A stretch of 64,000 nt of DNA from Anaerolineaceae bacterium. Lineage in GTDB: Bacteria > Chloroflexota > Anaerolineae > Anaerolineales > UBA11657. A program made the position numbers and the translations under genes. This document shows, one piece after another, positions 1-64,000 of this stretch (its first letter is position 1; every line of letters starts with the position of its first letter). Below the pieces are notes generated by a model. It was not told the origin of the DNA. It did not search any database and was given only the letters and a program-made list of their open reading frames with translations. Location of the stretch: assembly GCA_003569365.1 (NCBI GenBank), contig BGOS01000011.1, positions 1-64,000 on the forward strand. The letters run 5' to 3'.

Positions 1-242
1 TGATGAAATGATTGCGTGCGTGGTGCAAGCGTGCGGGCGGAGACCGGCATTGCCGCCGAAGTGCAGCGTGTGCCTTTCCGGCGGCGGAGCGCACAATTGA
101 CGCCGGCGACTTCATAGCTGACAGCAGCAAGCTGCGCCGCCGACACCGGCTGGCAGCCGCGCGTGGATTTTGCCGAAGGCTTGGCGGCGCACCCATCCGC
201 TTTTACACCACGCCAGCTGCGGAGCCTGTGCATGCCGGCTAA
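1..242 (+). pseudogene. 3' end of a decayed NAD-dependent sugar epimerase
   Basis: This is the tail of a gene that begins before the window. Reading frame 2, then 1, then 3, then 1 gives a continuous epimerase C-terminus: ETGIAAEVQRVPF, then AAERTIDAGDFIADSSKLR, then DTGWQPRVDFAEGLAA. It lines up with the end of the next gene (RERIDVGDVVIDSTKLR, GWQPHFELDAGLAA). Frame changes fall near 38, 78 and 137, all in short G/C runs. In frame 3 the stop is at 240-242, overlapping the ATG at 232. In frame 1 there is no stop before the next gene, so the remnant would read straight into it. I infer a tandem paralogue broken by indels. The indels could instead be sequence errors. Confidence 0.6.
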
Positions 243-1206
243 CGCAAGCGCATTTGCCGGCCGGCGGGTAGTGGTGACCGGTGGCCTCGGTTTCATCGGC
301 AGCAACCTTGTGCATGAACTGGCAGCGGCGGGCGCAAGCGTGCTGGTATTGGACTCGCTTGATCCGCGCTCCGGCGGGCAGGTGGGCAATGTGGCGGCGC
401 TGCCACAAGTGCGGGTGGTGCCGGCAGATGTGTGCCAGTTTGAATCTGTGATGGCGCACATGCCGGGCGTTGAATATTTATTTCACTGTGCGGCGCACAG
501 CTCGCATCCGTACTCGATGCGGGATCCGCAGCGGGATATTGAAGTGAACTGCGTTGGCACCATCAATGTACTGGAGGGGCTGCGGCGCTTCTGCCCGGCT
601 GCGCACATGGTGTACGTGGGCACCAGCACACAGGTGGGGCCGATGCGCACGAACCCCATTGATGAGCTGCACCCGCTGGCACCGATGGATATTTACTCCG
701 CCAACAAGGCGGCGGCCGAGCACTACTGCCGCATCTATGCCGGCGCCTACAAATTGGGTGTGAACGTGGTGCGCCTGCCGAATGTTTTTGGCCCGCGCGC
801 CAACATCCATAATCCCGATTTTGGTTTTATCAATTACTTTGTGGGGCGGGCGCTGCAAAATGAGGCGCTCACAATGTACGGCAACGGGGCGCAATTGCGC
901 AGCGTCTTGTATGTGGCGGATGCGGTCTCGGCGCTGCTGGCAGCGGCGCTGGCGCCAGCCAGCGGCCAGGTCTGGTTTGCCGCCAATGCGCAGTCGATAA
1001 GTGTGCGCGCGCTGGCGGAGCGCATTGTGGCCGTGTTTGGCAGCGGGCGTGTGGAGCAGGTGGAATGGCCCGCAGCGCGCGAGCGCATTGATGTGGGTGA
1101 TGTGGTCATCGATAGCACCAAGCTGCGCAGTGAGCTGGGCTGGCAGCCGCACTTTGAGCTCGATGCCGGTTTGGCTGCCACGGCAGCTTTCTTCCGGCAG
1201 CCCTAG
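232..1206 (+). CDS. NAD-dependent epimerase/dehydratase (extended SDR), 324 aa
   Basis: This is an extended short-chain dehydrogenase that probably interconverts or dehydrates a nucleotide-activated sugar for surface polysaccharide. The N-terminal Rossmann motif is VVVTGGLGFIGSN, about 11 residues from the ATG at 232. The catalytic Tyr-x3-Lys is in DIYSANKAAAEHY, and NVFGPRA is the usual substrate-domain motif. The C-terminal block IDSTKLRSELGWQP is typical of UDP-glucose 4-epimerase-like proteins. The frame is open upstream to a GTG at 163, but that part is the tail of the preceding paralogue, so I prefer 232. The next epimerase follows after 6 bases, so they are likely co-transcribed. The substrate cannot be read from sequence. 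Confidence 0.85.
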   Translation: MPANASAFAGRRVVVTGGLGFIGSNLVHELAAAGASVLVLDSLDPRSGGQVGNVAALPQVRVVPADVCQFESVMAHMPGVEYLFHCAAHSSHPYSMRDPQRDIEVNCVGTINVLEGLRRFCPAAHMVYVGTSTQVGPMRTNPIDELHPLAPMDIYSANKAAAEHYCRIYAGAYKLGVNVVRLPNVFGPRANIHNPDFGFINYFVGRALQNEALTMYGNGAQLRSVLYVADAVSALLAAALAPASGQVWFAANAQSISVRALAERIVAVFGSGRVEQVEWPAARERIDVGDVVIDSTKLRSELGWQPHFELDAGLAATAAFFRQP

Positions 1207-1212
1207 ATCGCC

Positions 1213-2172
1213 ATGCATGTTTTGGTTACCGGTGGGCTTGGGCACATCGGATCGCAGCTCATCCGCGATCTGGCCGCCTCCAACACTGTGCGGCAGGTTA
1301 CGGTCTACGATGACCTCTCCACGCAGCGCTATGGCGCCTTGTTTAATTTGCCGCCCACGGTGGCGTACCGCTTTGTGGACGGAAATATTCTGGATGCGGC
1401 CAGCCTCGCCGCAGCGCTCGCCGGTGTGGATGCGGTTGTGCATTTGGCTGCGATCACCAACGCTGAGGGCAGCTTTGAAATTTCGGCACAGGTGCAGCGG
1501 GTAAATCATGAAGGCACAGCTTGCGTGGTGGCTGGCTGCGTGGCGCAAGGCGTGCGCCAGTTGATTTTTCCATCCACAACCAGCGTGTACGGGCCGGTGC
1601 AGGGCATTGCGCGCGAGGATTGTCCGCCGGCCGATTTGCAGCCGCAGAGCCCGTATGCCGCTGCCAAGCTGGCAGCCGAGCATGCGGTGCTGGCTGCGGA
1701 CGGGACCGGAGTGCTGCGCACGGTGTGCCTGCGCTTTGGCACCATCTTCGGCCCCAGCGCGGGCATGCGCTTTCACACCGCGGTCAACAAGTTTGTGTTT
1801 CAGGCAGCCACCGGCCAGCCGCTGACGGTGTGGCGCGAGGTTGAACAGCTGGTGCGCCCGTACCTTGCGCTGCAAGATGCCGTGCGCGCCATTTTGTTCA
1901 TGCTGGCGCGGCCCGCAGCCGGCGGCGAAATCTACAATGTGGTGACGCTCAACGCGCCGCTAGCGCGCATTCTGGACGCAATTCGCAGCCACGTGCCGGC
2001 GCTCCAAGTGGAGTACACCAACACGCGCCTGCTCAACCAGGTTTCATTTACCGTGGATGACAGCAAGCTGCGGGCGCTTGGGTTTGTGCCGAGTGGAAAT
2101 CTGGAGCAGGGCGTGGCAGATACGCTGCAACTGCTGCGTGGTTTGCTGGCTGCCGGACCGGTGGCGCCATGA
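1213..2172 (+). CDS. NAD-dependent epimerase/dehydratase, 319 aa
   Basis: This is a second extended SDR in the same operon. It starts at ATG 1213 with MHVLVTGGLGHIGSQ, the NAD-binding glycine motif. The catalytic Tyr-x3-Lys is in SPYAAAKLAAEH, preceded by a STTSVYGP block that supplies the catalytic Ser/Thr. FGTIFGPSAGMR is the nucleotide-sugar region. It is about as long as UDP-glucose 4-epimerases and GDP-mannose or dTDP-glucose dehydratases. The neighbours (paralogous epimerase, UGM-like flavoprotein, glycosyltransferase) place it in activated-sugar supply for an envelope glycan. The exact sugar is unknown. Confidence 0.85.
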   Translation: MHVLVTGGLGHIGSQLIRDLAASNTVRQVTVYDDLSTQRYGALFNLPPTVAYRFVDGNILDAASLAAALAGVDAVVHLAAITNAEGSFEISAQVQRVNHEGTACVVAGCVAQGVRQLIFPSTTSVYGPVQGIAREDCPPADLQPQSPYAAAKLAAEHAVLAADGTGVLRTVCLRFGTIFGPSAGMRFHTAVNKFVFQAATGQPLTVWREVEQLVRPYLALQDAVRAILFMLARPAAGGEIYNVVTLNAPLARILDAIRSHVPALQVEYTNTRLLNQVSFTVDDSKLRALGFVPSGNLEQGVADTLQLLRGLLAAGPVAP

Positions 2173-2215
2173 AAGCGGGTGCGCGTCGCGCCGGCCGCGA
2201 TTGCCGGAGTCACCG

Positions 2216-3610
2216 ATGAGTGAGCGGCTGATTGTGGTGATTGGCGGCGGCATCTCCGGGCTCACGGTGGCGTGGCGCTTGCGCGAGCTGGGCGTGCGCG
2301 CTGAAGTGTTTGAAGCCGATGAGATTGTGGGCGGGCTGGCCGGCACGGTGCGCCCGGAAGACGGCCGTTACTGCCTGGACTTCGGCCCGCATTTTTTCAT
2401 TACGCAAAAGCCGGAGATTGTGGCACGGGTTGATGACCTGCTGCGCGACTCAGTGATTAAGTTCAAGCGCAGTGCGCAGCTGTATGTGCGCGGCCGCTTT
2501 CTGGACTACCCGCTTAGCGCGCGCAATGTGCTGTTCAACTTTCCGCCGCTGGACGCACTGCTGAGTGTGCTTGCATTTGCGTACGCGCAAGTGCTGCAGT
2601 TTGGCCGCATGCTGGCGGGCCGGCAGCGCCCGGCAGCGGACTTTGGCGAGTGGTCGGGCCGGCAGTTTGGCACGCATCTCACCAACATCTTTTTTAAACC
2701 GTACACCGAAAATTTTTGGAAGCTGCCGTGCGACCAGCTGGCGCCGGATGTGCTGCCGGCCAGCACGCGCCTGAACTTTATGAAGAGCCTCAAGCTGCTC
2801 TTTATGCGCGGCGTGAAGGGCAATGTGCAATCATTGATTGAGCGCGAGCTGGTGCTGCCTTTGCGCTACCCCGTGCGCGGCTACGGCATGCTGGCCGAGG
2901 GCGTGGCGGAGCGCGTGCGCACGCAGGGCGGTACTGTGCATGTGGGTGCGCGCGTTACGGCGGTGGAGCGCCAACCCGACGGGCGCTACCGGGTGGCGGT
3001 GCAGCAGTCTGGCGCGGTGCGCAGTGTAATTGCAGATGGGGTGGTGTGCACACTGCCGGTGCCGCAGCTGGTGCAGATGCTGACGCCGGCGGCACCGCCG
3101 GCCGTGCAGCAGGCGGCGGGCAAGCTGGGCTATCTCTCGCTGATTGTGTTGTATGTGGTGACGCGCAAGCCTAATTTGCTGGCAACCTCATACGTTTATT
3201 ATTTGGGGCGGCCGTACCACCGGCTGGCGGAGATGAACAAGTTTTGCACCACACTCTGCCCGCCGGATGAGAACATGCTCGCGATTGAGTTTTCGTGCCA
3301 TGCCGGCGATCCCATCTGGCGCAGCAGTGCGGATGAGTTGCTGGAATTGAGCATGCCGCATCTGGTGCAGGATGGCGTGCTGGAACCGGCGCAGGTGGAG
3401 AAAAAGTTTTTGGTGCGGGCGCCGAACGCCTACCCCATTCGTTACCTTGGCTACCGCAAAAACCTGGAGGTGGTGCGCACGCATCTGGAGCAACTGCCGG
3501 GCCTGGCGCTGCTTGGGCGCACGGGCGAGTACCAATACATTGACAGTGACCAGTGCATGGAGCGGGCAATCGAGTTGGCTGAGCGCATTGCCGGCGCAGC
3601 AGCTGGCTAA
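2216..3610 (+). CDS. FAD-dependent NAD(P)-binding oxidoreductase, UDP-galactopyranose mutase/protoporphyrinogen-oxidase-like, 464 aa
   Basis: The protein starts at ATG 2216 with MSERLIVVIGGGISGLTVA, the dinucleotide-binding GxGxxG fold, followed by a glutamate-bearing second strand (VFEADEIVGGLAG). The C-terminus has GRTGEYQYIDSDQCMERA, the FAD-contacting end seen in the amine-oxidase/UGM-like superfamily. In polysaccharide clusters these proteins are thought to rearrange or oxidise sugar nucleotides. The open frame extends upstream to 2057 but that part overlaps the epimerase, so the ATG at 2216 is preferred. It lies 43 bases after the epimerase and is probably in the same operon. The specific reaction is not predictable. 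Confidence 0.8.
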   Translation: MSERLIVVIGGGISGLTVAWRLRELGVRAEVFEADEIVGGLAGTVRPEDGRYCLDFGPHFFITQKPEIVARVDDLLRDSVIKFKRSAQLYVRGRFLDYPLSARNVLFNFPPLDALLSVLAFAYAQVLQFGRMLAGRQRPAADFGEWSGRQFGTHLTNIFFKPYTENFWKLPCDQLAPDVLPASTRLNFMKSLKLLFMRGVKGNVQSLIERELVLPLRYPVRGYGMLAEGVAERVRTQGGTVHVGARVTAVERQPDGRYRVAVQQSGAVRSVIADGVVCTLPVPQLVQMLTPAAPPAVQQAAGKLGYLSLIVLYVVTRKPNLLATSYVYYLGRPYHRLAEMNKFCTTLCPPDENMLAIEFSCHAGDPIWRSSADELLELSMPHLVQDGVLEPAQVEKKFLVRAPNAYPIRYLGYRKNLEVVRTHLEQLPGLALLGRTGEYQYIDSDQCMERAIELAERIAGAAAG

Positions 3611-3874
3611 AGTTTGTGCCCGGCGCAGTGCGCTAGTGCCAACGCAGCCGACACAGCGTTGACTGCGCACCGTGGCTGGCAAGCCGGCTGCAGGTTGCGG
3701 CGACAGTTCCCAACTTGGGAATCCAGCTTTATGATTTTATTGGGTGCGGAGAATAGTTTGACGTGGCCGCAGAGTATTTTTTTCGCAAGTCACTGCTATT
3801 CGTGGTGAGGGCGGACCAATGCGCACCCTAAGCCTTTTGCAATGCGGGTCAGTGTGCCACGGCTGGAGTGGCGC

Positions 3875-4864
3875 ATGAATCTGCCGCCGCAGTTCACGAT
3901 TGTGACGCCCGCGTTCAATCAGGCGCAATATTTGGAGCAAGCCATCCGCTCTGTTGTGGAACAGAATGATGTGCGCATCGAGTATTTTGTTTTTGACGGC
4001 GGCTCGACTGATGGCAGTGCCGCCATCATTGCAAAGCATGCGCGGGCGCTGGCGGACTGGACCAGTGCGCCGGATGCGGGCCAGACGGATGCAATTGTGC
4101 GCGGCTGGTCCAAGGCGCAGGGCGCGTACGTTGCGTGGCTTAACTCCGATGACTACTATGTGCCCGGTGCGCTGGCTGCTGTGGCTGCCGAATTCGAACG
4201 GGATGAACAAATTCAAGTGGTCATCGGTGCGTGCCTGATGGTGGACGAACACGGAACCGTAATTGGCCGGAAGTACGCGCGGGACTTCAATCTGCAGACG
4301 ATGCTCACTACGAGCGGCGGAGTCCCTGGGCAGCCGGCTGTGTTTGTGCGGCGCAGCCTTGTTGCGGTGGTGGGGCTGCCGGATGCCGCGCTGCATTACG
4401 TGATGGATTGGGAGTATTGGATGCGCCTGGCATTGCATTTGCGCCCCGGGCAGGTGCGGGTGATGCACGCAGCGCTGGCGGTGGTGCGGTCCTGGCCCGG
4501 CACTAAAACGCGCACCGGCGTCGAGGCAATCTGCCGTGAGCATCGCGCAGTGCTTGAGCGGTTGTTTGCTGCTGGTACGCTGCCGCTGGAACTGCAGGCT
4601 TTGCGGTCTACGGCGCTGGCGGGCACGCATCTTAAGCAGTCATTTCTGGAGTGGCAGGCCGGGCTGAACCGGGCTGCGTGGCGCAGTTTTGCGCAAGCGC
4701 GCAAAATATCGGCCGCAAGTGTGGCGGGCTGGCGTGGCAGCGCTTTGTGGCTACGCTTGCTGCTGCCGTATCGCCTGTATAACTGGCTCCAGACTCAGGT
4801 GCGGTCATTCAAAGCGCGCACATATTCAAAGTTTGAAACGGCCGGCACGCACCGGCTTGCATAG
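3875..4864 (+). CDS. Family 2 glycosyltransferase, 329 aa
   Basis: This GT-A fold glycosyltransferase begins FTIVTPAFNQAQYLEQAIRS, the classic GT2 nucleotide-binding start. FDGGSTDGS follows, then WLNSDDYYVPGAL, where Asp-Asp is the metal-binding DxD equivalent. GGVPGQPAVFVRRSL and MDWEYWMRLAL are the usual acceptor-side motifs. The start at 3875 has a GGAG at 3865-3868. An in-frame ATG at 3842 lacks a ribosome-binding site. It probably transfers a sugar to a lipid-linked or surface glycan made with the upstream epimerases. About 230 bases without a recognisable gene separate it from the flavoprotein. The donor and acceptor are unknown. Confidence 0.85.
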   Translation: MNLPPQFTIVTPAFNQAQYLEQAIRSVVEQNDVRIEYFVFDGGSTDGSAAIIAKHARALADWTSAPDAGQTDAIVRGWSKAQGAYVAWLNSDDYYVPGALAAVAAEFERDEQIQVVIGACLMVDEHGTVIGRKYARDFNLQTMLTTSGGVPGQPAVFVRRSLVAVVGLPDAALHYVMDWEYWMRLALHLRPGQVRVMHAALAVVRSWPGTKTRTGVEAICREHRAVLERLFAAGTLPLELQALRSTALAGTHLKQSFLEWQAGLNRAAWRSFAQARKISAASVAGWRGSALWLRLLLPYRLYNWLQTQVRSFKARTYSKFETAGTHRLA

Positions 4865-4897
4865 CAGTGCTGCTGAATGTTGCACCGAAGAATCTAA

Positions 4898-5361
4898 ATG
4901 CTAGTTCGAAAATTTGAAAAGACAGACTTCGCAGAATGGCAGCGCATGCGGCACGCGCTGTGGCCGGATGCCACGCTGGCAGAGCACGCGCTGGAAATGC
5001 AGGCGTGGTTGCAGCGTGCTGATGCACTTGTGGTTGTGAGCGCGCGCGTGGCGGGTGGATTGTGCGGTTTTGCCGAGGCGGGCCTGCGCCCTTACGCGGA
5101 CGGCTGCGACGCCAGCCCGGTTGCGTTCCTGGAGGGCTGGTTTGTGGATCCGGATTTGCGCGGCCGCGGTTATGGACGGGCATTGGTTGGCGCAGTGGAG
5201 GCATGGGCAGCGCAGCGCGGGCTGCGGGAGCTTGCCTCCGATGCGCTGCTGGCCAACCCACTGCGCAGGCGGCGCACACGCAGCTGGGGTTTGTGGAGGT
5301 TGAGCGGGCGGTGCGCTACCGCAAGGTGCTAGCGGTTGCTGGCAGCGCGGCCCGTGCATGA
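4898..5361 (+). pseudogene. AAC(6')-type aminoglycoside N-acetyltransferase (GNAT), frameshifted
   Basis: The first 120 residues match the GNAT fold of aminoglycoside 6'-N-acetyltransferases. FLEGWFVDPDLRGRGYGRAL is the acetyl-CoA-binding motif, followed by ELASDALLAN. The frame then breaks at a CCC run (5257-5259). In the same frame the protein ends as Arg-rich nonsense at 5332. In frame 1 the expected C-terminus continues as TAQAAHTQLGFVEVERAVRY and stops at 5361. One missing base explains this. Such enzymes acetylate the 6'-amino group of aminoglycosides, but chromosomal homologues often have other substrates. If the break is real the gene is probably inactive. If it is an assembly error, it encodes a full-length enzyme of about 154 aa. 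Confidence 0.7.
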
Positions 5362-5508
5362 TTCACAGGTTAACTTTGCGATCGGTGTTGCGGCATCAAT
5401 GAGTTTCCAGCCTGACTTTCACGCAAATGGTGTGCGGGACGGCCGTGCAACTAAAAGTGTGTTTACTGCGCGCACCGGCATTACAGGATCAATAAGGATC
5501 TAACGCCA

Positions 5509-7290
5509 GTGTGCGGCATCTGCGGAACACTTAATTGGGGCAGCGTTGCTGCGGCAACCGCTGCGTTGGTGCATCGCGGACCCGATGCGGCAGGCGCCTG
5601 GCATGACGACACATGTGAGCTGGGATTCCGGCGGCTCGCAATAATTGATTTGACCCCGGCGGGGCAGCAGCCAATGTGCAACGAGGCTGGCACGCTCTGG
5701 CTCGTTTTCAATGGTGAGATCTACAACCATCAGGCATTACGGATGGAACTTGAGCGGCGCGGGCATGTCTTTAGTTCGCGCACGGACTCAGAGTGCGTGC
5801 TGCACGGCTACGAAGAATGGGGCGCTCAAGTGGTGCAGCGCCTGCGTGGCATGTTTGCGATTGCGTTGTGGGACCAGCGCACGCGCAAGCTTTTTCTGGC
5901 GCGCGACCGGCTGGGCATCAAGCCGCTCTACTACTGCGGGGTGGGTGCACGCTTTGGCTTTGCTTCTGAAATCAAGGCACTGCTGGGCCTGCCGCAGCTG
6001 GACTTGCAGCCAGATCACAGCGCACTGTGGGACTACCTCACCTACTTGTATGTCCCCACGCCGAAAACCGCCTATCGCTCAATCCGGCAGCTGCCGCCGG
6101 CGCACACGCTGGAGATTGAAGCCGATGGCACGCAGCGCATTGCCTGCTATTGGAAGCTGGAGAACTGGGGTGCGCCACTGGGCACAAGCGAGCCGCAGCT
6201 GCATGCGCGCTGGCTGCCGGCGGTGGAAGCGCTTAGCGACAAATTGCGCGAAGCCGTGCAAATGCATCTGCTGGCAGATGTACCTGTCGGGCTGCTGCTT
6301 TCTGGCGGCGTGGACTCCAGTGCCGTTGCGGCGCTGGCTTGCGCAGCTGGCAGGGCACAGCTGCAAACCTTCAGCATTGGCTTTGACGTGGATGTGCATT
6401 CAGAGCTGCCCGCAGCGCGCGCGAGCGCAGCCGCATTCGGAACGCTGCACCGCGAGCAGGTTTGCACGCAAGCATCAATGGCTGAGGGACTGCAGCAAAT
6501 GCTGCAGCTATACGACCAGCCGTTCGCGGATGCGTCGGGCATGCCGACGCTGGCCGTGGCGCGGCTGGCGGCGCAGCATGTAAAGGTGGTGCTCTCCGGC
6601 GATGGCGGCGACGAAATTTTTGGCGGTTACCGCTGGCAGCAGCAGTGGCTGGACATGGCTGCGCAGCGTGTGCCGGCTGCGCTGTACGAGCGCGTGCTGC
6701 TCCCCGCATTTGTGCCGCTTGCACGCCTGCCGCGCGTGGCCGGGCTGATAAACCGCCTGCACCTTGATGTGCGTGGCAAGCACGGGCCGGAGCGCTATGG
6801 CGCGCTGCTTGCAAAAATCAAAAGCTTTCAAAAGCCGCACCTGCTGCCGGAGCTGGCGCGCGAGTTCCGCGACTACGATAACTACTGGCACTGGCGCGCA
6901 CACTGGCGTGCCGACCTGGATCTGTTGTCACAAGCGCAGTGCGCCGACCTGCACACCTATTTGCCGGATGACATTCTCACAAAAGTTGACCGTGCCAGCA
7001 TGGCGGTTTCGCTGGAGGTGCGCCCGCCGCTTTTGGATCACGAGCTGGTGGAGCTTGCGGCGGGCATGCCGGCGGAATTTCGGCTGGGCAAGCGCCTGTT
7101 GCGCGCTGCTGTGGCAGCGCTGCTGCCGCCGGCGGTTTTGGCGCGCCCCAAGCGCGGCTTCTCTGCGCCACTGCTGCACTGGCTGCGCCCTGAGACGCGC
7201 AACGGGGTGAAGCTGGGCGGCGTGGCCTTGTGGGCCATGCTTGTGCTGGATGCGTGGCGGGGGCCGCCAGCGCGGCTGCCGCCCGCATGA
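5509..7290 (+). CDS. asnB: Asparagine synthase (glutamine-hydrolysing), 593 aa, short C-terminus
   Basis: The protein converts aspartate to asparagine, or amidates a related carboxylate, using glutamine and ATP. It starts at a GTG so that Cys2 (CGICGTLNW) becomes the N-terminal nucleophile of the class II glutaminase domain. VHRGPDAAG and FNGEIYNH are glutaminase motifs. The synthetase PP-loop is SGGVDSSA from residue 265, and VLSGDGGDEIFGGY follows. After GFSAPLLHWLR the family normally has about 50 more residues before the final LWALL-type helix. Here RPETRNGVKLGGVALWAML joins directly, suggesting an in-frame deletion. The gene stands after a polysaccharide cluster, where AsnB-like proteins are common. 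Confidence 0.88.
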   Translation: MCGICGTLNWGSVAAATAALVHRGPDAAGAWHDDTCELGFRRLAIIDLTPAGQQPMCNEAGTLWLVFNGEIYNHQALRMELERRGHVFSSRTDSECVLHGYEEWGAQVVQRLRGMFAIALWDQRTRKLFLARDRLGIKPLYYCGVGARFGFASEIKALLGLPQLDLQPDHSALWDYLTYLYVPTPKTAYRSIRQLPPAHTLEIEADGTQRIACYWKLENWGAPLGTSEPQLHARWLPAVEALSDKLREAVQMHLLADVPVGLLLSGGVDSSAVAALACAAGRAQLQTFSIGFDVDVHSELPAARASAAAFGTLHREQVCTQASMAEGLQQMLQLYDQPFADASGMPTLAVARLAAQHVKVVLSGDGGDEIFGGYRWQQQWLDMAAQRVPAALYERVLLPAFVPLARLPRVAGLINRLHLDVRGKHGPERYGALLAKIKSFQKPHLLPELAREFRDYDNYWHWRAHWRADLDLLSQAQCADLHTYLPDDILTKVDRASMAVSLEVRPPLLDHELVELAAGMPAEFRLGKRLLRAAVAALLPPAVLARPKRGFSAPLLHWLRPETRNGVKLGGVALWAMLVLDAWRGPPARLPPA

Positions 7291-7390
7291 TGGCAGCGGT
7301 TGCCCGGGCGGTGCGGGCCGCGCCGCGCAATGCGGCTCTGGTAGAATCCCTCTATGCTTAGCAGTGCGTGGGCAGCAGTGGTAGCGCACG

Positions 7391-7627
7391 ATGCGCGTTG
7401 AGTTGCGCCTGCACGGCGGGCTGCGTGAACTGCTGCCGGCGGCAGCGCGCGGCCGCGGAGAATTGGAGCTTGTGCCCGGCGCCGCAGTGGCGGACTTACT
7501 GGCGCAGCTTGGCGTGCAGCGCAAGGTGGTTGTGGCGTGCAACGATGCAGAGGTGCCTGCGACGCATGCACTACAGGATGGCGACAAGATCGCAATTTTC
7601 TCGGCCGTCAGCGGCGGTCAAATATAA
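7391..7627 (+). CDS. MoaD/ThiS-family sulfur carrier protein, 78 aa
   Basis: This is a small beta-grasp protein. The C-terminal Gly-Gly of such carriers is thiocarboxylated and donates sulfur in molybdopterin or tungstopterin synthesis. The ORF starts MRVELRLHGGLRELLP and ends LQDGDKIAIFSAVSGGQI, matching the family in length and in the DGDxIxIFxxVSGG end. Two residues (Gln-Ile) follow the Gly-Gly, whereas canonical MoaD ends at Gly-Gly. The gene is 17 bases upstream of aldehyde:ferredoxin oxidoreductase. This is a common pairing, which suggests a carrier dedicated to that enzyme's pterin cofactor. Confidence 0.8.
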   Translation: MRVELRLHGGLRELLPAAARGRGELELVPGAAVADLLAQLGVQRKVVVACNDAEVPATHALQDGDKIAIFSAVSGGQI

Positions 7628-7644
7628 ATAACGGGAGATCAATC

Positions 7645-9837
7645 ATGCCATACGGATACACTGGAAAGATACTGCATGTGGACTTGACGACCGGCAAAAT
7701 GCATGTGGAGCAGCCGCTGCCGGATTTTTACCGGCGCTACATGGGCGGCAGTGCGATGGGCATGCACTACCTGCTGCGCGACATGCGCGCCGGCACTGAT
7801 CCGCTGGGCGCAGACAATGTGCTGGCGTTGTTCAACGGCCTGCTTACCGGCACGGCCATCTCCGGCCAAAGCCGCATGACGGCGGTTGCCAAGTCACCAC
7901 TTACTGGCTGCATTGGCGACTCGCAGGGCGGCGGCTTTTTTCCGGCCGAGCTGAAGTTTGCCGGCTTTGACGGCATTGTGCTGCGCGGGCAATCGCCGCG
8001 CCCGGTTTATTTGTGGATCAAGGATGGCGAGTTTGAGCTGCGTGATGCATCGCATTTGTGGGGCCGCATCACCGGTGATGTGGAAGACACCCTGCATGCC
8101 GAGCTGGATGACAAGCGCGTTGAGGTGCTGCAAATTGGCCCGGCGGGCGAGAACCTTGTGCGCTACGCAGCCATCATGAGCATGTCCAACCGCGCCAACG
8201 GCCGCACGGGTCTTGGCGCAGTGATGGGCTCCAAGAAGCTCAAGGCGATTGCTGTGCGCGGCACGCACAAGCCGGAGGTGGCAGACAAAGCCAGCTTGCT
8301 GGAGCTTACAAAATGGGGCGCCAAGACAGTGCCAGCTTCAGATGTTGCCGGGCTTGGCAAGTATGGCACCGCTGAAGTTGTTTCCGGCCAGCACCGGGCC
8401 GGCGGGCTGCCCACGCGCAACTTCAACAGCGGCTCATTTGATGATTGGGAAAAAATTGACGGCACCACGCTGTATGACACGCGCCTCAAGGGCGCGGAGA
8501 ACGGCCAGCAAGACCGCTTCGGGCGCGACACCTGCTACAGCTGCGCGGTGCGCTGCAAGCGCGTGTCCGAGGTGGCGGAGGGGCCGTACAAAACTGAGCA
8601 TCGCTACGGCGGGCCCGAGTACGAAACGCTGGCAACCTTTGGCAGCTATTGCGCCATCGACGACCTCGATGCAATCATTCGGGCGAATGCGCTGTGCAAC
8701 ATGTATGGCATGGACACTATCTCTTGCGGTGCCACAATTGCATGGGCGATGGAGTGCTTTGAGAAAGGGCGGATTGGCCTCGAGGACACCGGTGGCTTGA
8801 CCCTGCGCTTTGGCGATGCGGCCATGATGGTGAAGCTGACCGAGATGATAGGCAAGCGCGAAGGCTTCGGCGCGCTGCTGGCGGAGGGTTCGGCGCGCGC
8901 GGCTGCCATTATCGGGCGCGGCACGGACGAGTTCCTGATCACCAGCAAGGGGCAGGAGGCTCCGGCGCACATGCCGCAAGTGAAGCGCAGCCTGGCGCTG
9001 GTGTACGCCGCCAACCCGTTTGGCGCAGACCATCAGTCCCACGAACATGATCCATCCTACGAATCGTATCCGGTGCGCATGGCCCAGATTGGCCTGGACA
9101 AGCCGCAGGAAAAACTTGCCTTGAACGAGGAGATTGTGCGCTATGCAATGGTGACGCAGCATCTGTACAGCGCGCTGGACAGCATCAATGTGTGCCAGTT
9201 TGTATTTGGGCCGGCATGGCAGTTGTATGACACTGAGCAACTTGCGCAAGCGGCCAGCGCTGTCACGGGCTGGCCGATTACCGTGCCGGAGCTGCTGGAG
9301 GTGGGCGAGCGGCGCCTCAACATGTTGCGGGCCTTCAACGCGCGGGAAGGCATCGGGCGCGAGTCTGACACGCTGCCCAAGAAGTTTATGAAGCCCCTGA
9401 GCGGCGGCACGAGTGATGGCTATATGATTGACAGCAATCAGTTTGAGGCTGCGCTCGACACTTACTATCGGTTGTGCGAATGGGATGCCGTCACTGGTTA
9501 TCCGACGCCGGCCAAGTTGAACAGCTTGGGGCTGGGCTGGCTGGTTGTGAATGGCAAGCCGGCGGCGGCGAAGGGTGCATCCGACCGCAGTACTGCCGCA
9601 AAAAAAGCCGGTGCAAAGAAGCAGGCGGTCAAGAAGCCAATTGCCAAAAAGGTGGCAGCCAAGAAGCCCGCGCTAAAAACGCCGGTTGCGAAGAAGCCCA
9701 TCGCTAAAGCAAAGACCGCTGCTAAGCCAAAGCCGGCAGTCCGCAAACGCGCGGCGCAAGCCAAGGCAGTGGCGAAGCGCCGGCCGGCAGCCAAAAAAAC
9801 AGCAACAAAATCTAAGCCGGCAGCGCGCAAGCGCTAA
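7645..9837 (+). CDS. Aldehyde:ferredoxin oxidoreductase family protein with Lys/Ala-rich C-terminal tail, 730 aa
   Basis: This is a tungsten- or molybdenum-bis-pterin enzyme that oxidises aldehydes to acids with ferredoxin as acceptor. The start at ATG 7645 ([18 protein letters not shown]) has GGGAGAT just upstream. The 4Fe-4S ligands are Cys297, Cys300 and Cys304 in [12 protein letters not shown], with the distal Cys517 in [20 protein letters not shown] is the conserved AOR cofactor region. The family normally ends near residue 635. Here about 94 extra residues (637-730) are almost entirely Lys, Ala, Pro and Arg, for example [16 protein letters not shown], like histone H1 tails. The frame runs cleanly into the tail. 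The function of the tail is unknown. A hairpin follows the stop. Confidence 0.9.
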
Positions 9838-9848
9838 TTGAAAATCAA

Positions 9849-9878
9849 CGCTGGCCGGTCCACAAAGGCCGGCCGGCG
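9849..9878 (+). terminator. Hairpin after the aldehyde:ferredoxin oxidoreductase gene
   Basis: A 10-bp stem (9849-9858 pairing with 9869-9878, one G-U pair) with a 10-base loop lies 11 bases past the AOR stop. No T-run follows, so it may act as a weak terminator or as an mRNA 3'-end stabiliser. Confidence 0.4.
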
Positions 9879-10025
9879 TGCGGGCGAGCCCGGCTTGTAC
9901 GCCGGCGGGGGCAGCCCGCCGCGCGGGATGCTATACTTCCGGGCGCGCTACCGGGCATTCCCCCGGCGGCGTGTAATTTTTTGCGGCCCGTTCAACTTAA
10001 TTGCGCGGCCCGGCAGGACACCAAC

Positions 10026-10379
10026 ATGAAACCACATATTCTTGAAGCCATTGCGGGCAAAGACAACCCCAACATTCCGGCGCTGCATCCCGGCGACTCA
10101 GTCAGTGTGCATGTGCGCATCAAGGAAGGCACCAAAGAGCGCGTGCAGGAGTTCAAGGGCACCGTCATCCGAATGCGCCGTGGCGAGAACAGCGCGTGCT
10201 TTACGGTGCGGCGCGTGGCCTCGCACAGCATTGGCGTGGAGCGCACTTTCCTGATGCGTTCGCCGCGCATAGAGAAGGTGGAGCTGCTGCGCTCGGCAAT
10301 TGTGCGCCGTGCCAAGCTGTACTACCTGCGCACCCTGACCGGCAAGAAAGCGCGCCTGAAAGAGCGCCGCAACAAGTAA
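10026..10379 (+). CDS. rplS: 50S ribosomal protein L19, 117 aa
   Basis: This is a structural protein of the large ribosomal subunit located at the 30S-50S interface. Full family length and motifs are present: [43 protein letters not shown] and the basic end ARLKERRNK. The ATG at 10026 is the only start giving the normal N-terminus. It stands alone rather than in the usual rpsP-rimM-trmD-rplS operon. A -10-like TATACT lies at 9932-9937 with no clear -35. A strong intrinsic terminator follows directly. Confidence 0.96.
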
Positions 10380-10416
10380 GCCGCCCGCGCGGCGCCCAAC
10401 AACCAACCGGCCGAAC

Positions 10417-10450
10417 AGGCGCGGGGCATTGTGCCCCGCGCCTTTACTTT
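10417..10450 (+). terminator. Rho-independent terminator of rplS
   Basis: A perfect 11-bp stem (10417-10427 with 10433-10443), a 5-base loop and a following TTACTTT run form a textbook intrinsic terminator 37 bases after the L19 stop. The putative murI promoter overlaps its 3' half. Confidence 0.85.
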
Positions 10451-10455
10451 ATACT
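10428..10455 (+). promoter_or_regulatory. Possible murI promoter overlapping the rplS terminator
   Basis: TATACT at 10450-10455 resembles a -10 box, with a poor -35 candidate ATTGTG at 10428-10433 (16-bp spacing). It lies 9 bases before the likely TTG start of murI, so the message would be almost leaderless. The -35 would lie in the terminator loop. Confidence 0.35.
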
Positions 10456-10464
10456 GCGCATCTG

Positions 10465-11253
10465 TTGCAACCAATCGGTATTTTTGATTCGGGCCTGGGG
10501 GGACTGAGCGTGCTGCAAGCTGTGCGCCAACTGCTGCCGGCCGAGCCACTGGTTTACCTTGCTGACCAGGCACGGGTGCCGTACGGTCCGCGGCCATGTG
10601 TGGCGGTGTGCGCCTTTGCAGAGCAGGTGACGCGCTTTCTGCTGGTGCATGAGGCGCGGCTGGTGGTGGTGGCGTGCAACACAGCTTCTGCCTGCGCGCT
10701 GGAGCATCTGCGCCGCGAGTTTCCCAAGCTGTTGTTTGTGGGCATGGAGCCGGCCGTAAAGCCGGCGGTCGAAAGTTCCATCCGCAAAGTTGTGGCGGTG
10801 CTTGCCACGGCCGCCACGTTCAGCAGTGCGCGCTATGCCAGCCTTGTGCAGCGCTACGGCAGTGGCGCGCAAGTGCTGCAGGATGTGTGCAGCGGCTGGG
10901 TGGAGCTGGTGGAAGCCGGCACAACCGACACGCCGCAGGCGCACGCAGCGGTGCGCGCGGTGCTGCAGCCGCTGCTGGCTGCGGGCGCAGACACGCTGGT
11001 GCTGGGCTGCACTCACTTCACATTTTTGAAAAAAGCAATCAGCGAGTGCGCCGGCGCCGGCGTTGCGATTGTGGATCCCGCGCCCGCCGTGGCGCGCCGC
11101 GTGCAAGACTTGCTGCCGCAGTCTGAGCCGCAGCCCGCACTGCCCGGCAGCGTGCGCGTGTACACAACCGGACTGCAGCCGGACACGCTGCAGCGCGCAG
11201 CATCGGCGGCGCTTGGCCGGGCCGTGGCAGTGGAGCGGGTGGTTCTGGTTTAG
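10465..11253 (+). CDS. murI: Glutamate racemase, 262 aa
   Basis: The enzyme converts L-glutamate to D-glutamate for peptidoglycan. The start of the conserved fold is IGIFDSGLGGLSV, with the catalytic Asp. The two catalytic cysteines are in VVACNTASACAL and LVLGCTHFTFLKKAI. YLADQARVPYG is also conserved. A TTG at 10465 gives a protein starting MQPIGIFDSG. The frame is open further upstream (TTG 10429), but that lies inside the L19 terminator. It converges on gyrA with 76 bases between stops. Confidence 0.93.
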   Translation: MQPIGIFDSGLGGLSVLQAVRQLLPAEPLVYLADQARVPYGPRPCVAVCAFAEQVTRFLLVHEARLVVVACNTASACALEHLRREFPKLLFVGMEPAVKPAVESSIRKVVAVLATAATFSSARYASLVQRYGSGAQVLQDVCSGWVELVEAGTTDTPQAHAAVRAVLQPLLAAGADTLVLGCTHFTFLKKAISECAGAGVAIVDPAPAVARRVQDLLPQSEPQPALPGSVRVYTTGLQPDTLQRAASAALGRAVAVERVVLV

Positions 11254-11329
11254 CGGAAGTGCAAGCGCAACGGGCTTTGCGCAATGACGGCGCAGCCGGC
11301 AGCCCGCGCGCGCAATTGGAAGCGCAGCG

Positions 11330-14020
11330 TTACTTGCCGTTAGCTGCGGGGTTGGGAGCGGCATCCGGCTCGGGGCCAGCCTCCGCCGGCAAGTCGGCTG
11401 CCGCAAGGCGCGCCACCGATGCCACCGTGTCGCCCTCGGCCATTTGCATCAAGCGCGTGCCCATCGTCGCCCGCCCGGATTGGCGGATGTTTGACACTTT
11501 TGTGCGCAGCGCCTGGCCGTTAGTGGAAATGATGGTGACCTGGTCTTCAAGCTGCACACTGCGCGCAGTCACAATCAGGCCGGTGACGGCCAGCGCCTTG
11601 CGCGAAATGCTCGCCACGCCCGCGGTGGCGCGGCCCTTGGCCGGATAATCGCCCATCGGCGTGCGCTTGCCGTAGCCGTTGCTGGTGATCACGAGCAGCT
11701 CCTCGTTCTTTGAGCCAACCACTTCCATTCCAATAATGTGATCTGCCGCGCCCAGCCGGATTGCGTTCATGCCGCCGGCTGTGCGGCCCATGGGGCGCAC
11801 TTTGTCTGTGTTGAAGCGCACCGCCTGGCCCTTCGCGGTAACGATGATGATGTCCTGTTTCTTCAGTGTGAGGCGCGCCCAGCCCAGCACATCGTCCTTG
11901 GCAAGCGTCATGGCAATCAGCCCCGAGGGGCGCACGGCCTCGAACTCATTCAGGGGTACGCGCTTGATCTTTCCGCCGCGCGTGACCATCGTGCAAAAGT
12001 CCGCCTGGTCGAAGCCAGGCACGGGCAGCGCTGCGGTAATCTTTTCATCCTGGCCCAGTGCCAGCACGTTGAGCACGGACGCGCCTTTGTCTGTGCGGGT
12101 GCCCACCGGCAGGTTGAAGGCGCGCTCCGCATAAACCTTGCCGCGGTTTGTGAAGAACAGAATGGTTTGCAGCGAGCGCACCGAGAACAGGAACTCCACC
12201 ACATCCTCGTCGCGCAGGTCCTGGCCGATGACGCCCTTGCCGCCGCGCCCCTGGGCGCGGAACGCCTGCGGCCCCATGCGTTTTATGTAGCCACGGCTGG
12301 TGATCGAAACCAGCAGTGCCTCGTCCGCCACCATGTCTTCGGCGCTCAGCTCTTCCGAGGCACCGGCTGCAATGCGCGTACAGCGCTCGTCGCCATATTC
12401 GCGCGCCATCTCCATTGTGTCTTCGCGCACCAGCTGCAGAATCTTGCGCGGGTTTTGCAGCAGCTCTTCAAGGAAGCCAATGCGCTCCATCGTCTCCTTG
12501 TGCTCGGTCTCAATCTTGAGGCGCTCCAGGGCGGCAATGCGCCGCAGCTGCAGGTCCAGGATTGCCTGGGACTGCAGTTCGTCCAGCTTGAAGCGCTTCA
12601 TTAGCTTGGTGCGCGCATCATCTGCGCTCTCTGCCTGGCGGATGGTTTTCACCACTGCATCGATGTTGGCAATGGCGGTGAGCAGGCCGGTCAGAATGTG
12701 GGCGCGCTCGCGCGCCTTGCGCAGCTCAAACTGGCTGCGGCGCGTAATGATCTCGTGGCGGTGGTCCACAAACAGCTGCAGGGACCGGCGCAGCGGTAGC
12801 AGGCGCGGCTCGCCGTTCACCAGCGCCAGCATCTGCACGCCAAACGTGCTTTGCATGGGCGTGTACTTGTAGAGCTGGTTGAGCACTTTCTTGGGCTGCG
12901 CGCCGCGCTTTAGCTCAATCACAATGCGCATGCCGGAGCGGTCGGATTCATCGCGCAGGTCGCTGATTGCATCGATGCGGTCGTCGCGCACCAGGTCTGC
13001 AATGCGCTCGATCAGGCTGGCTTTGTTTACCTGGTACGGAATCTCGGTGACCACAATGCGATGGCGGTTGTTGGCCGCCTCGTCAATTTGCTCGACGCTG
13101 CGCATCACGATGCGTCCCTTGCCGGTGCTGTACGCAGACAGGATGCCTTCGGCGCCCAAAATGATGCCGCCGGTGGGGAAGTCCGGCCCCTTCACAAACA
13201 CCATCAACTCGGCCACTGCAACCGCGCCGGCTTCCTCCACCACTGCCGGCTCTCCATCTTCATTCGCTTCTGCTTCGGTGGCGGATGTTTCGCTGCCACC
13301 GTTCATGATGATGCGCGTTATGGACTGCGCCTGTGATTCGGTCAGCCCGAACTTTTCGCTCAGCAGCGCGGGCGCGGCCGTGCCTTCAGCCTGAATTACA
13401 CCCAGAATTTCGTCACGGTCAATCAGGTAGGCAATCGCTGCTGCCAGCTCATTCAAGTTGTGCGGCGGAATGTTGGTGGCCATGCCCACCGCAATGCCGG
13501 ACGAGCCGTTGAGCAGCAGATTGGGCAGGCGCGCGGGCAGCACGCTTGGCTCCTGCAGCGTGCCATCAAAGTTGTCGCTCCAGTCCACCGTCTCGCGGTC
13601 AATATCCAGCAGCAGCTCTTCGGCGGTGGCCGCCAGGCGCGCCTCGGTGTAGCGCATGGCCGCCGGTGCGTCGCCGTCCACCGAGCCGAAATTTCCCTGC
13701 CCATCCACCAGCATATAGCGCATGGAAAAGTCTTGCGCCATGCGTGCCATGGCGTCGTACACGGCAGTGTCGCCGTGCGGGTGGTACTTGCCCAGCACTT
13801 CACCCACAATGCGCGCGGATTTTTTGTGCGCGGTGTTGGCGCGGATGCCCATGTCATGCATCGCGTACAGAATGCGCCGGTGCACGGGCTTCAAGCCATC
13901 GCGCACATCGGGCAGCGCGCGCGCCACAATCACGCTCATGGCATAAGCGAGGTAGGCGCGGCGCATTTGGTCGTCGATGTTGACGCTTTGAATTGTGCCG
14001 ATATTATTATTTGTGTCCAT
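11330..14020 (-). CDS. gyrA: DNA gyrase subunit A, 896 aa, with an insert near residues 203-267
   Basis: This is the breakage-reunion subunit of DNA gyrase. The catalytic tyrosine is Tyr124 in [30 protein letters not shown] is the DNA-gate region. The GyrA-box, QGRGGKG, which allows DNA wrapping and separates gyrase from topoisomerase IV, is present in [12 protein letters not shown]. Between AYLIDRDE and [17 protein letters not shown], where other GyrA proteins have a few residues, there are about 60 extra ones, part of which resembles the later tower/coil segment (see findings). The start ATG is at 14020. A TATAAT on this strand lies at 14114-14119, leaving a leader of about 90 bases that contains a GC-rich inverted repeat. 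Confidence 0.95.
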
Positions 14021-14113
14021 TTTTAAACGGAGCCAGGAACTAAATTTGCCGGCCGCCCGGCCGGCCGCGCAGCGGGGAGGGAACCGCCGGCGCGGATGCT
14101 TATCGTTCAGGGT

Positions 14114-14119
14114 ATTATA
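14114..14119 (-). promoter_or_regulatory. Putative -10 box for gyrA
   Basis: The plus-strand ATTATA reads TATAAT on the minus strand, a perfect -10 hexamer about 94 bases upstream of the gyrA ATG. I find no convincing -35 at 16-18 bp, so this is a partial match only. Confidence 0.4.
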
Positions 14120-14273
14120 CTTTATTGGCGTGTAAGATGGCAGTCGCGCAAACTGCCGGCCGCGCTAAAAAAGATGATAAATAATCTGAAAAATAGGCAC
14201 TTTGCAAGTGGGCAGGCTGGCGTGCGTGCCGGCGGCTGCGCGCTTGTGGGCAGCTGCCAACGGGCGGACAATA

Positions 14274-15437
14274 ATGCCCGCTAAAGCCGCCGCGGGCAGT
14301 GCGTCGATCGCTGATTTGGTGACGCAAATTCACGCTGCACCGCACATGGTCGTTTACGAATTTGCCGGTGCCGGCAGCCTGGCGCTGCACTGGCTGCACA
14401 GCGTGGGCGGTTCATCGCGCACAATTTTGGAGGCCACCGATCATTACGCCAATGCATCCACCAGTGATGCACTGGGGCATGACCCGGAACAATTTGTGTC
14501 TGCGCCGGTGGCGGTCGGCCTGGCACAGCATGCGTACCAGCGCGCGCAGCGGCTGGCGGCCGGGACGGTGCCCGTGATTGGCATTGGCTGCAGCGCCGCC
14601 ATCTCCACAGACTATGTGAAGCGCGGTGCGCATCGCTGTGCGGTGGCAGTGTGCACGCGCACCGGCATTACGCATTACGCCTGCGTGTTTCGCAAGGGCA
14701 CGCGCTCGCGCGCGCAAGAGGAAGACCTGGTGAGCCGCATTGTGCTGCGCGCCCTGGCCGAAGCTTGCGGCCTGCCGGCACCGGTGGTGCCGCGCCTCAA
14801 CCGCAGCGAGCCGCTGCAGGTGGAGAGCCAGCCGGCCACCGATGCGCTTGACCAGTTTTTGCAGAGCACCACCGACACACTGAGCGTTTATCCGGACGGG
14901 CACATGGCGCCCAATGAGGCGCACTCCGGGGTGTGCCTTTTGTCCGGATCCTTTAACCCGCTGCACGACGGCCACGTGCGGTTGCTGCAAGTGGCGGCGC
15001 ATACGCTGCACCGCCCGGCGCTGTTTGAGCTGCCGGTGTTAAATGCTGAGAAGGGTTTGCTGAACTATGCTGTGCTGCAGCGCCGCTTGAGCCAGTTCAA
15101 GCGGCCGTGGCGCGTGGCGCTCACGCATCTGCCGCTGTTTGAAGACAAGGCCGCTGCGTTTCCTAACTCTGTGCTGGTGATCGGCTACGACACGGCCGTG
15201 CGCCTGCTGGAGACGCGCTTTTATTCTGGCAGCGCGGCGCGCATGCGCGTGGCGCTGGATAAAGTGCGCGGGCACGGCTGTTCATTTTTGGTGGCCGGGC
15301 GTTTGTGGCAGAACGAGTTCCGCACCTTGCGCGACATTGCGCTGCCGGCTGGTTATGCGGACTTGTTTGCAGAGCTGCCCGAAGCCCAGTTTCGCGTGGA
15401 CACATCGTCCACGATGCTGCGCGCAACGCGCGCCTGA
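14274..15437 (+). CDS. CinA-like domain fused to a cytidylyl/NMN-adenylyltransferase-like domain, 387 aa
   Basis: Residues 1-180 resemble the CinA C-terminal (pyridine-nucleotide amidase) fold: VVYEFAGAGSLALHWLHSV, VIGIGCSAAISTD. Residues about 220-387 carry a nucleotidyltransferase HxGH site in SGSFNPLHDGHVRLL and an ISSTxxR-like end (VDTSSTMLRA). The same domain order occurs in the plant At2g01220 family, annotated as nucleotidylyltransferase superfamily but without a settled function. A role in NAD-precursor recycling (deamidation plus adenylation) is inference. The ATG at 14274 is favoured. The open frame extends to 14202 without conserved sequence. It is divergent from gyrA. Confidence 0.75.
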   Translation: MPAKAAAGSASIADLVTQIHAAPHMVVYEFAGAGSLALHWLHSVGGSSRTILEATDHYANASTSDALGHDPEQFVSAPVAVGLAQHAYQRAQRLAAGTVPVIGIGCSAAISTDYVKRGAHRCAVAVCTRTGITHYACVFRKGTRSRAQEEDLVSRIVLRALAEACGLPAPVVPRLNRSEPLQVESQPATDALDQFLQSTTDTLSVYPDGHMAPNEAHSGVCLLSGSFNPLHDGHVRLLQVAAHTLHRPALFELPVLNAEKGLLNYAVLQRRLSQFKRPWRVALTHLPLFEDKAAAFPNSVLVIGYDTAVRLLETRFYSGSAARMRVALDKVRGHGCSFLVAGRLWQNEFRTLRDIALPAGYADLFAELPEAQFRVDTSSTMLRATRA

Positions 15438-15457
15438 AACCCGCGCGCGGGTGCGGC

Positions 15458-16717
15458 TCAGCTGCCGAGCCGGAAGACTGAGCCGCCGTGGTGCACCACG
15501 TACAGCTCGCCGGCTTCATCCTCCCCGAAGGAGCTGATGTTCAATTCGCTTTGCAGCAACACGGTTGCGCGCCACGCGCCGCCCGCTGCCGGCCGCAGCG
15601 ACCAGATCGTTCCGGAGCAGTAGTCGCCATAAATATATGCGCCCTGCAGGGCGGGCAGGCTGCTGCCGCGATACACATAGCCGCCGGTTACGGAACAGCC
15701 GCTGCCGTGGTCATACTCGGCGACGGGCATGCTGACGCCCGGCGCGCTGCAGCCGGATTGCACGCAGTGATTGGCTTCCAAGATGTCCCAGCCATAGTTG
15801 CGCGCGGTTGTTTCGGCAGCGGGTTGAAAGTTGATCTCCTCCCAGCTGCCCTGGCCCACATCCGCGATGAACAAATCACCGCTGCGCCGGTCAAAGCTGA
15901 AGCGCCACGGGTTGCGCAGGCCATACGCCCAGATTTCCGGCAGCCCGCCGCCCGCCACAAAGGGGTTGGCTGCGGGCAGCGCGTACGGCAGCGCAGCATC
16001 CACATCCAGCCGCAATATTTTTCCAAGCCAGGTGCCCAGATTTTGCCCGTTGCCTTGCGGGTCACCGGCGCTGCCGCCATCGCCCAAGCCAAGATACAAG
16101 TAGCCATCCGGGCCAAACGCCAGCTGCCCGCCATTGTGGTTGGGGTAGGGTTGTGGCTGGCTCAGCACCAGCGCGGCGCTGTCTGCGTCGGCGCGCTGCG
16201 CGTCCGCCGAAACTTGGTACCGCGCGACGACCGTACCGCCATCGGTAGCGGAGTAGTGCACAAAGAAGTACCCGTTGCGCGCATACTGCGGATGGAACGC
16301 GAGGCCAAGCAGTCCGCGCTCGTTATCGCGGGCGTTCACCAGTGCGCTGAGGTCAAGGAATGCATCGGGCTGCAGCCCGCCGCCGCTGATGGTGCGCACG
16401 CGGCCGGGTTGCTCGACTACAAACAGGCGGCCAGAGCCGTCGCCCGCATGCGTGAGATACACCGGCCGCTCGAAGCCGTTTGCAAGCGGCAGCAGCTGAT
16501 AACTGATTGCGGGCAGGTCAGTGGCGGTTGCCGGGCTGCGCTGCGTGGCGGCTGGTTTAATTTGCGGTTGCAGCGTGGCGCGGGCGCGCGGCGTTGCGGT
16601 GCGCAGCGCCTTAACAACTTCCGGCATGGTCGGAACTACTGCCACACAGGCTGCCAGTGCCACAGCGAGTGAAAGCAGCAGTCCGCGCCAGAGCCACGCG
16701 CGGTTTGCATACAACAT
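15458..16717 (-). CDS. PQQ-dependent sugar dehydrogenase-like lipoprotein (GSDH family), 419 aa
   Basis: This is a six-bladed beta-propeller of the soluble aldose (glucose/sorbosone) dehydrogenase family. A lipoprotein signal with lipobox LAAC ends near residue 24, so it should be anchored outside the membrane. Family motifs are GSGRLFVVEQPGRV, ERGLLGLAFHPQYARNGYFF, GLRNPWRFSFDR, GDLFIADVGQGSWEEIN and NYGWDILEANHC. It oxidises sugars to lactones with PQQ if the cofactor is available. Several homologues have no proven activity. It follows a 36-codon membrane peptide by 9 bases and converges on the CinA-like gene. Confidence 0.85.
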   Translation of the reverse strand: MLYANRAWLWRGLLLSLAVALAACVAVVPTMPEVVKALRTATPRARATLQPQIKPAATQRSPATATDLPAISYQLLPLANGFERPVYLTHAGDGSGRLFVVEQPGRVRTISGGGLQPDAFLDLSALVNARDNERGLLGLAFHPQYARNGYFFVHYSATDGGTVVARYQVSADAQRADADSAALVLSQPQPYPNHNGGQLAFGPDGYLYLGLGDGGSAGDPQGNGQNLGTWLGKILRLDVDAALPYALPAANPFVAGGGLPEIWAYGLRNPWRFSFDRRSGDLFIADVGQGSWEEINFQPAAETTARNYGWDILEANHCVQSGCSAPGVSMPVAEYDHGSGCSVTGGYVYRGSSLPALQGAYIYGDYCSGTIWSLRPAAGGAWRATVLLQSELNISSFGEDEAGELYVVHHGGSVFRLGS

Positions 16718-16726
16718 GAGGCGCCG

Positions 16727-16837
16727 CTAGGGCAGTGGAATTTCGAGGCGGCCGGTCGCCAGCAACGCCAGCAGGCCCAGAACCAAAATGTTTAAGAACA
16801 GCATCAGAGCGAGGAAGAAGCGCTGGCCGCTGCTCAT
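16727..16837 (-). CDS. Small single-pass membrane protein, 36 aa
   Basis: A short ORF starts at ATG 16837 (MSSGQRFF) and is followed by about 20 hydrophobic residues (LALMLFLNILVLGLLALLA) and the end TGRLEIPLP. It has one predicted transmembrane helix. The stop lies 9 bases before the start of the PQQ-dehydrogenase gene, so the two would be co-transcribed. The family is not recognised. Coding is supported by the clean hydrophobic helix and the spacing, not by homology. Confidence 0.5.
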   Translation of the reverse strand: MSSGQRFFLALMLFLNILVLGLLALLATGRLEIPLP

Positions 16838-17165
16838 CGCGGGCTCCGCACGCGCGCACTACTCTGGCGGGCGGCGCCGTTTGCCCGCGCCATAAATTTT
16901 ACGGACCGGGCCGCGGAAAGAAACGAGTAGCGCCGCATAAACTTAATGCAAGTGTACCCTTCGAAGGCAAGCCGTGCAAGCGCCGTTGGCTTGGACGCGT
17001 GGCACCAGTGGCCAAGGATATACAATCCAATCCGGCCCAGCTAATGAAATTCATTTTGAAAATCGCCTGCCCGAAAGGAACCTGCGGACGGCTTGCGCAG
17101 CGCTGCGTGTGTGCCTGCCGCGCAACTGGCATGCCGGCGCTGCGGCTGGCGCAGCAGACTGGCGC
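16838..17165. other. Divergent intergenic region without a recognisable gene
   Basis: These 328 bases separate the 36-aa peptide (minus) from the HAD phosphatase (plus). A TATACAAT-like AT-rich patch near 17018-17026 could be a promoter for the plus-strand gene. The open frame reaching upstream of the HAD gene (from 16974) shows no conserved protein sequence. No RNA or repeat was recognised. Confidence 0.4.
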
Positions 17166-17969
17166 ATGATCCGGCTGGCCGCGTTTGACCTGGACGGCAC
17201 GCTGCTGGACCACAACATGCGCTACTCGGCGCGCGTAGTGGGCGCATTGCAGCGCGCGCAGGCGGCTGGTGTGATTGTGGTGCTGGCCACCGGGCGCGCG
17301 CCCGACGCCACGCGCCGCTTCATTGACGCATTCGAACTGCGCGCGCCGGCAATATGTTTTCAAGGCGGCATTGTGCAGGACTTTGGCAGCGGGCAGGTGC
17401 TGTTCGATACGCGCCTCGATCCGGCGACGCTGCCTTTTCTGGTGCAGCTGGCTGCGCAGCACGGTTGGCCGTTGTCATTTGAGACGCCGGCCGTGGCATA
17501 TCTTGCAAATGACTCGGCGCACAATGCAGCGGCAATGCGCATGATCAACATTGGGCGCTGGACGCGGGTGCGCAGCCTGCTGACGGATTTGCCCACGGTG
17601 CCGCACAAGGCTACGTTTTTTGTGGCTGAAGCGCCGGCGCGCGCCGCGCTCATCGAAGCCTTGCGCGCTGCGGTGCAAGCGGCCGCCTTGCCGCTCACAA
17701 TTACCGGTTCGCATGCATTGATTGCGGAGGCGCTGCCCGCCGGATTGAGCAAGGCGGTTGGCTTGCAATGGCTGGCGCAGCACCTGGGCGTGGCAGCAGC
17801 AGAAGTATTGGCGGTGGGCGACAATGACAACGATGTGGAAATGCTGCGCTGGGCGGGCGTGGGCGTGGCCATGGGCAACAGCAGCGCGGCAGCGCTGGCA
17901 GCGGCAGACTGGGTCACGGCAGCGGTCGGGCAGGATGGCGCAGCCCTTGCACTTGAGCGCTATTTGTAG
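17166..17969 (+). CDS. HAD-superfamily hydrolase, Cof type, 267 aa
   Basis: This is a cytosolic phosphatase of the Cof/YidA-like subgroup. Motif I is [11 protein letters not shown] with the nucleophilic and general-acid aspartates. [10 protein letters not shown] carries motif II. Motif IV is [22 protein letters not shown]2-type cap lies between motifs II and IV, matching the family length. The ATG at 17166 starts [12 protein letters not shown]. Upstream in-frame codons back to 16974 are not conserved. Such enzymes dephosphorylate sugar phosphates, pyridoxal phosphate or flavin precursors. The substrate here is unknown. DUF951 follows 28 bases later. Confidence 0.88.
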
Positions 17970-17991
17970 CGCCGGCTGCCTTCGGTATACT
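17964..17991 (+). promoter_or_regulatory. Promoter for the DUF951 gene, apparently leaderless
   Basis: TTGTAG (17964-17969) and TATACT (17986-17991) are separated by 16 bp. The -10 ends 6 bases before the ATG at 17998, so transcription would begin at or near the start codon. The -35 overlaps the stop codon of the HAD gene. Confidence 0.5.
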
Positions 17992-17997
17992 CGCGCC

Positions 17998-18219
17998 ATG
18001 CCGGTTGATGTACGCCTTGCAGATGTGGTGCGCATGCGCAAAGTGCATGCGTGTGGCGGCTGGGAGTGGAACGTGGTGCGCCTTGGGGCCGACATTGGAT
18101 TGGTGTGCCGCACCTGCAACCGGCGGGTGCTGCTGCCGCGGCGCCAGTTTGAGCGCGGCCTGAAGGCATTTGTGGAGCGGGCGCCCGCGGCGGCTGCCAG
18201 CCCGGAGGCGGTGGAATGA
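17998..18219 (+). CDS. DUF951 family protein, 73 aa
   Basis: A small conserved protein with the DUF951 signature: [20 protein letters not shown], then [20 protein letters not shown]. The three cysteines (CGG and CRTC) suggest a small zinc- or nucleic-acid-binding fold, but the function of the family is not established. The length agrees with the family apart from an Ala/Pro-rich tail. The promoter reading suggests a leaderless transcript. A GNAT gene follows 22 bases downstream. Confidence 0.85.
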
Positions 18220-18241
18220 GCCGGCAGTATTTTCTTAAAAC

Positions 18242-19243
18242 ATGGAGCGCTGCGTGACTGCGTTGGTGCAGCCCGGCGCCGCGCTGGATGGCGTGCGCCC
18301 TGTGAATATTGCGCGCGACCTGCCGGGCATTGCGCGCCTGATTGAAGTTTGCTTTGGCGACCGGCTGGACCGCGCCGGCCAGTCTGCGATTGCGGAGATG
18401 CGCGCGCTGGGGCGCAGCGGTGCGCTGGTGCGCGTGCTGGCGCTGCTGTTTCGCAACCTGCCCGGCTGGCAGCATGGCTTTGTGTGCGAGCGCGCCGGCC
18501 ACATTGTGGGCAATGTGGGGGCGCAGGCTGCGGACAACGGCCCGGACACTTGGCTGATGGCCAATGTGGCCGTGCATCCGGATTACCGCCGGCGCAACAT
18601 TGCCAGTGACTTGATGCGCGCTGCGCTTGGGCAGGCGCAGCGCAGCGGCGCGGTGCGTGCCATGCTGCAAGTTGATGAAGACAACACGGCTGCGCTGGCA
18701 ATGTATGCGCGCCTGGGATTTCACAAGCTGACGGTGCGCACGCTGTGGGAGCGGCGCCCCACGCCGGATCTTCCGCGGCGCGCCCTGCTGCCGGATGGCA
18801 TCGAGCTGCGCCACGCGCAGCCCGGCCACTGGCCACTGGAGAAAATGCTGCTGCAAACCCTGCGCGCCGAGGGCATCACCTGGACGGCGCCCATGCAGGT
18901 GGACACGCTGCGCCCCACGCTCGGGCGCAGTTTGCAAAACTTGTTTGACGGGCGCGGCGAGGAGCGCTGGCTTGCGCTGCAGGGCAGCGAGCCGGCCGGC
19001 TGGTTTTATATTGCGCGCGCACTGGGCGGCCCGGACCAGCTGCGCATTGTGGCGCGCCCGCAGTGGGCTGCACAGCTTTATCCGGCACTGCTCACCGCTG
19101 CGCTGGCGCGTTTGGGGCGGCGCGCATGGGTGCTCAGCTTGGAGCATCCCGCCGGCGATGGAGACGACTTGTGGATCAGCCACAACTTCCGCGCGGTGCG
19201 CACGCTGCGCTGGCTTGGCTTAAATTTCAGCGCCGCGCGTTGA
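18242..19243 (+). CDS. GNAT-family acetyltransferase with two GNAT-like halves, 333 aa
   Basis: The N-terminal half has an acetyl-CoA-binding motif in [19 protein letters not shown], followed by [19 protein letters not shown], the usual GNAT end. The second half (about residues 180-333) has a weaker GNAT-like pattern ([18 protein letters not shown]) without a clear pyrophosphate loop. It is therefore probably a degenerate second domain, as in other two-domain N-acetyltransferases. The substrate is unknown. The frame is preceded by DUF951. The promoter of the DnaJ-like gene overlaps its stop codon. Confidence 0.8.
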
Positions 19244-19268
19244 CGCTGCTATGCGCACGCCTTAGACT
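19240..19268 (+). promoter_or_regulatory. Promoter for the DnaJ-like gene
   Basis: TTGACG (19240-19245) and TAGACT (19263-19268) have 17-bp spacing, a good sigma-70-type match. Transcription would start about 5 bases before the ATG at 19280, giving almost no leader. The -35 overlaps the end of the GNAT gene. Confidence 0.55.
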
Positions 19269-19279
19269 TCAATTCCGAT

Positions 19280-20191
19280 ATGCAGTACAAAGACTATTAC
19301 GAGGTTCTGGGCCTGCCGCGGTCAGCAACCGCTGCGCAGCTCAAGCAGGCCTTTCGCAAACTGGCGCGCAAATATCACCCGGATATGAACCCGGATGACA
19401 GCAGCTCTGAGCAGAAGTTCAAGGAACTAAATGAAGCCTATGAGGTGCTGAGCGATGCAGACAAGCGCGCCAAGTATGACCAGCTGGGCGCAAGCTATCA
19501 GCAGTGGCAATCGCGCGGCGCACAGCCCGGCGGCTTTGACTTTGGGCAGTGGGGTGCGCAGCATGGCGCTGGTGCGCAGCCCGGCGGCAGCGACTCAGGC
19601 GGCGATGGCGGCGGTTTCTCCGACTTTTTTAACTCCGTGTTTGGCGGGGCCATGCGCAGCTCGCGCGCGGGCGCACAGCGCCCCAGCACGGATGTGCAGC
19701 GCGAGGCCACCATTTCGCTGCTGGAGGCCTACACCGGCGCCACGCGCCGGCTTTCCAAAGGCGAGCGCACCCTGGAGGTGCGCATTCCGCCCGGCTCGCG
19801 CAATGGCACGCGCATCCGGGTGGCGGGCGAGGGCAGCGCGGATGGCAGCGGCCGGCGCGGCGACCTGTACCTCAAGGTGAGCATTCATGACGATGAGCGA
19901 TTTGAGCGCCAGGATGACGACCTGCATCACAAGCTGCCCATCAGCCTTTACACGGCGCTGCTGGGCGGCAAGGAGCAAGTGCCCACGCTCACTGGCAATG
20001 TGGAGCTTGCAATTCCGGCCGACACCCAAAGCGGGCAGGCCTTCCGCCTGCGCGGCAAGGGCATGCCGCTGCTCAAGGATCCGCAGCAATTTGGCGATTT
20101 GTATGTGCGCGTGCAGGTGGAGCTGCCGCGCAACCTGAGCCCGGAAGAGCGCGCACTAGTCGAGTCGCTCGCCAAGCTGCGCGCCAAGTGA
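19280..20191 (+). CDS. DnaJ/CbpA-type J-domain co-chaperone, 303 aa
   Basis: This co-chaperone stimulates Hsp70 ATPase. The J domain starts at residue 1 (QYKDYYEVLGLPRSA) with the invariant HPD in KYHPDMNP and the helix IV region KYDQLGASYQQW. A Gly-rich linker (about residues 75-115) and the two C-terminal substrate-binding barrels (RIPPGSRNGTRIRVAGEG, GQAFRLRGKGMPLL, GDLYVRVQVELP) follow. The CxxCxGxG zinc finger is absent, so it is a class B (CbpA-like) protein rather than canonical DnaJ. The stop overlaps the GTG start of the HtrA-like protease, indicating translational coupling. Confidence 0.92.
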   Translation: MQYKDYYEVLGLPRSATAAQLKQAFRKLARKYHPDMNPDDSSSEQKFKELNEAYEVLSDADKRAKYDQLGASYQQWQSRGAQPGGFDFGQWGAQHGAGAQPGGSDSGGDGGGFSDFFNSVFGGAMRSSRAGAQRPSTDVQREATISLLEAYTGATRRLSKGERTLEVRIPPGSRNGTRIRVAGEGSADGSGRRGDLYLKVSIHDDERFERQDDDLHHKLPISLYTALLGGKEQVPTLTGNVELAIPADTQSGQAFRLRGKGMPLLKDPQQFGDLYVRVQVELPRNLSPEERALVESLAKLRAK

Positions 20192-21420
20192 GCGCCCTGC
20201 CGCCCGCCGCTGCGCGTCAGGCGCTGCGCGTTGTGCCGGGGCTGCTGCTGCTCGCCATGCTGGCTTGCACCATCCGCCCGGAGGCAATCGCCGCGGTGTT
20301 TGAGGAGCCGACGGCCACGGCGCTGCGGCCCACACGCACGCCCAAGCCGCAACCCACGCAGCCCGCGGTGCTGCCCACGCAGCCGCCGGTGCTGGATGTT
20401 GTAGCGCCGCCAACCCCGGTGGTTGCCCTGCCCGGCATTCAGCAAAGCCTGGTGGACGTGTATGCGCTGGCCAACACCGCAGTCGTGTCCATTCTGGTCA
20501 GCGCCGGCACAGACAAAGCTGAAGAGGGCTCGGGCTTTCTCTATGACTCGAGCGGGCACATCATTACAAACGAACATGTGGTGCGCACTGCGCAATCCAT
20601 TGAAGTCAGCTTCGCGTCCGGCGAGAAGGTTGCGGGCCGGCTGGTGGGCAGCGATGCCAACTCGGATTTGGCAGTGATAGTTGTGGAGCGCGTACCGGCG
20701 GGCGTGGTTGCGCTGCGCCTCGGTGACTCCGATCGCGTGCAGGTCGGGCAGCAAGTTGTCGCAATCGGCAATCCGTTCGGGCTGCGCGGCACCATGTCGC
20801 TGGGCATTGTCAGCGGGATTGGACGCATGCTCTCCGGTTCGCCGGCGGACCAGTCCGGCGCTGTCAGCGGCACCTACACCATGCCGGACATCATTCAAAC
20901 CGATGCCGCCATCAACCCTGGCAACTCCGGCGGCCCGCTCCTCAATCTGTCTGGCGAGGTGATCGGGGTAAACAAAGCTATCTACTCAGACAGCGGTGTC
21001 AACTCCGGCGTGGGCTTTGCCATTGGCGCAAATGTTGTGCGGCGCGTTGCAACCGCGTTGATCCTGACTGGCAAGTATGAATACCCGTATCTGGGAATCG
21101 TGGGCCAGGATGAATACAGCATGGCAGAGCGGCAGGCATTGGGCATTGCAGCGCAGCCGGGCGTCTATGTGGTGTCAGTGCTTGCGGACGGGCCGGCTGC
21201 TGCGGCCGGCTTGCGCGGCGGCAGCATCCGCACCGCTTTTGGCATCCTGCAAGGCGGCGGAGATGTGATCACCGCGGTGGAAGGCCTGCCTGTGATGCAG
21301 TTCTCCGACCTGCTTAGCTATCTGGCAAAAAACACAAAAGTGGGACAGACGGTGAGGCTAACGGTGTGGCGCGCCGGCACATTGCTGCAGGTTGATGTGC
21401 GCCTGACGGCGCGGCCGTAG
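20188..21420 (+). CDS. HtrA/DegP-type serine protease with PDZ domain, lipoprotein, 410 aa
   Basis: This is an extracytoplasmic quality-control protease. The N-terminus has a hydrophobic signal with a likely lipobox (LAMLAC) and a Thr/Pro-rich linker. The catalytic triad is His130 in TNEHVV, Asp160 in NSDLAV and Ser247 in GNSGGP. A PDZ domain occupies about residues 300-405 (YLGIVGQDEYSM, VLADGPAAAAGLRGG, DVITAVEG). The GTG at 20188 overlaps the stop of the J-domain gene. A binding-protein gene follows 14 bases later, so the three form an envelope-stress or folding unit by position. Confidence 0.92.
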   Translation: MSALPPAAARQALRVVPGLLLLAMLACTIRPEAIAAVFEEPTATALRPTRTPKPQPTQPAVLPTQPPVLDVVAPPTPVVALPGIQQSLVDVYALANTAVVSILVSAGTDKAEEGSGFLYDSSGHIITNEHVVRTAQSIEVSFASGEKVAGRLVGSDANSDLAVIVVERVPAGVVALRLGDSDRVQVGQQVVAIGNPFGLRGTMSLGIVSGIGRMLSGSPADQSGAVSGTYTMPDIIQTDAAINPGNSGGPLLNLSGEVIGVNKAIYSDSGVNSGVGFAIGANVVRRVATALILTGKYEYPYLGIVGQDEYSMAERQALGIAAQPGVYVVSVLADGPAAAAGLRGGSIRTAFGILQGGGDVITAVEGLPVMQFSDLLSYLAKNTKVGQTVRLTVWRAGTLLQVDVRLTARP

Positions 21421-21434
21421 TGCCCGCGCGCTGA

Positions 21435-23342
21435 ATGGCTGCCCGCGCCATCTGCTGCCGGCGCGCTGCCGCGCTGGCAATTGCGTTTGCGCTGGCTGCT
21501 TGCAGCGCCCCGCCGCCCACCGCTGCCGTTGTGGCCACTGCACTGCTGCAGCCCACAGCCACGCCGGTTCCGCCCACCGCGGCTCCCGCTGCGCGTGTAC
21601 TCACCATCTGCCTCGAAAATGAGCCCGCGTCACTCTACATTTTTTCTGAAGCTGGCCGCGGCTGGAACCACGTGCAGGAAGCGCTGCGCGATGGACCCAT
21701 CGACCGGCGCAGCTTTGGGCGCCAACCCGTTATTTTGGAAAGCCTGCCGGATTGGGAGAACGGCGATGTGACGCTGGAGAGTGTGCTGGTGGAGCCGGGG
21801 GCCGGGCTGGTGACAGCCGATGGCGACCTTGACCGGCTGGCAGCGGGCGTACCGTATTGGACTCCGGAGATGGAGCGCGTGCTGGCCCAGGCGGACAAAG
21901 CCGTCACTACCATTCAAGTGCGGGTCACGTTCCGCTTGCGGGCCGATGTGCGCTGGTCGGACGGCGCGCCGTTGACGGCGGATGACTCCGTGTTTGGTTT
22001 TGAGATTGGCTCGGCTGCGGCCACACCCGGCTCCAAGCTGGCGGCATGGCGCACCGCCAGTTACAGCGCCAGCGCCGAGCACACCATCAGCTGGGTGGGG
22101 CAGCCGGGCTACTACCCCGCAGATGTGCTGGAGCATTTGGCGGAGCCGCTGGCGCGCCACGCGTATGGCAATTTGGATGCGGCGCAGCTGCTGACAGATG
22201 AACAGGCAAACCGCGCGCCACTGGGCTGGGGTGCGTTCCAAGTGGCGCAATGGGAGCCGGGGTTGCTGCGCCTCGTGCGCAACAAATATTATTTTCGTGC
22301 AGCCGCGGGCCTGCCGCGTGTGGACGAGGTGCACTTTGTTACGCTGGCGGATGAGAGCGCGGCGCTGAGCGCAGTGGCCGGTGGCGAATGCCAGATTGCG
22401 GTGCGCGACAGCTGGGAGGCATGGGAAGACAGTGCCGATGCGCTGCTGGCTGCCCAGGCCAGCGGGCAGCTGGCAGTGCAACTGGTGCCGGGTCCGGTGC
22501 TGGAGCAGCTGGGCTTTGGTATTTTGATGGCGCCCGGCTTGCAGCGCAAAGCCGGCACAGACTTGTTTCAGGCAGTGCCGCTGCGGCGGGCGCTGGCGCA
22601 CTGTGTGGACCGCGAAGCACTGGCAGCCGCAGCCCAGTGGGGCCAGGGCAGCGCAGCGGCCGGCTTTGTGCCGGCGGCGCACCCACTGCAGCCGGCGCCG
22701 GCAGGCAGCGCGCTGCCGGCATACGATGTGCAGCGCGGACAGGCTTTGCTGGATGCTGCGGGTTGGCTGCCGGCGGTTGACAGTGGCGTGCGCTATCGGC
22801 AGGGCCGCGCGCTGCGCTTGCGCTATGCGGTTAATTTTCCGCTCTCCAACAGCGGCTTCCTGCGCCAGGCTGTGGCCGAGCTGCTGCGCACGCAGCTGCG
22901 CGCCTGCGGCGTAGACCTGCAAGTGCAGCCCTTCGCCAGCACGGATTTATACGGTGAGTTCCCGGCCGGTGTGTTGTTTGGGCGCCAGTTTGATCTGGCG
23001 CAGTTTGCGTGGCTGCAGCCGGGCGAGCCGCGCTGCGAGCTGTTTACCAGCGCGGAGCTGCCCGGCCTGACCAACCCCGGCGGCAGCAATTACACCGGCT
23101 ATCGCAGCGCAGCTTATGACAGCGCCTGCAGCACGGCGCGCTTTGCGCGCACTCAAGCGGCAGCGCGGGCAGCCCATTGGGCTGCGCAACAGCTGCTGCT
23201 GGATGAGCTGCCCGCGCTGCCTTTGTTCTTCCGGCTGCGCATTGCGGTGGCGCAGCCCGGCGTGCGCGGGCTGCAGCTGGATGCCTCGCAGCCCTCGCCG
23301 TTGTGGAACATTGAGGAGCTGGACTTCGCTGCGCCTTCTTGA
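21435..23342 (+). CDS. ABC transporter family-5 solute-binding lipoprotein, 635 aa
   Basis: This is an extracytoplasmic binding protein for peptides or oligosaccharides. The signal ends in lipobox LAAC. The domains run in the usual order: N-lobe ENEPASLYIF (about residue 60), VRWSDGAPLTADDSVF (about 170), the core block PLRRALAHCVDREAL (about 385), then GQALLDAAGWL and a C-terminal WNIEELDF. No permease or ATPase is adjacent, so it may feed the transporters downstream or act as an orphan. It lies 14 bases after the HtrA-like protease and converges with a hypothetical membrane gene. The ligand is unknown. Confidence 0.85.
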   Translation: MAARAICCRRAAALAIAFALAACSAPPPTAAVVATALLQPTATPVPPTAAPAARVLTICLENEPASLYIFSEAGRGWNHVQEALRDGPIDRRSFGRQPVILESLPDWENGDVTLESVLVEPGAGLVTADGDLDRLAAGVPYWTPEMERVLAQADKAVTTIQVRVTFRLRADVRWSDGAPLTADDSVFGFEIGSAAATPGSKLAAWRTASYSASAEHTISWVGQPGYYPADVLEHLAEPLARHAYGNLDAAQLLTDEQANRAPLGWGAFQVAQWEPGLLRLVRNKYYFRAAAGLPRVDEVHFVTLADESAALSAVAGGECQIAVRDSWEAWEDSADALLAAQASGQLAVQLVPGPVLEQLGFGILMAPGLQRKAGTDLFQAVPLRRALAHCVDREALAAAAQWGQGSAAAGFVPAAHPLQPAPAGSALPAYDVQRGQALLDAAGWLPAVDSGVRYRQGRALRLRYAVNFPLSNSGFLRQAVAELLRTQLRACGVDLQVQPFASTDLYGEFPAGVLFGRQFDLAQFAWLQPGEPRCELFTSAELPGLTNPGGSNYTGYRSAAYDSACSTARFARTQAAARAAHWAAQQLLLDELPALPLFFRLRIAVAQPGVRGLQLDASQPSPLWNIEELDFAAPS

Positions 23343-23348
23343 GCGGCG

Positions 23349-24149
23349 CTAGTTGGCGGAGCTGCTGTTGAACGCGCCGCGAAAAGCATCGAGGCCCGGC
23401 TGGCATAGCGGCGGCGCTGAGCCGGAACCGAACAGGCACGAAATGGCATAGCCGTTGTCAAAGCGGATGTTTACGCCAATTGCAGCGGGCGCGGAGGCGG
23501 CAGAATACTGCTCAAGCACAAAGTTGGTGCTGGCGGCCGCGCGAAAATCCGGAACGCCGCGCAGCGCCATGGGCAGCGCTGCGCTGCCGGGCTGTGCCAG
23601 CGTTTGCCGCACCAGCGCTTGCGACTTGCGCACAGCCAGCACGGCGCGCTCCGGCATGCGTGCCCACGCGCCCGCAGTGCCCGCCAGCGCCAGAATTGCC
23701 AGCCCGCTGGCAGCTGCCCGCTGGCCGCGTTGTGCCAGGCCAAAGCCGTCGCCCAGCAAGCGCACCACAATTGCCAACGGCACACTCAGCGTCATGCTTG
23801 GAATTAATGTATACAGCAGCACAATGCCGCTCCCGCCCAGCTGCATTGCGCCGCGCGCTGTAAACCAGCTGCCGCTGGCCAATGCCCCGCCCAGCACCCC
23901 CAATGCGCGCTGCTCGGGCGCGCCCACCAGTGCGCCCAGCACAGCCATTGCGGCGCCAGTCCACAGTACTGCTCGCGTCAGCGCCTGCCAGTCTATGCGC
24001 AGCGCCACATCGGGCAGCAGCAGGCGGTCTGCGAGGCCGGCCAGCAGCGCATAGAGCACCCCCAGTGCGCCGCTAGCTGCGGCCGTTCGCCGCCAGGCGC
24101 GCCCGCTGCCGGCTGCCGGTGAAATCAAATTGCGAATGGATTGGAGCAA
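23349..24149 (-). CDS. Hypothetical multi-pass membrane protein, 266 aa
   Basis: The family is not recognised. The protein has several hydrophobic helices, such as TAAASGALGVLYALLAGLA, VLWTGAAMAVLGALVGA, GIVLLYTLIPSMTLSVPLAI and AASGLAILALAGTAGAWA, and a soluble C-terminal part (LRGVPDFRAAASTNFVLEQY, FDNGYAISCLFG). The frame is open upstream to 24362, but the extra 71 residues look non-coding and overlap the promoter region of the next gene. A TTG at 24149 (LQSIRNLISP) is a plausible start. It is convergent with the preceding binding protein. Confidence 0.55.
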   Translation of the reverse strand: MLQSIRNLISPAAGSGRAWRRTAAASGALGVLYALLAGLADRLLLPDVALRIDWQALTRAVLWTGAAMAVLGALVGAPEQRALGVLGGALASGSWFTARGAMQLGGSGIVLLYTLIPSMTLSVPLAIVVRLLGDGFGLAQRGQRAAASGLAILALAGTAGAWARMPERAVLAVRKSQALVRQTLAQPGSAALPMALRGVPDFRAAASTNFVLEQYSAASAPAAIGVNIRFDNGYAISCLFGSGSAPPLCQPGLDAFRGAFNSSSAN

Positions 24150-24240
24150 GGGTGGTTGGCTGCCGGAGTGCGGGCAGCGTTGCAGCGCGCTGCGGGTTGC
24201 ATTGTGCGCGAGAAAAGTATAACTGTGGCAGCGGCCGGTT

Positions 24241-24268
24241 TTTGCACCACTTTGGTTTATGGTACTAT
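24241..24268 (+). promoter_or_regulatory. Possible promoter for the binding-protein operon
   Basis: TTTGCA (24241-24246) and TACTAT (24263-24268) with 16-bp spacing lie about 64 bases before the ATG at 24332. Both hexamers are weak matches, so this is tentative. Confidence 0.35.
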
Positions 24269-24331
24269 TTGCAGGTGCTTGGGCCGCGCACCGCTTGTGG
24301 TGCGTAATTGGATCGAATTTGGAGGAGAGAC

Positions 24332-26158
24332 ATGAAAAACAGAAACTGGAGTTTGATGGCACTGGGTGCGCTCGCCACTGGCGCGCTGGTGCTGGGCGCC
24401 TGCCAGCCGCAGGTGGTGGAGAAGGAAGTGGTTGTTACGCAGATCGTTGAGAAGACCGTTGAGAAAGAAGTTGAGAAGATTGTGGTGGCCACCGCCGTGC
24501 CGGTGGAGAAAACCAAGTTGCTGCGCGTCAATCTGGGCACTTACCCGGATTTAATTGATCCGCAAAAGTCCTCGTTTGTGAACGAGATTGCGCATCTTAA
24601 TAAGTTCTATGAAGGCTTGACCCGCCTCGACGCCAAGCTGGTGACCGTGCCGGCAGCGGCTGAAAGCTGGGCCTACAACGCCGATGCCACCGAGCTCACC
24701 TTTGCGTTGCGCGCCGGCCTGATGTACAGCGACGGCTCCGTGCTCAACGCCAAGCGCTTTGAGTATTCCATCATCCGCAACATCAACCCCGCCACAGCTG
24801 GCGAATACGCTACGATCACAAATGAGATCATGGGCGCGCCGGACTGGCAGGACAATACGGCGGCAGCCGGCGAAGAGACTGATGCAGCCAAAAAGGCTGC
24901 TGCCGAGAAGGCGGCTGCTGAGGGCGAGGCGAATGTTCGCGCCAGCGTACAGGCGCTGGGCAAAGATGGTGCACCGTGCGCCGATTACGAGCAGGCAGAC
25001 TGCCTCACACTTAAGCTAAAGCTGTCCAAGTCCGCACCGTACTTCCACACCATCATGGGCTTGTGGGTCACTTATCCGGCCAAGGAAGAGAACATTGACG
25101 CGGGTGGCGACCAATGGTGGAACAGCTCCAAGTATCAGGTGGGCAATGGCCCGTACGTGCTCAAGGCGCTGGAGCCTTTTGTGCGCGCATCCTTTGTGCC
25201 CAATGCCAACTACTGGGGTGACCAGGCCATGACAGCGCTGGAGTACTCCTACATCACAGACTCGGCAGTGTCCTTTCAGGCCTACCAGAACAATGAGTTT
25301 GATGTGGTTGGCCTTTCAGCCGAAGACTTAAAGACCGCGCAGGCGGATGCCAACCTGAGCAAGGATATCAATGTCTATCCCGGCTCTTGCACAACGGCGC
25401 TGCAGTTTAGAAACTTCACCAAGCCGTTTGATGACGCGCAGGTGCGCGCAGCGTTCTCCTATGCGCTGGACCGCGAGCGCTGGGTAAAGGACGTGCTGAA
25501 GGGCCTTGGCTCACCCGCGCTGACATGGATTCCACCGGGCTTCCCGGGCTTCAAAGAAGGCGAGACGCGCTTTGCTTACGATGCTGACAAGGCCAAAGCT
25601 GCCATTGCAGCAAGCACCTACGGCTCGGTGGACAAACTGCCGCCGATTGTGCTGAGCTTTGGAGATACGCCGCGCAACCGCACCCGCTACGAGTGGCTGG
25701 GGCAGCGCTTTGCCGAAGTGTTTGGCACCGGCCTGAAGCTGGAACTGAACCCGATTGAGCCGACTGCCTTCACCGCCATGCAAAAGGACAAGAAGAGCAC
25801 CCTGCAAATGTTCATCGGCGGCTGGTGTGCCGACTATCCGGACCCCCAGAACTGGCTGAGCGTTTACTTTAATGGCAGCACCTCTTTTGCTTCGCGCATC
25901 GGGTTTGCAAACGCGGAGTTTGATGCACTCACGGTGCAGGCGGATGTGGAGCTGGATAACGCCAAACGCGCAGACTTGTATCAGCAGGCGCAGGACAAGC
26001 TGGTAGATGCCAACCCAGTCGGCTTCTTCTGGAACAACGTCAACAGTTACCTTGTCAAGCCATGGGTGTCTGGTTACAACAAGACCCCGCAAGACGCGGG
26101 CTATCCCGGCGACATCACGCCGCAGACAATTGATATCGATCTTGCGCAAGTGCCCTAG
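24332..26158 (+). CDS. Peptide-type ABC transporter solute-binding lipoprotein (family 5), 608 aa
   Basis: The ATG at 24332 follows a strong GGAGGAGA. The signal ends in lipobox LGAC, giving a lipidated Cys followed by QPQVVEKEVVVTQIVEK and a repeated Val-Glu-Lys linker typical of Chloroflexota. The order is canonical: N-lobe LLRVNLGTYPDLIDP, then LTFALRAGLMYSDGSVLNA, GNGPYVLKALEPF, the core block DAQVRAAFSYALDRERWV and the C-terminal lobe (FIGGWCADYPDPQNWLSVYF). An Ala/Glu/Lys-rich helix is inserted near residues 180-210. Two permeases follow after a perfect hairpin. It probably binds oligopeptides. Confidence 0.92.
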   Translation: MKNRNWSLMALGALATGALVLGACQPQVVEKEVVVTQIVEKTVEKEVEKIVVATAVPVEKTKLLRVNLGTYPDLIDPQKSSFVNEIAHLNKFYEGLTRLDAKLVTVPAAAESWAYNADATELTFALRAGLMYSDGSVLNAKRFEYSIIRNINPATAGEYATITNEIMGAPDWQDNTAAAGEETDAAKKAAAEKAAAEGEANVRASVQALGKDGAPCADYEQADCLTLKLKLSKSAPYFHTIMGLWVTYPAKEENIDAGGDQWWNSSKYQVGNGPYVLKALEPFVRASFVPNANYWGDQAMTALEYSYITDSAVSFQAYQNNEFDVVGLSAEDLKTAQADANLSKDINVYPGSCTTALQFRNFTKPFDDAQVRAAFSYALDRERWVKDVLKGLGSPALTWIPPGFPGFKEGETRFAYDADKAKAAIAASTYGSVDKLPPIVLSFGDTPRNRTRYEWLGQRFAEVFGTGLKLELNPIEPTAFTAMQKDKKSTLQMFIGGWCADYPDPQNWLSVYFNGSTSFASRIGFANAEFDALTVQADVELDNAKRADLYQQAQDKLVDANPVGFFWNNVNSYLVKPWVSGYNKTPQDAGYPGDITPQTIDIDLAQVP

Positions 26159-26176
26159 CGCACTCTAACTGATAGA

Positions 26177-26216
26177 AACAAACGAATGGCAGCGCAAGTT
26201 CTGCCATTCGTTTGTT
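26177..26216 (+). terminator. Perfect 16-bp hairpin between binding protein and permease
   Basis: The arms 26177-26192 and 26201-26216 are fully complementary with an 8-base loop. It starts 18 bases after the binding-protein stop and ends 14 bases before the permease start. No long T-run follows. It probably allows partial read-through and stabilises the binding-protein mRNA. Confidence 0.7.
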
Positions 26217-26230
26217 AATCCTCTGTTGTT

Positions 26231-27232
26231 ATGACCGGGCTGCTCTTTCGCCGCTTTATTTGGTTCTTCCCTGTAATAATTGTTATATCCCTGATTACAT
26301 TTGCTTTGATGAAGCTGGCGCCGGGCGGACCGTGGGACCGCGACGCCGAAAGCAAACAGGTGGATCCGCGCACCCAAAAGCTGCTGGACCAGCGCTTTGG
26401 TTTGGACCGGCCGCTGCCCGAGCAGTACCTGCGCTACATGGTCGGCTACATAAATGCCAAAGGCAGCTTTGAATGCGGTGTGGTTTGCGGCAATCTGGGG
26501 CCATCGTACCGGCAGCGCGGCAAGAATGTGCAGGATATTTTTTTTGGCGTGCCGGAAGGTGACGGGCGCAACTTCTTTCACTCCAAGTTTGGCTATTCGC
26601 TGCGTTTGGGCTTGCTTTCAATGAGCTTTGCAGTGTTTGTTGGCATTCCAATGGGGGTGATTTCTGCATTGCGCCACAACACCAGTGTGGACTACCTCAT
26701 CACACTCGTCACCAATGTTGGTGTGGCGGTGCCGAGTTTTGTGGTGGCATTTTTTGCCATCATCGTGCTCGCGGTCGGGCTGCATCTCATTCCGGTGGTG
26801 CAAAAATCCTGGAGCGGCATCACGCCTTGGATTGTGCCCGCGATGGTGTTTGGTTTTGGCACGCTGGCGCAAACTGCGCGCTTCACACGCAGCGCAATGC
26901 TGGAGGTGATGAGCCAGGAATTCATCCGCGCCGCGCGCTCCAAGGGCTTGGGCGAGCGGGTGGTGATCTGGAAACACACGGTGCGCAACATGCTCATCCC
27001 GGTTGTCACCAATCTGGGCCCGGCGCTGGTGGGCCTCATCACCGGCTCAATTGTGATCGAAAATATTTTTGGCATTCCCGGCATCGGGCGCGATTTTGTG
27101 CTGTCCATTGGCAACCGGGATTACCCCCTGATTATGGGTACGACGCTGCTGTACGCTGTGCTGATTGTGCTGGGCAACCTGAGCGTGGATCTGCTCTACG
27201 GGCTGATTGACCCGCGCGTGCGCAGCGAGTAG
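26231..27232 (+). CDS. ABC transporter permease, DppB/OppB type, 333 aa
   Basis: This is an integral membrane subunit of a dipeptide/oligopeptide importer. It begins with the conserved N-terminal helix (FRRFIWFFPVIIVISLITFA) and the APGGPWD motif of DppB-type permeases. The EAA loop that contacts the ATPase is EFIRAARSKGLGERVVIWKH. It ends VDLLYGLIDPRVRSE, the normal family end. ATG 26231 follows the hairpin. The second permease starts 9 bases after the stop. No ATPase gene is attached here, so the ATPases at 33.8-35.9 kb may serve both systems (inference). Confidence 0.92.
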   Translation: MTGLLFRRFIWFFPVIIVISLITFALMKLAPGGPWDRDAESKQVDPRTQKLLDQRFGLDRPLPEQYLRYMVGYINAKGSFECGVVCGNLGPSYRQRGKNVQDIFFGVPEGDGRNFFHSKFGYSLRLGLLSMSFAVFVGIPMGVISALRHNTSVDYLITLVTNVGVAVPSFVVAFFAIIVLAVGLHLIPVVQKSWSGITPWIVPAMVFGFGTLAQTARFTRSAMLEVMSQEFIRAARSKGLGERVVIWKHTVRNMLIPVVTNLGPALVGLITGSIVIENIFGIPGIGRDFVLSIGNRDYPLIMGTTLLYAVLIVLGNLSVDLLYGLIDPRVRSE

Positions 27233-27241
27233 CTGGCGCGC

Positions 27242-28237
27242 ATGCAAACAGACGCACGCACATTGCCGGCAGCCGCGGCAGCAGAACAGCTGGCGGAGCC
27301 GCAGGGGCCAGTCTCGCGCAGCCAGTGGAGCCTTGCGTGGCGGCGCTTCCGGCGCAACCGCGCCGCACTGGTTAGCATTGCCATCATCTTGTTGTACGGG
27401 CTGGCCGGGCTCTTTGCGCCGTGGCTGGCCCCGCATAACCCGGTCAAGGACAACAGCGGCCGCGACTACGTGCCGCCCTTCTGGCGCGCGCATTCACCGG
27501 CCGGCGTGGCAGCGGACCTCACCTTTCCGCTGGGCACGGACTCGCAAGGGCGCGATGTGCTCAGCCGCATCCTGTATGGCACGCGCTCTTCGATGGTGGC
27601 CGGCTTGATGCCGGCGCTGATCATTTTGGTGATCGGATCAACGCTGGGTTTCCTTGCTGGCTGGGCCGGCGGCCTGACAGACCAACTTGTCATGCGCACA
27701 ACCGATATCTTTTATGCTTTTCCTGATGTGCTGTTTCTCATTCTTATAATGGTTACGCTGGGCTCCACTCCGCTGGGCAGACTGGGCAACGGACTGGTGC
27801 TGTTCCTTTCGGCGCTGGCGGTAGTCTCCTGGACGGGGCTGGCGCGCCTCGTTCGCGGATCGGCGCTGTCTTTGAAGAGCCTTGAGTTCATTGACGCAGC
27901 GCGCAGTTCGGGTGCATCAAATGCGCGCATCATCATGCGCCACCTGCTGCCCAACAGCCTGAGCTTGATGGTGGTGTGGGCGGCGTTTGCCGTGCCGCGC
28001 CTGATTATTGCCGAGGCCATCCTGGGTTATCTGGGGCTGGGATTGCGCCCCTCCATCACCGGCAAAGAATTCTTTGTCACCAGCTGGGGCCGCCTTTTCC
28101 TTGAAGCCTATAGCAACGTGGCCAGCCAGCCGGACTTTCTGCTTGTGCTTTCGCTCGTTGTCTCCGTGTTCGTCATCTCCTTTACATTTTTGGGAGATGG
28201 CTTGCGCGACGCGCTTGACCCCCGCCAAAAACGTTAG
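27242..28237 (+). CDS. ABC transporter permease, DppC/OppC type, 331 aa
   Basis: This is the partner permease of the upstream DppB-type subunit. SLAWRRFRRNRAALVSIAII is the OppC N-terminal region. FPLGTDSQGRDVLSRILYGT is the signature of DppC-type permeases. The EAA loop is LEFIDAARSSGASNARIIMRH, with helices around it, and GDGLRDALDPRQKR is the standard C-terminus. Start ATG 27242. An LD-carboxypeptidase gene follows 57 bases later. Confidence 0.92.
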   Translation: MQTDARTLPAAAAAEQLAEPQGPVSRSQWSLAWRRFRRNRAALVSIAIILLYGLAGLFAPWLAPHNPVKDNSGRDYVPPFWRAHSPAGVAADLTFPLGTDSQGRDVLSRILYGTRSSMVAGLMPALIILVIGSTLGFLAGWAGGLTDQLVMRTTDIFYAFPDVLFLILIMVTLGSTPLGRLGNGLVLFLSALAVVSWTGLARLVRGSALSLKSLEFIDAARSSGASNARIIMRHLLPNSLSLMVVWAAFAVPRLIIAEAILGYLGLGLRPSITGKEFFVTSWGRLFLEAYSNVASQPDFLLVLSLVVSVFVISFTFLGDGLRDALDPRQKR

Positions 28238-28294
28238 CTGCGTGTACAGTGCCGGCGCCCGCTGCGCGCAGCCGCGCGCGTGGCTTGCCGCGCT

Positions 28295-29278
28295 ATGAGC
28301 GCTGCCACAACGCGCCAGATTCCACCCGCACTTAAGCCGGGGGATTGCGTGGCCTTTGTGGCGCCCGCCAAACCGGTTGCGCCCGCAGCCTTGGAATCCG
28401 CTGTGGCCCTCTTGCAAAGCTGGCAGCTAAGCAGCACCATGCGCTGGCTGCCGGCAGCTGCGCGCGGCTATCTGGCGGGCGAGAGTGATGCAGCGCGCGC
28501 TGCCGCCCTGCAGGGTGCGCTGCTGGATCCGCAGGTGCAGGCGCTGTGGTGCGCGCGCGGCGGCTACGGCACCACGCGCCTGCTGCCGCTGCTGGACTGG
28601 CAGCGCCTGCGCCGCGAAGCAACCTGCAAAATTGTGACGGGCTACAGCGACATTACCGCCTTGCATCAGGCGCTGGCGCTGGAGCTGGGCTGGGTCAGCT
28701 TTCATGGCCCGGTGGCGGCGCTGGCCGTGCTCGGCGCGGAGGCGCCGGACTTTACGCGCAGTCATTTGCACCGGGCGTGGACGCAGCGCACACCCCTGGG
28801 CGCGCTGCCCGTGCCAGCTGCCGCGCAGGGCTGGCAGCAGCCGGTGCAGGTAGTGTGCAGCGGCAGTGGCCACGGCCCGCTTGTGGGCGGCAACCTGAGC
28901 CTGCTGGCTGCCCTCAGCGGCACGCGCTGGCAGCTGCGCAGCAGCGGCGCGCTGCTGCTGCTGGAGGACGTGGATGAGGCGCCGTATCGCATTGACCGCA
29001 TGCTCACCCAGCTGCTGCAGGCGGGCAGCCTGTCCGGCTGCAGCGGCGTGGTGTTTGGTGCATCGCCCGCGTGCGAGCAGGCGGCCAGCCCCGCCGCTTC
29101 GCTGTCGCTGCTGGAAGTGCTGCAGGATTTACTGGCGCCGCTGCAGGTGCCGGTTGTGTACGGCTGGCCCGTTGGCCACACGGCCCACCAATGGACACTG
29201 CCGTTGGGCACCGATGCTACTTTGGTGGCAGCACCTGGCCAGGCAAGCCTGGCTGTTACCGCGGGCGCGGTGTCTTGA
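28295..29278 (+). CDS. LD-carboxypeptidase (peptidase family S66), 327 aa
   Basis: This is a serine peptidase of the LdcA/MccF family, which cleaves the terminal D-alanine from muropeptide tetrapeptides or related amide bonds. The nucleophile elbow is GYSDIT in KIVTGYSDITALHQ. RGGYGTTRLLPLLDW and GGNLSLLAALSGT are family motifs. ILL-type LLLLEDVDEAPYRIDRML carries the catalytic Glu region, and WPVGHTAHQWTLPLG the His. Together with peptide permeases directly upstream it suggests uptake and recycling of murein peptides (inference). ATG 28295 is used rather than the TTG at 28280. Confidence 0.88.
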   Translation: MSAATTRQIPPALKPGDCVAFVAPAKPVAPAALESAVALLQSWQLSSTMRWLPAAARGYLAGESDAARAAALQGALLDPQVQALWCARGGYGTTRLLPLLDWQRLRREATCKIVTGYSDITALHQALALELGWVSFHGPVAALAVLGAEAPDFTRSHLHRAWTQRTPLGALPVPAAAQGWQQPVQVVCSGSGHGPLVGGNLSLLAALSGTRWQLRSSGALLLLEDVDEAPYRIDRMLTQLLQAGSLSGCSGVVFGASPACEQAASPAASLSLLEVLQDLLAPLQVPVVYGWPVGHTAHQWTLPLGTDATLVAAPGQASLAVTAGAVS

Positions 29279-29303
29279 GTGCGCGGCCACGCCGTGCTAT
29301 AGT
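29275..29303 (+). promoter_or_regulatory. Promoter of the second peptide-transport operon
   Basis: TTGAGT (29275-29280) and TATAGT (29298-29303) have 17-bp spacing, a good match. The -35 overlaps the stop of the LD-carboxypeptidase gene. The leader to the ATG at 29440 is about 130 bases. No known riboswitch was recognised in it. Confidence 0.55.
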
Positions 29304-29439
29304 TAAAAGTGTAAATTCATCCGCTTTCGGGCGGCCAATAGCAATTAGTTCAGAAGGAGTATCTGCCCCCGCCTAATCCAACTAATAGTTTGTCCCAATC
29401 CAACCAGCGTTTCCGTTTCACGAATATAGGAGAAGTATC

Positions 29440-31398
29440 ATGAAGAGTTCAAATCGGATTTCCATCCTGCTAGCCTGCACCACAGTGGCGGCGCTTGTGC
29501 TGGGCGCCTGCCAGCCACAGATTGTTGAGAAAGAAGTGGTCGTAACGCAGATCGTTGAGAAGACCGTTGAGAAAGAAAAGATTGTAGAAAAAGAAAAAAT
29601 AGTTGAGGTGACGAAGGAGGCTTTCACCACGCCGCACCCGATTCTGGGTGAATTGATGGTGCGCCAGGCAATTGCCCATTGCACCAACCGGCCGGAGGTA
29701 ATTGCCTCCGTGTACGGCTGGCTGGATGACAAAGCCGCTATTCTGATGGATACCAACATCCCCACCAGCCATTGGGCATACACCAAGCCAAAGGTGCAGT
29801 ACGCTTTTGATGTTGCCAAGGGCGGGGCGTTGTTGGATGAGGCCGGCTGGAAACTCGGCGAAGGCGCCAGCTACCGCGCAGATGCGGATGGCAACGAGCT
29901 TGCATTGCGCTTCACGACCACAAGTGCCCAGTTCCGCCAAACGTGGGCTGCCGTATTTGAGGCGGACATGAAGGCCTGTGGCATCCGCGTGGTGCGCTTG
30001 CACGCGCCGGCCTCGTGGTGGTTCGGTGATACCACCGGCCTTGCGCGGCGCGATTACGAGCTGGGTGCTTTTGCCTGGGTTGGCGATGCTGACCCCGGTG
30101 GCCAGTCTTTGTATGCCTGTGACAAGATCCCGCTGCCAAGCAATGGCTGGGAAGGCCAGAACGGGATGGGCTGGTGCAATGAAGCGGCAAGCAACGCCAT
30201 CAAAGCTGCCAACAACACGCTGGACCGCGCAGAGCGCGTCAAGCAGTATGCGCTCTTCCAGGAAATGTTTGCGGCCGACATGCCAAGCCTGCCGATGTTT
30301 AACCGGGTGGAGGTGAACGCCACCGCCAAAGATCTGGCTGCCTTTGACCCGCGCCCCGGGCAGCCGTACCCCACCTATAACATTGCGGACTGGGAGCGCC
30401 CCGGCGAAACAACCCTGGTCCTGGCGCTTTCTCAGGAACCGGCTTCGCTTTTCACACTGGTGGAGAACGCTTTTGTGGCTAGTTTGGCCAGCTCCTTGAT
30501 TAACGGTGTTGGCATCACCAGCTTGGACTATGACTTCGCAGCCAATCTCTACTTTAAAGAACTGCCTACACTGGAAAACAAGGGCGCCTTGCTGGTGGCG
30601 GCGGATGTGAAGGACGGCGACAAAGTTGTCAACGCCAAGGGCGACGTGGTGGAACTAAAGAGCGGTGAAATGATCCGCGTGGTGGACGCTGCCGGCGACC
30701 TGCCGCTGTACGGCGATATAAAGCTCAAGGAGATTGAGTACACGGGCGGCGGTGCCAAGATGCCACAAATGACAATGAGCTGGACGCTTGAGAGCGGCCT
30801 CAAGTGGTCGGATGGCAATCCGCTGGTGGCGGCAGATATTGAGCTGGCGTCGAAAATTACGTGTGACCCGGAATCGGGCGCGACTGATTTCACGGTTTGC
30901 GAACGCACGGCCAAGGAAACTTTCGGGGACACCGCATACAGCATCGCGCTGATGCCGGGCTATACCCCGCCGCTTTACTTTTCGATTGGACCGGGCTGGT
31001 ACCCGGCGCACCGCAAGTTGAGCGACGGCCGCAAGCTGGCGGATGTGCCGGCCAAAGAGTGGACAACGCTGCCGGAGATTGCGGAAAGCCCGATCGGACT
31101 GGGACCGTACACCATCACAAAGTGGGAGAAGGGTGTTTCCATGTCCTTCGCCGCCAACCCCAACTTTTATAAGGGCAAGCCCAAGACTTCTAACATTACG
31201 ATCAAGATTGTGCAGGACACCAACCAGGCGGTGGCGCAGCTGCTGACCGGTGAGGTGGATGTGGTGTTTGGCGAGACGCTGGGTGCCGGCGAGGAAGTGG
31301 CCACTGTGAAGGCGGCTGCGGACAAAGGCGATGTGAAGGTCTTCTTCACCCCCAGCGCCACGTGGGAGCACGTCGACTTCAACTTCAACACCAAGTAA
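29440..31398 (+). CDS. Circularly permuted family-5 solute-binding lipoprotein, 652 aa
   Basis: The lipoprotein signal ends at LGAC with QPQIVEKEVVVTQIVEK and a Val-Glu-Lys linker. The halves of the fold are then in reversed order compared with the family. Residues about 61-320 are the normal C-terminal half: HPILGELMVRQAIAHCTNR (core block at residues 74-84), GGALLDEAGWKLGEG, YELGAFAWVGDADPGG, MFAADMPSLPMFNRVE. Residues about 326-652 are the normal N-terminal half: LVLALSQEPASLFTLVENAF, LKWSDGNPLVAADIELA (455 on), GLGPYTITKWEKG, VAQLLTGEVDVVFG, ending THVDF-like WEHVDFNFNTK. Nothing essential appears lost. It is first gene of a complete importer operon. The ligand is unknown. Confidence 0.88.
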   Translation: MKSSNRISILLACTTVAALVLGACQPQIVEKEVVVTQIVEKTVEKEKIVEKEKIVEVTKEAFTTPHPILGELMVRQAIAHCTNRPEVIASVYGWLDDKAAILMDTNIPTSHWAYTKPKVQYAFDVAKGGALLDEAGWKLGEGASYRADADGNELALRFTTTSAQFRQTWAAVFEADMKACGIRVVRLHAPASWWFGDTTGLARRDYELGAFAWVGDADPGGQSLYACDKIPLPSNGWEGQNGMGWCNEAASNAIKAANNTLDRAERVKQYALFQEMFAADMPSLPMFNRVEVNATAKDLAAFDPRPGQPYPTYNIADWERPGETTLVLALSQEPASLFTLVENAFVASLASSLINGVGITSLDYDFAANLYFKELPTLENKGALLVAADVKDGDKVVNAKGDVVELKSGEMIRVVDAAGDLPLYGDIKLKEIEYTGGGAKMPQMTMSWTLESGLKWSDGNPLVAADIELASKITCDPESGATDFTVCERTAKETFGDTAYSIALMPGYTPPLYFSIGPGWYPAHRKLSDGRKLADVPAKEWTTLPEIAESPIGLGPYTITKWEKGVSMSFAANPNFYKGKPKTSNITIKIVQDTNQAVAQLLTGEVDVVFGETLGAGEEVATVKAAADKGDVKVFFTPSATWEHVDFNFNTK

Positions 31399-31431
31399 CG
31401 CGCGAGTTACCTTTTACCTTTGATGAAACGG

Positions 31432-31459
31432 CGGGGGGCGGCTAGCGGGCTGCCCCCCG
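31432..31459 (+). terminator. GC-rich hairpin between binding protein and permease
   Basis: An 8-bp all-GC stem (31432-31439 with 31452-31459) with a 12-base loop lies 34 bases after the binding-protein stop. There is no T-run, so partial termination or 3'-end protection of the binding-protein mRNA is more likely than full termination. It mirrors the hairpin at 26177. Confidence 0.5.
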
Positions 31460-31490
31460 TCCCGCGCCGTATGCGCGCCTTGCCCTGTGA

Positions 31491-32687
31491 ATGACTAATT
31501 ACCTGATCCGCCGCAGCGCCCAGATGCTGGTGGTGCTGTTTTTTTCCGCACTGGCGTCCTATGCTTTGCTGAGCGCGGCTCCCGGCGGGCCGCTGCAGGG
31601 TTTGCTGCAGCAAACGCAATCCAGCACCCGCAAAATTGACAAGGAAGACATCGCGCGCATTCGCGCGCAATTTGAACTGGACCTGTACTTTTCTGTGCGC
31701 TTCACCCGCTGGCTGGTGGGCGTGCCGCGCGGCCCGCTTTCCATTGGTGGCCGCGGGCTGCTGGGGGACGTGGTGGTGGGCTGCCGCATTCCGATTGAGG
31801 CCGTGGTGCGCAGCGGCGGCGAAGACACGCTGCAGACCGTGGGCTGCGAGCAGTACGTTTATATGCGCGATCTGGCCGGCCGCCGCACCAGCCGCGGCAT
31901 CATTGTGGGCGACTTTGGCAACTCGTGGGCCATCCTGCGCGACCGCCCGGTATCAGAACTGATTTGGTCGCGTTTGCCGCGCACCCTCGAGCTGCAAATT
32001 GCGGCCACGCTGATCTCGCTGCTGATCGGCGTGCCGCTGGGCCTGTATTCGGCGGTGCGCCAATACTCGCGCTTTGACTACATTGCAACCACCGGCTCGT
32101 TCATCGGGTCGTCCATGCCAACTTTTTTCTTTGGCCTGATTCTGATTCTGGTTTTTTCAATTCTGTTCAAGCGCGCGGGCTGGGCGTATCTGCCGCCGGG
32201 TGATGCGGCCGGCGTGCGCGCGTACACCATGCCGCTGCTGGGCCGGGTGGAAGCGCAGAGCCTGCTCGACCAGACGCTGCGCATGATCATGCCTGTTACC
32301 GTGCTGGTGCTTGTGAGTGTGGCCGGCTGGAGCCGCTACGTGCGCGCCAGCATGCTGGAGGTGCTGCGCATGGATTATGTGCGCACGGCGCGCAGCAAGG
32401 GCGTGCGAGAGCGCCTTGTGATTATTCGCCACGCCATGCGCAACGCTCTGATCCCCTTCATCACGATTGTTGTGTTTGCGCTGCCGGGTGCTTTTGGCGG
32501 TGCCGTCATCACAGAAACGGTTTTCAACTGGCCGGGCATGGGGCGCCTGTTTGTGGATGCGCTTGGCCGCAATGACTATCCTGTGACCATGGCAATCCTG
32601 CTGATATCGGCTGTGCTGACCGTGCTGGCCACGCTGCTTTCAGATGTGCTTTATACCGTGGTGGATCCACGCATTCGCGTTAGTTAG
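31491..32687 (+). CDS. ABC transporter permease, DppB/OppB type, 398 aa
   Basis: NYLIRRSAQMLVVLFFSALA and SAAPGGPL mark the start of a DppB-type permease. The protein is about 65 residues longer than the paralogue at 26231 because of an extended periplasmic loop (residues about 70-150, with cysteines in VVGCRIP and QTVGCEQYV). The EAA loop is DYVRTARSKGVRERLVIIRH, and VLYTVVDPRIRVS is the normal end. The second permease follows after 11 bases. The longer loop may fit the rearranged binding protein, but that is speculation. Confidence 0.9.
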   Translation: MTNYLIRRSAQMLVVLFFSALASYALLSAAPGGPLQGLLQQTQSSTRKIDKEDIARIRAQFELDLYFSVRFTRWLVGVPRGPLSIGGRGLLGDVVVGCRIPIEAVVRSGGEDTLQTVGCEQYVYMRDLAGRRTSRGIIVGDFGNSWAILRDRPVSELIWSRLPRTLELQIAATLISLLIGVPLGLYSAVRQYSRFDYIATTGSFIGSSMPTFFFGLILILVFSILFKRAGWAYLPPGDAAGVRAYTMPLLGRVEAQSLLDQTLRMIMPVTVLVLVSVAGWSRYVRASMLEVLRMDYVRTARSKGVRERLVIIRHAMRNALIPFITIVVFALPGAFGGAVITETVFNWPGMGRLFVDALGRNDYPVTMAILLISAVLTVLATLLSDVLYTVVDPRIRVS

Positions 32688-32698
32688 GTTTACTCCAA

Positions 32699-33697
32699 AT
32701 GTCCACCACCACCCAAACTGCGCCTGTGCTGCACTCCGAGGCCATGCCGGTGGAACAAAGCCAGCTGCGGCTGATTGTGCGGCGCTTTGCGCGCCATCGC
32801 TTGGCGGTAGTCTGCAGCGCGCTGCTTGTGTCTATCTTTCTGCTGGCGGGCGCGGTCAGGGCGCTGGTGCCGTTTGACGCCACGGAGATTGAAGTGGGCA
32901 ACAGCTTTGCTGCGCCGTTTTCTGTGTCGCTCAAAGATGGCCGCACGCATTATCTGGGCACGGACCATCTGGGCCGTGACTATTGGTCGCGCATTCTATA
33001 TGCGGCGCGCATCTCGCTCACGGTTGCTGTCGTGTCGGTGATCGGCTCCACTGCGGTGGGGGCGGTGGTGGGCGCCCTGTCCGGCTATTACGGCGGTGTG
33101 CTGGACGACATCCTGATGCGCTTTGTGGAGTTTCTGCTTACCATCCCGACACTGCCAATTTTGCTGATCCTCTCGTCCATCTTGCTGCAAAGCCCAAAGG
33201 CCGTGCCCGTGCCGGACTTTATCATCAACGGACTCTCCGGATTTATGTACATCTCCGCCCTCGAGGCGCGCCAAGTGGTGATGATCATGCTGGTGCTGAT
33301 GTCGCTGGGCTGGCTGGGCATTGCGCGCCTGACGCGCGGTGTGGTGCTTTCGCTGAAGACCATGAACTTTGTGGAAGCCGCGCGCGCGGCTGGCGTTTCA
33401 AACACGCGCATCATCCTGCGCCACATGATCCCCAATGCGTTTGCGCCGCTGGTGGTATCCGCCAGCCTGGGCCTTGCCGATTATGTGATCAGCGAGGCGG
33501 CGCTGAGCTTTCTGGGTTTTGGCATCCAGGATCCCACGCCCACCTGGGGCAACATGCTCAGCTTTACCGAGAGCTATATGTTCGAGCATCCGTGGCTGCC
33601 GCTCATTCCCGGCCTGCCCATTTTCATTTGTGCGCTGGCATTTAATTATGTGGGCGACGGGCTGCGCGATGCGCTTGACCCGCGCCTGCAGTTGTAA
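32699..33697 (+). CDS. ABC transporter permease, DppC/OppC type, 332 aa
   Basis: LRLIVRRFARHRLAVVCSAL gives the OppC-type start, THYLGTDHLGRDYWSRILYA the family signature and NFVEAARAAGVSNTRIILRH the ATPase-contacting EAA loop. The end GDGLRDALDPRLQL matches the paralogue at 27242. It shares the operon with the permuted binding protein and the DppB-type permease upstream. A gap of 122 bases precedes the ATPase genes. Confidence 0.92.
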   Translation: MSTTTQTAPVLHSEAMPVEQSQLRLIVRRFARHRLAVVCSALLVSIFLLAGAVRALVPFDATEIEVGNSFAAPFSVSLKDGRTHYLGTDHLGRDYWSRILYAARISLTVAVVSVIGSTAVGAVVGALSGYYGGVLDDILMRFVEFLLTIPTLPILLILSSILLQSPKAVPVPDFIINGLSGFMYISALEARQVVMIMLVLMSLGWLGIARLTRGVVLSLKTMNFVEAARAAGVSNTRIILRHMIPNAFAPLVVSASLGLADYVISEAALSFLGFGIQDPTPTWGNMLSFTESYMFEHPWLPLIPGLPIFICALAFNYVGDGLRDALDPRLQL

Positions 33698-33819
33698 CAA
33701 TGGCGGCTGCAATCCACGCTGTCCAGGCACGTGGGCGCACCAGCCGCATCGCTGGCTGCCCCAAACCGGGCGGCTGCCTGGTGTAAAATTACGGTCTGCA
33801 GGAAACGGAGGCGCATAAA

Positions 33820-34887
33820 GTGATTTCAACAAAGACCACCAACGGTTCCGCGCCCGTCAACGGCGCTGCGGACATTGTGCTGGAGATCAAGAATCTCAAA
33901 ACGCACTTTCACACCGAGGATGGCGTGGTGAAAGCGGTGGATGGCGTGGACTTTTTTGTGAAGCGCGGCGAGGTGCTGGGCTTGGTCGGCGAGTCCGGCT
34001 GCGGCAAGAGCGTCACGTGCTTCTCCATTTTGCGCCTCGTGGGCGCGCCCGGCAAAATCCTTGATGGCGAGGTTATCTTTGAAGGGCGCGACCTGCTGCA
34101 GCTGGCGGAGCGCGACATGGTGAAGGTGCGCGGCGACCGCATCGCGATGATTTTTCAGCAGCCGCAGTCTTCATTAAACCCCGTGTTCAAGGTGGGCGAC
34201 CAGATTGCCGAATCGCTGACCACCCATCGCGGCCTCAAGTACAAGGAAGCATGGCAGCGCGCAGTGGACTTGATGGAGTTGGTGGGCATCCCGGACGCGG
34301 GCCGGCGCGCGCATTCGTATCCGCATGAGTTGTCGGGCGGCATGGCGCAGCGCGTGATGATTGCAATGGCGCTGGCGTGCGAGCCTGAGCTGCTGATTGC
34401 CGATGAGCCGACAACCGCGCTGGACGTGACCATTCAAGCGCAAATTTTGGACTTGATGCGCAGCCTGCGCTCCAAAACTAATTCCGCCATCATTCTCATC
34501 ACGCATGACTTGGGCGTGGTGGCAGAAATGTGCGAACGCGTGGCCGTCATGTACGCCGGTCAGATCATCGAGCAGACGGATGTGGAAAGCCTGTTTGACG
34601 GCCCCAAGCATCCCTACACGCAGGGGCTGATTGGTTCTGTGCCGGTGCTGGGGGAAGTGCGCGAGAAGCTGGACACCATTCCCGGCACGGTGCCGAGCCT
34701 GATTGACCTGCCGCCGGGCTGCCGGTTTGCACCGCGCTGCCGCGCGCGCACCGAGCACAATCTGGAAATATGCACGCGCGTTGAGCCCGCGCTGCATCCG
34801 GTTACCGCCGGGCACACCGTGCGCTGCTGGCTTTACCAAGAAGCTGAGGGCCACAAAGCGCCGCTGGCGCCAGGCAAGGAGCGCTAG
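33820..34887 (+). CDS. Peptide ABC transporter ATPase, DppD/OppD type, 355 aa
   Basis: This ATPase powers import. Walker A is GESGCGKS, the signature is [15 protein letters not shown], and Walker B is [12 protein letters not shown] followed by the switch His in LITHD. The C-terminal oligopeptide/dipeptide-transporter domain has the iron-sulfur-type cysteines in [13 protein letters not shown] and near the end (ICTRVEPAL). The GTG start at 33820 follows GGAGG. The stop is directly followed by the ATG of the partner ATPase, so the two are translationally coupled. Confidence 0.93.
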
Positions 34888-35904
34888 ATGAACGCTGTAA
34901 GCACCCAGACAAACGGCGCCAACGGCAGCGCCCAAAGCCCCAAAAAACTGCTTGAGGTCAATAACCTCGTCAAACATTTTCCGGTGCGCGGCGGCTTGCT
35001 GCAACGCGTAGTGGCGCAGGTGCGCGCGGTGGAGGATGTGAGCTTCCACATTTATGATGGCGAGACGTTCGGGCTGGTGGGCGAGTCCGGCTGCGGCAAG
35101 ACAACCGTGGGCCGCACCATTTTGCGGCTGGTGCCGGCCACTGGCGGCTCGGTCACTTTTGAGGGCCAGGATGTGTTTGCCGCCAACCCGCGCCAGCTAA
35201 AGCAGCTGCGCCGCAACATGCAAATCATCTTTCAGGATCCGTACTCCTCGCTGGACCCGCGCATGCCGGTGGGCGAAAGCATTGGCGAGGGCTTGCTGGT
35301 GCATGGCATCGGTACGCGCGCGGAGCGCTTTGAGCGCGTGATCCAGACTTTGCGGAGCGTGGGCATGCAGGAATATCACGCGCGCCGCTACCCGCATGAA
35401 TTCTCCGGCGGCCAGCGCCAGCGCATCGGCATTGCGCGCGCTTTGGCACTGCAGCCCAAGTTCATCGTCTGCGACGAGCCTGTGTCCGCGCTGGATGTGT
35501 CCATTCAGGCGCAGGTGCTCAATATTCTGCAAGATCTGCAGGCTGAGTACAAGCTCACCTATTTGTTTGTGGCGCATAACATGAGCGTGGTGGAGCATAT
35601 TGCCGACCGCGTGGGCGTGATGTATTTGGGCAAGCTGGTGGAGGTGGCGCCGCGCGGCGAGCTGTTCCGCAATCCGCGCCATCCGTATACCAAGGCGCTG
35701 ATGTCCGCTATCCCGGTGCCGGACCCGCGCCTGAAGCGCGAGCGCATCATTCTAAAAGGGGATGTGCCCAGCCCGCTCAAGCCGCCGGCCGGCTGCCGGT
35801 TCCACACGCGCTGCCCGGAAGCCATCGAGCGCTGCAAAACAGAAGAGCCGCTGCTGCGCGAGACCAGCACCGGCCACTGGACCTCCTGCCTGCTTGTAAA
35901 TTAG
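34888..35904 (+). CDS. Peptide ABC transporter ATPase, DppF/OppF type, 338 aa
   Basis: This is the second ATPase of the importer. Walker A is GESGCGKTT, the Q-loop region [14 protein letters not shown] is typical of OppF, and the signature is [15 protein letters not shown]. Walker B is [12 protein letters not shown] with the switch His in VAHNMSVV. The C-terminal transporter domain has [18 protein letters not shown]. It forms a pair with the upstream DppD-type subunit, giving a complete binding-protein, permease and ATPase set from 29440 to 35904. Confidence 0.94.
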
Positions 35905-36057
35905 CAGCGCTGGTCGGGGGGTGGGGGACCTGTATGTTGTCCCGCAAGAAATATTATTGAGATGGCGCGCCGGTGGAGGGTAATTCATCGATACCGCGGC
36001 GCGCCCATAATTCTGTTTTAGTGCTGCAATTGCCGCTGGCATCACACTCCCGCACGC

Positions 36058-36240
36058 TTACATTGCTTCTCGCATCCACATCCGCTCAGCTAGCGCACCT
36101 GCGCCCATAAGCAGGGCGTAATCTGTCACGCGTCGGCGCATGTCGGTGCCATCAGTCCAAAAAGATGACAGTTGTGATTCGTAGGCACTGATTTCGGACA
36201 GTACTAGATTTGTTTTGACTGCAAAAGGGATTACTTACGG
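36058..36240 (-). pseudogene. 3' fragment of a LmbE/PIG-L deacetylase gene
   Basis: On the minus strand the sequence reads IPFAVKTNLVLSEISAYESQ, then LSSFWTDGTDMRRRVTDYAL, then LMGAGALAERMWMREAM and a stop (36058-36060). This is the end of a LmbE-like N-acetylglucosaminyl deacetylase and is nearly identical to the end of the copy at 38402-39191. An in-frame stop lies immediately upstream and no HxDD or HxDH motifs are found, so only a remnant remains. It overlaps the left copy of the 126-bp direct repeat. Confidence 0.65.
36072..36197. repeat. Direct repeat, left copy (126 bp)
   Basis: It matches 38413-38538 without gaps and with three mismatches (123 of 126 identical by eye). The two copies bracket an AT-rich glycosyltransferase island. 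The repeat encodes the C-terminal part of a LmbE-like protein on the minus strand in both copies. Confidence 0.9.
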
Positions 36241-36402
36241 AGCTGATGAAGCATAGGCGTTTTGATAATGTAGGAGGTAGGGTTGCGGTGGGGGGCTGTA
36301 TTATGTCTGCCCGCAGCCGCACCTATAACTATTACGAACGGACAACAAGTGGATTCCAAAAACTCTCACTTAAAGTGAAGTGTAAAAACACTTGTAACAC
36401 TA

Positions 36403-37428
36403 TTATGGTTTGCCCGATTTCTGAAGGATATCTTGAATATCGCTGATCCAAGCATTTAGTAAATCTATCTCTCCGATCTTTATAACCCCGATTTCAACCA
36501 AGGCCGAATAGCACTTGATCAGGTTTTCGGGAAGGTGATCAGTGCCAGATTCTAATTCTAGGATTTGCAATGACGTCATTATCTTTAGGTTGTTGCAGTA
36601 ACCATCGATCTCGTCAGCAAAGTCACTCATCAAACTGTGCTCGTTGCGTTCTTGAAACACAGTAGCATTATGGAAAAGTACTGACCAGCCATTTGCCCAG
36701 GCAATTCTCTGTGCGACAAAGCTCCGCCAGATGTCTGTCATTCGGAAACTGCAAAACGAAGGCAGATATAGCAACATATAAGCATCTGGAAACCACGTAG
36801 TATTTTGGCTGTTGAACGGGCACCATGCCCCATCCGATAAAGCCAGCGAATCTCTCCTGTCAAATTTTACAGGTAGGGGCATGATGAGTCTGTAAATTGC
36901 ATCCACATCCGGGTTGTTATCGGCTAATCCTTGCTGGATAGGGCAGAGGACTGGGTTGATAGTGCTTGAGGGCATTGGCTTTGGCCCCCACAATTTCTCT
37001 AGCGGGAAACCTCGCGGCCAAATTTGGATATCAGAAAAGTATTGGAAAATATTTATGTAGTTACACCCCGAAATGTGCCTGCAAGCTGGAGAAATATTTT
37101 TTTGCCCCCAAAATTCTTGGGTCGGGATGTTGTCATCGTCTGTTTCAATAATTACTTCAGCACCTTCGCTAATCGCAAGTAAATACCCGATATTTTTTCG
37201 CGAGTAGTGGCGCTCTGGACATAGTTTTGCGTATTTGAGCGTGAGGTCTCGTTGGTCTGATAGTGAGTAGAATCTCGCGGCTGCTAATCGGAAATCTACT
37301 GGGGATTTCGTGTCCCCGACGAGAATTAATTCGTATCCGTGATTTTCGCATCCGGCAGCGTATGCCTTAAGCGCGGTATTGGGATGTGATACTGTGGTGA
37401 TGACTAAGTGTTTGGTCACGTTATACAA
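36403..37428 (-). CDS. STELLO-like (DUF288) glycosyltransferase, 341 aa
   Basis: Family motifs in order: LILVGDTKSPVDF, ERHYSRKNIGYLLAISEGA, IIETDDDNIP (metal-binding Asp cluster), IQIWPRGFPLEKLW, PIQQGLADNNPDVDAIYRL and FNSQNTTWFPDAYMLLYLP. They match the DUF288/STELLO family known from plant Golgi proteins that support cellulose synthesis, with bacterial members in surface-glycan clusters. The TTG at 37428 directly follows the stop of the upstream GT2. A GTG at 37419 is an alternative start. Codon use and base composition are far more AT-rich than the flanks, suggesting acquisition by transfer. Donor and acceptor unknown. Confidence 0.82.
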   Translation of the reverse strand: MYNVTKHLVITTVSHPNTALKAYAAGCENHGYELILVGDTKSPVDFRLAAARFYSLSDQRDLTLKYAKLCPERHYSRKNIGYLLAISEGAEVIIETDDDNIPTQEFWGQKNISPACRHISGCNYINIFQYFSDIQIWPRGFPLEKLWGPKPMPSSTINPVLCPIQQGLADNNPDVDAIYRLIMPLPVKFDRRDSLALSDGAWCPFNSQNTTWFPDAYMLLYLPSFCSFRMTDIWRSFVAQRIAWANGWSVLFHNATVFQERNEHSLMSDFADEIDGYCNNLKIMTSLQILELESGTDHLPENLIKCYSALVEIGVIKIGEIDLLNAWISDIQDILQKSGKP

Positions 37429-38166
37429 TTACTTAATAATGCTTGCTGAAGAACTCAATCTTTTTTGGAAATAATGGAATAGTACCTTGAAGGAGTTGAA
37501 AATGGCACTTTTGGATACGCGGGGTGATGGAGCCCTGTAGTGAATTGGTATTTCTGCGTACCGTGTCTTTCGAAGCAAATATCGCAACTCAGTTTGGTAG
37601 AAATGTGCAGTTGAGAGAAGAGGATAATCCAGAAACTGGCCAACGATGTTTCGGTGAAAACCTTGAAATCCAGAGGTCATGTCAGCCATTTTGGTCCCCA
37701 ACAGAACGTTAGATAGAATTGTGCCTCCGCGCGACAGGAATGTTCGGTAAGTGGTGGAGCCCCAGATGGACCCGCCGTTGATAAAGCGGCTCCCGAATGC
37801 ACATTCATTGCCTTCGTTCAGTACTCGCAAAAACATGGGAATGGCGTGCGGGTCATGGCTGAGTCCCGCATCCATTTCTATTATCAGATTGAATCCCTGA
37901 TTGTATGCTTCGCGGTAGCCGCGCATATAGGCATCTACAACATTCTTGTTTTCGGGCGCCCATATAGTAATAAAGCGTCTGTCGCGGTCGGAAAGCTTTT
38001 TGCATAAATCGAGTGTATTGTCTTGGGTTACCTTATCCACAATGAAAAATACGCATCCCATCCCGAGCCGGTCTAATACAGAAGTTAACGCCGATACAAA
38101 CGGCATAAATTGCTCTTGTTCGTTTGCCATTGGTATAACTACTGCAAAACGGTCTGTGAAGTTCAT
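37429..38166 (-). CDS. Family 2 glycosyltransferase, polyprenol-phosphate-sugar synthase-like, 245 aa
   Basis: FAVVIPMANEQEQFMPFVSA is the GT2 start, DKVTQDNTLDLC and LIIEMDAGLSHDPHAIP (Asp-x-Asp) the nucleotide-sugar site. GSRFINGGSIWG and MADMTSGFQGFHR resemble dolichyl/polyprenyl-phosphate mannosyltransferases. No C-terminal transmembrane helices are visible. The stop abuts the STELLO-like gene, so both are probably one transcript on the AT-rich island. The sugar is unknown. Confidence 0.82.
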   Translation of the reverse strand: MNFTDRFAVVIPMANEQEQFMPFVSALTSVLDRLGMGCVFFIVDKVTQDNTLDLCKKLSDRDRRFITIWAPENKNVVDAYMRGYREAYNQGFNLIIEMDAGLSHDPHAIPMFLRVLNEGNECAFGSRFINGGSIWGSTTYRTFLSRGGTILSNVLLGTKMADMTSGFQGFHRNIVGQFLDYPLLSTAHFYQTELRYLLRKTRYAEIPIHYRAPSPRVSKSAIFNSFKVLFHYFQKRLSSSASIIK

Positions 38167-38401
38167 ATTTGATTAGTGTAGTATTCCTATTACACGGCCA
38201 TTTATTATACAGTTTATAGGTTCTAGTGTGACTCGTATCTGTGTTTGATTTTGTTTTAGGTGTGGGCGGGAGGCACGGAGTAGGTATCAACACATATGTG
38301 ATAAATGTCGGTTTGTCTTAGAGTATTGTATTCTTGGATTGTGACTGAAGATTTCTGAAACTTGGTTTTTGTGTAATATGTCGGCGTATGTCTAAGGATC
38401 A

Positions 38402-39191
38402 TTAGAGTTCCTGCATCCACATCCGCTCAGCTAGCGCACCTGCGCCCATAAGCAGGGCGTAATCTGTCACGCGTCGGCGCATGTCGGCGCCATCAGTCCA
38501 AAACGATGACAGTTGTGATTCGTAGGCACTGATTGCGGCCAGCTTTGCATCTAAACTTTGCGCCGAGATTGATAGCGCCTGCGCCGCCAAATCTGGACTG
38601 GGCAGCGTGATGCCGCCACGGCAGCGGTATCTTCGGCATACGGGTAGTCCTCGTAATACCCGCGCTGGCCGGGCAGCTTGGATTGCTGTGCGGCTGAGCG
38701 CACCAGTTGGTGGTCCACATGGTTGCCAAGCGCCAGCGGAATCCAAATGCGGGTGTCTGCTGTAACGCCACTGATGCGCACAAGCTGCTGTGCTAGTTTT
38801 TGCGGCAGTTGCTGCTCGGCGGCATGCAGCGCGCCAAAGATTTGTGCATGTCCTTCATAAAGCCAGCCGCCATCCGGGTTTAGGCGGTAGATACAGTCTG
38901 GAACAGTGAGGTGATTGCCATCGCGCCCAGCAGATCTGCAGCGCGCAAATCTTCGGCCCGGCGCAGCGCAACTATTTGGGCGGGCCGGCCTTCCATTTGC
39001 GGGTTCCAACGCCGGTGTAGTTTGCTTGCGTACGCAGACAACGGGCCGGCCGGCGGCAGGCCGGCGCAGACGGTGACGATGGCCACGCGCTGCCCGCTGC
39101 GCGCCCACTGCGCCACCAACGCGCCGCAGGAAAACACAACATCATCAAAATGCGGCGAGAGCAGCACGTGTTGCAGCGCGTGATTGACCAT
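38402..39191 (-). pseudogene. LmbE/PIG-L family deacetylase, two frame breaks
   Basis: Read in three frames the gene is complete. MVNHALQHVLLSPHFDDVVF has the zinc-binding HxDD site. HLTVPDCIYRLNPDGGWLYE follows a frame change near 38918. IPLALGNHVDHQLV has the second metal motif and YYEDYPYAEDTAA is the active-site loop. A second frame change near 38615 leads to LAAISAYESQLSSFW and the end WMQEL. The family removes N-acetyl groups from GlcNAc-type sugars. The last 126 bases form the right copy of the direct repeat. The breaks could be true decay or assembly indels. The intact length is about 263 aa. Confidence 0.7.
38413..38538. repeat. Direct repeat, right copy (126 bp)
   Basis: It pairs with 36072-36197 at a constant offset of 2341 bases. 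It forms the 3' end of the LmbE-like gene. No transposase or terminal inverted repeats were seen at either copy. Confidence 0.9.
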
Positions 39192-39212
39192 GATTGGAGC
39201 CGGTGCTAAAAT
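39184..39212 (+). promoter_or_regulatory. Promoter of tRNA-Lys
   Basis: TTGACC (39184-39189) and TAAAAT (39207-39212) with exactly 17-bp spacing lie 14 bases before the tRNA. This is a good sigma-70-type match. The -35 overlaps the start codon of the divergent LmbE-like gene. Confidence 0.65.
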
Positions 39213-39226
39213 TATTTTACGGCGAT

Positions 39227-39299
39227 GGGCCGCTAGCTCAATTGGCAGAGCAGGGGCCTTTTAAGCCCTTGGTTACAGGTTCGATTCCTGTGCGGCTCA
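39227..39299 (+). tRNA. tRNA-Lys (anticodon TTT)
   Basis: The cloverleaf is complete in 73 bases: a 7-bp acceptor stem (one G-U pair), a GCTC/GAGC D stem, an anticodon loop CTTTTAA with TTT at the anticodon position, and an ACAGG-TTCGATT-CCTGT T arm. The CCA end is not encoded. A strong terminator follows. Confidence 0.96.
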
Positions 39300-39305
39300 C
39301 ACCGT

Positions 39306-39335
39306 AAGCCCACCCAGCGGGTGGGCTTTGTGTTT
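39306..39335 (+). terminator. Rho-independent terminator of tRNA-Lys
   Basis: A 10-bp stem (39306-39315 with 39319-39328), a 3-base loop and a T-rich tail (TTTGTGTTTGT) lie 6 bases after the tRNA. It may also act for the convergent tsaD transcript. Confidence 0.8.
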
Positions 39336-39365
39336 GTACCCGGAATTCTTGGCGGCCGACCGAAC

Positions 39366-40400
39366 TCAGGTGGCCAATGGCCACGTTGGCAGCACATCCA
39401 TTGTCAAGTCATCCGCATGGCCGGCGGCCAGGCGCTGGTGGGCGGCAGCAGCAATCATCGCGGCGTTGTCTGTGCACAACGCTTGCGGCGGCGCATACAC
39501 TGGCACTTTGCCGGCGCGGTCTTCAATCTCCGAGCGCAGCAGGCGGTTGGCGGAAACACCGCCGGCGATAAGGATGCCGCGCGCCTTGAACTTCTCCGCA
39601 GCCTGCGCGGTTTTTTCTGCAAGCACGTCGATGGCTGCAGCTTGAAAGCTGGCAGCCAGGTCGTCAACTGGCAGCTCCTTCGGGCGCGGTGTTTTCGCAG
39701 CGCTGCTGGCCAGCGCCGGACTTTTCACCGCACGCGCAACCGCCGTCTTCAACCCGCTAAAAGAAAAATCCCAGCTGTCATCCATCCACGCCCGCGGAAA
39801 ATTAAATGCATCCGGATTGCCGCGCTGCGCTGCGCGTTCCATGTGCGCTCCGGCGGGGTACGGCATGCCCAGCAGGCGGCCTACTTTGTCAAAGGCCTCG
39901 CCGGCAGCGTCATCGAGCGTTCCGCCCAGGCGCTGGTACTCAAGGTGGCCGGTGGCAAGCACCAGCTCTGTGTGGCCGCCGGAGACGATGAGCGCGAGCA
40001 CGGGGAACTTGATGCTGCGTACGGCACTGGTAAGCCACAGCGAATACAGATGGCCCTCGAGATGGTTGATGCCCAGCAGCGGCAGGCCGCTGCCCAACGC
40101 CAGGCCTTTGGCGGCGTTCATGCCAACCACCAGCGAGCCCACCAAACCCGGGCCGCGCGTAACAGCAATTGCGTCTATGTCGCGCAGCGCAACATGCGCC
40201 TGCTTGAGCGCCGCGTCGATGACCTGATACACAAGCTGCACATGCGCGCGCGATGCCATCTCCGGAAAAACTCCGCCATATTGCGCGTGCAGCTCGCTTT
40301 GCGAGGCAATCACGTTAGAAAGCACCGTGCGGCCGTCTTCCACCACCCCTGCTGCGGTTTCATCGCAAGAGGTTTCAATGCCAAGTATGCGCGTGGGCAT
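39366..40400 (-). CDS. tsaD: tRNA N6-threonylcarbamoyladenosine transferase TsaD, 344 aa
   Basis: The enzyme transfers the threonylcarbamoyl group to A37 of ANN-decoding tRNAs, including tRNA-Lys. It starts MPTRILGIETSCDETAAG. The metal ligands His113 and His117 are in INHLEGHLYS. ALIVSGGHTELV and PGLVGSLVVGMNAAKGLA are ASKHA-fold motifs, and GGVSANRLLR lies near the C-terminus. Length and motifs are normal. An M24 peptidase gene lies 8 bases upstream. It is convergent with tRNA-Lys. Confidence 0.96.
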   Translation of the reverse strand: MPTRILGIETSCDETAAGVVEDGRTVLSNVIASQSELHAQYGGVFPEMASRAHVQLVYQVIDAALKQAHVALRDIDAIAVTRGPGLVGSLVVGMNAAKGLALGSGLPLLGINHLEGHLYSLWLTSAVRSIKFPVLALIVSGGHTELVLATGHLEYQRLGGTLDDAAGEAFDKVGRLLGMPYPAGAHMERAAQRGNPDAFNFPRAWMDDSWDFSFSGLKTAVARAVKSPALASSAAKTPRPKELPVDDLAASFQAAAIDVLAEKTAQAAEKFKARGILIAGGVSANRLLRSEIEDRAGKVPVYAPPQALCTDNAAMIAAAAHQRLAAGHADDLTMDVLPTWPLAT

Positions 40401-40408
40401 GGTGTTGG

Positions 40409-41650
40409 TCAGCCAGGCCGCACCGGGATCACCAGCTGCTTGTCAAACTCTCCAATGGTTTCAGGCCGGCCAGTGTCCGGATTCATATAGACAAAATCCT
40501 CGATGCGCACGCCAAACCCGCGCTCCGGGTAATATAGCCCGGGCTCAACGGTGAGCACCATGCCCGCTTCAAGCTTGTCATCGTTGCCGGGCACATCTGC
40601 CAGGCGGATGGCTTCATGGACGCTGAGGCCCAAGCTATGCCCGAGGCCGTGTAGATAACCGTTGGTGGTGCCGGGATGGCTGCGGCTGGTGGGATGGCCC
40701 AGCTTTTCAAAGTATTCGTTTACAAGGCGCTGGGGCTCGCGGCAGGCTTGGCCCACGAACATGCTGTTGATGGCGATATCAAATGCGGCGTGCACCTCTG
40801 CGTGCGTGCGTTCCACCTCGGGCGGCGCGTGGCCTACGCACCAAGTGCGCGTAAAGTCAAAAAAATACCCGCCGCCAGCCTCGCGCGGAAAGTAATCAAA
40901 GACGATTGTGCGCCCGAGTTCGATGGGGTGCGCATCCTCGCCATGCGAGTGCGGCACCGCCGCATCGCGCCCAATCGCAAAGATTACCCCTTCCGGATCC
41001 TCAAGCTCCAGCTCGAAAGTCCAGCGCCGGATTTCGCGTTTGACCGCACCAATAGTGAGCGGGCTGCCGGCTGCGGTAACCAGCACGCCATCGCGCGCAC
41101 GGTGGCTGGCAAGTAGTTCGCGCGTCTGCCCGACGACACTGATTGCAGCTGCAGCTGCCCGCCGGATGCGTGCCATCTCGTCGGCGCTCTTGGTGCGCTG
41201 CGCGCGGTCGAAAACAGTGGGCGTGGTTTCGCCCACAAACCGGATTGCCGGCAGGCGCTGCGCGAGGTCAGCAAAAAGTGCCAGCGTGTGCCCTTGCTCG
41301 GCGCGTCCGTAGACGCCCACATTGCCCGAGAGTCCAAAGTCTTCGCACAGCGCCTGCACCAGCCGTGCGTGCGCCCGCAGCGCATCGCCAGCTTCGGCAG
41401 CCAGCAGTTCACTCGGTTTGTACTTGGCGCGGTCAACCACCTGCAACCCGGACTTCGCCGCCTCGTCGCGCTCCATGCCCACCACAATCAACACAGGATC
41501 GTGGCCGCGCTGCTTGATTGCGATCGTGCTTGCGCCAACCTTCGCGCCATTTGAGAGGTAGTACATGCATGGATTCTCATGCGTTCCGCCGGAAACCAGC
41601 AGCGCGTCCAGGCTGCGCTGCTGCATGAGGGTGTCGAGTTCGGTTTTCAT
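40409..41650 (-). CDS. M24-family metallopeptidase (Xaa-Pro dipeptidase-like), 413 aa
   Basis: This is a pita-bread-fold metallopeptidase or related enzyme. The N-terminal creatinase-like domain ([19 protein letters not shown]) precedes the catalytic domain, whose five metal ligands are visible in order: [20 protein letters not shown] (two Asp), [13 protein letters not shown] (His), [11 protein letters not shown] (Glu) and VRIEDFVYM (Glu). This suggests an active enzyme that removes residues next to proline. Some M24 homologues are non-canonical. It is probably co-transcribed with tsaD (8-base gap). Confidence 0.9.
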
Positions 41651-41656
41651 GGGGGG

Positions 41657-43107
41657 CTAGTTAGATTTACAGCTCACTTCAACAGTATTGACGCCAACAA
41701 AATTTTCAATAGGGCAGCGCCATCGGGAGGGGAAGTCACCAATGCGGGTTGAGATACCCCAGCTGAAGTAGGCCTGCCAAACAACAAACGTTGCAGCAAA
41801 TGCAATGGCACCCCATCTAAAGAAGGGGCGGTCAAACAGCGCAAAGCGCAGCGATATTTGCAGAAACCAAAAGATCCATAGCCCCAAACCAATGTACAGC
41901 GCCGGTTGAAAGTGGCGCATCCACATGGTTGGATGCAGCATAAACCACCAGTAGGTGTAAGCCAGTACCATCACTATCAGGGCCAACGATGCCAACGTTG
42001 TAAAGGGGCGCCTATCGGCGGGGCGCTGCTTGTAAAGCCCTAATAGAGTGACCGCGATTGACCCTAATGACAGGGTGATAACTTTGAGTTTTGTGCCCAA
42101 AGTGTAGTAGGACTGAGACCATTCGAGGTGAGGGTCATGAAGCCGGGAAATCAGGCGCGCGACAGAGAGTGGGTTACCAATGGACCTTAGCTGGTACAGT
42201 GGTTGCGCCGCTTGAAAGTGCCCAGAGTAAAGTCCTATAAACCCGCCAAATGAGCTCAACTGCTTTGCAGCTTCAGCGAAACCGAAGCGTGCAGAGACAA
42301 AGAGCATCCAAATAATCAGCGGCAGCAAGAACACTGATAGTAGCCCAGCCAACCTCAATAACTTGGATTGAAATGGAGCTGCAACTGACCAGCCACTAGC
42401 CAACACTAGCAATAATGGCACCGGAAAATAAACTGGTTTTGTGTGCCAGGCCACTAAACCCCAGTAAAAAGCAGCTAAGTGCGGGCGCCGCGCACATGCG
42501 AGCAGCCCCAGGCCAAGTAGGAGAGCGCCAGGAAGTTCCCCTAGATTAAAAATGAAGCCGTGCCAGTAAGGCAGAGCAAAAGGGTTGTAACTGATAGTCC
42601 CCATATAAGAGTGGAACCGAATGCTGCCGGCACTAGCCCAAATGACCAGCGCCGCAACAGGGCTACGCCAATAATAGTTGCGAGTAGCGTATCGAGTGCG
42701 GCAACAGTGATGCGGCTGTGAAGTAGATCCCCTCCCAAGACGAATACTGCCGCCCCCAACCCGCTTCCAACAAACCCCGATGCGCCGGCGGATGGGTCAA
42801 TACCAGTTATCGGTGCACCGGCAGGCGTCAAACTCAGAATTACATTATAGTGAATTGAAGTGTAAAACCATTGATCGACAAAAACACTTTCGGAGTAGAT
42901 TGCACGATAAACAATGCGTGCTGAGTTGACGGTCAGAAAAATGATGCCAGCCACCATCAGCCAGTTTGCGGACTTTTGGTAAAGGCGCAATTGTGGTGTG
43001 CCATCTTGCTGCGCGGGCTGGGGACTGAACCAGTGAGCAAACATGTTCATTGTGAACGCTTGGGATTTACAAGCACGTGCGTGCAGTAATTCAATTGCGC
43101 TGGGCAA
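41657..43107 (-). pseudogene. Multi-pass membrane protein (GT-C-like) with a frame break
   Basis: Two overlapping frames together make one membrane protein. The first half (43107 down) reads NWLMVAGIIFLTVNSARIVY, GVDPSAG-like ITGIDPSAGASGFVGSGLGA and ATIIGVALLRRW. The second continues from about 42653 as AALVIWASAGSIRFHSYMGT, NPFALPYWHGFIFNLGELPG and many helices to 41657. FNLGELPGALLLGLGLLACA and WHTKPVYFPVPLLLVLASGW are typical of polyprenyl-sugar-dependent GT-C enzymes. No precise family is recognised. The gene lies in an AT-rich polysaccharide cluster. The intact length would be about 480 aa. Confidence 0.55.
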
Positions 43108-43168
43108 TCGCTCACGGCTCGCGAATCAAGTAATAAAGAAGGTGGGTTCATTTTTTGTCGGCCGCGGG

Positions 43169-44167
43169 CTACCTGAAATCAGTAGACTGCCCCGATAACT
43201 TCTTTTGCCATTCCCATGCACTCCGCAGCATCTCCGTTGTGCTTGTGTGACTTGCCCACCCCAAAAGTTGCTTGGCTTTCTCGGGATTTGCATAAATCTG
43301 TTCGACATCGCCGGGGCGCCGCCTCGCAAATTCGTAGCGAATGCTTTTACCTGTAACCTTCTCGGCGTGACGAATAATTTCCATGACTGATAAACCATGG
43401 CCGGTTCCGATGTTGAACACTTGGTTTTGTCCGTTCCCATCGAGTGCCTTGTATGCTAGAAGATGTGCCTCGCACAAATCTACCACCGAAATGTAATCTC
43501 GTATGCAGGTGCCATCGGGTGTGTCGTAATCATCCCCAAAAACTGTGACCATCTGTTTTTCTCCACATGCGACTTGCATAACGCTTGGAATGAGAAACGA
43601 GGTATCCCGGGTCTTGGTGCCAATTCCCCATTCCAGATGGCACCCCGCCACATTAAAATAGCGCAGTGTTGCGTAGCGTAATTCCGTTGCGCGTGACAGG
43701 TCGCTAATCATGTGCTCAACAAATAGTTTGGTGTTACCGTAGGGACTGATGGGAACTGTGGGGGTATCTTCGGTAACTGATATGGTACTAGCGTTGCCAT
43801 ATACGGTAGCGGTTGATGAAAACACCAGTTTATAAACACCGTACTCAAACATTTTGGTGAGGAGAGTGAGGCTTCCATAAAAATTATTGTCGTAATACTT
43901 ATGCGGATTAGCCACAGATTCTGGCACTACTAAAGCAGCCGCAAAATGTATCACCCCTGTAATTTTATGATTTCGGAAAACTGCGCCGATGTCAGAAGTG
44001 CTTCTTAAGTCACCCTCAATAAATGGCACAGTAGCTGGCACAAACTCGCGATGCCCGGTGCTGAGGTTGTCGAACACAACTGGATTGTGTCCATTTTGAG
44101 CTAAGATGCGCACCATGTGCGACCCGATGTAGCCAGCGCCGCCAGTTACTAAAATCTGGCCCGTCAT
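43169..44167 (-). CDS. galE: UDP-glucose 4-epimerase, 332 aa
   Basis: It interconverts UDP-glucose and UDP-galactose (or the N-acetyl forms). ILVTGGAGYIGSHMVRILAQ is the NAD motif. SSTATVYGNAS precedes the catalytic Tyr-x3-Lys in SPYGNTKLFVEHM. FNVAGCHLEWGIGT, DGTCIRDYISVVDLCEAHL and FNIGTGHGLSVMEII are strongly GalE-like. The ATG overlaps the stop of the upstream GT2 by one base (TAATG), so they are coupled. Base composition is AT-rich compared with the window flanks. Confidence 0.95.
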   Translation of the reverse strand: MTGQILVTGGAGYIGSHMVRILAQNGHNPVVFDNLSTGHREFVPATVPFIEGDLRSTSDIGAVFRNHKITGVIHFAAALVVPESVANPHKYYDNNFYGSLTLLTKMFEYGVYKLVFSSTATVYGNASTISVTEDTPTVPISPYGNTKLFVEHMISDLSRATELRYATLRYFNVAGCHLEWGIGTKTRDTSFLIPSVMQVACGEKQMVTVFGDDYDTPDGTCIRDYISVVDLCEAHLLAYKALDGNGQNQVFNIGTGHGLSVMEIIRHAEKVTGKSIRYEFARRRPGDVEQIYANPEKAKQLLGWASHTSTTEMLRSAWEWQKKLSGQSTDFR

Positions 44168-45171
44168 TATGTTCTATCGGTGGTTGTTGGCTGGTTTGGA
44201 TAATCCAGTGCCAAGCTGTCATTTTCCACAATATAAGTTGGGCGGGATATCACTTCCCGGAATAATCGGGCTATGTAGACTGATAGGAGCCATGTTGACA
44301 TTAATTGTCCGAAGCCGACAACGCTAATGGTAGTTATTAGGGAAGTCCAGCCCACCGGCATTCGGTCTTCTGGAACCACCCACCTGGCGAGCAGGGCGTA
44401 AAGACTGATTGCCGAGATCAACACAATACTCATAAAAGTTAGAATTCCAGATAAAAATAGTGGTTTGACCGTTGTGGATGTAAGTCCTTGGACGGCTAAT
44501 TTCACCAATCTAGCCATGGAATATTTAGTTTTGCCGGCTTTTCGCTCTGGCCGATCATATTCAAGGCTGGTTTGCCTAAAGCCCACCCAAGCTCGCAAGC
44601 CTCTCATGTAACGTTCTTTCTCCGGGAGTTGGTTGATGATATCAACAACGGTCCTGTCCAATAAACTAAAATCTCCAGTGTCGGCCTGAACAGGTGAATC
44701 GGACAGGACCGATATTATTTTGTAGTAGAGCCTGTAGGCGGTGTTCATGATTAGGGAGGCTTGCCGTGTACGCCGCAGTGCGTAGACAACGCAGAACCCT
44801 TGGTTCCACTTGGAAATGAGTTGCTTGATAAGTTCGGGGGGATCCTGCAGGTCACCATCCATAATGACAACGGCCTGTCCTCGTGCAAATTTATATCCAG
44901 CAGCTACGGCTGCTTGATGTCCGAAGTTTCGTGACAAATTAACTTGTCGGTAAATACCATTTGTTTCAACAAAAGTACTGATCAATTGGCGGGATTTATC
45001 GGTGCTGCCATCGTCAACGAATAGAATTTCAATTGTGGCAGTGCCCTGAAGTTTCTGGACGCTTCTAAGTTCCTCGCGTATGTTGTCAAGTTCGCTGTCG
45101 AGGCGGTCAACCAGGTCCGGCAGCGTTTCCTGTTCGTTATATATTGGAATTACAATACTAAGCGCGATCAT
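44167..45171 (-). CDS. Family 2 glycosyltransferase, polyprenyl-phosphate sugar transferase type, 334 aa
   Basis: LSIVIPIYNEQETLPDLVDR, FVDDGSTDKSRQLI, SRNFGHQAAVAAGYKFARG and MDGDLQDPPELIKQL are hallmarks of GtrB/DPMS-type enzymes that load a sugar onto undecaprenyl phosphate. The C-terminal part has two transmembrane helices (PLFLSGILTFMSIVLISAIS, LITTISVVGFGQLMSTWLLS). ATG 45171 is preferred over the upstream 45201, which overlaps the methyltransferase. It probably supplies the lipid-linked donor for the neighbouring membrane GT-C-like protein. Confidence 0.9.
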   Translation of the reverse strand: MIALSIVIPIYNEQETLPDLVDRLDSELDNIREELRSVQKLQGTATIEILFVDDGSTDKSRQLISTFVETNGIYRQVNLSRNFGHQAAVAAGYKFARGQAVVIMDGDLQDPPELIKQLISKWNQGFCVVYALRRTRQASLIMNTAYRLYYKIISVLSDSPVQADTGDFSLLDRTVVDIINQLPEKERYMRGLRAWVGFRQTSLEYDRPERKAGKTKYSMARLVKLAVQGLTSTTVKPLFLSGILTFMSIVLISAISLYALLARWVVPEDRMPVGWTSLITTISVVGFGQLMSTWLLSVYIARLFREVISRPTYIVENDSLALDYPNQPTTTDRT

Positions 45172-45181
45172 TACTTGGTAC

Positions 45182-45987
45182 TCAACACCTTTTTCTCGCA
45201 ATTACCAGAAGCGAAGATCCAATTACAGTGCGAGTGAACAGTTTTATTTCAACTGACATTAGTAAATTCAGAATTTGGCGGATGAACTGCGAGTTGGGCT
45301 GAAAACCAATTTCAATTACGTCTTCATTTCTAAAAAATTTCAACAGCAGTTTTCTAATTAGGAGTAAAGGTACCAAAGCTATGCCCCAATACCCCGCACT
45401 TTCAACCTTCAAGCCAGCTCTGATCAATTCGTTTGTAATGGTAGCCAGCCGGTAACGCTTAACGTGCCCAGCCACCGTGTCATATTTACTGAAAAACATT
45501 TGAATTGCAGGCACGTTAATTATTATCTTTCCGCCGGGACATAAGTGGTAGCTCGCAGCTTCCAAGAATTCGACTGGGTTATCAATGTGCTCCAAGACAT
45601 CCATCAATAATATAGTCGAAAAGTAGCCCTCAAATTCGGTATTTCTCTGATGGATATTGTAAAAATATAACTGGTCATAGCCGCGACGAATGGTGCGTAG
45701 CGCCTTTTCATTTAGGTCGCACCCAGAAGCTCGGATCCCGTATTGGGATTCGATTTGTTGACCCAATGCACCGTTACCGCATCCGATGTCAAGAATATTT
45801 CCCCAATCATAGTCTTTGGTATCCGTTTTGTGATCACGGAAAAGCGCCATTGAATCCAAAAGTGACTGGGGGTCACAAAGTCATACCATTCGTCCGCCAT
45901 TGAGTAGATGGAAGGAGGGCTTAGGTGCATAATTCGTACTGGCTCTTCGGGAGTTTCAGGTTTGTTTGTGAGTTCTGGCATAGTCAT
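45182..45987 (-). pseudogene. SAM-dependent methyltransferase (class I), frame break near the N-terminus
   Basis: The SAM-binding motif NILDIGCGNGALGQQI, LLMDVLEHIDNPVEFLEAAS and LCPGGKIIINVPA identify a class I methyltransferase. A second frame supplies the N-terminus (RIMHLSPPSIYSMADEWYDF, VTPSHFWIQWRF) from 45987. The switch lies between about 45815 and 45850. The downstream frame alone can start at 45859, giving 225 aa with the whole catalytic core, so function may be retained. It probably methylates a glycan or lipid-linked intermediate, inferred from context only. Confidence 0.7.
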
Positions 45988-46065
45988 CTTCTGATTAGGG
46001 TGGGGTGATGTTGGTTGGTCGGACCATTCTATAGCGGCTACGCCTTGGAGTGGTGTGACTGGGGG

Positions 46066-47435
46066 CTAACCAAAAATAGAACATAGCTCTGTGGTCAAGC
46101 GCGACCAATCGCCCACAGTGCGTGGATCCAGCAGAAGCTGGCCTTCTTGCACGCGGGCGATGATGCCCTGGCTGCGCAGGTGAGCTGCTTGCGCTTCGGC
46201 GCTCTGGTGGCGCACGGCCACCAGTTTGGTGGGCAGCGTCTCGCCGGGCAGGCTGCCGCCACCCACTGTGGACTGGCCATCGATGACCGATGCATCGATG
46301 CCGCTCTGGCAATTCACCGGCCAGCGCTTGTGCTTTAATTCAATCTCGGCTATGGGCATGCTGATCATGCGCCACACCGGGATTTGGCTGAGCGCTTCAT
46401 CGCGCAAGTAGTGCAGCAAGGTTGCACTGAGCGCTGCCAGGCATAGTTTGTCTGCGCGCAGCGCGCGCAACAGGGGGTGCTTGGCCAGCTTTTGGATTAC
46501 CGCCGCACGCCCGACAATGATGCCGCACTGCGGGCCGCCGAGCAGTTTGTCGCCACTGAAGCACACCGCGTCACAGCCGGCGGACACGCTCTCCTGCACC
46601 ATCGGTTCGTGCGCCAAACCGAAGCGCGTGGTATCGAGCAGCGCGCCACTCCCAAGCAGTCCACTACGGGCAGGCTGTGTTCAGCGCCCAAAGCCGTCAG
46701 CTCGGTAATGCCGGGCTCGGTGGCAAAGCCCTCGATGCGAAAATTGCTGTGGTGCACGCGCAACAACAGCGCCGCCTTCAGCTTTGCATCACCGATGGCG
46801 CTCGCGTAGTCGCGGGTGTGCGTGCGGTTGGTGGTGCCAACCTCCACAAGGCGCGCGCCAGATTGCTTCATCACATCCGGAATGCGGAAGCCGCCGCCGA
46901 TTTCCACCAGCTGGCCGCGCGAGATTACCACTCCTTTGCCCTTGGCGAGCCCGGTGAGTGCCAGCAATAGCGCGGCAGCGCAGTTGTTCACAACCAGCGC
47001 ATCTTCTGCGCCGGTGAGCTGGCGCAGCAAGGCTGCTGGATGTACGTTGCGCGAGCCGCGCTTGCCAGTGAGCGGGTCGTACTCCAGCGTGCAGTAGTCG
47101 TCTGCAATTGCGAGCATGGCAGCCTGGGCTGCTTTGGAGAGCGGCGCACGGCCGAGGTTGGTGTGAATGATTACGCCGGTGGCATTGGTAACCGAATGCA
47201 GGGTGGGGGCTGCTTGCTCAGCCAATTGCTGTGAAATGGCGTCCAACAGTTCTGCGGTGCTGCCCGGAGCGCTGGCTCCGGCTGGTGCGCTCAATGTGGC
47301 GCGTTGCGCATCCAGCACTGTGCGCGCGGCTGCCAAGGTGAGCGGGCGCCCGTAGCGCGCCTGAAGCTCTAAAGCTTGCGGGCTTTGCAGCAGAGTTTCC
47401 ACGGCTGGCAGCGCCCGGCGGGCATCAGCGGCCAC
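46066..47435 (-). pseudogene. selA: L-seryl-tRNA(Sec) selenium transferase, one frame break
   Basis: The PLP enzyme converts Ser-tRNA(Sec) to Sec-tRNA(Sec). SelA motifs are TNATGVIIHTNLGRAPLS, NVHPAALLRQLTGAEDALVV, GFRIPDVMKQSGARLVEVGT and the PLP lysine in CFSGDKLLGGPQCGIIVGR. The frame changes near 46652 (a CCC run): the first frame runs VVDCLG into nonsense, and the second resumes as SGALLDTTRFGLAHEPMVQE. One missing base explains it. The start is a GTG at 47435 (AADARRALPAVE). The product would be about 456 aa. No selB, selC or selD was seen in the window. Confidence 0.82.
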
Positions 47436-47829
47436 TATCGGGGTCCCAGCGGCTGCGTTCACGCACTTCCAGCAGCCATTCAATGAAGATAAAGATGGCG
47501 GCCAGCAGCGCTGCGATCTCCCATGTGAGCGTGCGCGCAATTTGCAGCCAGGCGCATATCGCAGCCAGCAGCGCCGGCCAAAGCGCGCGCCGCAATAACA
47601 CATTCGCCGGTGCCGGAGCGCGCCCAAAACGCCGGTTTAGGTGGCGCACTACCGGCAAAAGGGTGCCGGTCATTGCGCTCAGCCCGAGCATAAAGAACAG
47701 CCAGCGTGCATCGGCGGTGGGCACGGTGAAAAGCCACAGCGCAAGCACGCCCAGCCAGCCCACAACTGCCAGCACAGCGGCCGCAAGGTCCAAGCCCAGC
47801 AGTAAGTTTGGCTTTGATTCTTGTTGCAT
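47425..47829 (-). CDS. Small multi-pass membrane protein, 134 aa
   Basis: It is predicted to have four transmembrane helices (LDLAAAVLAVVGWLGVLALW, WLFFMLGLSAMTGTLLPVV, LWPALLAAICAWLQIA, WEIAALLAAIFIFIEWLLEV). The family is not recognised. Its last codons overlap the GTG start of selA, which suggests co-transcription and translational coupling. Functional inference beyond that is not justified. Confidence 0.65.
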   Translation of the reverse strand: MQQESKPNLLLGLDLAAAVLAVVGWLGVLALWLFTVPTADARWLFFMLGLSAMTGTLLPVVRHLNRRFGRAPAPANVLLRRALWPALLAAICAWLQIARTLTWEIAALLAAIFIFIEWLLEVRERSRWDPDSGR

Positions 47830-47870
47830 CGCGTGCGATTATAGCTTGGGCATTTGGCCATTCCCGCGCT

Positions 47871-47899
47871 TTCGCAATTTATGAGCGCGTAAGTATAAT
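47871..47899 (+). promoter_or_regulatory. Promoter of the ABC-F gene
   Basis: A perfect -10, TATAAT at 47894-47899, has a weak -35 (TTCGCA, 47871-47876) at 17-bp spacing. The leader to the ATG at 47934 is about 28-30 bases. Confidence 0.45.
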
Positions 47900-47933
47900 G
47901 AAGGCAGCCTGCCGGCTAGCGGCAGCGTTGCCC

Positions 47934-49835
47934 ATGTCGCTGCTCACATTTAATTCGCTTGGCAAATCCTTTGGCGCTGCCGATATATTCGCCGGTTTAA
48001 GCGGCGCTGTGCCGGCGGGCGCACGCATTGCGCTGGTAGGAGCCAACGGCAGCGGCAAGACCACTCTGCTGCGCATTCTGGCCGGCGAAGACAATCCCGA
48101 TCAGGGGGGCGTGCATCGCGCGCGCGCGGTGCGGCTGGGGTACCTGCCGCAAGTAGTGCCGCAAACTGCAGCAGCGCATAGCTTATGGGAGGAAATGTGC
48201 ACTGCATTTTCTGCGCTGCTTGCGCAGCAGGCTGAGCTGCGCAGTTTGGAAGAGGCGATGGCTGCGCCAGCACAGCGGGACAGCGCGCTGGAACGCTACG
48301 GCGTGCTGCAGCATGAGTTTGAGGAAGCCGGCGGCTACACCTACGAGGCGCAAATCCGGCAGACGCTGCAAGGGCTGGGATTTTCTGCAGCGCACCATGC
48401 ACTGCCGCTCGCCCAGCTTTCGGGCGGGCAGCGCACGCGCGCACTGATGGGTCGCCTGCTGCTGGAGCGGCCAGACCTGCTGCTGCTGGACGAGCCCACC
48501 AATCATCTGGACATCAGCGGCGTGGAATGGCTGGAGGGTTGGCTGCGCTCCTGGAGCGGTGCGGTGTTGATTGTTTCGCATGACCGCTACTTCCTGGACG
48601 AAACGGCGCAGCTGATTTGGGAGCTGCAGCCGGCCCGGCTTGAGAGCTACCCCGGCAACTACAGCGCCTACGCCAATCAACGCGCGGAACGCCACCTGCG
48701 GCAAGAGACCGAGTTTGAAACGCAGCAGGCACAAATTGCGCGCGAGCAGGATTACATCCGGCGCAACATTGCCGGGCAGAACACCAAGCAGGCACAAGGG
48801 CGCCGGCGCCGGCTGGACCGGCTGCTATCCGGCACGCACGAGAATGACCGGCTGGTGGACCGCGTTACAACGCGCAAGCAGCTGCGCATCAACTTGGCCG
48901 GCACCAAGCGCTCGGGGGACCGGGTGCTGGAGACGACTGACTTGCGCGTGGGCCATGCTGATGACCAGCGCGTGCTGCTGTCCGTGCCGGACTTGCTGCT
49001 GTGGCGCGGCGAAGTGGCAGCGCTCATCGGGCCGAACGGCGTGGGCAAGACCACGCTGCTAAAGATGCTGCTGGGCGAGCTGCCGCCGTTGGGCGGATCG
49101 ATCCGGCTGGGGGCCAGCCTGCAAGTGGGATATTTTGCGCAGGCACATGAGGGATTGCGCAATGAGATGAGCGTACTGCAAGAGCTGCAGGACACAAAAT
49201 ATATGCCAGAGGGGCAGGCGCGCGATTACCTGGCGCAGTTTCTTTTTCCGCGCGACGATGTATACAAGCCGGTGGCAGTGCTGTCCGGCGGCGAGCGTGG
49301 CCGGCTGGCACTTGCCAAGCTGTCATTGCAAGGCGCAAACTTTCTGCTGCTGGATGAACCCACCAACCATCTTGATATTCCGGCGCAGGAAGTATTGGAA
49401 GCCGTGCTTGCCAATTTTGCCGGCACAATCCTGCTTGTGTCGCATGACCGCTATTTGATTGAGAAGCTGGCGACGCAGGTGTGGCTGGCAGAGAACGGAG
49501 TTTTGCAAGTGTTCAATGGGCCGTATCACGAGTTTGCGGCGCTGCGCCGGGCGGGCGCGCTGCCAGCTCCTGTGGCAGCAGTGCCGCGTGCTGCCCGCAC
49601 CCCCGCCAAACCGCGCAAACAGCCGGACAAGGCCGCCCGCCAGAAAGCCGAGCAGGTGTCCGGGCTGGAGCAGGCAATTGCGGTGCTCGAGCAGCATGCG
49701 CTGGAATTGGCGGCCGGCTTGGAGCGCGCGGGCGTGGCACAGGATGTGCCCGGCCTGCAGCGTCTGGGCCGCGAGTACGAGCAGTTGCAGCATGAGCTCT
49801 CCAGCAAGCTCGACGAGTGGACGGCGCTGAATTGA
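47934..49835 (+). CDS. ABC-F family ATPase, 633 aa
   Basis: This soluble, ribosome-associated ATPase has two tandem ATP-binding domains and no membrane part. Walker A motifs are GANGSGKTT and GPNGVGKTT, signatures LSGGQRTRAL and LSGGERGRLAL, and both Walker B are LLLDEPTNHLD. The inter-domain P-site linker contains the basic stretch QDYIRRNIAGQNTKQAQGRR. A C-terminal coiled-coil tail (about residues 575-633) resembles the Uup type. Members tune translation or protect ribosomes from antibiotics. The role here is uncertain. ATG 47934 (MSLLTFNSLGKSFGA) is chosen over upstream in-frame codons. Confidence 0.92.
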   Translation: MSLLTFNSLGKSFGAADIFAGLSGAVPAGARIALVGANGSGKTTLLRILAGEDNPDQGGVHRARAVRLGYLPQVVPQTAAAHSLWEEMCTAFSALLAQQAELRSLEEAMAAPAQRDSALERYGVLQHEFEEAGGYTYEAQIRQTLQGLGFSAAHHALPLAQLSGGQRTRALMGRLLLERPDLLLLDEPTNHLDISGVEWLEGWLRSWSGAVLIVSHDRYFLDETAQLIWELQPARLESYPGNYSAYANQRAERHLRQETEFETQQAQIAREQDYIRRNIAGQNTKQAQGRRRRLDRLLSGTHENDRLVDRVTTRKQLRINLAGTKRSGDRVLETTDLRVGHADDQRVLLSVPDLLLWRGEVAALIGPNGVGKTTLLKMLLGELPPLGGSIRLGASLQVGYFAQAHEGLRNEMSVLQELQDTKYMPEGQARDYLAQFLFPRDDVYKPVAVLSGGERGRLALAKLSLQGANFLLLDEPTNHLDIPAQEVLEAVLANFAGTILLVSHDRYLIEKLATQVWLAENGVLQVFNGPYHEFAALRRAGALPAPVAAVPRAARTPAKPRKQPDKAARQKAEQVSGLEQAIAVLEQHALELAAGLERAGVAQDVPGLQRLGREYEQLQHELSSKLDEWTALN

Positions 49836-49885
49836 AACGCGATTACATTTTAGTACCGCGAGCGTTATTGCTGCCCTGATTTCTG

Positions 49886-51412
49886 ATGCGCTACCTTTTC
49901 AATTTTCTTTCATGGCTCACGCGGCGCTCCAGCCGTGATGTAAAGCAGCGCAGTGCGCCACAGCCGGCGCGCCAAAGCCGCCTGGCTTCGCCGCAATCGC
50001 CGCAGCGGCCCGCGCCTCCGCCGGACCAAAAGCCGTTGTCCGCTTTGGCTGCCGCTGCACTGATCGGTTTTTTTCTGCTTGCAGTTGGCGCATCAAGCGC
50101 CCTGATTTATTCAACGGTGCGGGACTGGGTGGCAACCGGCACGGTGCCCGGCCTGGCAGCGCTGGTGCTCCGCGGTTCATCAGCTGCGGGTGCGGCTGAG
50201 CAGCCGCAGGATGCAAGCGGCGCGGGCAGCGCGGGTGAAACCGGAAAGTATTTGTGGAATAGCAGCGAGCGCGTGACTGTGCTTGTGATGGGCATCGATC
50301 AGCGTACCGGTGTTGAGCTGGACACTGCATATCGCACGGACACCATGATGCTCGTAACGCTTGATCCGCTGGGCAAGAAGGCTGGCATGCTTTCGATCCC
50401 GCGCGATTTGTATGTGCAAATCCCCGGCTTTGAGGGGCGTGACCGCATCAACACCGCCAACTTTAAAGGCGACGCGCAAAAACTTCCCGGCGGCGGTCCG
50501 GCGCTTGCAATGAAAACGGTGACCGCAAACCTTGGGATTGCAACAGACTATTACCTGCGCATCAACTTCACTGCATTTGAAACCTTTATTGATGAGCTGG
50601 GCGGCATTGAGTTGGATGTTCCCCTGCCTTTGGATGACCCCACGTATCCGGATTGCTGCTACGGCTATGATCCGTTCCACATTGCGGCCGGCCGGCAGCT
50701 GCTGGACGGCAAGACCGCCCTGAAGTACGCGCGCACGCGCAAGACAAATGGTGGTGATTTTGATCGTGCTGCCCGCCAGCAGCAGGTACTGCTGGCGGTG
50801 CGCGACAAACTATTTGACCTGAACTTTATGCCGCAGCTCTTGCTGCGGGCACCCGCGCTTTACAGCATGCTTTCTGGCAGCCTTGATACCAATCTCTCGC
50901 TTGACCAGCTGGTGGGGCTGGCGCTGCTGGCGCAGAGCATCGAGCGCAAGAACATTCAGTCGGCTGTGATCGGCGGCAAATACATCCTTAAAGAATTTGT
51001 AACCGCGGACGGCAAACAGGTGGTGGCGCTGGATGAGCAGGCCTTCAGTAAGTTGCGCACGGAAATGTTTTACACCCCGGGCCCGGCGCCTTCCGCCACG
51101 CTGGATGTGGAGCGCCAGGCGGCGGAAGAGCATGCCCGAATCGAAGTGCTGAACGGCGCAGCGCAGGCGGGCGTTGCGCAAAAGACGGCTGATTACCTGA
51201 TGAAAAATGGCTTCAACGTGGTAAGCGTCGGCAACGCAGACCGTTACAACTACGACACCACCATCATCTACGACTACACGGGTCATTACTACACAACCCG
51301 CTGGCTTTCGGAGAAATTTAACCTGCGGCCGCAGAGCATTATTGCCTTGCGCGACCCCAACAGCACGGTGGATGTGCGCATGGTGGTGGGCGGGGACTTT
51401 ACGCTGCCGTAG
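49886..51412 (+). CDS. LytR-CpsA-Psr (LCP) family ligase with LytR_C domain, 508 aa
   Basis: Such enzymes transfer lipid-linked teichoic acid or capsule polymers to peptidoglycan. A transmembrane anchor lies near residues 50-72 (AAAALIGFFLLAVGASSALI). The LCP domain has VTVLVMGIDQRTG, TAYRTDTMMLVTLDP, MLSIPRDLYVQIPGF and RINTANFKGDAQ, with the conserved Arg/Asp residues. ALKYARTRKTNGGDFDRAAR is the second conserved block. A LytR_C domain follows (ARIEVLNGAAQAGVAQKTAD). RecD2 follows after 34 bases. Confidence 0.93.
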   Translation: MRYLFNFLSWLTRRSSRDVKQRSAPQPARQSRLASPQSPQRPAPPPDQKPLSALAAAALIGFFLLAVGASSALIYSTVRDWVATGTVPGLAALVLRGSSAAGAAEQPQDASGAGSAGETGKYLWNSSERVTVLVMGIDQRTGVELDTAYRTDTMMLVTLDPLGKKAGMLSIPRDLYVQIPGFEGRDRINTANFKGDAQKLPGGGPALAMKTVTANLGIATDYYLRINFTAFETFIDELGGIELDVPLPLDDPTYPDCCYGYDPFHIAAGRQLLDGKTALKYARTRKTNGGDFDRAARQQQVLLAVRDKLFDLNFMPQLLLRAPALYSMLSGSLDTNLSLDQLVGLALLAQSIERKNIQSAVIGGKYILKEFVTADGKQVVALDEQAFSKLRTEMFYTPGPAPSATLDVERQAAEEHARIEVLNGAAQAGVAQKTADYLMKNGFNVVSVGNADRYNYDTTIIYDYTGHYYTTRWLSEKFNLRPQSIIALRDPNSTVDVRMVVGGDFTLP

Positions 51413-51446
51413 CGCAGCGCAGCGTGCACCGCGCTGCCTCTAACGC

Positions 51447-53657
51447 GTGGATACCCTCGAAGGCGTTGTAGAGCGCCTCACATACCGTAACGCTGAAAAC
51501 GCCTACACTGTACTGCGTTTGCGCAGCGCGGCTGCGGCGGGCGCAGAAACAGTAACCGTGGTTGGCAATCTGCCGGAGCTGAAGCCGGGCGCCAACCTGC
51601 GCCTCGCGGGAGTCTGGAGCAGCCATCCGGAACATGGCCGGCAGTTCCGGGTGCAGACTTGCGAGGTGCTGCCTCCGGCAACATTGGACGGCATCCGGCG
51701 CTATCTTGGCTCGGGTTTGGTGAAGGGCATTGGCCCCAAGACTGCCGAGCGCATCGTGCAGCACTTTGGCATGGACACACTACAAGTGATTGAGCAGGAT
51801 GCACAGCGCCTGAGCGAAGTGCCCGGCCTTGGTGCGCAGCGCGCCACCCTGATTGCGGATGCGTGGAACGAGCAGCGCGCGGTAAAGCACCTGATGATTT
51901 TTTTGCAGGGGCATGGCCTGAGTACAGCGCTGGCGCTGAAGGTGCATCGCCAGTACGGCAACGACGCGCTGCAAGTGGTGCAGCAGGATCCGTACCGGCT
52001 GGCGCGCGACATTTGGGGCATTGGCTTTAAGACCGCGGACAATCTGGCGCAGGCGCTCGGCTTGCCGTTGGATTCGCCGGCGCGCGTTGGGGCGGGCATT
52101 GCGTTCTGCCTGCATGAGAGCGCCAACAACGGGCATGTGTATTGCCCGGAAAGCGAGCTGGTACTGCAAGCAGTAGAGCTGTTGGGCGTCAACGCTGCGG
52201 TGGTGGCGCCGGTGCTGGCGCGCCTCGCAAACGGCGACCCGCTTTGTGCGGAGCCGCTGCCGGCGGGCGGGCCGCAGCCGGGCAGCGCCAGCAGCGAGCG
52301 CGCCATCTACCTTGCACAGCTGCATCGGGCGGAGGTGGGTGTGGCACAGTGCGTGCAGCGTTTGCTGCAGACGCCTGCGTCCAGCCTGAATGCCGTGCGC
52401 CAGCAGCCGCTGGCCATGCAAAACTTTGCGGTGCAAGCTGGCGTTGAAGTGTCTGCAGAGCAGGCTGCCGCGGTGCAGCATGCGCTGCATAACAAAATTT
52501 CCATCATCACTGGCGGGCCCGGCACTGGCAAAACCACCTGCCTGCGCGCACTGGTGGCGCTGCTGCTGGCGCGTGGCATGCGCGTGGCACTGGCCAGCCC
52601 CACGGGCCGCGCCGCCAAGCGCCTGGGCGAGGCCACCGGCCAGCCCGCAAAAACAATTCACCGCCTGTTGGGCTTCCAGCCCGGCGATGGCTTTTTGCAC
52701 AACGAGCACAACCCGCTGGCGCTGGACTTGCTGATTGTGGATGAAGCCAGCATGCTGGACTTGCTGCTGACGCACAGCCTGCTGCGCGCGCTGCCGCCCG
52801 AGAGCCACCTGCTGCTGGTGGGAGATGTGGACCAGCTGCCCGCGGTGGGCGCTGGCGATGTGCTGCGCGATTTAATGCGTGCGGCTGGCGTGGTGGTTAC
52901 GCGGCTTGCATTTATTTTCCGGCAGGCGCAGCAATCACTGATTGTCAGCAATGCGCACCGTGTGAACCTGGGCCAGGCACCACTCTACAACCAAAGCGGG
53001 CAGGACTTTTTTTTGGTGGCTGCCGACGGGCCGCAGGATGCTGCTGATCGCGTGGTGGAGCTGGTGCAGCAGCGCATCCCCAAGAAATTTAATTTGAATC
53101 CGCTGCTGGATGTGCAGGTGCTGGCGCCCATGCATCGCGGCGAGGCCGGAGTGATCAACCTGAACCAGCGGCTGCAGGCGGCGCTCAACCCGCCGGCAGC
53201 CGGGCGCGTGGAGCGTGTGATTGGCGGGCGCCTGCTGCGCAGCGGCGACAAGGTGATGCAGACGCGCAACAACTACAACAAGGATGTGTTCAATGGCGAC
53301 ATGGGGCGCATCACCGCGATAGATTTGGAGAATGCCTGCCTGACGGTGGAGTTTGACGCTGGCGGCGCTGCGGCACGCACCGTGCAATACGAATGGAGCG
53401 AGGTGGACGAGCTGCAGCTTGCATATGCGATAACCGTGCACAAGGCGCAGGGCGCGGAGTACCCCGCCACGGTGGTGGTGCTGCTCGCGCAGCACTACAT
53501 GCTATTGCAGCGCAACTTGTTGTATACCGCCATCACGCGCGCCAAACAGCTGTGCGTGCTGGTGGGCACGCAGCGCGCAATTCAAATGGCGGTTAAGAAT
53601 GACCGGGTTGCGCAGCGCTACAGCGGACTGGCGGCCCGCTTGCAGGCAGCGCCGTGA
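51447..53657 (+). CDS. recD2: ATP-dependent RecD2-type DNA helicase, 736 aa
   Basis: This is a superfamily 1B 5'-3' helicase. The N-terminal OB-like and helix-hairpin-helix region (LGSGLVKGIGPKTAERIVQ, VPGLGAQRATLIADAW) is specific to RecD2 and absent from RecD of RecBCD. Motif I is GGPGTGKTT from residue 356, motif II VDEASMLD, and VGDVDQLPAVGAGDVLRDL motif III. The C-terminal region has AITVHKAQGAEYPATVVVL and LLYTAITRAKQLCVLVG. The GTG start is at 51447. Full length for the family. Confidence 0.95.
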   Translation: MDTLEGVVERLTYRNAENAYTVLRLRSAAAAGAETVTVVGNLPELKPGANLRLAGVWSSHPEHGRQFRVQTCEVLPPATLDGIRRYLGSGLVKGIGPKTAERIVQHFGMDTLQVIEQDAQRLSEVPGLGAQRATLIADAWNEQRAVKHLMIFLQGHGLSTALALKVHRQYGNDALQVVQQDPYRLARDIWGIGFKTADNLAQALGLPLDSPARVGAGIAFCLHESANNGHVYCPESELVLQAVELLGVNAAVVAPVLARLANGDPLCAEPLPAGGPQPGSASSERAIYLAQLHRAEVGVAQCVQRLLQTPASSLNAVRQQPLAMQNFAVQAGVEVSAEQAAAVQHALHNKISIITGGPGTGKTTCLRALVALLLARGMRVALASPTGRAAKRLGEATGQPAKTIHRLLGFQPGDGFLHNEHNPLALDLLIVDEASMLDLLLTHSLLRALPPESHLLLVGDVDQLPAVGAGDVLRDLMRAAGVVVTRLAFIFRQAQQSLIVSNAHRVNLGQAPLYNQSGQDFFLVAADGPQDAADRVVELVQQRIPKKFNLNPLLDVQVLAPMHRGEAGVINLNQRLQAALNPPAAGRVERVIGGRLLRSGDKVMQTRNNYNKDVFNGDMGRITAIDLENACLTVEFDAGGAAARTVQYEWSEVDELQLAYAITVHKAQGAEYPATVVVLLAQHYMLLQRNLLYTAITRAKQLCVLVGTQRAIQMAVKNDRVAQRYSGLAARLQAAP

Positions 53658-53726
53658 GGCAACGGGCCGGCAGCAGTTGCAGTTTGGCAGCGCACGCGTT
53701 GCGCGCCATCCGCGCCGGCGCAGCGC

Positions 53727-54008
53727 TTATTTTTCCTGAATCCAGCGCCGGATAATTTCGGCGAGTGCCTCGGGGTTTTGTTCGGCAATGCGCTGCATAG
53801 CGCGCTTTGGCTGGTTTTCGCGGGGTGCACGGCCTGGCGTTTCGGCAGTGGCGGCCGGACCCGCCGCGCTCCCAAGATTCTTGCAGCGCTGCGAGCAAAA
53901 TGGCCGGAAACGAAAATCGGCCATTGGCCGTTTGCAGCGCGTGCAGTTGTATTGCGCCGGGCCGGCAGGCGTGCCGGCGGCCGGCGGCGCAGCGCCTTTG
54001 CTGTTCAT
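53727..54008 (-). CDS. yacG: YacG-type zinc-finger DNA gyrase inhibitor, 93 aa
   Basis: The treble-clef zinc site is Cys22-x2-Cys25 and Cys38-x3-Cys42 in NCTRCKRPMADFRFRPFCSQRC. FRFRPFCSQRCKNLG is the core of the YacG family, whose E. coli member binds GyrB and blocks gyrase. The C-terminal half (RENQPKRAMQRIAEQNPEAL) does not resemble the E. coli tail and may be lineage specific. It is convergent with recD2 and divergent from the membrane gene at 54099. Confidence 0.72.
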   Translation of the reverse strand: MNSKGAAPPAAGTPAGPAQYNCTRCKRPMADFRFRPFCSQRCKNLGSAAGPAATAETPGRAPRENQPKRAMQRIAEQNPEALAEIIRRWIQEK

Positions 54009-54098
54009 ACTGTGGATTATAACTGGGCTGAGACGGCTGCATCAAGATGTGCGGCCCGTGCCGGGCGTAAAATCTGCGGGTACTTTTAGGGGGTGACC

Positions 54099-54497
54099 AT
54101 GGACTTTTTATTTGTGATCCACAGCCACATGCGCTGGGTGGTTGCGCTGGCGGGCGTGGCGGCGCTGGGGCGCATGGCGGCCGGCTGGGCCATGCACAGC
54201 GCCTTTACGACGCTGGACCGCGTGCTGGCCACCAGCTTTGGCCACATTGTGGCGTTGCAGGTGCTGCTGGGCTATACCTATCTCGTTTGGAGCGGCGTGC
54301 TCGGCGCCGGCTTTCCGCGGGCACGGGTGGAGCATGCATTCACCATGACCATTGCGGCGGTGCTGGCACAACTGCCGTGGGTGTGGAAGGGTGCCGCTGA
54401 TAGTACCCGCTTCCGCAATAACACGGTGATGCATGCAATTGTGCTGGCGCTGATATTTGCCGGTGTGGTGCAACTGCGTGGCGGGTGGGTTTGGTAA
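54099..54497 (+). CDS. Conserved four-helix membrane protein, possible cytochrome b-like, 132 aa
   Basis: It is predicted to have four transmembrane helices. Histidines sit at residues 8, 10, 33, 49, 79 and 112, several near helix ends (VIHSHMRWVV, SFGHIVALQ, VEHAFTM, VMHAIVL). Proteins starting HSHxRW of this size are sometimes annotated cytochrome B, so haem ligation is possible but unproven. The ATG at 54099 has GGGGG upstream. The PucC-like carrier follows 91 bases later. Confidence 0.6.
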   Translation: MDFLFVIHSHMRWVVALAGVAALGRMAAGWAMHSAFTTLDRVLATSFGHIVALQVLLGYTYLVWSGVLGAGFPRARVEHAFTMTIAAVLAQLPWVWKGAADSTRFRNNTVMHAIVLALIFAGVVQLRGGWVW

Positions 54498-54588
54498 AAC
54501 CAGCTTCCGAAAACCGATTAAATAGCGCCATAGACAGCATCTGCGCCAGCCAGTTCTTTTTGATAAAATTTTCACAAAGAGAACCAAA

Positions 54589-55911
54589 ATGCCTGCGTTA
54601 AAAATTCTGCGCCTTGGTTTGTTTCAGCTGGCAGCGGGCAGCCTCTCGGTGCTGTTCCTGGGTGTGCTCAACCGCGTGATGCGCGTAGAGCTGGGCCTGA
54701 GCCTGTTTGCAGTTACGCTGCTATTGGGCGGCGGGCATTACCTTGGCGCACTGGTTGCAATTCCGTTTGGCTATTTCAGTGATGGCAACCGCATCTTTGG
54801 ATACCGGCGGTCGCTCTATGTGGTGCTTGGTGCGCTTGTGGCGTGTGGCGTGCTGCTTGGTGCGCCCTGGGTGGCGCGCTGGCTGGCAGCGCATCCCACG
54901 CCCTTGAACTACGGGCTCGCGTTCCTTTACTTTTTATGCGAGGGCATTGCCACTTTTGTAGCGGGCACTGCGTACTTGGCGTTGATAGCTGAACGCAACA
55001 GCAGCGCCAGCCGCGGCCAAGCCACCAGCCTGGTGTGGACGATGCTGATGGTTGGCATTATCACAACCGGCATTGGCGCTGGCGCATACCTTGGCGAATA
55101 CAAGTTCGAAAATCTGGTTGAGCTTTTTTCTATTGCAGTTGTTGCGGCACTGGTGCTGACGCTGGTGGCTTTGTGGCGCCAGGAGCCGCGCGAGACGGGG
55201 TCCGTGCTGCGTGCGCGGCGCGGCTTGCGGACTGCTGCCGTGCAGGTATTGCACAGCGGGCACTCGCGGCGCTTTGCGCTTTTCTTGATGGTGGGCATGT
55301 TTTCATACTTCATGCAGGATGTAATTCTGGAGCCGTTTGGCGGCGAGGTGTTTGGCCTTTCGGCCGCGAGCACAACGCGGTTCAACGCTTACATGGGCAT
55401 CGGCCTGATTGCGGGCATGCTGCCCGGCAGCCTGCTGCTCATACCGCGTATTGGCAAAGGCGCTGTGGCGCAGATTGGCTGCGCGATCCTGGTGCTGGCG
55501 TTCGGGCTGCTTGCTGCCAGTGGCTATGCTGCCAGTGCGGCGGTGCTGCCGCTGCTGATAACTTTGCTGGGAGTGGGTGCGGGGTTTTTTACGGTGGGCA
55601 GTGTGGCGCTGATGATGGATATGACGCTCAAAGAGCACACTGGTTTGTTCGTGGGCGTATGGACGCTGGCGCAGGCCGTGGCCAAGGGACCGGCGTCGCT
55701 TGTGGCGGGAGCGCTGCAGAGTGTGTTTGTGGTGCTGGGTGCGCCCGCCGGCCAGGCCTACGGCGCCGTGTTCGCAATTGAGGCGCTGGGTATGCTGTGG
55801 GCGCTCATGTTGTTGCGGCGGGTGGAGCCGCAGGCGCTGCAGCAGGAGTTTGTTCCGCGCAGCCAGCCGGCTGCGCAGGGCCTCGATCAAGCCTCGCAAA
55901 ACCGCGCGTAG
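54589..55911 (+). CDS. BCD family (PucC-like) major facilitator carrier, 440 aa
   Basis: This 12-helix MFS protein has the motif set of the BCD family: GVLNRVMRVELGLSLFAVTL, GYFSDGNRIFGYRR, YFMQDVILEPFGGEVFGLS and GLFVGVWTLAQAVAKGPASL. In phototrophs PucC, LhaA and similar proteins help assemble light-harvesting complexes. No other photosynthesis gene is seen in this window, so it may carry out a different transport role here. The start ATG 54589 lies downstream of a TAAAAT patch (54564-54569). Confidence 0.85.
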   Translation: MPALKILRLGLFQLAAGSLSVLFLGVLNRVMRVELGLSLFAVTLLLGGGHYLGALVAIPFGYFSDGNRIFGYRRSLYVVLGALVACGVLLGAPWVARWLAAHPTPLNYGLAFLYFLCEGIATFVAGTAYLALIAERNSSASRGQATSLVWTMLMVGIITTGIGAGAYLGEYKFENLVELFSIAVVAALVLTLVALWRQEPRETGSVLRARRGLRTAAVQVLHSGHSRRFALFLMVGMFSYFMQDVILEPFGGEVFGLSAASTTRFNAYMGIGLIAGMLPGSLLLIPRIGKGAVAQIGCAILVLAFGLLAASGYAASAAVLPLLITLLGVGAGFFTVGSVALMMDMTLKEHTGLFVGVWTLAQAVAKGPASLVAGALQSVFVVLGAPAGQAYGAVFAIEALGMLWALMLLRRVEPQALQQEFVPRSQPAAQGLDQASQNRA

Positions 55912-56145
55912 CGCTCCTCAACGGCTTTCTGCAACATTGGTTGCGGCTTGCCAAACTCAAAAACAACCTTTCGCTGCACTGCAACGCCAATGCATAGCAG
56001 TAAAATGCTGCCGTGCACGGCGGCGGCTTATTGCGGGTATCGGTGCCGTATCAATTAATATTTGCGCTGCTCTGGCGCAAGCCTCGCGGTTTGCAATCGA
56101 TTCAATAGTTATGAATGCACTGCATAGTGCCGATAGAGCTGGCGC

Positions 56146-56865
56146 TTGAGTAAACGCGCAGCGCAGGCTGCAACCACATTGCTGCAGCTGGAGCAGCAGG
56201 TGGTTGCCTGTACGCTCTGCCCGCGGCTGCGTGCCTATTGCAAGCATGTGGGGCGCGTGCGCAAACCCGCATTTGCCAGCGACGAGTATTGGGCGCGGCC
56301 AGTGCCGGGGTTTGGCGATGCGCAAGCGCACCTGTTGATTGTGGGGCTTGCGCCCGCAGCGCACGGCGCCAACCGTACCGGGCGCATGTTCACCGGTGAC
56401 GGCAGCGATGGCGCCGGCGCCGCCGACTTTTTGGCGCGCGCACTGCATGGCTGCGGCTATGCCAGCCAGCCACATTCCCGCCAGCGCGGCGATGGGTTTG
56501 AGCTGCAGGGCGCATATTTGACGGCGATTGCACGCTGCGCCCCGCCGGGCAACAAGCCGCTGCCGCTTGAAGTGCAGCGCTGCGCACTCTGGCTGCACCG
56601 TGAGTTGCAATTGCTAAAAAATGTGCGGGTTGTGCTGGCGCTGGGCGGGCTGGCCTTTGCACAGCTGCTGCGCGTGCTGCCAGAGCACGGGGTGCAGCTG
56701 CCGCGGGCGCGCTTTGGGCATGGCGTGCAGGTGCAGCCGCTGGGCGCGGGCCCGCTGCTGATTGGCAGCTATCACCCCAGTCGGCAAAACACGCAGACTG
56801 GCCGGCTCACACCGGACATGCTGGCGGATGTGCTGCGCGCTGCCCGCTTGGCCGCGCGAGCATGA
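56146..56865 (+). CDS. Family 5 uracil-DNA glycosylase (UDGb), 239 aa
   Basis: It removes uracil and other deaminated bases from DNA. Motif 1 GLAPAAHGANRTGRMFTGDG is specific to family 5, and motif 2 is SYHPSRQNTQTG. Iron-sulfur cysteines are visible: Cys-x2-Cys in ACTLCPRLR, and RCAPPGNKPLPLEVQRC with a 16-residue spacing. The only start with the conserved N-terminus is the TTG at 56146. The 234 bases upstream hold no recognisable gene. Confidence 0.93.
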   Translation: MSKRAAQAATTLLQLEQQVVACTLCPRLRAYCKHVGRVRKPAFASDEYWARPVPGFGDAQAHLLIVGLAPAAHGANRTGRMFTGDGSDGAGAADFLARALHGCGYASQPHSRQRGDGFELQGAYLTAIARCAPPGNKPLPLEVQRCALWLHRELQLLKNVRVVLALGGLAFAQLLRVLPEHGVQLPRARFGHGVQVQPLGAGPLLIGSYHPSRQNTQTGRLTPDMLADVLRAARLAARA

Positions 56866-57014
56866 ACGCTTGCACAGCTGCTGCGAACGCCCATTACACT
56901 CCCAGAGTTCTTGCGAGCCTGCAGTTAAATGAAATTTGTGAATCTCCCGTTAGCGGCAATCTCAAGGAGAGTTTTGCAGCCTTTAGCTGCGCAACTGTTT
57001 TAGTCGAGAGTCGC

Positions 57015-57977
57015 TCACTCCCAGCTGGAGAGCTCGTTCAGCTTCTGCAACTCAGCGGCGCTTAGTTGCAGCTCGCATGCGCCCAGATTGTCAGCCAGCT
57101 GTGCGGCATCGCGTGCACCAATGATCGGCGCCGTAATTTCTTTGCGCGCCAGCTGCCATGCAAGCGCAACTTGCGACTGTGATTTGCCGTGTGCCTTGCC
57201 AGTTTGCTCCAGCTGCGCAAGCAAAGACCAGTTGCGCTCCGTGAAGTATTTCTGCACGCCGCTCGTGCGCGCGCTCTCCGGTTGTTTGCCGGTGCGCTTG
57301 TACTTGCCGGTAAGGAAGCCGCCTGCCAGCGGGCTGTAGGGGATCACGCCCACGCCATGCGTGCTGCACACGCTGGCCAGCTCGCGCTCGTACTCTGCGC
57401 GATTCACCAGCGAGTAGTGTGGCTGCAGGCAGTCATAGCGTGCCAGGCCCAGCTTGTCGCTCGCCCACAATGCACCCATCAACTGCCATGCTTTGTAATT
57501 AGAGCAGCCCAGGTAGCGCACCTTGCCGCTTCGTACCAGATCCGTGAGAGCACCCAGCGTTTCTTCTTCCGGCGTCTCTGCATCCGGCCAATGGGTTTGG
57601 TACAGGTCGATGTAGTCTGTTTGCAGGCGCTTGAGCGATGCATCGCACGCTGCCATTATGTGTTTGCGTGACAGCCCCTGGCCAAAGGGGCCGGTGTGCA
57701 TCTCGCCGCGCACCTTGGTGGCCAGCACCAGCTGCGCGCGGTCAACGCCGCTGCGGCGCAGCCAGTCTCCAATAATTGTTTCGGAGATGCCGCCGGGATT
57801 ATCCGGTGCCCAGTTGGAGTAGATATCCGCCGTGTCAATAAAATTTATGCCGCCAGCAACTGCCGCCGTCAGCACCGCATGCGAATCGGCTGCGTTCACC
57901 GTCCAGCCAAACTGCATTGTGCCAAGGCAAAGCTGCGAAACCTTCAAGCCCGTGCGCCCTAAATTGCGATATTGCAT
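57015..57977 (-). CDS. Aldo/keto reductase, 320 aa
   Basis: This NADPH-dependent oxidoreductase has a TIM-barrel fold. It starts MQYRNLGRTGLKVSQLCLGT. The catalytic Asp and Tyr are in FIDTADIYSN, with the Lys in VLATKVRG and the His in YQTHWPDAET. IIGARDAAQLADNLGACE is the cofactor-binding end. The start at 57977 is supported by the family. The frame continues upstream to 58139 with non-conserved sequence. The substrate is unknown. Confidence 0.92.
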   Translation of the reverse strand: MQYRNLGRTGLKVSQLCLGTMQFGWTVNAADSHAVLTAAVAGGINFIDTADIYSNWAPDNPGGISETIIGDWLRRSGVDRAQLVLATKVRGEMHTGPFGQGLSRKHIMAACDASLKRLQTDYIDLYQTHWPDAETPEEETLGALTDLVRSGKVRYLGCSNYKAWQLMGALWASDKLGLARYDCLQPHYSLVNRAEYERELASVCSTHGVGVIPYSPLAGGFLTGKYKRTGKQPESARTSGVQKYFTERNWSLLAQLEQTGKAHGKSQSQVALAWQLARKEITAPIIGARDAAQLADNLGACELQLSAAELQKLNELSSWE

Positions 57978-58050
57978 GGTGCCTCTGTGTTGGTTGCTGG
58001 TGCGCCAGTTTGGAATTGCAACTGAATGCGCCGCAGGGACAAGGCTTGTG

Positions 58051-58056
58051 ATTATA
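58051..58056 (-). promoter_or_regulatory. Putative -10 box for the aldo/keto reductase gene
   Basis: The plus strand ATTATA at 58051-58056 reads TATAAT on the minus strand, about 74 bases before the start. No good -35 is found. Confidence 0.3.
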
Positions 58057-58142
58057 AAACGGGCTGCGACCGCTGGTTTGCTATACTGGCTGCATCCGCC
58101 CGCAATGGGCGGTTTGCTCGCTCCCAAGGCAACAACCAATTG

Positions 58143-59030
58143 ATGAACCGCGGAACGCTTGCGGCAGCGGGCGCCTATTTATTTTGGGGCGTGCTGCCTT
58201 TGTACTGGCGCCTGCTGGGCAGCGTGCCGGCGCTTGAGATTCTTGCGCATCGCGTGTGGTGGGCGTTGCTGCTGGTTGTGGCGCTGCTGGCGTACCAGCG
58301 CCGCTGGCACTGGCTGCTGCGCGCCGTGCGCAGCCCGCGCATCATGCTCACTTTTTGCGCCACAACTGCGCTGCTGGCTGTCAATTGGCTCATCTATCTG
58401 TGGGCTGTTCAGGCCGGGCATGTGGTGGAGGCCAGCCTGGGTTACTTTATCAACCCGCTGCTGAATGTGGTGCTGGGTGTGATTGTGCTGCACGAGCGCT
58501 TGCGGCGTGGCCAGCTGCTGGCGGTGCTGCTTGCAGCTGGCGGAGTGCTGGCGTTTGCGTGGGCGCTGGGCGCGCCGCCATGGATTGCGCTTTCACTTGC
58601 GCTCACCTTTGGCGCGTACGGCTTGCTGCGCAAGCTGGCGGCACTGGGCTCGCTGGAGGGATTGGCGCTGGAAATGCTGCTGGCGGCCGGGCCGGCGCTG
58701 GTGTATCTGCTGTGGTTGCAGCGCAGTGGCACCGCTGCGTTTGGCAGCGCAACGCTGGCGCAGGACCTGTTGTTGGTGGGCTGCGGGCTGGTGACGGCGG
58801 TGCCGCTGCTTCTGTTTGCCAGCGGGGCCCGGCGCGTATCGCTGGTGACGCTTGGCCTGCTGCAGTACACGGCGCCCACGCTGCAGTTTCTGCTGGGCGT
58901 GTTTGTGTTTGGCGAGGCGCAGAGTCCGCAGCGCCTCGCGGCTTTTGGTTTGATTTGGCTGGCGTTGCTGCTCTACTCGGCTGAGGCAATCGGTCAGCAG
59001 CGTGCGCAGGCGGGCGCGCCTGCGCTATGA
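58143..59030 (+). CDS. rarD: EamA-family transporter, RarD type, 295 aa
   Basis: This ten-helix drug/metabolite transporter has RarD signatures: GAYLFWGVLPLYWRLLGSVP, ILAHRVWWALLLV, NWLIYLWAVQAGHVVEASLG and FINPLLNVVLGVIVLHERL. Near the end are LGLLQYTAPTLQFLLGVFVF and FGLIWLALLLYSAEA. RarD proteins were first noted in chloramphenicol sensitivity, but the substrate is not established. The ATG at 58143 is used. A heterodimeric ABC exporter follows 27 bases later. Confidence 0.92.
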   Translation: MNRGTLAAAGAYLFWGVLPLYWRLLGSVPALEILAHRVWWALLLVVALLAYQRRWHWLLRAVRSPRIMLTFCATTALLAVNWLIYLWAVQAGHVVEASLGYFINPLLNVVLGVIVLHERLRRGQLLAVLLAAGGVLAFAWALGAPPWIALSLALTFGAYGLLRKLAALGSLEGLALEMLLAAGPALVYLLWLQRSGTAAFGSATLAQDLLLVGCGLVTAVPLLLFASGARRVSLVTLGLLQYTAPTLQFLLGVFVFGEAQSPQRLAAFGLIWLALLLYSAEAIGQQRAQAGAPAL

Positions 59031-59057
59031 TTCGGGCTGCGCGCAAAAATTAGACCG

Positions 59058-60848
59058 ATGACTGTCAATTCTGAATTTAACATCGCCGGTTTGTACGCCT
59101 ATGACCGGCGCAGCACACTGCGCTGGGTGTTCTCGCATGTGTTGCGCTACAAGGGGCTGGCCGGGCTGGGTATGCTGCTGACGGTTGGCAGCATCGCCGG
59201 CTACTCCCTGAGCCCGGTGCTGATTGGCCTTGCCGCGCAGGAGCTGCAGCAGCCGGGCGGCGGGCGGCTGCTGTGGTATGCGCTTGCCACCTTGGCCGTG
59301 CTGATGAGCGATGGCGTGTGCAATTTGTTTGCGTACTATTGTTTTGAGAACGTGGCCAAGCGCTTTCAAGCTGACGCGCGGCATGAGTTGTATGCCGCAC
59401 TGCTGGGCAAGAGCCAGACTTTTCACAGCCGGCAGCGCACGGGCGACATCATGGCGCGCGCCACGGATGACACCGGCCTGCTCAGTGAAATGCTTGTGCC
59501 GGGCGCAAGCCTGATCTACGAGACTGTGCTCTCGATCCTCATTCCATTTCTGTTCATTGGGCTTACCAACTGGCGCCTGCTGCTGGTGCCGCTGCTCTTC
59601 TTGGTGGCCTATGTGTTTGCGGTGCGCGGCTACACCCGCCAGCTGCTGCCGGTGGCCGGGCGCCAGCGCGAGCAATTTGGGCACATGAACGCCGCGTTGG
59701 AGGAGACCATCAGCGGCATTGAGCTGGTGAAGGCCAGCTCGCGCGAGGACTTCGAGCGCAACAAGTTCCGCGTAAATGCGCGCGCCATCCGCGACTCCTT
59801 TGTGGAGCAGGGTGCGATTGAGGCGCGCTATCTGCCGCTGCTTTTATTTGGCGCAACGATTGCCCTTACGTTCCTGCACAGCCTGTGGCTATACCAGAAC
59901 GGGCAGGCCACGCTGGCAGAAATCATCGGTGTGATGGGGCTGGTGAATGTGCTGCGTTTCCCCACCTACATTTCCATCTTCACGTTCTCGCTGGTGCAAG
60001 CCGGCCTGGCCAGCAGTGCGCGCATTCTCAAGATCATTGATGAAGAAACCGAGCTGGATGAGAACAGCGGTGGGCACACGGCGCCCGTGCGCGGCGAGCT
60101 GGTGTTTGAAAATGTTTCGTTTGGGTTTGCGGACCGGCCGCTGCTGCATGGAGTGTCTTTGCGCGCCGCCGCCGGCCAGACGATTGCGATTGTGGGGCAG
60201 ACGGGCTCCGGTAAAAGCAGCCTGGCGCAGCTTGTGAACCGCACGTATGACGCCAGCGCGGGGCGCGTGCTGGTGGACGGCGTTGACGTGCGCGACTGGA
60301 GCTTGGCTGCGCTGCGCTCACAGATAGGAAAAATTGAGCAGGATATTTTTTTGTTCTCGCGCACCATTGCCGAAAATATTGCGTTCGGCAAACCGCAGGC
60401 GGCGCGCGCAGAAATTGAGGAGGCGGCGCGCGCTGCGCAAGCGCACGACTTCATCTGTGAGCAAAAGGATGGCTACGATACAGTGGTGGGCGAGCGTGGC
60501 GTCACACTCTCCGGCGGGCAGCGCCAGCGCATTGCATTGGCGCGCGCGTTTCTCAGCAATCCGCGCATCCTTATTTTGGATGACGCCACTTCGGCAATAG
60601 ACAGCGCCACCGAGGACGACATTCAGCGCGCGTTGCGGCGTGTGCAACGCGGCCGCACCACTATCTTGATCACGCACCGGCTGGCGCAAATCCGCTGGGC
60701 GGACACGATTGTAGTGCTGGACAAGGGGCGCGTGGTGGCTGCGGGCGGGCATGCCGAACTGCTGCGCAGTTCTGCGCACTACCGGCGCATTTTTTCGCGC
60801 TTTGATGCGGCGTTGCCGCCCGCCGAGCCGGCGCTGGCTAACGCTTAA
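59058..60848 (+). CDS. ABC exporter half-transporter, first subunit, 596 aa
   Basis: The six-helix transmembrane domain (TGDIMARATDDTGLLSEML, the usual coupling-helix motif) is fused to an ATPase domain. Walker A is GQTGSGKSS, signature [11 protein letters not shown] and Walker B LILDDATSAID. The catalytic Glu after Walker B is replaced by Asp, and this subunit's signature is canonical. It is therefore the degenerate partner that completes a working site with the second subunit. The partner gene starts 4 bases after the stop. The substrate could be a lipid or drug; it is unknown. Confidence 0.92.
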   Translation: MTVNSEFNIAGLYAYDRRSTLRWVFSHVLRYKGLAGLGMLLTVGSIAGYSLSPVLIGLAAQELQQPGGGRLLWYALATLAVLMSDGVCNLFAYYCFENVAKRFQADARHELYAALLGKSQTFHSRQRTGDIMARATDDTGLLSEMLVPGASLIYETVLSILIPFLFIGLTNWRLLLVPLLFLVAYVFAVRGYTRQLLPVAGRQREQFGHMNAALEETISGIELVKASSREDFERNKFRVNARAIRDSFVEQGAIEARYLPLLLFGATIALTFLHSLWLYQNGQATLAEIIGVMGLVNVLRFPTYISIFTFSLVQAGLASSARILKIIDEETELDENSGGHTAPVRGELVFENVSFGFADRPLLHGVSLRAAAGQTIAIVGQTGSGKSSLAQLVNRTYDASAGRVLVDGVDVRDWSLAALRSQIGKIEQDIFLFSRTIAENIAFGKPQAARAEIEEAARAAQAHDFICEQKDGYDTVVGERGVTLSGGQRQRIALARAFLSNPRILILDDATSAIDSATEDDIQRALRRVQRGRTTILITHRLAQIRWADTIVVLDKGRVVAAGGHAELLRSSAHYRRIFSRFDAALPPAEPALANA

Positions 60849-60852
60849 GCAC

Positions 60853-62652
60853 ATGGGTTTTATGCTGGACGGCCTCGACGCTGAGGCCTACGACCGCACT
60901 TACGCTGACCGCGAAGTGGTGGCGCGCGTGCTCGCATATTTCCGGCGCCAGAGATTGCGGGTGCTGCTGGGCGTTGTGTGCATTGTGGCTTCTGCTGCGG
61001 CAGACACGGGCCTGCCAATCTACATCTCGTTTGCGTTGGATGAACTGGCTGCCGGCCGCGCACAGTTGGTTCGGGCGCTGGCGGTGGTGGGCGGGCTGGG
61101 TGTGCTGGGCTGGGGATTGAACTATGCGCGCCGCATGCTCACGGCGCGTGCGGTTGGCGATGTGGTCTTGCAGATGCGCAGCGATGCCTTCGATGCGGTG
61201 CTCGAGCGCGATATGTCGTTCTATGATCAGTTTCAATCCGGCAAGATTGTGAGCCGTGTTACGAGCGACACCCAGGCTTTCTCGCAGGTGGTGGTACTGG
61301 CAATTGATCTGCTCAGCCAGCTGCTGCTGGTGTTTGTGCTCGTGGGTTATTTGTACACGGTCAGTGCGCAATTGGCTTGGATGCTGGTGGCGCTGGCGCC
61401 GTTTGTGATTGCGCTGGCGCTGGGGTTTCGCTATCTCGCACGCGCCACTATCACGCAGTCCCGGCGCGTTGGTGCACAGGTCAGTGCGCTCATTCAGGAA
61501 ACTGTCAGCGGCATTGGCGTGGCCAAGACTTTTCGGCAGGAAGGCGCGGTATACGACACCTTTTTGCAGGTCAATGAGCAGTCGTTCCGCATTAACCGGC
61601 GCGCGGGCTATGTGTTTAGCGGCATCTGGCCGCTGCTAAACATGCTGGCTGGCATTGGCACTGCGGCGCTGGTGTACTTTGGCGGGATGCGCGTGGTGGG
61701 CGGCGTGCTGAGTGCTGGCAGCTGGTATCTGTTTATTCAAGGGCTCGCGCTATTTTGGTTTCCACTTACCAGCATTGCCTCATTTTGGAGCCAGTTTCAG
61801 CTGGGGCTGGCTGCGGCTGAGCGTGTGTTTGCACTGTTGGATGCAGAGCCGCGCGTTGTGCAGCTGGGCGCGCAGCGCCTGGCGCAGCTGGCTGGCAAAA
61901 TTGAATTTGATGCGGTGGATTTTGCGTATGCGCCCGGCCAGCCCGTGCTGCAAAAATTTTCGCTGGGCATTGCTGCGGGTGAGACGGTGGCACTGGTGGG
62001 CCACACCGGCTCCGGCAAGTCTTCCATCGCCAAGCTGATTGCGCGCTTCTACGAATTTCAAGGTGGCAGCTTGCGCATTGACGGCCATGACATCCGGCAG
62101 CTGGACTTGGGCGCGTATCGCGCACAGCTTGGCATTGTGACGCAGTCGCCGTTCTTGTTTGATGGCACGGTGCGCGACAACATTCGCTATGGCCGGCCGG
62201 AGGCCAGTGCCGAACAGGTGGCGGCTGCTGCGCAACAAGTTGGCGCCGGCGACTGGCTGGTGAGCTTGCCGCAAGGGCTCGACACGCTGGTTGGCGAACG
62301 CGGCAGCGCGCTCTCCATGGGGCAGCGCCAGCTGGTGGCGCTGGCACGCGTGCTGCTGCAGGACCCTTCCATTTTTATTCTGGACGAGGCCACAGCCAGC
62401 GTTGATCCGCTTACTGAAGCGCTCATTCAAGAGGGGCTTGATGCGCTGGTGCGCGGCCGCACATCCATTGTGATTGCGCACCGGCTGTCCACCATCCGCC
62501 ATGCAGACCGCATTGTTGTGCTGCGCGCCGGCGAGATCATTGAAACTGGAACGCATGCGCAACTGCTTGAGCGCAACGCGCACTACGCCGAGCTCTACAA
62601 CACGTACTTTCGCCACCAGAGCCTGGCGTACATTGATGCGCCGGTGAACTGA
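60853..62652 (+). CDS. ABC exporter half-transporter, second subunit, 599 aa
   Basis: The transmembrane domain (YDQFQSGKIVSRVTSDTQAF) is fused to an ATPase with Walker A GHTGSGKSS, Walker B FILDEATASVD (canonical Glu) and switch His IVIAHRLSTIR. Its signature is LSMGQRQLVAL, deviating from LSGGQ. The two subunits therefore form one consensus and one degenerate ATP site, as in BmrCD or TM287/288-type heterodimers. ATG 60853 (MGFMLDGLDAEAYD) is preferred over the upstream open frame. Confidence 0.92.
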   Translation: MGFMLDGLDAEAYDRTYADREVVARVLAYFRRQRLRVLLGVVCIVASAAADTGLPIYISFALDELAAGRAQLVRALAVVGGLGVLGWGLNYARRMLTARAVGDVVLQMRSDAFDAVLERDMSFYDQFQSGKIVSRVTSDTQAFSQVVVLAIDLLSQLLLVFVLVGYLYTVSAQLAWMLVALAPFVIALALGFRYLARATITQSRRVGAQVSALIQETVSGIGVAKTFRQEGAVYDTFLQVNEQSFRINRRAGYVFSGIWPLLNMLAGIGTAALVYFGGMRVVGGVLSAGSWYLFIQGLALFWFPLTSIASFWSQFQLGLAAAERVFALLDAEPRVVQLGAQRLAQLAGKIEFDAVDFAYAPGQPVLQKFSLGIAAGETVALVGHTGSGKSSIAKLIARFYEFQGGSLRIDGHDIRQLDLGAYRAQLGIVTQSPFLFDGTVRDNIRYGRPEASAEQVAAAAQQVGAGDWLVSLPQGLDTLVGERGSALSMGQRQLVALARVLLQDPSIFILDEATASVDPLTEALIQEGLDALVRGRTSIVIAHRLSTIRHADRIVVLRAGEIIETGTHAQLLERNAHYAELYNTYFRHQSLAYIDAPVN

Positions 62653-62665
62653 CGGGAGCTGTGTG

Positions 62666-64000
62666 ATGACCGCCCTGCCTGCGACGCGCCCGCGCCCCTG
62701 GCTGGCGTTGGGCGGGCTGCTTGCATTGCTGCTGCCCGCATGCTGGCCGTATCTGGCGGGGGAACTGCCGCGCACCAATGACACCGAGGCGCTGGTGTTC
62801 CGCGCGTTTGCGCTGCTGCAGTCACTGCGCGCCGGGGACTGGCTGCCACGCTGGGCACCACAGCTTGTGCATGGCTATGGCTATCCGGTCTTTCATTATT
62901 TTCCAAACCTGACTTTCTATCTGCTGGCGGGCGTGCATCTCGTTAGTGGCAGCAGCTTGCTGGCTGCCTATCGGTTGGTGATGTGCGCAGCAATTGCAGC
63001 CGCTGCACTGGGGGCGTGGCAGCTCGGCCGCACGCTGTGGGGCAGTGAGACTGCCGGCTTGCTCGCGGCCGCGGCGTACATTTACTCGCCATATATTTTG
63101 TACACCGCGCATGTGCGCGGCGGCCTGCCGGAAGTGCTGGCATTGGCAGCGCTGCCATGGGCGCTGGAACGCTGGATAGCGGCCGCCAGCGGCAGCCGCC
63201 GGGCGCTGCTTGCGGGCGGCGCACTGTATGCCGCAATGATTCTTTCGCATGGCGGCACTGCGCTGCAAGCTTCAGTTCCATTGGCGCTTGGCGCAGTTTG
63301 GCTGGGGCGCAGTGCCGGGCTTTGGCGCGCCGCGCGCAGCGTTGCGCAGTGCGCGCTACTGGGATTGGCGCTGGCAGCATTCCAGTGGCTGCCCGCACTT
63401 TTGGAGATTGAATACGCACAGGTGCAGCAGGGCTACGGCGCCACCAACATTCGCTATGACCTGAACTTTATCGGCATCACAGATTTGTTTACCTATCCGC
63501 GCCTGCCGCTGAATGGCGATTTGCTGAACCCGCCGGTGCTGCGCCCGCTGGGGTTGATTGCGCTGGGTGCTGCGCTGGCCACGCTGCTTTGGCGCCGCCG
63601 GAATCCTGCGGCGTGGGGCTTGGCTGCGCTGGCCGGCTTGTGTGTGTATCTTGCACTGGCGCAGTCGCGCTGGGTTTGGGATGCGCTGCCACTGCTGCAG
63701 CGCACGCTGTGGCCGTGGCGTTTGCTGGGGCCGGCGGCACTGCTGCTGGCGCTGCTGGCGGCGGGAGTTGAAGCCAGTTCGGCGGGCGTTAGCCGCTGGC
63801 TGGCGCCAGTGTTGCTGCTGGCAATTGCGGCCAGCGCGCTGCCGTTTTTGTTTCCGCCGCGCGCTCCGCTAAGTGCGCCTGCAAGCAGCGCGCAGCTGGC
63901 CAACTCCGAGCTGCCGCCACTGCTGATTGGCACCACCACCACCGCCGAATACCTGCCGCGCTGGGTGACGGCGCTGCCGGACAGCAGCGCGCAGCGCGTT
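62666..64000 (+). CDS. Large multi-pass membrane protein (PTPS_related/GT-C-like), 5' part, more than 445 aa
   Basis: The gene runs off the window without a stop. It starts ATG 62666, 13 bases after the exporter. Many transmembrane helices are present, with FNGYDP-like TNDTEALVFRAFALLQSLRA, WLPRWAPQLVHGYGYPVFHY and YILYTAHVRGGLPEVLALAA. These are seen in membrane proteins annotated PTPS_related, which look like GT-C-type integral membrane glycosyltransferases. A role in transferring lipid-linked sugars is inference. It is probably in the same transcript as the exporter. Confidence 0.75.
   Translation, partial: MTALPATRPRPWLALGGLLALLLPACWPYLAGELPRTNDTEALVFRAFALLQSLRAGDWLPRWAPQLVHGYGYPVFHYFPNLTFYLLAGVHLVSGSSLLAAYRLVMCAAIAAAALGAWQLGRTLWGSETAGLLAAAAYIYSPYILYTAHVRGGLPEVLALAALPWALERWIAAASGSRRALLAGGALYAAMILSHGGTALQASVPLALGAVWLGRSAGLWRAARSVAQCALLGLALAAFQWLPALLEIEYAQVQQGYGATNIRYDLNFIGITDLFTYPRLPLNGDLLNPPVLRPLGLIALGAALATLLWRRRNPAAWGLAALAGLCVYLALAQSRWVWDALPLLQRTLWPWRLLGPAALLLALLAAGVEASSAGVSRWLAPVLLLAIAASALPFLFPPRAPLSAPASSAQLANSELPPLLIGTTTTAEYLPRWVTALPDSSAQRV

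Follow-up and report, generated by a model that had tools for sequence, protein, structure and literature searches.

A naturally circularly permuted family-5 solute-binding lipoprotein conserved across Chloroflexota, with an unpermuted sister

The open reading frame at 29,440–31,398 (+ strand, 652 codons for amino acids) of the window, the 64,000-nucleotide stretch of Anaerolineaceae DNA analysed here, raises the question of whether a family-5 solute-binding protein (SBP) can occur in nature with its two halves in swapped order. An earlier note, made from the letters of this DNA, had placed the core block near residue 74 instead of in the middle of the protein, and an N-lobe block near residue 455 instead of about 170. 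It had named a family-profile search, structure prediction of residues 61–652 and a survey of Chloroflexota genomes as checks, and a normal order of the halves or a misassembly as outcomes that would speak against it. Both landmarks lie where the note put them: VRQAIAHC occupies residues 74–81 and LKWSDG residues 454–459, versus positions near 384 and 174 in the neighbouring SBP P0002 (21,435–23,342, + strand), which serves as the normal-order control in the window.

The gene is a naturally circularly permuted family-5 (PF00496, cluster C) solute-binding lipoprotein. An hmmscan search of the 652-residue protein returned PF00496 (SBP_bac_5) alone, with a score of 153 bits (cut-off 32.4), in two stretches of swapped order; the best stretch aligns residues 445–650 with profile positions 18–209, so that the profile begins in the C-terminal part of the protein. 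The SBPs at 21,435 and 24,332 in the window each match the same profile in a single, normal-order stretch. A sequence search of the PDB found its best match in 2d5w, where query residues 433–648 correspond to chain residues 72–309 and query residues 71–316 to chain residues 324–580, and where the motif ..AIWEHIDIN stands just ahead of the position matching the cut. Once rotated, the permuted sequences align in register and end to end with normal-order relatives. The canonical chain order of N-lobe, C-lobe and N-lobe is present in the control and absent here; with the C-lobe half preceding the N-lobe half, the protein is therefore a permuted variant of the family and not an ordinary member.

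The chain, encoded throughout on the + strand, opens with a lipoprotein signal peptide (residues 1–24; 29,440–29,511) carrying the lipobox LGAC at residues 21–24, with predicted lipidation at Cys24, and continues into a charged linker of VEK/EKE repeats (residues 25–61; 29,512–29,622) that tethers the C-lobe half. The signal and linker thus stand on the new N-terminus, as the earlier note had read them, and the lipobox cysteine column is kept in 50 of 53 aligned relatives. Among these relatives Cys81, 180, 227, 246 and 475 are invariant, and Cys487 is present in 52/53. The C-lobe half (residues 62–320; 29,623–30,399), delimited by the profile split, the 2d5w alignment, the predicted model and the rotated alignment, is the C-terminal part of ordinary members and contains hinge strand 2 (about residues 283–296). 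At the fusion joint (30,386–30,414), located by alignment with unpermuted sisters, the old C-terminus (..YNIADW) meets the old N-terminus (TTLVLALSQEP) through a loop of ~5 residues, ERPGE. The N-lobe half (residues 321–652; 30,400–31,395; profile split, model and rotated alignment) carries hinge strand 1 (about residues 632–646) at its end, followed by the new C-terminus NFNTK. The signal peptide and linker (window 29,440–29,600) are 65% identical over residues 2–53 to the start of the neighbouring normal SBP at 24,332 (24,332–24,490), and it is possible, judging by this similarity, that the anchor module was exchanged locally with that gene.

An AlphaFold2 model of residues 61–652 (m63cb232fc236), built from 36 aligned permuted sequences, reached a pLDDT of 82.4 and a pTM of 0.81. 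Models were compared with PDB structures by VIA-align, with the two halves of the permuted model matched separately. Model residues 260–582 match 1xoc 18–265 (Z 20.6, rmsd 2.5 Å over 243 residues), 5isu (Z 20.6, rmsd 2.2 Å over 238) and 2d5w 1–301 (Z 19.9, rmsd 2.9 Å over 262), and model residues 5–232 match NikA 3e3k_B 256–473 (Z 17.7, rmsd 3.0 Å over 197). The control model (pLDDT 88.1) aligns as a whole chain in one piece, matching 5isu over 471 of 488 residues at Z 31.2. The structural check thus places the permuted protein half by half, and in swapped order, on DppA/OppA/NikA-type structures; with both halves matching family-5 structures at Z 17.7–20.6 and a whole-chain pTM of 0.81, a cluster C fold is predicted. 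The long terminal strand of the model (572–586) corresponds to hinge strand 347–361 of the control, and model strand 223–236 to control strand 594–606; hinge strand 1 thus runs out at the new C-terminus. Because that strand ends freely, hinge 2 would be the sole remaining covalent crossover between the lobes, to judge from the chain order.

The swapped order is not confined to this genome, which holds one permuted copy. More than 60 related proteins share it, and permuted relatives at about 47–92% identity occur at 25 named loci, nearly all from Chloroflexota going by their record titles, two of them broken or truncated. The survey found the gene in 43/400 sampled Chloroflexota genomes (22/225 genera) and in 19/150 sampled genomes of the class; two other Chloroflexota families have it in 37/41 and 21/26 genomes, and its carriers include the single-contig genomes G127, G143 and G175. 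Because the order is conserved across the phylum, the chance of a random origin is negligible. Within the genus dN/dS is 0.09–0.12, and it is well below 1 in both halves; by this sequence measure the permuted gene is kept by purifying selection. A scan of 84,980 species with six short peptide patterns found no permuted members outside Chloroflexota, and a plasmid collection held no record covering 80% of the query. The permuted gene in a record titled Singulisphaera sp. (L015) closely resembles those at Roseiflexaceae loci and matches the query at the identity seen for L017; on that likeness the record is probably a mislabelled bin.

Several permuted copies depart from the common form. Frameshifted genes occur at L076 (G247) and L035/L075 (G271), in one case in a genome assembled as a single contig, and may be either sequencing errors or pseudogenes. 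Two half-genes meeting at the joint (one locus, denoted both L035 and G271) had been considered as a natural split or evolutionary intermediate and proved to be a frameshift instead. A permuted paralogue of 816 residues at L079 (1,032–3,482) lacks a lipobox and bears an extra C-terminal domain ending LYLPIINR, which owing to the permutation sits on the end of the hinge strand. In a degenerate paralogue at L080 (928–2,073) the N-lobe is deleted and hinge strand 2 is joined straight to the hinge strand 1 motif (LRSNATVWEHIDFN), with a C-terminal domain after that motif ending QVFLPMVMR.

The origin of the arrangement can be followed in normal-order relatives that retain the uncut junction: L133/L139 (G557), L140 (G587) and the partial L137/L143 (G464). 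In L140 the junction reads ..SATWEHLDFNLFAR-TNKDATERK-TPHPVLGDVKVRQAL.., and permuted proteins end in ..TWEHxDxNLFxK/R and start with (F)TTPHPILGDxRVRQAI. Comparison of these ends with the sister junction indicates that about 9 residues, those between '..DFNLFAR' and 'TPHPVLGD' in the nearest unpermuted sisters, were lost at the cut, which is the ~9-residue loop after the first hinge strand. At the other end, the joint YNIADW-ERPGE-TTLVLALSQEP compares with a sister C-terminus of WNIAEWEKG* and a mature start of ADTLIIGMSQEP. The earlier claim that the halves were swapped without loss is therefore close to the truth, though not strictly correct, as ~9 residues are gone at the cut and the old signal and linker have given way to the ~5-residue joint.

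In separate maximum-likelihood trees of the N-lobe and C-lobe halves, the permuted proteins form one clade (100/100 and 100/99), and L139 with L140 is its sister in both (N-half 95/97, C-half 99/90). The shared unpermuted sister points to a single origin, with one gene as the parent, and duplication and fusion of that gene in a single ancient Chloroflexota event is strongly supported by the sequence comparisons; the earlier proposal of duplication, fusion and trimming is borne out. One normal-order SBP gene would have been duplicated in tandem, once, in an ancestral chloroflexotan, and the C-lobe half of the first copy would have been fused to the N-lobe half of the second, with trimming afterwards. 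The cut would have fallen in the short loop that follows the first hinge strand, and about 5 residues would have bridged the former termini, which both lie in the N-lobe. A recent tandem duplication of the local neighbour of the 21,435 type was rejected, as that gene is sister in neither half-tree. A first tree set had put the permuted clade outside most sampled normal-order proteins because the true sister was still missing from the sample, a placement superseded once L133/L137 were found.

The permuted gene heads an operon for an Opp/Dpp-type importer with two permeases and two oligo_HPY ATPases. An OppB/DppB-type permease of 398 residues (31,491–32,687; PF00528 and PF19300), an OppC/DppC-type permease (32,699–33,697; PF00528 and PF12911), an OppD/DppD-type ATPase (33,820–34,887; ABC_tran and oligo_HPY, best NCBIfam match OppD) and an OppF/DppF-type ATPase (34,888–35,904; ABC_tran and oligo_HPY, best NCBIfam match DppF/OppF) follow it on the + strand. 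OppB-, OppC-, OppD- and OppF-type genes follow the permuted SBP in nearly all loci with enough flanking sequence; the exceptions to this order are L029, L033 and L034, together with the divergent paralogues. In related operons without a permuted gene a normal SBP occupies the same slot (L112, L114, L115, L117, L120). The permuted SBP would thus feed its own importer and support working transport. Anaerolineae operons often contain a second, normal-order SBP, either before (L126, L127) or after (L124, L125, L128) the transporter genes, and relatives of the SBP at 21,435 adjoin the permuted gene in several of them.

By analogy with importers of the Opp/Dpp type, which suggests oligopeptides, the ligand may be peptide-like. 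Arg383 of the DppA dipeptide clamp corresponds to Thr160 here (Thr in 50/53 of the family), and normal as well as permuted relatives have Thr at that position; neither group clearly conserves Asp436. The ligand class therefore draws no support from these residues, and dipeptide specificity, considered on the basis of the clamp, was set aside. The protein scores 43.7 bits against the NCBIfam DppA model, whose cut-off is 1005, which places it outside the DppA (dipeptide) equivalog. An S66 LD-carboxypeptidase gene (28,280–29,278) lies directly upstream, between two peptide-type ABC operons; this neighbour is conserved in the genus (L009–L012) and not beyond the genus in the loci seen, and hints at a gene context that would fit uptake of cell-wall peptides.

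A second change accompanies the permutation. Permease alignments reveal a clade-specific extracytoplasmic insert in the OppB-type permease (residues 78–134; 31,722–31,892, + strand). It contains Cys98 and Cys119 and is flanked by the stretch matching the DppB scoop on one side and by the GDFG motif on the other. A two-cysteine insert of 50–62 residues is present in 54/54 permease rows of permuted operons (the window being counted twice) and in 2 found later, versus 0–20 residues at this site in permeases of normal-SBP operons, the L085/L114 lineage excepted. In that lineage (G381 permease, L114 5,530–6,717) an unrelated 53-residue two-cysteine insert occupies the same place in a normal-SBP operon, possibly an independent convergence. 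No comparable insert was evident by eye in permease C. The permease of the unpermuted sister operon L148 (8,487–9,551) has 10 residues at the site and no insert, and it branches just outside the clade of permuted-operon permeases (91, clade 99). The permutation and the insert therefore map to one branch and, since that branch is shared, their association is a single coincidence and not a repeated correlation. In E. coli, DppA is contacted on both lobes by the DppB scoop, which closes off the cavity (PMC12136057), so an insert beside the scoop plausibly touches the SBP. The two-lobed cleft would still form, the lipid tether would enter the C-lobe rather than the N-lobe, and the partner permease would have gained a cysteine-paired outer loop by its SBP-docking scoop on the same branch as the permutation; the docking face was thus probably remodelled. 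The insert lends circumstantial support to the earlier suggestion of a possible difference in the face presented to the permeases.

Other readings of the locus fare differently against this evidence. That the order is an assembly or annotation artefact, with misjoined binding-protein genes, is a practically negligible prospect: the window genome is a 30-contig assembly, but the same full-length collinear order recurs in single-contig genomes as well as in dozens of independent assemblies, nearly all relatives open with their own lipoprotein signal, and misassembly, one of the outcomes the earlier note had set against itself, is ruled out by this recurrence across the phylum. It is highly improbable that the protein is a sensor, chaperone or surface protein that keeps the fold and is not the nutrient SBP of the importer. 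Divergent paralogues without adjacent permeases would suit such a role, as would L079, with its added domain and missing lipobox, and the one-lobed L080, but the main clade, including the window gene, directly precedes OppB, OppC, OppD and OppF at nearly all loci with sufficient flank. A chimera whose halves came from two different, already diverged SBP genes is very improbable as well, despite the unequal identity to L133/L139 (C-lobe half 46%, N-lobe half 30%) and the frequent occurrence of SBP genes in tandem, given that L139/L140 is sister in both half-trees with the support cited above.

For docking alone, a neutral permutation has somewhat less than an even chance. Here the permutation would have been fixed by drift with fold and transport cycle unchanged, and the permease insert would be unrelated. 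The old termini lie together, which makes a permutation cheap, the predicted halves are close to canonical ones, and the likewise permuted TpMglB-2 retains glucose binding and closure (PMC4990184); yet an insert with a conserved cysteine pair arose on the same branch and is found in all permuted operons examined, and almost every member of two families has kept the gene. The stronger proposal, that docking and release are altered through a single co-evolved arrangement made up of the permutation and the cysteine-paired permease loop, is tentative and rather unlikely. If true, it would combine a C-lobe-tethered SBP, a free-ended hinge strand and a remodelled scoop, unlike any characterised type I ABC importer.

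The nearest known relatives are of normal order. Unpermuted Chloroflexota SBPs of the L139/L140 type belong to the same subfamily (C-lobe half 43–46% identical), and L139 heads the same SBP-B-C-D-F operon, but they have ~9 extra residues at the cut loop, and the permease of the L139 operon lacks the insert. The Thermus thermophilus HB8 oligopeptide-binding protein 2d5w (cluster C), the best solved sequence match to both halves, shares the hinge-strand motif ..WEHIDIN and, unlike the permuted protein, has the normal chain order. E. coli DppA, OppA and NikA (family 5, cluster C) share the predicted fold of each half and the importer type; they differ in chain order, and the DppA clamp residues are unconserved here. 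Natural permutation is known in another binding-protein class: Treponema pallidum Tp0684 (TpMglB-2), with its relatives assigned to 'Type Ic / Cluster Bc', is a permuted glucose-binding lipoprotein (PMC4990184). It too is a tethered ABC-importer binding protein, and in both cases the permutation marks a family and not a one-off. TpMglB-2, however, is a cluster B protein with a type I fold and four interlobe crossovers; its break lies inside the N-lobe and a fourth crossover was added, whereas here the break is at the hinge and one crossover was probably removed, and its permuted part may come from another gene. Cluster C homology and the other break position place the present protein outside Type Ic / Cluster Bc. 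No description of a permuted family-5 SBP was found in the open-licence PMC papers searched.

Taken as a whole, the explanation of a functional, circularly permuted family-5 SBP that serves its own importer, arose by a single duplication and fusion and docks on a probably remodelled face is very likely correct. Most sequence models and structure aligners follow chain order, so a permuted protein yields a pair of half matches and goes unrecognised; further permuted binding proteins may hide likewise. Permuted binding proteins for biosensors are usually made by hand, and the break point offers a ready natural template for such designs. It is rare to find a naturally permuted family and its unpermuted sister both surviving, in operons of one type and with the cut located to within a few residues, and the pair provides a natural experiment on what a Venus-flytrap importer owes to its covalent hinge, to the lobe that is tethered and to its docking face.
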